From Saccoglossus kowalevskii (Eukaryota; Hemichordata; Enteropneusta; Harrimaniidae): DNA of 25,535 nt. Below the pieces are notes generated by a model. It was not told the origin of the DNA. It saw nothing but the letters and a program-made list of their open reading frames with translations, and ran no database searches. Where the stretch lies: the NCBI RefSeq assembly GCF_000003605.2, contig NW_003156740.1, positions 5,696-31,230 on the forward strand. The letters are read 5' to 3'. The translations under genes and the position numbers were made by a program. The stretch's first letter is position 1, and each line of letters starts with the position of its first letter. Below, in pieces: positions 1-25,535 of the stretch.

Positions 1-2300
1 ATAACTCAATAACTGCACCGTGTAATACGGACTTTATATACACAAATGACGAATATGAATATTTTTTTTCAAGCTGGAAAGCACTACATATTTTTAATTG
101 AGTAAAAATTTAATAATTTATAGATGCATTTAGTGTAGATGCCAACCAACAAAATAAAATAGGTTGTATTTGCTACATATTATATGTAATCCGCGGTTAT
201 TAAATCATACTATATGCAAAACAAGACGGGATTGTCATTATGATAAAATAATATTTAAGAAGTGTACTTTCTTCATTATTTTAACTTGTATTTCATGAGA
301 GTGAGAAACAAGTTACATTTTTGACATCAGCTGTCGTATATATAACAGTCGTCGTTTTATTAACAGTTTGAAATTAGCACATTGCCAAAAAATGACCGTC
401 GTTTATTTTTTGGTGGGCTAATCCAAAATAAAATTCAACATATTGACCCGCCGACTTCCTCAATTAGAAATCAGACTGTTTTTTATAGCTTCTGTTCATT
501 TGATATCATATTATGATGTACACGATTCTACCCCTCTATCAGGGGTTCAGTATTGTGACCTATATGGAGATGTCTCGTGTGAATGTATGGGAAAATATTC
601 ATAGAGTTAAGTAGACTAAATTCAATATTTGTTTTGCAGTCCTGCCTTTCCCGTCATAATTACTCGGTCCGATTTAGCTTTATCTTTTCTATAGTGTTTA
701 GTCGATGTTCTTTGTTTTCACTATAAATACAACTGTATTCAGACAAGCTCACTGCACTACATGTCGATACGTGTTGAAAAAAAAAATTCCAATTTTATTT
801 TAGCAGTCGTTGTGTGTATTACAAATGTATATGACGGTAAGGTCATCGTGGTAGCTTTCATAAATTTTCGCCCATTCTAAATATGCGCAAAAAACATTAA
901 ATATAAGCGTTAACTGTTAGCACCACCTGCGTGCAATGAGCACCGTGACGATGATAATAACATCCACATCGATACCACATTGACCTCAATTATACAAGTA
1001 CGAGGAAATGTACTGTTAATAGAATAATTATTTTTATGGGCGGTGTTACTGTTGCTTGAAATTATTACTAGATTTGAGTTACATTCAGTGGTAAAATAAA
1101 TATAACATGACCAAAGCGAAGAAATATATTAATATTTGGAATTTAATTTGTATGTATATGTATATACAGATTAGTCCCTGTAACTAGCATTGAGTAATTG
1201 GAGATAATCTAAATGGCGACATAAACTCTAGCCATTCTGCATTTGTCGTCATATTGGTTTTTGGATTTTCTATTTTGCGGCTAAATGAATAGTGATCGGC
1301 TTATTTTTCTGAGACATCTGGCATCGCACAGATCCATACAAACTCTCACTAGTGAGCCGAAACTAGAAACTGCATTGGAATTTGGCCCGGTAAACAAAAC
1401 ATAGGACACGGGATTGTTTTTTGGTATTGAACGTAGTTAATGTTGTTGAAACATGCGCTGAGCATGGCATAATACTGCTACGTACGCATTCCATAAGGGA
1501 GCAACCTAACGCCCACGATGTAAGTAGTATCTGATTAACATGCAAATGTGGTTGTATGTTTATGATATGCAAATGATAATAACCAAATTATTTTTTTAGG
1601 ATTGGAAGCGAATGGCATGTATTCCCAGTAAGACAAGGATTGTTGACTGATCATTTTGACATTATTTTGGTATACTCGTCATCAGGCGTATATAAGGTAA
1701 ATATTACATCCTGGTAATCACTATGTTCATTTGCTTTCAATATTACACGATGTTGATTGTTGATGAATAAAAAAACTGCCGGTTAAATATGTTCGCATGT
1801 ATGTTTTTGTACCTAACGAGTACACAATCTCCGGGCGATGTGAAACAACATATGTCATACTACGCGGCAAAATAAATATGTTTACAATGTTGTTTAGTAC
1901 AGTGTTACATCGAAATTGCAGTCGATAGTTATTCTAAAAGGTAAATTAATTTTCGCAGATGTTTCATGTTCAACGAATCGAATAGGTAAGTAAGTACATT
2001 ACATTACATTACAAGGACCCAGTCACGTCAATCCGTGACCGGTCTGCCACAGGAGGGAGAATGGTGAACATTAAATATTGCGTAGCAATGTCAAAGGCTA
2101 AAGGGTGTATTCTACGATTTTTATCGAGAGCATTTTAAATATATATTTTGGTTTTTAATTTGACGCTCGAGGTAACATACGAATTATATTAAAATTTGAG
2201 CCAGTTTATTCACCAAAAAACGTTGCTACCCTGAGTGCTTTAAAGCGCTAGAAGTTTCGACCCAATATAACTTGATTTTGCATATCAATTTGTATGTAAA
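1..2300. other. AT-rich intergenic DNA, no gene seen
   Basis: No open frame here has recognisable protein similarity, and the longest (69 codons, minus strand, 1363-1572) looks random. The stretch holds homopolymer runs and a short ACATT microsatellite at 1996-2013, followed by a slightly more GC-rich patch at 2014-2060. I see no credible exon bounded by splice sites that continues an adjacent frame. Confidence 0.6.
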
Positions 2301-2330
2301 AGTTATGAAAATATATAAATACAAAACACG

Positions 2331-2400
2331 TGATTCGAACGCCAGCTTCGCTACACCACACTACCTGTTTCAAAAGGGCGACTCAAAATAGCTTATAATG
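2331..2400 (-). repeat. tRNA-derived SINE-like remnant (B-box)
   Basis: On the minus strand 2343-2331 reads GGCGTTCGAATCA, close to the RNA polymerase III B-box consensus GGTTCGANTCC. Preceding minus-strand sequence (GGTGTAGCGAAG) could be a decayed tRNA-like body. No acceptor stem or full cloverleaf can be folded, so this is not called a tRNA gene. A related B-box lies at 6564-6554 on the same strand. Confidence 0.3.
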
Positions 2401-3310
2401 GCGGCTGACCTACATTGACTCGATAATAATGTGCTAGTTGAGTCCCAGAAACAAAATAAAGAATATATTTTCTGCGCACATGTAATTGTTTTATTTCATT
2501 ATGACCCTAGTAGTTGATCTGGTGACGTGTATAGTAGTCAAGTAATGACGCGTAAACACAAGCAAATTTACCAGACATGCTATAATACAAAACGTGTCAG
2601 TGAAAAATACATGTGGGAATTGCGAAAAAGTATTTGTTTTCCCATTTATATTTTTACTCACGTTGAAGAAGAATCAACATTTCTGATTACGATTTTGAAC
2701 AATTCATTGACTTAGTGAAAACTGCCTCATCTATCAAGCCACTATTTTAGTAGTTGGTACTATTTTGGTACCTTGCCAATAACGAGTGGCCTAAGAGATA
2801 CTAGGATTTTGAGCATAAAATATAGTCGACAATTATGGCTGCCAATATTATATTATATCAACCTAATTACTTGCAACATTCTTGGACTAGGATGGATATA
2901 TAATTGTAAAGTTTTAGTATAATTATTGAATGAAATTCAACAGTTACAAATAACATGTTAATTACATAATATTTATACATTACAGTTATGAAGAAAATAT
3001 TAATTGATTAGTTCGAATGAACTGTTAATAATCAATATAAAATGTTGAAAAAATAGTAGAATGTATTACATATTTGTCGGGGGTAGTTAATATTTGGTTA
3101 AGGTATGGTACCAAAATAATAGCATGCATGCAGGAAATGTGTGATCTGCCGGGGTTTTCAATAACAAAAATTGATGATGTAAATCCAGCAACCACTCTTA
3201 GAATAATATTGATAATTTTACCTTGAAGGTCTGAGTCAAAGGAAAATCACTCACTGGTAATGACTGGCCTCGTTTAACAAAAAACTAGAAACTGGGTTCT
3301 ATCACATGAC

Positions 3311-3766
3311 TAATAGTACCAATAAGCAGGGGAAACACAAAATTATGCCTCTCTGAATAATAAGCTTCATATCAAAAATGCTAGTTTTGCATATTCATGT
3401 GCTATGTCTACCTCTCCAAACTGTCTACCTATCACTAGCCATTATCCATTGAGTCCAGTCGGCTTAAACTTCAACTGATAAATAATTGACAATCAAGATG
3501 TTTGGTATTTGCCAAAATCACAGGTGGGGGTCAAGAAAAATTATTTGTGGGTGTTACCTTGTATGCTTGGGTATCTGTTTTCTTTACCCAAAATGTTCGT
3601 GGAGGATATATATGGCAGTGTGTTGCTTTCCCACTACATAGCAGACAATCTGCTTATATCACCCCTAATCTCACATGTTTAAAAATAAAACCTGCGTAGG
3701 CCTCTGACTGAAAAAATAAACAGTAATTTGAACTAATATTTGGAGAATGGCTTATTGGTACTACTA
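3311..3766. mobile_element. Possible MITE-like element with 17-bp terminal inverted repeats
   Basis: TAATAGTACCAATAAGC at 3311-3327 is the reverse complement of GCTTATTGGTACTACTA at 3750-3766 with one mismatch, enclosing about 456 bp. Size and lack of a transposase fit a non-autonomous DNA element. The only internal frame over 60 codons (3502-3699, plus strand) has no recognised domain. I cannot identify a clear target-site duplication, so this rests on the inverted repeats alone. Confidence 0.35.
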
Positions 3767-4018
3767 TAATTATTATCACTACCCCAGTGGTTTATAAGAA
3801 GGCTTATGTAGACTTATGTTCAAATTCACGGGCTCTTTAGATTGGCTGCTGTTTTGAATAGAATTGTACAATGATACGATGTTGGATTGGTTCCCAAGTC
3901 TAACACTGGAGATGCGCGAACTACTGGCTTTAAACTAGCCTTATATACTCTAAACACTAAAACTTCAACATTCGCCCTCAAGTGTTGCATATATGTAATC
4001 GACCAGGTGAAATGACAC

Positions 4019-4337
4019 GTGCCACTTGAAGACCAGTGCACCTTCTTGGGGCTAACATATCCATGTTCATGTGCAGGGTCCACCCTCGATCTACACCCTC
4101 GATCTTATTTTGGACAAGTCTGTCCAACAATCGAGGAAGTTACACTTTGTAAGGTCCATGCAGAGTGTGTTCCCAGCAGCGACTCACAATTGGGCTTACA
4201 TTGGGATGAGACCCCACATGGAAGAATTCATTCCCACAAGATTCATGAGAACTCTTAACTGCATGATTGATCTTGGTGCACCGCTCCGACAACCGTCCAA
4301 ATCTATCCCTGCAAGGTTTTTAGGTTGGAAATGGTAA
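4019..4337 (+). other. Unassigned, locally coding-like segment
   Basis: This stretch is richer in GC than its surroundings and is open in two overlapping plus-strand frames (4019-4258 and 4071-4337) as well as on the minus strand. The frame ending at 4337 (88 codons) is followed at once by GTAACA, a weak donor-like sequence. I do not recognise the translation. It could be a decayed exon, a fragment of an old mobile element, or chance; no neighbouring exon continues the frame. Confidence 0.15.
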
Positions 4338-5509
4338 CAACGTCTCTGCATTATTATAAAAAAATTGCAGAATCCTAATTGTCTGGAGGAAAGTTTATTA
4401 CTTACTTCTATGGTAAGATCAAATGTATACACTTTCCAAGTTGTTTAAATCTAAAAAAATGTCCCGCCAGTTTTTATTTCTGATCGATTGATTGACCTTG
4501 TTTGCTAATTCACCTGCCCCATCAGCCATGGAATTGTGGCTGATTTGAAAGTGAGTTTTGACAATGATTGTCAATGATGTTCGTTTCATATACAAACAAT
4601 TATATTATACGTAAGCCAGGATGGGGAAATTATAGAAAATAATTATATTGGTTTTTATTTCACGAGTACAAAAATAGTAGTAAATACTAAATCAGTGAAT
4701 TAAGCTGGTATCTGCTACTATTTTGGTATCCGAAATAATAAAACTAAATATAAAACGTGGCTAAATACAGGAGATTATAAAAATTTGTGATTACTCATTC
4801 GCAATAACAAAGTGGAATTCTAATAATATAACATATTTGGTGGCAAGCCTGTAATAAAATTGAGAGTCGATTAATGAGCTCCATTTTTTGCAGAAAAAAT
4901 ATCCACCCTGGAAAAAACATAGCAAAATATTCTAGGGCCGAATTATTTGTCCACTTAGTCTTTGCTGCTCCAATAAAATAATATTTGGTATAGTACGTAT
5001 GAAGTTTAACGGCATTGATGTATATCTCACTCTGTCACGGGTGTCAACTTTTCAAGGAAAGTCGTAGAATATTCCCGTTCGACCCCTATACAATTTTACT
5101 TCCGCCTACTTATTTTCAATATTCATATGAACTTTGCACTGACCTCGATAGCCATTCACATTCAACTGCAAACGTAACTCACGACATACAACTGAATAAA
5201 TGATATACTATATTTTGGAATATAGCGGGTAAATTCAATATTGTTGATTTGGTACGATTTGGGGGAAGCATTGTGTTAGCGGGGGGTAGTTATCAATATG
5301 TTGTTACATTCACGTTTGCCTGCCTGCCTGCCCGACGTCTAAATTTTAAAAGAAAATTCGATATCATTCTCGGATGACATTTGCGAGACTTTCCACATGT
5401 ACTCGGCAAAATTACTGATTAATGTTTGGGGCGACGTTTGCGTTAAATTTAGACTAACTCATAATCTGCGATTTCGACTAAAAAAATCGATAAATTGTTG
5501 CAAAACAGA

Positions 5510-5671
5510 ATGTCAAGTTGGGCGAGAAATTGCACCGGTGCTTTTCTCAATGATGGCGACACCGTGAAACATTGTGTCATGGTGCAGTCGTGCTTCAGTA
5601 TACCGAAGAAGTACAGACATGCGGTTGCTGATGATTATTCCCAAAGCTTTTGCTTTTTGGGAAATACATAA
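5510..5671 (+). other. Short open frame of 53 codons, unassigned
   Basis: ATG at 5510 opens a 53-codon frame ending at TAA 5669-5671. Composition is balanced (several Cys, charged residues, no low complexity), and it lies in the locally more CpG-rich 5500-6200 patch. I do not recognise the product and see no signal peptide or domain. It is recorded because it is short and could be missed; it may be chance. Confidence 0.12.
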
Positions 5672-6553
5672 TTTTCGGAATTATATAGTAATTGTTCTGA
5701 AAACCGCCCCTTGATGACAGACACCATCTGCTAGTTACGGGGATGTTATTTCATGCAACCAACAGCATGCAGCATGGATGACCAGATTTCATTGCAATTG
5801 TGTAATCAGACTGTCATATTTCATTGTGTATGTATATCTAAGGATGCACTTTTCGTAAAAGTATCTACAACGACTACAGATCGCTGGGAGACATGCCCTA
5901 GCTGCACCCCTCATCAGCATAATGTTGAATCCAGTGACTAAAAAGCATTTCACGCACGCTCAGACGTCATTGACACGTGATTTTTCCGAATTGTTTTTGT
6001 TTTGTACCCGGCACCCACAGTTCTTGGTCAAGTCGAGTCCGGAACTCGGTCGCCGCTTGGTGTAAACACCACGTGTCAAAAACACGGCCGAATATTCGTC
6101 CTGCTGCTGAGACAATGCTCAATCATCACGTGCCTTAAGCCTGATAGAAGTGATGATATCGCACGCAGTGCCATTATGACTTGACTGGTTTCGCTAAACG
6201 TGTTCATCTGTTTATTTGGTAAACCATATTTTCAGAACTTTGTTCATTTTCACGGTGAGTATTTGTTTCATGAATAGATTTTCTCTCACATTCCAAATAC
6301 GACTAGTTTGGGGATAACATTTTGCAGGGTTTTTAATGACCTAATTATCTAATGACGTCTAATATCCAATGAATGGCGGAGCTGTGGATCGGAATTGCTT
6401 TGAATTAAGAAAAGTGTTTGTGGTTCATTAAAACAAATAACAATAAGTTTCATGAAAAGATAACGGGTGGGCCATTACAAAATCTGTAAATAACATCGAA
6501 TAAACGGCATGGTAAATATTATGTCAAAGCGAAGTAACCGTGCACTGCGTGTG

Positions 6554-6590
6554 TGATTCGAACCGACGCTAGCATACTGCATCTAATTGT
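6554..6590 (-). repeat. tRNA-derived SINE-like remnant (strong B-box)
   Basis: The minus strand at 6564-6554 reads GGTTCGAATCA, a near-exact RNA polymerase III B-box. The bases before it (minus strand, GCTAGCGTC) resemble the same region of the 2331-2400 remnant. No complete tRNA fold is apparent. Confidence 0.3.
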
Positions 6591-7804
6591 TTTTCCTTGT
6601 AGTACATTTTTTGATAAACTTGATGAAAGTTTTTATTTACACGGTGGGAACTATTTTTTCCTAAGATTTAGTCCTGCAGATTTTTTTGACTGGTTGATAT
6701 AATTGTCTAATTTTGAAAAATCTGGAATGTGCAAAGAATCCCTATTTTTCGTATACTCTGGTAGTAAATCTTTTCATCCTATCATTTTGATGATTCTAGT
6801 AAAACCTTTTCTGACATTACGCTCACAATATCTGTGGTGCTTTGATATCGCATAATATATTTGTCAATGCTCAACGAGAATTTAAAATACAGAACATACA
6901 CATGTTTTATTTCAGTAATGATTGTCTAGAATAAGTGTGCTTGGTTTGATATACAATGCAAATTCAAAGATGATAATGTACGGTGATTTTGCCAAACTAT
7001 GATGATATGGCATTCAACTGGGATAACGATTTTCGGGATTAACGATTATGGAGCGAATTACAAACACATATTTGATGCTTCCAGTTGTGTTTGTTGTATT
7101 ACAATGTTGTTTACTATTTTACTTTTTTTCAGAACATCATCTGCATTTGTGAACAGTTTTGGATTGAAATAAGAAAGGTAAAGAATGTCTAATAAATTTC
7201 ATCTCCATTTGACAATATTCTGTTGTATATCAGCGAATAGTCATGCATTGACCAAACCATGTTGTTGCAGCTTGTGCTCCATATCAAGTAATTGTCACAT
7301 GTAATGTTCAAAAGGGGTTAATGTCAAACTTTTATTTATGGAATATGAATAAGCGTATTCTGCAGATTTAGTTTTTAAAGATAATTGTGTGATGTTGCAG
7401 TCACAACAATTGAAACTTATTCTGACACCATGTAAATTTATTCTTTGACAGTTTCTTGCAAATGCGAAACACTCACTCCATGATGTCACTGAAAGGGCAA
7501 GAATTGACAAAATGATCCTAATATAATGGAAGAGCTCCCAAAGACATGAACCCAAGCAATATTCTGAAGTACGACAGCTGTAAAACTAAAAAGCTGAAAT
7601 CAAATCATGTAAAATTGAATAAATTATGAATCTTGAACAGAAACTTACGCACTGTAACTTAGATGACTCATGTAGTAGCAGGACAATTGTTTATTTGTTT
7701 AGTGCAATAAAATATAGTGTTAAGTGAAATACTTGTACAGCATCTTCACTTCTTTAGCAGTACATATAATAAAACAATTCCCAACTAAGTGGCTTTTAAA
7801 GATC

Positions 7805-7915
7805 TATGGAGGTGGAGAGTGTCAGCAAAGTTCTGTAAATGGAGTTGGGGTGGCGAGGGCTAGCAAGGTACTATATATGTTAATGGAGAGTGCTAGCAAG
7901 GAACCGTATATGGAA
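7805..7915 (+). repeat. Degenerate short direct repeats
   Basis: Variants of TGGAGAGTGCTAGCAAGG recur at about 7809, 7845 and 7882, interspersed with similar purine-rich text. They sit in an 81-codon open frame whose Gly/Ala/Ser-rich translation follows directly from the repeats. I regard this as decayed simple repeat rather than a gene. Confidence 0.35.
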
Positions 7916-9095
7916 GTCTTTGTGTTTGACGCAAAAGAAAGTGATGGTGATGATGAACCAGGCATATAAATAATGGAAACCCTCTTTATTAACGGCAAGA
8001 AATATAAGCATCCTTGAATAACATTTTAATGTTGGGATAAAATCCACCAGCAAGATAATATTTTGGGGGGATTTTGGGGCCGCCTCTTAAATCATTTTTT
8101 GATAATGACTTGACCTGCCCACTCGCTGAACTCCGTGATCTTTCTATGCAATCCTTCTGAACAATTTTATATCATCAGGACTATAATTACTATATATAAT
8201 ATATATAGTAAACCAAATTACAGGTCAAGCCTTGTATCTAATTTTACTGTAGAAGAATTATTTCAAACTTTGACTTGAAGCATGTAATCAAATACAATAC
8301 TCAATACAGGAAACATTGAACATGGAAGACATAATCTGTTTATTGTATTATTGCATACCGTAATTCTCGTGACAATCTGTATGGTTATTTATATTTATTG
8401 GCGACCATGATTGTTGACTTTATTCAATATCAGCTTGCTCATTACCAGTATCATATAGCCTATCTAGGCACCCCTAGGTCGCTTGTTATTGGCACGGCAC
8501 ATAAATAGTAACAAACGCCAATTTTGTAGTTTAACAGGCATAATGAGATATCTGCGATTCAGGCGAATGGCATAAACTGTGCGGGTGATTCTACACAACA
8601 GCTATATTGAATGCAATTGCTTTCAATTGAATGAAAGTATCATTTATACACATATCTGTCATTAAGATAAATAGCAACGTAAAAGTTCATCCTAACGCAG
8701 TTAGAATAGACAGAATATACACTGGTGAATTACTGATAATTATAATATTATAACATTCCCACGCTTTCTTCCATATGGTTTATTTTAACAATATATACAC
8801 CTAATATACCAATGTGCTCCGTGACAACCTATTTGTTCATCAAGCGAGGATATCAGTGTTTTCAAATGCTATATCAGTTGAACAAATATTCAATTTTCAC
8901 ATATGGTGTGATATATTTTATCCTATTTATATCTGTTGATTATCTGCTTCATTATATATGTTATCATTGGTGATAAATTAATACACTTTATAAACGCGTA
9001 AATGTATCTACATATTGTTCATATTGTCCGAGATTCGACTTTGGCATTTCCAACTAGTCACTTTTAAGGGCAGTGCTCACTACACACTATTTTTA

Positions 9096-9133
9096 AGGCA
9101 GTCAGTGGGTTCGGTGTTATAGCGTGACTGCCT
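9096..9133. repeat. Inverted repeat, 9-bp stem
   Basis: AGGCAGTCA (9096-9104) and TGACTGCCT (9125-9133) are exact reverse complements around a 20-nt loop, followed by a GC-rich tail to about 9160. It could fold as a hairpin in DNA or RNA. No tRNA or known small-RNA structure was recognised. Confidence 0.35.
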
Positions 9134-9289
9134 GTAGCGGCGAGGCGCTTGCCACGATCGTAATCTCCCATCCCGTATAGCATGTCCAATGTTAATTTTT
9201 GTCCATAGAAAAATTAAATCAAAGAAAGCTTAGAAAGAACTCCCATGTGCTGAGAGTATTGGAGACACATTAAATATAATTCAAAATTA

Positions 9290-9960
9290 CTTGTACTTGA
9301 TTGAGATAGTAATGGAAAAACTGAAAACTTATAATGCAAATCAGAAAATTAATATGAACAGATTTGAGTGTAAAACTAATGAGGCCTGCGCAATGTAACA
9401 TCTATGTACCAAGTTTTATTGAAATGTGATTGGAACCAACAACATTTATGAATTATTATGCAAATTAGGGAATTAATATAAACAGATTTTAACCTCGAAC
9501 TAATCAGGTTTGTACATTGTCATGGAGCATCTTTGTACTAAGTTTCATTGAAATGGAATAATTAGTACTTTAGATATCAGTGTGATGGCTTAAAAATGGT
9601 TAATTATGCAAATTAGTAATTAATATGTACAGATTTTAACCCACAATTATCCAGGTCTGTCTATTGTCCTATAGCATCCATGTACAAAGTTTCATTGAAA
9701 TGTGATGATTAGTACTTGAGAAATCAGTGTGAAAGCTGCAAATTAATTTAATTATGCAATTTATGTAATTAATATGCACAATTATTTATCCTAAAACTAA
9801 TCAGGTCTCTGGGTAGTCCTAAAGGATCTATGTACCAAGTTTCATTGAAATGTGATGATTAGTACTTGAGATATCTGTGGAATAGCTGAAAATGTATCAA
9901 TTATGCAAATTAGGTGATTAATATGCACAAATATTTATCCAAAAACAATACATCTCTGCA
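9290..9960. repeat. Tandem array of ~150-bp units (about four copies plus partial ends)
   Basis: Two landmarks recur in fixed order. ATTATGCAAATTAG-like sequence starts near 9331, 9454, 9603, 9750 and 9900. GTACCAAGTTTCATTGAAAT-like sequence starts near 9404, 9533, 9681 and 9831. Spacing is 123-129 bp for the first unit and 147-150 bp afterwards. Unit identity is moderate, so the array is old. It lies about 0.8 kb upstream of the sulfotransferase start and has no coding potential. Confidence 0.85.
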
Positions 9961-10186
9961 CATGGAAGTAAAAAAAAAATGTGCTTGTTGTAGATACTAA
10001 ACTGTTCTTTTATTCCATTGTTACAATGAAATTAAATATTGGTGAAACGTAATATTTATGAAATAAAAAATAGATCGGTACACAATAGCGAAATTAACCA
10101 TCACGTAATTTCTTAGACAAACGCTGGTAAGACATACGCACTATCGTAGTCATCTATATCTTCAGCTTAAATACGTGACCAATTCT

Positions 10187-10389
10187 ATAACCACGCCCTC
10201 CAGTGACGGAAGCTTCGGAGACGTCAACATGACGGAAATGGATGAAGTGTGTTTTGGAGCGTGTTTGTTTTTTTCATCAACAATTTGAATGTTCAATAAC
10301 ATGAAAGACCACAGATTAAACCGATATCGACGCTTTAACATAACCACTAGAGGGCGTGATTTGGGGGCATGGGGATTGGTTATAGTAGG
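10187..10389. repeat. Small inverted-repeat segment flanking a CTCF-core-like motif
   Basis: ATAACCACGCCCTCCAGTG (10187-10205) is largely the inverse of CACTAGAGGGCGTGATT (10346-10362). A further ATTGGTTATAG near 10374-10384 mirrors CCAATTCTATAACC at the left edge. The ~200-bp segment may be a non-autonomous element or a paired regulatory site. The single 61-codon frame inside has no recognised similarity. Confidence 0.35.
10344..10357 (+). promoter_or_regulatory. CTCF-core-like motif
   Basis: CCACTAGAGGGCGT matches the widely used CTCF core CCASYAGRKGGCRS at 13 of 14 positions, differing only in the last base. A weaker opposed match lies at 10197-10209 and another weak one at about 13232-13245, on either side of the sulfotransferase gene. 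Motif matches of this size occur by chance, so binding is not claimed. Confidence 0.25.
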
Positions 10390-10689
10390 AATGTGCTACC
10401 CAATTGACGCTTGTTCGCGTAATGTTCAGTAATGCAACTGTTTCAAATAACACTCAGATTTTATTATTGTTCTCAACAGATTAGATGGTTCACCCTGAAA
10501 CAAACTGTGATACGTGCTATTTTACATTTGTGAACGTAGTGGAATCGCCTCGCCCGCTGGCCTCGGAACATCTTACCTAGAACGATCAGTTTTGGTAATT
10601 ATACTTTACTTAATTTATTTTCGCTTTCGAAACATTTTCTCAGAATAAGTAGATATTACGAATATTCTAGAAACCCATTATCATCATTT

Positions 10690-10697
10690 TATATAAT
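10690..10697 (+). promoter_or_regulatory. TATA-like sequence upstream of the sulfotransferase
   Basis: TATATAAT lies about 40 bp before the predicted start codon at 10738. If used, the 5' leader would be very short, and the surrounding DNA is AT-rich. A weak candidate only. Confidence 0.2.
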
Positions 10698-10737
10698 ACT
10701 ATTTCATATATATTAACTTCGTCTCATGCTAGCCACG

Positions 10738-10861
10738 ATGACGGGCAGTTGTAAAGAATCACTGTGGAAGACGTCACTGCCCAGGTCTTCTGTTTTATAC
10801 GCATGCGTGTTTATAAATACTGTTTTCATAGCAGTCATGATTCTGCGTCACGACGTAAGAG
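10738..10861 (+). CDS. Sulfotransferase exon 1 (start, cytosolic tail, signal anchor)
   Basis: The exon encodes 41 codons plus one base. ATG at 10738 begins a short tail with Lys and Arg, then a hydrophobic run (VLYACVFINTVFIAVMIL) ending at Arg-His, the layout of a type II Golgi anchor. The donor is AGAG|GTACGT. The single leftover base joins the two-base start of exon 2 to make a GAC codon, so the frame is kept. A second possible donor, GAC|GTAAGA seven bases earlier, would be phase 0 and would break the frame. Confidence 0.78.
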
Positions 10862-12632
10862 GTACGTAATAAAAATGCATGCTCATAACCATTGATGTTT
10901 TTGTATCACAACGTAGCGGGCGAATGGAAACATGAATATTGTCCGAGAATGAAGGATCCACGTTCATGTACAATAATACGTTACAAGTTTTTATAGGCGC
11001 ATATCGATTTAAATGATCCTAGTGTTAAAATACAAACACACGGAAAAGGATAGATAGTGTTTATAAGTTCCTACAAATGTATTTTGATCTGACATGAAGC
11101 ACTGAGTAGATTCTAAAAAAATAAATCAAAGTTACAAGTTTCTGTATTGTTATAACAATTATTTGTTTGTAACGATTGTTTATTTATACATGTGGGTCTA
11201 CAACGCCTCTTGGGTCGGTCTGTAGTCTTTGTGATGATATTTTAGTAATTTCTCGAATATTTGAATCCTTCGAATCAGTTTTGAAACGGTTTATTGTGAG
11301 TGTTAAATGAACATATTATCGATTTGTGATATTTTCGTTAGTTTATGTGCGATACCATCTAGCGTCGAGCATTTGTGTTACGCAAGTCTGTGGAAGAAAT
11401 CATAGCTTTTCTGTGTCGACAAAATACTGATATCCGAAAATAAGAACACCGAATTATCAGAAATGACTGAAATAGAATCACAACGACTTAAGACAGACAC
11501 AAGATGAGATATAATGGTGGTGAGCTGATGCACTTTCTTGTTATTTTTTGTTTTACTTCATTATCTTAATTTTCATTTTTCTGCATAATATTTTTCAGAC
11601 ATATTGACTGTTGGTATAAAACAGCAGAGGGTCGATTACACTCGGATACCGGGAAATACTGAAATGCATTCTACTAGTAAGAAGGTGAAAAGTGAAAAAC
11701 ATATCATCATATTGGCGGGCAAACGAACAGGGTCTTCGTTCCTTGGAGAAATTTTAAACCAAAATACCAAGGTCATGTACATGTTTGAGCCTCTGTTCCA
11801 CTTTACGGAAAAGGTGCTTAAGGGTGACATGAATCCCGATATATTTGATGCAGAATCTGTCGAATTGGTTGACAGTATATTTAAATGCGATTTTAATAAT
11901 AGTCGTTTTATGACACGCCTGCACCCATTGTTTTGTTCCACTAGTAATGCGCTCTCTAAGTCGGCGTTGTGTGGGAAACATAAGGTGCCAACAGACGATA
12001 TTGTAGTTGAAAACTTTACAAATGTCTGTCGCACGTATTTGTACAAGGCTCTAAAAACGATACGTATATATGATATCGAACTCCTGCGGTCGCTGGCAGT
12101 AGATCCAGCATTGAACTTGAAAATTATACATTTAGTGCGCGATCCAAGGGGAATAATGAACTCACGAGAAAATTTAAATAGTAAAAACTTGGATTTTGAA
12201 AGAAAAGACGTCGAGTGGGACGAAGTTACGGATTTATGCAAGGATATAAAGAAGAATTTAAATATCGTTTCTACGTCTGCGTCTTGGCTAAAAGGTCGTT
12301 ATATGCGAATTAGATACGAGGACGTAGCGAAACACCCTCACTCCAAGGCTGAAGACATTTATGATTTTATTGGTTTAGAAATGCCAACAGAAGTCAAGCA
12401 GTGGATTTCAGAAAACACAAATCAAACAAAAGGAAACCAGTTTAGTAGATCTCGCAACTCTTCTGTTGTAGCAACAAAATGGCGAAACGAGATGCCGTTT
12501 TCGGATATTCTCAGCATACAGAAGAAATGCTCTATCAGTATGGCGTTGCTAGGATACAAAGAGGTTAAATCTCCGACAGATTTAAATGAAGAGACGAACG
12601 TGCTGGGACCATTACCCGATTATTTGAGTTAA
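10738..12632 (+). CDS. Carbohydrate 6-O-sulfotransferase (CHST1-7 family), two exons
   Basis: This is a predicted Golgi type II membrane enzyme that would transfer sulfate from PAPS to the 6-O of Gal, GlcNAc or GalNAc in glycans or glycosaminoglycans. Coding exons are 10738-10861 and 11599-12632, joined across a 737-bp GT/AG intron in phase 1, giving 385 aa. Residues 1-16 are a basic cytosolic tail and about 17-36 a signal anchor. The catalytic domain has a 5'-phosphosulfate loop GKRTGSSF (residues 82-89), MYMFEP soon after, a 3'-phosphate loop LVRDPRGIMNSR (220-231), and a family-typical C-terminus (SRNSSVVATKWR... MALLGYKEV). Four Asn-X-Ser/Thr sequons fit a lumenal domain. Length matches the shorter CHST members. 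Which CHST paralogue it is, and so its exact acceptor sugar, cannot be told from this sequence. Confidence 0.9.
10862..11598 (+). other. Sulfotransferase intron 1
   Basis: This 737-bp intron has GTACGT at its 5' end and a pyrimidine-rich TTTTTCAG at its 3' end. It is AT-rich. A mini-frame ATGGTG followed by GTGAGC at 11514-11525 resembles a start plus donor but is out of phase with exon 2. Confidence 0.7.
11599..12632 (+). CDS. Sulfotransferase exon 2 (entire catalytic domain)
   Basis: The acceptor is TTTTTCAG|AC at 11591-11600. The frame is open from there to TAA at 12630-12632. Read without splicing, the first in-frame ATG is at 11664 and an in-frame TAA lies at 11586-11588, which would give a protein with no membrane anchor; this supports joining to exon 1. 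Both PAPS loops and the conserved C-terminus lie in this one exon, an arrangement common in this family. Confidence 0.93.
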
Positions 12633-12909
12633 ACATCGCCTTACGTTGGGTATTATCGATTTGAACAAGAACATTCGTAACATAAAGGTGAATAATTGTT
12701 TCATATGCCAAACGTTATCACAACATTTTTCCCCGAGACCTCTAGCCAATCTGTAATTCCATATATTTTTCCACAATTAACACAGAACGGATAAAAAAAA
12801 TACATACAAATTAAAAATGTGGCGCTGAATGGTTAGAATAACCCGGAGCCGACGCCATATTATTATGTGGAAGAAAGTAGTTTCTGTTTCATGCTTATCA
12901 CAAAGCGAA

Positions 12910-12915
12910 AATAAA
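12910..12915 (+). terminator. Candidate polyadenylation signal of the sulfotransferase
   Basis: AATAAA lies about 280 bp downstream of the stop codon at 12632, inside the convergent intergenic gap. It is the first canonical hexamer I find after the stop on this strand. Confidence 0.5.
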
Positions 12916-13327
12916 GCATGTAAATACATTCTTCACGTATGATTGTATCTAGTTATACTAAATTGGAAATCGTTAAAAAACGGGATACAATTCCACTATT
13001 ACGTGTTTTACGGTTGTCATCATGGATAACCACACTGTAGTCAAGAATGGGTGGGTGAGTCATGCTCATATTCCTCACGGATCTCTCGAACGGTTTCATT
13101 TATTGAATGGCTTCAGCATGGTAATATCGTGGTTATAAGCCGGTAGTTACGTAACACTGTCACAAAGTACTGCGTAATGCTCGTAAAAGGTAACGTGAAA
13201 GACGTTGTATTATTTGATTCACCCATAATTGGCCTCTAGAGGGCGAATGCTACAAGGATAGAAATGTGACTAGTCATACTGTGACATTCCATGATGAATA
13301 GTGCATAAATGCAAAGTATGCTTTTGT

Positions 13328-13333
13328 TTTATT
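13328..13333 (-). terminator. Candidate polyadenylation signal of AGPAT
   Basis: TTTATT on the plus strand is AATAAA on the minus strand, about 400 bp beyond the AGPAT stop. A second candidate, TTTATT at 13099-13104, would extend the 3' untranslated region by about 230 bp. Confidence 0.4.
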
Positions 13334-13736
13334 TAAGTAAGAGCTCTGATTAAGCATGAGCAAACTATAAAGTACAGATAAGTTTTTAATTGTAAACTTG
13401 CAAAAAAAAAACATTGATAAAATAGAATAGATTCAATTTGAATGTAGTGTTCGGGAATAGGGTAAAAAATAAAGTTGTTTACTTGGACTTGAGTCACAAT
13501 GTATTTGACTAAACATGCAACACGCTACACAAACGGTAGAATGACGCGATGTCGGTAAACGGTACCGAATTATAATTTTACAACTTTCCAGGTGCTATCT
13601 CAAGCACTGGTGCCGTATATACGGTATTCGGTTCTGTACTTTTGGGGGCGCTATACCTACAGGATTGGTTGTTCTAGGAAGCTGACAAACGACCATTAGA
13701 TGTTATTCCATGCAGTTACGTGACGGTGTAAATTTC

Positions 13737-13882
13737 TCAGTCTTTCTTCGTGGCCTTTTTTGGTGACGTTTCTCTATATGTTTTTAACATGACTTCCCTC
13801 ACTTCGTCTGAGAGTTCCTGGACATCAGAAAGTTTTCTGCCTTTGGTACTTATTGGAGGTAGAATAGTCATTGTAAATTCAA
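13737..13882 (-). CDS. AGPAT1/2-like: AGPAT exon 6 (C-terminus and stop)
   Basis: The acceptor is ATTTTTTTCAG|TTG at 13885-13880. The first two bases complete a Val codon. The exon encodes [14 protein letters not shown] and onwards, matching the family's VRVLPPVPT-type block, and ends SPKKATKKD then TGA at 13739-13737. Confidence 0.88.
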
Positions 13883-16800
13883 CTGAAAAAAATATATGAT
13901 GACAATGCGTGCATTACATTTGTGATGAGTTGTGTTTTTCGAGTTCACATGAAAAACTAGTTTTCACTTCAATCACCAGGACTTGAGCTGTGGTGTCATT
14001 AGGCTCAGTCATACAACAACATTAACGATAAGCAGCGAGGATCTGTGGAAAGTGTTGAATATTCATGAGGGTCAGAAAAATCCCAGCATGCAGAGCGTTA
14101 TGCAGATTTGCGTTTTGGTGTAACCAACGAACTAGGACTAACAAGATCTCGAGCCAATTTGCGACTATCATTCAGTTCGTGATTCAAACAAATATTTTCA
14201 ACCAGAAATGGTAATCATAGTTTCACACTGATGACCAATCACGTTACTATGACCACGTGATATCTTACCTGGTTGAAATAGATATTCCTTGGGATTGTAA
14301 CTGTCTTTGTAGTTGGAAAACACCACAGGTACAATAGGAATCTGAGTAGCAAAGTAAATACACAATGATGCGTTATATATCGATTGTGTTATTTCGAAAT
14401 ACCATGGTATCATTACAATTCTTACTGTGACAATATTTAGATCCCAAGGCGATAATTCAAAACTATCGTCTAGGAGAATGATTGTCAGTTACCTCTAGCT
14501 CAGTTATTCACGAGTACTGGTAACCAATCACATTGTTGCGGGATCGTAAACCTTCGCACATTATCCTAGAGTGGTCAACTTACTGTTCTGGGCGAAATCA
14601 AAGAACATACTAGCCACAGTCAAATTACCGACCTGAATGACATGTATATTTTATCACGAACATCAGAACTTTCAAATGAGAATAATTTAAAGGACGGTAG
14701 TCGTCGCGCCACGCATTCGCGAGATATATGGGTCTCATATAAACGAGTACAAACTGAGACGTTACCAAGCTTCAATTAGGTATTCTTTTAGGTGATTGGA
14801 AGGTGTGAAGGAGCCTCCGGCGGTAATTAGTGCAGTCGCGCCCTGGTCAAACCTCATACTTGTGATTCCATTAAAAGAGCGCGTTGGATTGTGGGAAAAT
14901 CAATGTTTATCAACACAAATGTCGCACATGCGCAGCGCGACGACTGTCACCCTAAAAGCTGATTTTGTCCATTTCACCGGGGTACAGGATAATACGAGAA
15001 CTAGGCTTGATTAGTCACGGTGTGTTTTCACCTTTTTACAATGTGTTTAACAGTCTTGCGATTCCAATACAGAGACGTAGTTTCTCTGATTATCATGTCA
15101 GTATACACGGTATATATTCTGCTTCTACTGGCACGCGGTAGTCGACATAAACTCACTCCGTGGTAGAAACGAATTCAAGCGGTGGTCGAAATAATTCACT
15201 CGGTTGTAGAAACGAACTCAATCGGTAGTAGACACGAACTTACTCGGAATATAGAAACGAATTCAATCAGTAGTAGAAAATAATTCACTCGGTCGTAGAA
15301 ACGAACTCAAATTTGCAGTAGACACAAAATTAATCGGTAGTAGGCACGAACTCACTCGGTTGTAGACACGATCTTACTCGGGATTAGGATAAGCACTCAC
15401 TCGGTAGTAGACACAAACTCACTCGGAACGAAGACACGAATTCACTCGGTAGTAGAAAAGAATTCACTCGGTTGTAGAAACGAACTCAATCGGCAGTACT
15501 CGGGATTAGAACACAGGCTCACTCGGTAGGCATGCACTCACTCGGTAATAGATATAAATTCACTCTGTAGTAGAAACGAACTCACTGGTAATAGACACGA
15601 AATTACTCGGGATTAGACACGAGCTAACTCGGTAGGCACGTACTCACTCGGTAGTAGACACGAAATTACTCGGGATTAGACACGAGCTAACTCGGTAGGC
15701 ACGTACTCACTCGGTAGTAGACACGAAATTACTCGGGATTAGACACGAGCTAACTCGGTAGGCACGTACTCACTCGGTAATAGACACGACATTTACTCGG
15801 TATTAGACACGAGCTAACTCGGTAGGCACGTACTCACTCGGTAATAGACACGAAATTTACTGGAGATTAGACACGAGCTAACTCGGTAGGCACGTACTCA
15901 CTCGGTAGTAGACACGACATTTACTCGGTATTAGACACGAGCTAACTTGGTAGGCACGTACTCACTCGGTAGTAGACACGACATTTACTCGGTATTAGAC
16001 ACGAGCTAACTTGGTAGGCACGTACTCACTCGGTAGTAGACACGAAATTTACTCGGTATTAGACACGAGCTAACTCGGTAGGCACGTACTCACTCGGTAG
16101 TAGACACGACATTTACTCGGTATTAGACACGAGCTAACTTGGTAGGCACGTACTCACTCGGTAGTAGACACGACATTTACTCGGTATTAGACACGAGCTA
16201 ACTCGGTAGGCACGTACTCACTCGGTAATAGACACGAAATTTACTCGGGATTAAACACGAGCTAACTCGGTAGGCACGTACTCACTCGGTAGTAGACACG
16301 AAATTACTTGGTACTTAGTAATAGGTGGAATGATATAGTATGGCGTTAAAATTAAACTTTGATCATGAAAAATAGAACAGACACGTACCTGGGCTTGTAT
16401 TGCAACATAGAACGCTCCTTTCTTGAATGGCAGCATATCCAGGTCTGTACTAGTACTACGTGTGCCTTCAGGGTACATCCATACACTGGTCTGAATACAA
16501 TAACAATGAAAATGCGACGACTAGTGAAATCTGGATCAGTTTGACGGATGTGTCGTTCATTTGCATATATTATACGTCATTTTGTATGTAATGCCATAAA
16601 ACTGACAAGAAAAAAGTCGGATGGACCGTCGCTTTAATGAAGATAACGTTTGCAAATTAATAAATATACGAAATGTAATAAAGCCATTATCAATAGTGTT
16701 TGATATGAGATTGGGTGTTATATTGTTTATATTTATATTATTAGTTACTCTGGTCCTTTTTTAAAGTGGGGTAATTTTAGTCAAGAAAAACTTCTTGTCA

Positions 16801-19800
16801 CGTGTCATTGAACAGTTGATTATGTGTTCCTGGGAACAGGAAAGTTGAGTGGGTGACTAATATTATTTAGGTGGTCATATTCAGCAGACTTAATAACATT
16901 AAATGATCTTATCGCATTTATATATATATATATATATTGTGCCAGGCGACAGTTCCGGACATTGAGTGTCACTGTTGTCTCTCCTGACTTTTTTTCTGTA
17001 AATGCAAATTGCAAGTGCTAGTGACGACACATAGATTTTATCGCATTTACGATATCGTTATCACAACCAGATTTAAAAAATGAAGTGGGGTAGTTTCCCA
17101 CGAGATACTGTGTGAAGTCTGAAGATTTGCGCCGTGGGGCGGGTCGCGGTCATGTCTTCGATACAGAAAATGTGATACCAATTTTACCTTTGCTTACATA
17201 TCAGATCACTCGGTCCCGATATCAAAAGTTATACTATTATGGCAATGTGAAGGACTTAGTTACACGGAGATTTTTTTAATTTCGGCTTATCCGTACTATT
17301 CTCACTAGCAAAATGTCCGAATATTGGGCAGTCGGGTGGGACTTCCTAGTACTAGTAATTGCCGTTGTCTCTCGCGAAGGGTGATAACATACCCCATAGT
17401 GCTCACTAGTAAAATCATACATCATTGGGTTACCTCTGTTGCGTGAATAAAAACTACAACATTATTCTTGATATTGCTACAGCCAGTAGTTGATGTAATT
17501 TAGTCCATGACATCATTGCACTTAAAAAAAACGGTTATTTTACTTAATCTTTCCTTTAATATAGCTTATGACATATACAATACATACGAGCCCGCGTACA
17601 AATGTATTACAGATTTCACGTAATTTTATGTCAACATTTGGGGACCTAATAATTACTGTCATAATTGCTGTAGTTTGTAATGAGAGCGAGGCTGGGATTT
17701 CAGAAGTACACGCAGACTAAGTGAAGCGCTACAGCCGTTGTGTCCGAAATAGGTCCCATGTGATGATGCTTAAAGGAAATTCAAACGCCGCGCTGTGACG
17801 AAGCTTAAAAAATGCTTTCAGTTTTGTCGCTGAGGGCAGTCTAATTCGGCATGAAATAGAGCTACATCACGGTAAGTAAGTACATGTACAATCATAGACC
17901 CTACTGGAGGGTCTATGGTACAATGTATGTATAATAAATAAATTCTGTAACGTTACCTTTTTCTTTTTAATAATGTTCACAATGTTGTCTGTAGTTTCTT
18001 TGGCGTTGGTGGCGTTGCGCCGGTCAACGAAAATGGTTCCACATAACCACGCCGCAATACCAAAAGTACCTGCGTATAATAACGACTTTTTCGCCACCAT
18101 TGCGCACCGCTGTGGCCATATCTCCATAGCTCCTGTGAAAGAAAGCGTGGTCATGACAACCTGGTTCCCTTGAGATGCAAAAGGCGAATAAAAACAAATA
18201 ACATAGAATTCTATACTTATGGTGACAATTATTGATCAGATCAGAATAGTTATATTTGGGAGAGACACTCACCAATTTGGTCCATAGTACTTTGATGATT
18301 TCCCACCAGTAGACGTGGTTCGTCTGCGTCCAAATAGTGTAGATTTTTTACGTTGGTTTTTACATCAAATATTTCCTTTGTACACAATGTCCTGATCCAA
18401 AAAGTAAACCATCTGGAAATAAAGTAAAAAGTAAAGACCGTCGGATCCTGAAATTTGGTAATCGGGGAGCCGAGGAAATGTTTTTGTCAGCCGAACGGGC
18501 CGGCGCGCGTCTGTCACGCCTCTCCCTAAATCCGCGCATGGTAATGATAAGTCCCTTCCTTAATTTATTTCCTTCGTTCCACCTCCAGTCCCGCCATCCT
18601 TCCCTCCCTCTTCTTCAAAAATAATTTGCCGTTCTTTCGCAACTTGACCTGTTGTTTTGTCTATACTCGTTCCTTCTGTTTTAAGCAAATAGTTGCCAAC
18701 TTAATAAAACAAATGTATTATCATGATATACACATTGCCCCCATGCCCTTCATACATACGGGTAGTTGTCGGCGTAAACAGACCTCCATCGGTGTGCCCA
18801 TGGTGAATGCTATCTTTTTGTGTAAACGTCCTATCGAACAGGGTTCCAAGGTACAAGTGTCACATGACTTGTCAATAAAAGATATTACAGACCAGGGTTT
18901 GTTAACAATAAGTTCAGTAAAAATATCTGTTGACCTATATTTTAATAATAGGATGAGGTAAACAGTATCGCCCACAATGTCACGTGTTTTATATTTCGCT
19001 ATTTGATGGAAATAACAGTCAATGAGTGTCATTGGTTAATTTCTTCTCGTAAAGACGTCAGTATCGGGTCGTCAGTCTCCATCGTTGATTGCCAATATAC
19101 AGTAATTGGTTATCTTCATCTCTGCTCGTCGCACTCATCGTGTATGCAAATTTTACTTAATTTCAGAGTAGCGTACAGGTGCAAAAATCTAACCAATCAT
19201 AAGACGACTTTATAGAATTCAGGTGAGAAGGTCTTATTAAATTGGACTTTGTCGCACAAGAGATTATAACGCCCTTTTGCTGCCAATTGACAACGTTGGG
19301 ATTTCGCCATTTCATGCGCGCCTGTGGGAGGGACGAATTGCAAATGATTTTCGTGCTTGCACTTCCGTTTCTACCATTGAAATGCGCTACATTACATGTA
19401 TGGATTACTAGTATTGTGAGTGTACAATGAACATGACGGTTAGTAGGGTCACTAACCAATCACCGAACATTCTCGACGTGGGACGAGCGCTAGTCGGTAA
19501 TCGTTCTCGTCTTGTTCGTCTTTAATGTTCGCTGTAATGTCCGGGTTCAATGCAGTTTAGTGTGACTGCTAAAGAGACACGTTGGTCGTATACTCAGGCC
19601 ATGATAGGTTAAGTGTGTACACGGAGTGAGCGTTATATACTCACCTTGTATTAGCTGGATGGAATGGTTTCCACACGGCGCAAGGTATAACAAAAACACC
19701 CAATACTGCATACCATAAATTTATCAAGACGTTTTTGACGTGGTAATGTATTACCCGGCTCAATTGGCAAAGTATATACAATAAGAACACACTGCCAGCA

Positions 19801-19832
19801 ATTAGACCGGCAATCCATTGTAGACAATTCAT
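13737..19832 (-). CDS. AGPAT1/2-like: 1-acyl-sn-glycerol-3-phosphate acyltransferase (AGPAT1/2-type), six exons
   Basis: This ER membrane enzyme transfers an acyl chain from acyl-CoA to lysophosphatidic acid, giving phosphatidic acid for glycerolipid synthesis. Coding exons on the minus strand are 19832-19645, 18412-18273, 18132-17957, 16490-16389, 14341-14269 and 13882-13737. Splice phases 2, 1, 0, 0, 1 all agree and give 274 aa, close to human AGPAT1/2 (about 280). Motif I is NHQSTMD (101-107; His102 and Asp107 the catalytic pair), motif II GTIFVDR (141-147), motif III EGTR (176-179, phosphate binding), motif IV VPVV (206-209). Hydrophobic segments lie at about 5-23, 38-54 and 132-145. The C-terminus is Lys-rich. 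AGPAT1 and AGPAT2 split within vertebrates or cannot be told apart here, so the symbol is generic. Confidence 0.93.
13883..14268 (-). other. AGPAT intron 5
   Basis: This 386-bp intron runs from GTAAGA to TTTTTTTCAG in phase 1. No repeat or open frame of note was found. Confidence 0.8.
14269..14341 (-). CDS. AGPAT1/2-like: AGPAT exon 5 (motif IV)
   Basis: The acceptor is GCTACTCAG|ATT, phase 0, and the donor CCAG|GTAAGA, phase 1. Its 24 codons read [19 protein letters not shown] and onwards, with the VPVV membrane-associated motif IV continuing directly from exon 4 IQAQ. Confidence 0.92.
14342..16388 (-). other. AGPAT intron 4, over half satellite DNA
   Basis: This 2047-bp phase-0 intron contains the 1.2-kb satellite at 15132-16316. 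The remaining part, 14342-15131, has a 72-codon plus-strand frame (14796-15014) with no recognised similarity and several more CpG-containing patches. Confidence 0.8.
15132..16316. repeat. Satellite with 63/64-bp higher-order units built from ~21-bp subunits
   Basis: The basic text is a ~20-21-bp unit, CACTCGGTAGTAGACACGAA. From 15132 to about 15600 the monomers are diverged and irregularly ordered. From about 15600 to 16316 they are locked into a trimer: one subunit with GTAGTAGACACG, one with GATTAGACACGAG, one with CTAACTCGGTAGGCACG. The distance between successive GATTAGACAC copies is 63 bp (15611 to 15674), or 64 where ACATTTACT replaces AATTACT. I count 11 trimer copies by the GAGCTAACT landmark. 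It has no coding frame. Confidence 0.95.
16389..16490 (-). CDS. AGPAT1/2-like: AGPAT exon 4 (motif III, EGTR)
   Basis: The acceptor is TGTATTCAG|ACC, phase 0, and the donor CCCAG|GTACGT, phase 0. The 34 codons include [10 protein letters not shown] and [16 protein letters not shown], the phosphate-binding motif III and its usual continuation. A downstream alternative AG (ACCAG) would be out of frame. Confidence 0.93.
16919..16937. repeat. (TA)n microsatellite
   Basis: About nine TA dinucleotides in intron 3 of AGPAT. Confidence 0.9.
17893..17917. repeat. Perfect 10-bp hairpin, related to one at 22219-22261
   Basis: CATAGACCCT (17893-17902) and AGGGTCTATG (17908-17917) are exact reverse complements with a 5-nt loop, extended imperfectly by TACATGTACAAT on the left and GTACAATGTA on the right. 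Similar text recurs at 22219-22261. Confidence 0.7.
17957..18132 (-). CDS. AGPAT1/2-like: AGPAT exon 3 (motif II)
   Basis: The acceptor is TCTTTCACAG|GA and the donor AAAAAG|GTAACG. The exon completes a Gly codon, then gives 58 codons starting [16 protein letters not shown], with the hydrophobic [16 protein letters not shown] segment carrying motif II. It ends in four consecutive Lys codons just before the donor. Confidence 0.92.
18133..18272 (-). other. AGPAT intron 2
   Basis: This short 140-bp phase-1 intron has the canonical ends GTGAGT and TTTCACAG. Confidence 0.88.
18273..18412 (-). CDS. AGPAT1/2-like: AGPAT exon 2 (catalytic motif I)
   Basis: The acceptor is TTTATTTCCAG|A and the donor is ATTG|GTGAGTG. 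The exon encodes 46 full codons plus one base at each end, ending in [13 protein letters not shown], which contains the NHX4D catalytic motif. It has no long open frame of its own, so it shows up only through splice sites and frame. Confidence 0.9.
18413..19644 (-). other. AGPAT intron 1 (proximal form)
   Basis: This 1232-bp phase-2 intron runs from GTGAGTAT to TTTATTTCCAG. It contains the CpG-dense patch and a block (18841-18985) duplicated near 22865-23037. Frames of about 100 codons on both strands overlap this duplicated block but have no recognised similarity. Confidence 0.75.
18430..18540. promoter_or_regulatory. CpG-dense patch immediately upstream of AGPAT exon 2
   Basis: Line 18481-18540 alone holds about nine CpGs, including GGCCGGCGCGCG at 18498-18509, in otherwise AT-rich CpG-poor DNA. 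A pyrimidine-rich stretch on the plus strand follows to about 18616. It lies in intron 1, just upstream of exon 2. It could be an internal regulatory element or an inserted foreign fragment; no promoter motif was recognised. Confidence 0.35.
19645..19832 (-). CDS. AGPAT1/2-like: AGPAT proximal exon 1 (N-terminal membrane segment)
   Basis: ATG at 19832-19830 is the first after an in-frame TAA; reading [13 protein letters not shown] the exon encodes 62 codons plus two bases. It carries two hydrophobic stretches separated by a basic YHVKN linker, as in AGPAT N-termini. The donor is ACAAG|GTGAGTAT, phase 2. A near-identical copy lies at 23379-23192. Confidence 0.88.
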
Positions 19833-19980
19833 GTGTACCGCCAGTGGTTATACGTAGCGTTACCAACAACGTCCCCTATACGTGTGATCGCAAAACAACT
19901 GAGTAACGTCGAAAGGTTCACAGTCCACGGATGTATGGTTTAAGGTATTACGTTTGACCCATATTAACCGACAGACTCGT

Positions 19981-20008
19981 ATAATATATCTCGTATGATG
20001 TGACGTCA
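19981..20008 (-). promoter_or_regulatory. Candidate proximal AGPAT promoter: CRE plus TATA-like
   Basis: TGACGTCA, a perfect cyclic-AMP response element palindrome, is at 20001-20008. GATATATTAT (minus strand, 19990-19981) follows it in the direction of transcription. A start about 30 bp further on would give a 5' leader of about 120 nt before ATG 19832. The same order of motifs, with a changed CRE, is kept in the distal copy. Confidence 0.4.
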
Positions 20009-21690
20009 CACACGTATTTCCTGCGGCCATAAATGCGTGTAAGTTAAGGTGACCACATGCAGGAAGTGTGTAACTCGGGCCCCCTTGCAAACCGTCGCTT
20101 GTAACGTAGGCACGCTCCAGTTGAGTCGAAGCATATATACAAGGCAGAATTTGATTCGTCGAAAAAAAACCTGCCAGCAAACAAGCTGTTCTCTGACTGG
20201 TCTGACTGCTATGTGTTAAGGTTCAGTAGCCAATCAGGAACAATCTTCTGTGAAGATTTGCATTGCAGTAAGTATCTCTGGCGTAATAGAACCTGCCATT
20301 AAACATATGTAAATTGCTAGAAATCACCAGCGGCTCACTATAGTGGTAGTCACGGTTGTCGGCGGGGGCCATAGCGTGTCATTGTCTACAAACATGCTTC
20401 CATGAGCCTTTGCGTTTTTAGCGTGTGTTGCTATCGTCGCTTGGGACTCACTGACCGAGGCGCTCAGATCCAAATTTTAAAAAATGAGCCAAAGCGCGTA
20501 TTATAGAATGTACTGTAAAATACTTTATTTTAGCTGGAATTAATTTTCGCTGAAAAAAAAAAAAACTATTTTCAATCTGTGGTACATCGTGGCCATTCCA
20601 GGATGTAAACTCGTTCTTACAAATAAATAAATACAACATCAGTATATTAGACCCATTTTATATGATATTTCAATCGTGTGCATGCGACGCAAAACTTAAT
20701 ATATCGCCAAATATTTTGATTTTAATTATTTCCATGAGATAGCAAATTTAGTATTTTTTGGCAAATTTTTAATTCATTATCAGGTTCAGTGTGTTTACAT
20801 TTCCGCGAATTATCATTATGGCATTTTACGTCTGTCAAATAACGGCCAAATAAATACGTGGAATCATTAATTACTAAGGACCTGGCGTAGAATTGGAAAT
20901 TACTCCAAATAAACAAATGTCAAATTCGGGAATAGGATAATAGTATATTTGGTTATTGATGAAATAGTAGGTTCATCGTGACCAATAATAAAATGATTGG
21001 TTGTCCAACTGTGGGCGAATCTTTTATTTCTGTGCTAAATGTGCAACACCAAAGTCCCGCTATTTATTATCATGGTTGTTCAACCATAGTCGTCTGCACT
21101 AGTATCGCGAGTACTAAGTTTGGTTTACTCAGTGTTTACTATGTTGGTAAAACCGCGCAAATTCATTTTACCGCCACTTTACAGCGGTTTTCACACAGAC
21201 ACCAGTCAATTCCGTTTCCCAATGACTGAAGCAATTTCACATCGACCAGACACGCCCCAAAACAGATGACGAGATTTGACAGGATCGGCCTATGCGCGTG
21301 CGTATAAAACAGCTGGTACTAATATCCTAATTTCCTAATAACTTCTTTTGCACTCGTACAATGCAAAATACATATTTAATTAGGTTGGTTGGCCATCAAG
21401 TATCATCCTATGGCACCCAATTCATATATCACCAATACCATAGTACAGAGTTATGTTAACAACGAGTCAAAAATAAGACTAATATACTAAATTTTTATTT
21501 AATTAATTGTAAGGATGAGATTACATTGTGAAATGGCCACGATGTGCCACGGATCATTTTCACTGAATCATTTCTTCAGCAAAAATAGCGAAAATTAATT
21601 CCAAGTGAAAATAAAGCATTTATAGTAAGTTGTTAATTTCAACCAGCGTTATTCAAACCGGTAAGGATGCAACATTAATTACATGTGTTA

Positions 21691-21750
21691 CCCCTGCAAT
21701 GGTTAGCGTGTCCACCCACCGTCCGGGAGATTGTGGGTTACAGTAAAGGG
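21691..21750 (+). repeat. tRNA-derived SINE fragment
   Basis: CAATGGTTAGCGTGTCCACC resembles the A-box half of tRNA-derived SINEs (TGGTTAGCGTG). GAGATTGTGGGTTACAG follows at about the usual B-box distance but has a decayed B-box. There is no intact cloverleaf or 3' acceptor stem, so I do not call a functional tRNA. Confidence 0.4.
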
Positions 21751-22218
21751 ATTTCAAATTGATTAATCACCCGCGAGTAGCAACGAGTGAGACCTAATAT
21801 TGGTACACGTGTCATTGATAGTGTAACGCCAGTGGACCCAGATGGTACGCCTGAATGGGTGTCCACTCAGAGTATGCATTCTCTATGGCAGCGTGCATTA
21901 TTGTGTTTACTAGTATTATGAAGATACGATGTGAGCGATTTAGGGATATTTTCGTGGATATCATATTACTGTAATGGGAAGATAAAATAGCCATCGAAGC
22001 GTTATAAAACATGTGTATAGTAGTTTACGGACAGTCTGGCTATTTTAACTTCATTAGTCACGGTAGCAGTTACAACTGAGAAATGTGTATTAATTTAATA
22101 TTCTAATACAAGGTATAATAAATAGCTATATATAAAACACCTAGACAATAATGTGTAGATAATTAAACTACCGACTTCTTGTGTGAAGCATTGAAATGAT
22201 ACGTTCCCTAAACACTTT

Positions 22219-22261
22219 GTACCATCATAGATTCTTAAAGTATGCTGGGGGTCTATGGTAC
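22219..22261. repeat. Decayed hairpin element related to 17893-17917
   Basis: GTACCAT (22219-22225) pairs with ATGGTAC (22255-22261). The text CATAGA...GGGGGTCTATGGTAC lines up with CATAGACCC...AGGGTCTATGGTAC at 17893-17921, with an extra stretch of bases in the loop. Confidence 0.5.
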
Positions 22262-22678
22262 TGTCAACTAAAGACACGAAACACTGCGTTTACTATACTG
22301 CATTACAACAATGGTATTTTGAAAACAGATTGACCTTAGATAATTGATTGGCCAATCTTGAATGTAGGTTAGACACCACGTGACTTTGTGAACTACCATG
22401 CTATATAAAGATAGCCTGGTAGTCATCACCGATCGTGAGGGGTCGTCATACTCTCTCGTACTGGCAATGGTTCTATGCGTAGCAATAAGGCTATGACCTA
22501 TCAACCTACCAGTCACTTCAACTAATTGTATTATGATCTACTGTCTGAAGTTATCCACAATAAATAGTATGTAATATAACAACTATACCGCTGAGATCGT
22601 ACTTTCCGAACACTTTTTATTGGTAATACAGTGCCGTGGCAAAAAAAAACCTCTCTAACGTCGAGCGTGGAATTTGTT

Positions 22679-22711
22679 ATTTATTTATTTAATTATTTAT
22701 TTATTTATTCT
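22679..22711. repeat. (TATT)n microsatellite
   Basis: A run of TTAT/TATT repeats with one interruption (TAATT) in the spacer. Confidence 0.9.
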
Positions 22712-23191
22712 TGCAATGTACCTATAATTAAAAGCAATAAATCAAATATATTTATATTTGCCTCCATCTATGTTATGCATACAGGTCGTCAATGTCGTGG
22801 TCCCATCAATTTTTCTAGGGTGCAAGTTTGTTGATACCTCAACATGTCAAACTATTATCAAAATGGGTTCCAAGGTACAAGATTACATGCATTTAACGGA
22901 TCGATAAGTTTAACAACATTTTAACAGATCAGGCTTTGTTACATTATTGACATTATGAATAGAAAAACAAATGTTTAAGAACTGTTGACCTATATTTAAG
23001 TAGACCTTATGCTGACGTAAACAAAATCGCCCACAATGAATGACACGTGCGTGGTGTGTGTTCATTTCTTGCATGGCGGTCAACAGTCACCGTAACATAA
23101 TGGCACCTCGCCGCAGTTTATTTAAACCTGTGGGTCCTGAAACGCGATGACTGTATATAGACTACCGCCTCACAGCGTGGAGCATACTCAC

Positions 23192-23379
23192 CTTGTATTA
23201 GCAGGATCGAACGGGTTCCAAACGGTGAACGGTATAACAAAAACGCCCAATAGTGCATACCATAAGTTTGAAGAGACGTTTTTGACGTGATAATGTACTA
23301 CCCGGTTAAATTGGCAAAGTATATACAATAAGAATACACCGCCAGCAATTAGACCGGCAATCCACTGTAGACAATTCAT
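23192..23379 (-). CDS. AGPAT1/2-like: AGPAT distal (duplicate) exon 1, likely alternative first exon
   Basis: This exon has the same 188-bp length, the same [13 protein letters not shown] start, the same ACAAG|GTGAGTAT donor and the same phase 2 as the proximal exon 1, so it can splice to exon 2 at 18412. By hand alignment there are 22 nucleotide differences in 188, changing 11 of 63 residues (for example Ser14Gly, Leu24Phe, Leu36Ser, Ile37Ser, Cys51Phe, His58Asp). Three further in-frame ATGs lie upstream to 23403 before a stop; I chose 23379 because it matches the proximal copy. No second exon 2-6 set is visible. Confidence 0.75.
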
Positions 23380-23592
23380 GTACATCGCCATTGGTCGTAT
23401 CATCCGTTCTCATCCGGGTCTCCCACGGATACACTGAATCATTGAAAGATATCGACGTACAAGTACTAGCCGGGGATGTCTGTGGTACAGTTCGTAAACA
23501 GCAAGAACCAAAACAACAGTGTAACGTATACGAGTTCACACTTCACGCAAGCTATCGTATTACGATTGGCCCCACATTAACCGCCAGTCTCG

Positions 23593-23609
23593 TATATTAT
23601 ATGACGTTA
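23593..23609 (-). promoter_or_regulatory. Candidate distal AGPAT promoter: CRE-like plus TATA-like
   Basis: On the minus strand TAACGTCA (23609-23602) is directly followed by TATAATATA (23601-23593), then ACGAGACTGGCGGTTAAT, which matches the same positions at the proximal copy. The CRE is one base off the perfect palindrome seen proximally. Distance to ATG 23379 is about 210 bp. Confidence 0.35.
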
Positions 23610-23639
23610 CTTATGTTAATATATACGTACTTACACGTC

Positions 23640-25480
23640 GCATCAGAAATAGTCATGTAAAATAGATTCTCGATCGAGGCCGAGCCAGACAGCGACACAA
23701 CTTTGGCATAACTCGGTGGTTAGACCAGATTTGCAGAAAAATTTCTTTCTTTTTCTGACAGTGACGAGGGAGAAAATATAATGTATGTCTCGACGATATG
23801 AATAAACTAGTATAATATTAATTATTTATCAGTACTTTATCTCGTTATTATTTGACCATCTGCTGCACGCTAACAGCCTCGCATGTAGATGTAAATTGCT
23901 TTAATTTGTCGGAGCTGGTATAATCGGCGAACAAATTTGCAATTGTCTGGATATAATGAACGTTTATCACGGTGACGTAACAAACACTCTCACCCTCAGT
24001 GTACACTTCCTCCCATAATGCATTGCATGGTACCAATATCTTTCACTTCGTCAGTATCTGGCTGCATCAAATTTGGAGGATCATCGCGTGATTGGTATGG
24101 TTTTTACAAATGTATTTTTTTACACAATGGTTCCTGCAAGTGCAATGTGACTGTCAAGTTCACTGGCAGATATGATAAGCACCACCAATTTATCTGATAT
24201 GTTAAAATTGGAATTATTTGATTTTATTACGGCTTGCCCATTTGAGGTGTTGCTGCTGGTGGCATATTTTTATGTTTTATTCCTTCATATGTTTTATTTG
24301 TTTTCACATGTTCCCCATTAGGCAGTCGTTGTGCAATTATTTGTTTTCTTCTCACCCACAACAATATTTGTTCATAAAAACTTAAAGAACTTTCCCCCAT
24401 TTTTTTTCAAATAGGGAACCCTTAAAAGGTTTGAGATTCGGTTTTCATTATTTTTCATTTCATTTATTACTGTGTCGAAATAACTCTCTGCTGTACCAAA
24501 TAAACACACGAATTTTGATTTGCATCTTCTAACATAAATGTAATTCATGTTTCATGAAATATCACCATGTGTTATTTGGCACCCAAAGTAATTTTGGATC
24601 AGTGTTAGACAGGTTAATAAATAAAATAAAAATGACAAGAAAATACAGCTCACTCCCTCCAAGGTGTATCTGTAATAAATTCATAATACAACTGCTTCTG
24701 GAGAGAAAAAAAACGATACTCTCGATGTCCTGAACTCAGTCACTTTACTTTTCAAATTCAGATTTAAAATGCAAGCCAAATTAAAAGAATTTCGAATTAT
24801 ACAGAAACAAATCTGTTCATAATAGTTTGATAAGACTGTTTGGTTCATTAATTTATTGCACATCCGCCCTATGCTATTTGCGATAGCTAATTCAATAACG
24901 TTCATCGCAACTTTTGACACGGAAGTAACAAGAAATAACTTGAACCGAATCATGTTTAGCCACCCTATTATAATTTTGCGAACACAATATTTCTTAGAAT
25001 GTGCTATACGAGTTAGAAATCTGTTGTTTCAAACCAACTCACTGACAAATATTATATTTCAATAGTTGTGGAAGAACTCATCATTGTCAACTCCAACCGT
25101 CGCGCGTTGAATAAAGCTGCACAGTCTTAGCCATTGTAATAGCCGAAGTACAAGGTCTGATTTATAATAGCGGTTCACAAGATACGTATAGTAATGTAGC
25201 TAATAAAATACATGCTGGTCTAAAACTTATCCGTGGTTGGGAGAATGTCGGTTTACACTCTATGAATAATGAAAGGGACTGTGAATAAACGAATAATGTT
25301 GCTGGATTACAACTATCATAATAGGTTTATAGAAATGAACGCAGTGGTTGAACAATGCCTCACCATCACGTGACCAATAGAGGCACTAATTCTTGTTGAA
25401 GGGGGCACTTCCAGTTAAGCCTAATCTCACAACAAACTTACTTTCTGGATTAAAATTACAATGGATACAAAAGATAGTTT
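23640..25480. other. Intergenic stretch, no gene recognised
   Basis: Frames of 62-90 codons occur on both strands (for example overlapping ones at 24681-25065) with low-complexity or random-looking translations. No repeat array, tRNA or exon-like boundary pair was found. Confidence 0.55.
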
Positions 25481-25482
25481 AT

Positions 25483-25517
25483 CATGGAACTATGGGTTTA
25501 TAGTTTATAGTTCCATG
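25483..25517. repeat. Hairpin, 11-bp perfect arms
   Basis: CATGGAACTAT (25483-25493) is the exact reverse complement of ATAGTTCCATG (25507-25517) around a 13-nt loop. It lies at the window edge and could be one end of a mobile element that continues outside. Confidence 0.6.
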
Positions 25518-25535
25518 GTTTAAACCATTTACTAA

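Follow-up and report, generated by a model that had tools for sequence, protein, structure and literature searches.

In jawed vertebrates the PGM1 gene has duplicated first coding exons (1-1 and 1-2), which have two alternative promoters and precede shared exons (PMC7101342), and UGT1A has thirteen tandem homologous first exons with separate promoters, which supply the substrate-binding part of the protein and stand before common exons (PMC9013439). The architecture described below is already known as a kind from these two genes; here it occurs in an AGPAT. Among the papers listed by a search, no title or first part of an abstract concerned duplicated first exons in an AGPAT; only part of the matching papers was listed, most subscription journals lie outside that search, and absence from print is not shown by it. 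The locus is in the hemichordate Saccoglossus kowalevskii, in a stretch of 25,535 nucleotides (C4616:5696-31230) that we call the window. We conclude, with a probability of roughly 0.7, that one AGPAT1/2-like gene in this window has two maintained alternative first exons which arose by tandem duplication of a segment.

Results

An AGPAT1/2-like gene with two first coding exons

The gene lies on the minus strand of the window, has six exons and encodes a 274-residue PF01553 acyltransferase. Its exons, in window positions and with the two first coding exons called distal (1d) and proximal (1p), are as follows.

23192..23379, minus strand: distal first coding exon 1d, shared ATG to donor GTGAGTAT, open frame
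19645..19832, minus strand: proximal first coding exon 1p, shared ATG to donor GTGAGTAT; 88% identity to 1d, no indel
18273..18412, minus strand: shared exon 2 (NHQSTMD), from the gene model; no second copy found near 1d
17957..18132, minus strand: shared exon 3, from the gene model
16389..16490, minus strand: shared exon 4 (YPEGTR), from the gene model
14269..14341, minus strand: shared exon 5 (IPIVPVV), from the gene model
13737..13882, minus strand: shared last coding exon 6 with the stop, from the gene model

Whichever first exon is joined to exons 2-6, the product is an 825-nt frame (274 amino acids and a stop) with GT-AG introns. The PF01553 domain spans residues 82-211 of the 274-residue protein and scores 123.6 bits against a curated cut-off of 23. 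NHX4D and EGTR are the acyltransferase motifs of the AGPAT1/2 type, and both are present, as NHQSTMD in exon 2 and PEGTR in exon 4; exon 5 contributes IPIVPVV. One solved relative was found, the 1-acyl-sn-glycerol-3-phosphate acyltransferase 5kym (E 4.7e-11, covering residues 90-264). We name the protein AGPAT1/2-like from its motifs, and it is predicted to acylate LPA.

An earlier sequence-only reading of this DNA had reported two open 188-bp exons at 19832-19645 and 23379-23192 with about 88% identity, equal donor and equal phase, and on re-checking this description was exact: 22 of the 188 bases differ (88.3% identity), there are no indels, and both exons have the GTGAGTAT donor and leave 2 nt over. 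The substitutions spare the start and the donor as that reading had said, the ATG and GTGAGTAT being common to both. A repeat finder returned the pair as a single gapless 212-bp repeat (19637-19848 / 23184-23395, 88%), and the alignment score of the two exons was reached by none of 300 shuffles. The differences number 6, 4 and 12 at codon positions 1, 2 and 3, respectively; 13 lie in codons with an amino-acid change and 9 in other codons. The amino acid differs in 11 of the 62 complete codons (residues 14, 24, 25, 28, 36, 37, 43, 51, 52, 55 and 58), and the products of 1d and 1p are 83% identical.

Extent of the duplicated segment

Homology between the two copies continues into the flanks of the exons, where the following features were delimited.

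23509..23602, minus strand: candidate 1d promoter block with homology to that upstream of 1p (73% over 100 columns; score reached by 0/300 shuffles)
19891..19989, minus strand: candidate promoter block of 1p, homologous to the 1d upstream block
22736..23038, minus strand: duplicated intron-1 parts behind 1d (22982-23038, 22856-22881, 22736-22797), from alignment to the 1p side
18703..18979, minus strand: matching intron-1 parts behind 1p (18927-18979, 18832-18857, 18703-18771), from alignment to the 1d side
20575..21557, no strand assigned: foldback transposon between the first exons, with 85-bp inverted ends; outside the duplication

The upstream block and the three intron-1 pieces are collinear and in equal orientation in both copies. 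Eight distal/proximal segment pairs were compared with 300 shuffles each. No shuffle reached the score of the exon, the upstream block or the first intron island, whereas 1 of 300 reached that of the stretch between the intron islands and 3 of 300 that of the stretch beyond; the far 5' part (113/300), the 5' gap adjoining the exon (290/300) and the intron between +9 and the island (205/300) were at chance level. The upstream blocks have diverged to a degree similar to the remaining aligned flanks, and they therefore mark shared origin and not function. The proximal copy has TGACGTCA at -176 and the distal copy ACGTCA at -228, which we take to be CRE-like motifs and treat as a lead only. In genome-wide searches the only match of the distal upstream block was itself, and the same held for the distal intron piece; since these searches also missed the proximal counterparts, they exclude the flanks as dispersed repeats only as far as close copies are concerned. 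The foldback transposon (at least 146 matching pieces in 40 candidates scored, of 2369 in a first look) is present in high copy number and lengthens the distance between the exon copies by about 1 kb.

Relatives of the gene and origin of the distal exon

A whole-protein search, with 20 candidates scored, gave 19 matches, which comprised the gene itself, a paralogue A, a third gene C on C1919 and one weak match (E 0.07). Paralogue A (C4616:41454-46375) lies in tandem upstream, on the same strand, and has one clear first exon, as does gene C; between the cores of paralogue A and the gene, 139 of 210 aligned residues are identical. That both first exons are served by a single set of exons 2-6 had been claimed before, and the protein search bears this out in finding no spare set. 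No second exon 2-6 set for 1d was found where bases are available, 25536-31520 and the 5695 bases that precede the window reading N, and a further copy could lie within the N-filled 25536-31520. The sole exon 2-6 set nearby, that of paralogue A, was considered as a second core for 1d and rejected, as paralogue A has its own first exon; moreover, because paralogue A lies upstream of 1d, its exons could not be spliced behind 1d in the ordinary way. No clear third first exon is present in bases 1-201230 of the 378739-base contig, N stretches aside, and none clear beside gene C in C1919:115501-142072, where weak matches of E >= 0.07 were set aside. One weak first-exon-like place with a stop (E 0.03-0.06) in contig 1-201230 was likewise set aside.

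The products of 1d and 1p show 52-53% identity to that of the paralogue A exon, and since they are 83% identical to each other the exon duplication looks younger than the split from paralogue A. Paralogues A and C agree in assigning replacements 25 and 52 to the distal branch and 28 and 58 to the proximal branch; the other seven are unplaced. Ten comparisons set the upstream blocks, the intron pieces or exon 2 beside upstream or intron DNA of paralogue A. One of them, the distal intron piece with the A intron, beat 200 of 200 shuffles and is treated as unproven homology; the other nine did not beat all 200.

A complete paralogue upstream on the same strand means that this locus does duplicate, and 1d might accordingly be an orphan left by a third AGPAT gene formerly present in tandem, whose exons 2-6 were deleted, whether or not the neighbouring core later took the exon into use. 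We consider this very unlikely, since the detected homology ends inside intron 1 (18703 / 22736), before exon 2, and no remnants of exons 2-6 were found between the two first exons; an exon-2 remnant was also looked for near and behind the distal exon and not found. Such an origin is compatible with a present role of 1d as an alternative first exon.

Nor is it credible, to any but a very small degree, that 1d and 1p are two haplotypes assembled in tandem. A search with the exon DNA found just two places in the 572-Mb assembly (4830 contigs). The four aligned non-coding blocks differ at 71 of 318 positions (22%; K 0.265), with 11 gap events versus the gapless exon and with unalignable stretches between them, and alleles of one species usually differ by less than 22%. 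Collapsed haplotypes were therefore rejected, K being above the allelic level and no further close exon copy being present. Of the three findings that the sequence-only reading had itself named as speaking against it, two were looked for and did not refute it: no second exon 2-6 set for the distal exon turned up, and K 0.265 without a further close copy does not fit collapsed haplotypes.

Selection on the two exons

Between 1d and 1p, dN is 0.092 and dS 0.276 by NG86, and 0.107 and 0.187 by YN00. The non-coding K thus nearly equals dS by NG86 and exceeds dS by YN00, and since the blocks were picked for alignability the true non-coding change is larger than K. Divergence was simulated with one neutral and one constrained copy, demanding no stop, a retained start and GT, and no indel. 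Six settings with equal branches gave 14-19 expected amino-acid differences versus the 11 seen (P 0-0.0043), and eight further settings gave P 0.0002-0.054, where the three highest values (0.034, 0.039 and 0.054) came with a short neutral branch, or with lower divergence and halved indels. When both copies were constrained, P was 0.80 and 0.36 in two settings. In a codon likelihood analysis of four exons, omega 1 for both copies compared with a shared omega of 0.43 gave p 0.076, which is not significant; against omega 1 on single branches p was 0.23 (distal) and 0.91 (proximal), and the free estimates of omega were 0.26 and 1.31, respectively. The dN/dS comparison that the earlier reading had proposed thus points in the direction of constraint but is weak alone (p 0.076). 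Combined with the finding that neither stops, indels nor damaged splice sites are present, it speaks against a neutral copy, and both exon copies are likely, though not proven, to be maintained. Gene conversion is another process that could have reduced the divergence of the two exons.

It is conceivable but unlikely that 1d is a leftover copy on which selection acts weakly or not at all, rarely transcribed perhaps, and so far unbroken. At the divergence of the flanks, some 18 amino-acid differences would be expected of a neutral copy, along with probable indels, whereas 11 and 0 are seen, but this test weakens, P rising to 3-5%, with a shorter neutral branch, or with lower total divergence and indel rate, and omega 1 on the distal branch alone is compatible with the data (p 0.23). 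A leftover copy would also fit the second hydrophobic segment of 1d, the weakest of the four exons, and the overlapping upstream ORF possible on a distal transcript (both described below).

Hydrophobic N-terminus and translation starts

The first hydrophobic segment has nearly the same peak Kyte-Doolittle value (19 residues) in both products, 2.04 distal and 2.02 proximal, while the second peaks at 1.58 in the distal product versus 2.24 in the proximal one, 2.18 in paralogue A and 2.31 in gene C. 1d has Ser-Ser in place of the Leu-Ile at residues 36-37 of 1p, and the net charge of the 63 residues (Lys + Arg minus Asp + Glu) is +2 distal and +4 proximal. The sequence-only reading had placed the substitutions in the hydrophobic segments and the linker; they do lie there, with residues 55 and 58 in addition directly following the second segment. 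The weaker distal second segment may reflect different insertion, or relaxed selection. A predicted structure of the exon pair from a two-sequence input, one long helix with pLDDT 74.3, is uninformative. Three or four transmembrane segments are predicted for human AGPAT1 and AGPAT2 (PMC4280512), and human LPAAT-delta is described as having a segment ahead of motif I (PMC6688108). The two-helix motif of bacterial PlsC (PMC6688108) resembles the present N-terminus in that N-terminal helices precede the catalytic domain at the membrane; the PDB match here, however, spans residues 90-264 only, so that the first exon lies outside it. A tentative and rather improbable extension is that promoter choice between 1d and 1p switches how an enzyme of phosphatidic-acid synthesis is anchored in the membrane, so that one core would be given a different insertion, membrane or domain.

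A further feature concerns the start of the distal frame.

23380..23403, minus strand: candidate in-frame N-terminal extension of 1d (ATGs 23403, 23391 and 23385; frame open to 23409)

The two exons had been said to have the same start. The shared ATG is indeed present in both, but 1d has these three further in-frame ATGs upstream, which are absent from the proximal copy; read back from the shared start, the proximal frame meets a stop before any ATG. The distal N-terminus may therefore be up to 8 residues longer than from the shared ATG, an extension that includes an arginine. Translation of the distal form could be damped by a 35-codon out-of-frame ORF that opens at 23413, upstream of all the distal ATGs. 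On the proximal side there is an upstream ORF of 56 codons from 20030, and proximal transcripts would carry upstream ORFs only if transcription starts far enough upstream. The start codon used depends on where transcription begins.

Discussion

The locus holds both first exons, a single core, duplicated flanks, and intact frames and donors, and is most likely the result of a real partial gene duplication that has given one AGPAT two N-termini. We propose that, once this gene had split from its tandem paralogue, a tandem duplication took in its promoter region, first coding exon and the beginning of intron 1, and that both copies were retained as alternative first exons of one gene. From the distal promoter, 1d (23192) would be spliced across a 4779-base intron to exon 2 (18412), and 1p would be skipped with the intron; from the proximal promoter, 1p (19645) would be spliced across 1232 bases to the same site (18412). 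The two enzyme forms would have a common catalytic core and a different 63-residue hydrophobic N-terminal part. A homologous upstream block at each exon makes two promoters the simplest reading, and we infer from the sequence both the use of the two promoters and a different behaviour of the two anchors; that the anchor, or ER placement, changes with the exon, as the sequence-only reading suggested, is a prediction. Within 368 bases upstream of the 1p ATG, three AGs have 12-13 pyrimidines in 20, versus 14-17 in five real acceptors; the check is crude, its margin is small (13 vs 14) and 20201-23191 lies outside the scan. Since 1p has no clearly good acceptor, the anatomy of the gene suggests that a distal transcript would skip 1p, and since a proximal transcript never holds 1d, the choice of promoter would then be the choice of N-terminus.

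Should both exons be in use, a central enzyme of lipid synthesis would come in two versions from a single gene, with the hydrophobic N-terminus as their sole difference, and this would constitute a natural swap experiment on the role of the AGPAT N-terminus; the worth of the finding hinges on RNA support for both exons.

The 5' cassettes of chelicerate sDscam genes are like the present case in that a promoter and 5' coding exons were copied together in front of a constant part, but they consist of two or four exons, encode immunoglobulin domains and form arrays, with at least 40 cassettes in one gene (PMC4835542). UGT1A shares with this locus the tandem homologous first coding exons before common exons and differs in having thirteen that are substrate-binding, versus two here that encode a hydrophobic N-terminus (PMC9013439). 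What is common to genes of the PGM1 and UGT1A type is found here as well: tandem homologous first coding exons of equal phase, each with a start and a donor, before one downstream set. A homologous upstream block at both first exons is a candidate promoter for each. The isoforms of PGM1 are established and its exon products are 51% identical, whereas the two at this locus are 83% identical, encode a hydrophobic membrane part and are predicted from genomic sequence (PMC7101342). In its layout PGM1 is nonetheless like this AGPAT, with tandem first coding exons, one downstream set and an indel-free alignment of the copies, and its paralogue PGM5, like the paralogue here, has a single first exon (PMC7101342).

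Repeats and neighboring genes

Between the two copies of the AGPAT gene's first exon lies a foldback transposon (20575-21557) for which the repeat finder gave inverted ends of 85 bp; a genome search showed its copy number to be high, and among the matches listed the long pieces matched elsewhere are mostly 85-97% identical to it. The repeat finder also identified a 63-64 bp tandem repeat of about 11 copies at 15587-16305, within intron 4 of this gene, along with related but looser repeats that begin at 15187, and a 129-bp unit present three times in direct orientation across 9488-9957, at spacings of 147 bp and 150 bp. A plus-strand open frame of 347 aa (11589-12632), with sulfotransferase domains PF00685 and PF13469, lies in tail-to-tail orientation to the AGPAT gene.

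A tandem AGPAT paralogue lies within contig positions 41451-46393 of NW_003156740.1 (C4616). It has one clear first exon, and carries the motif variant FAEGTR, whereas the AGPAT gene in the window has YPEGTR.
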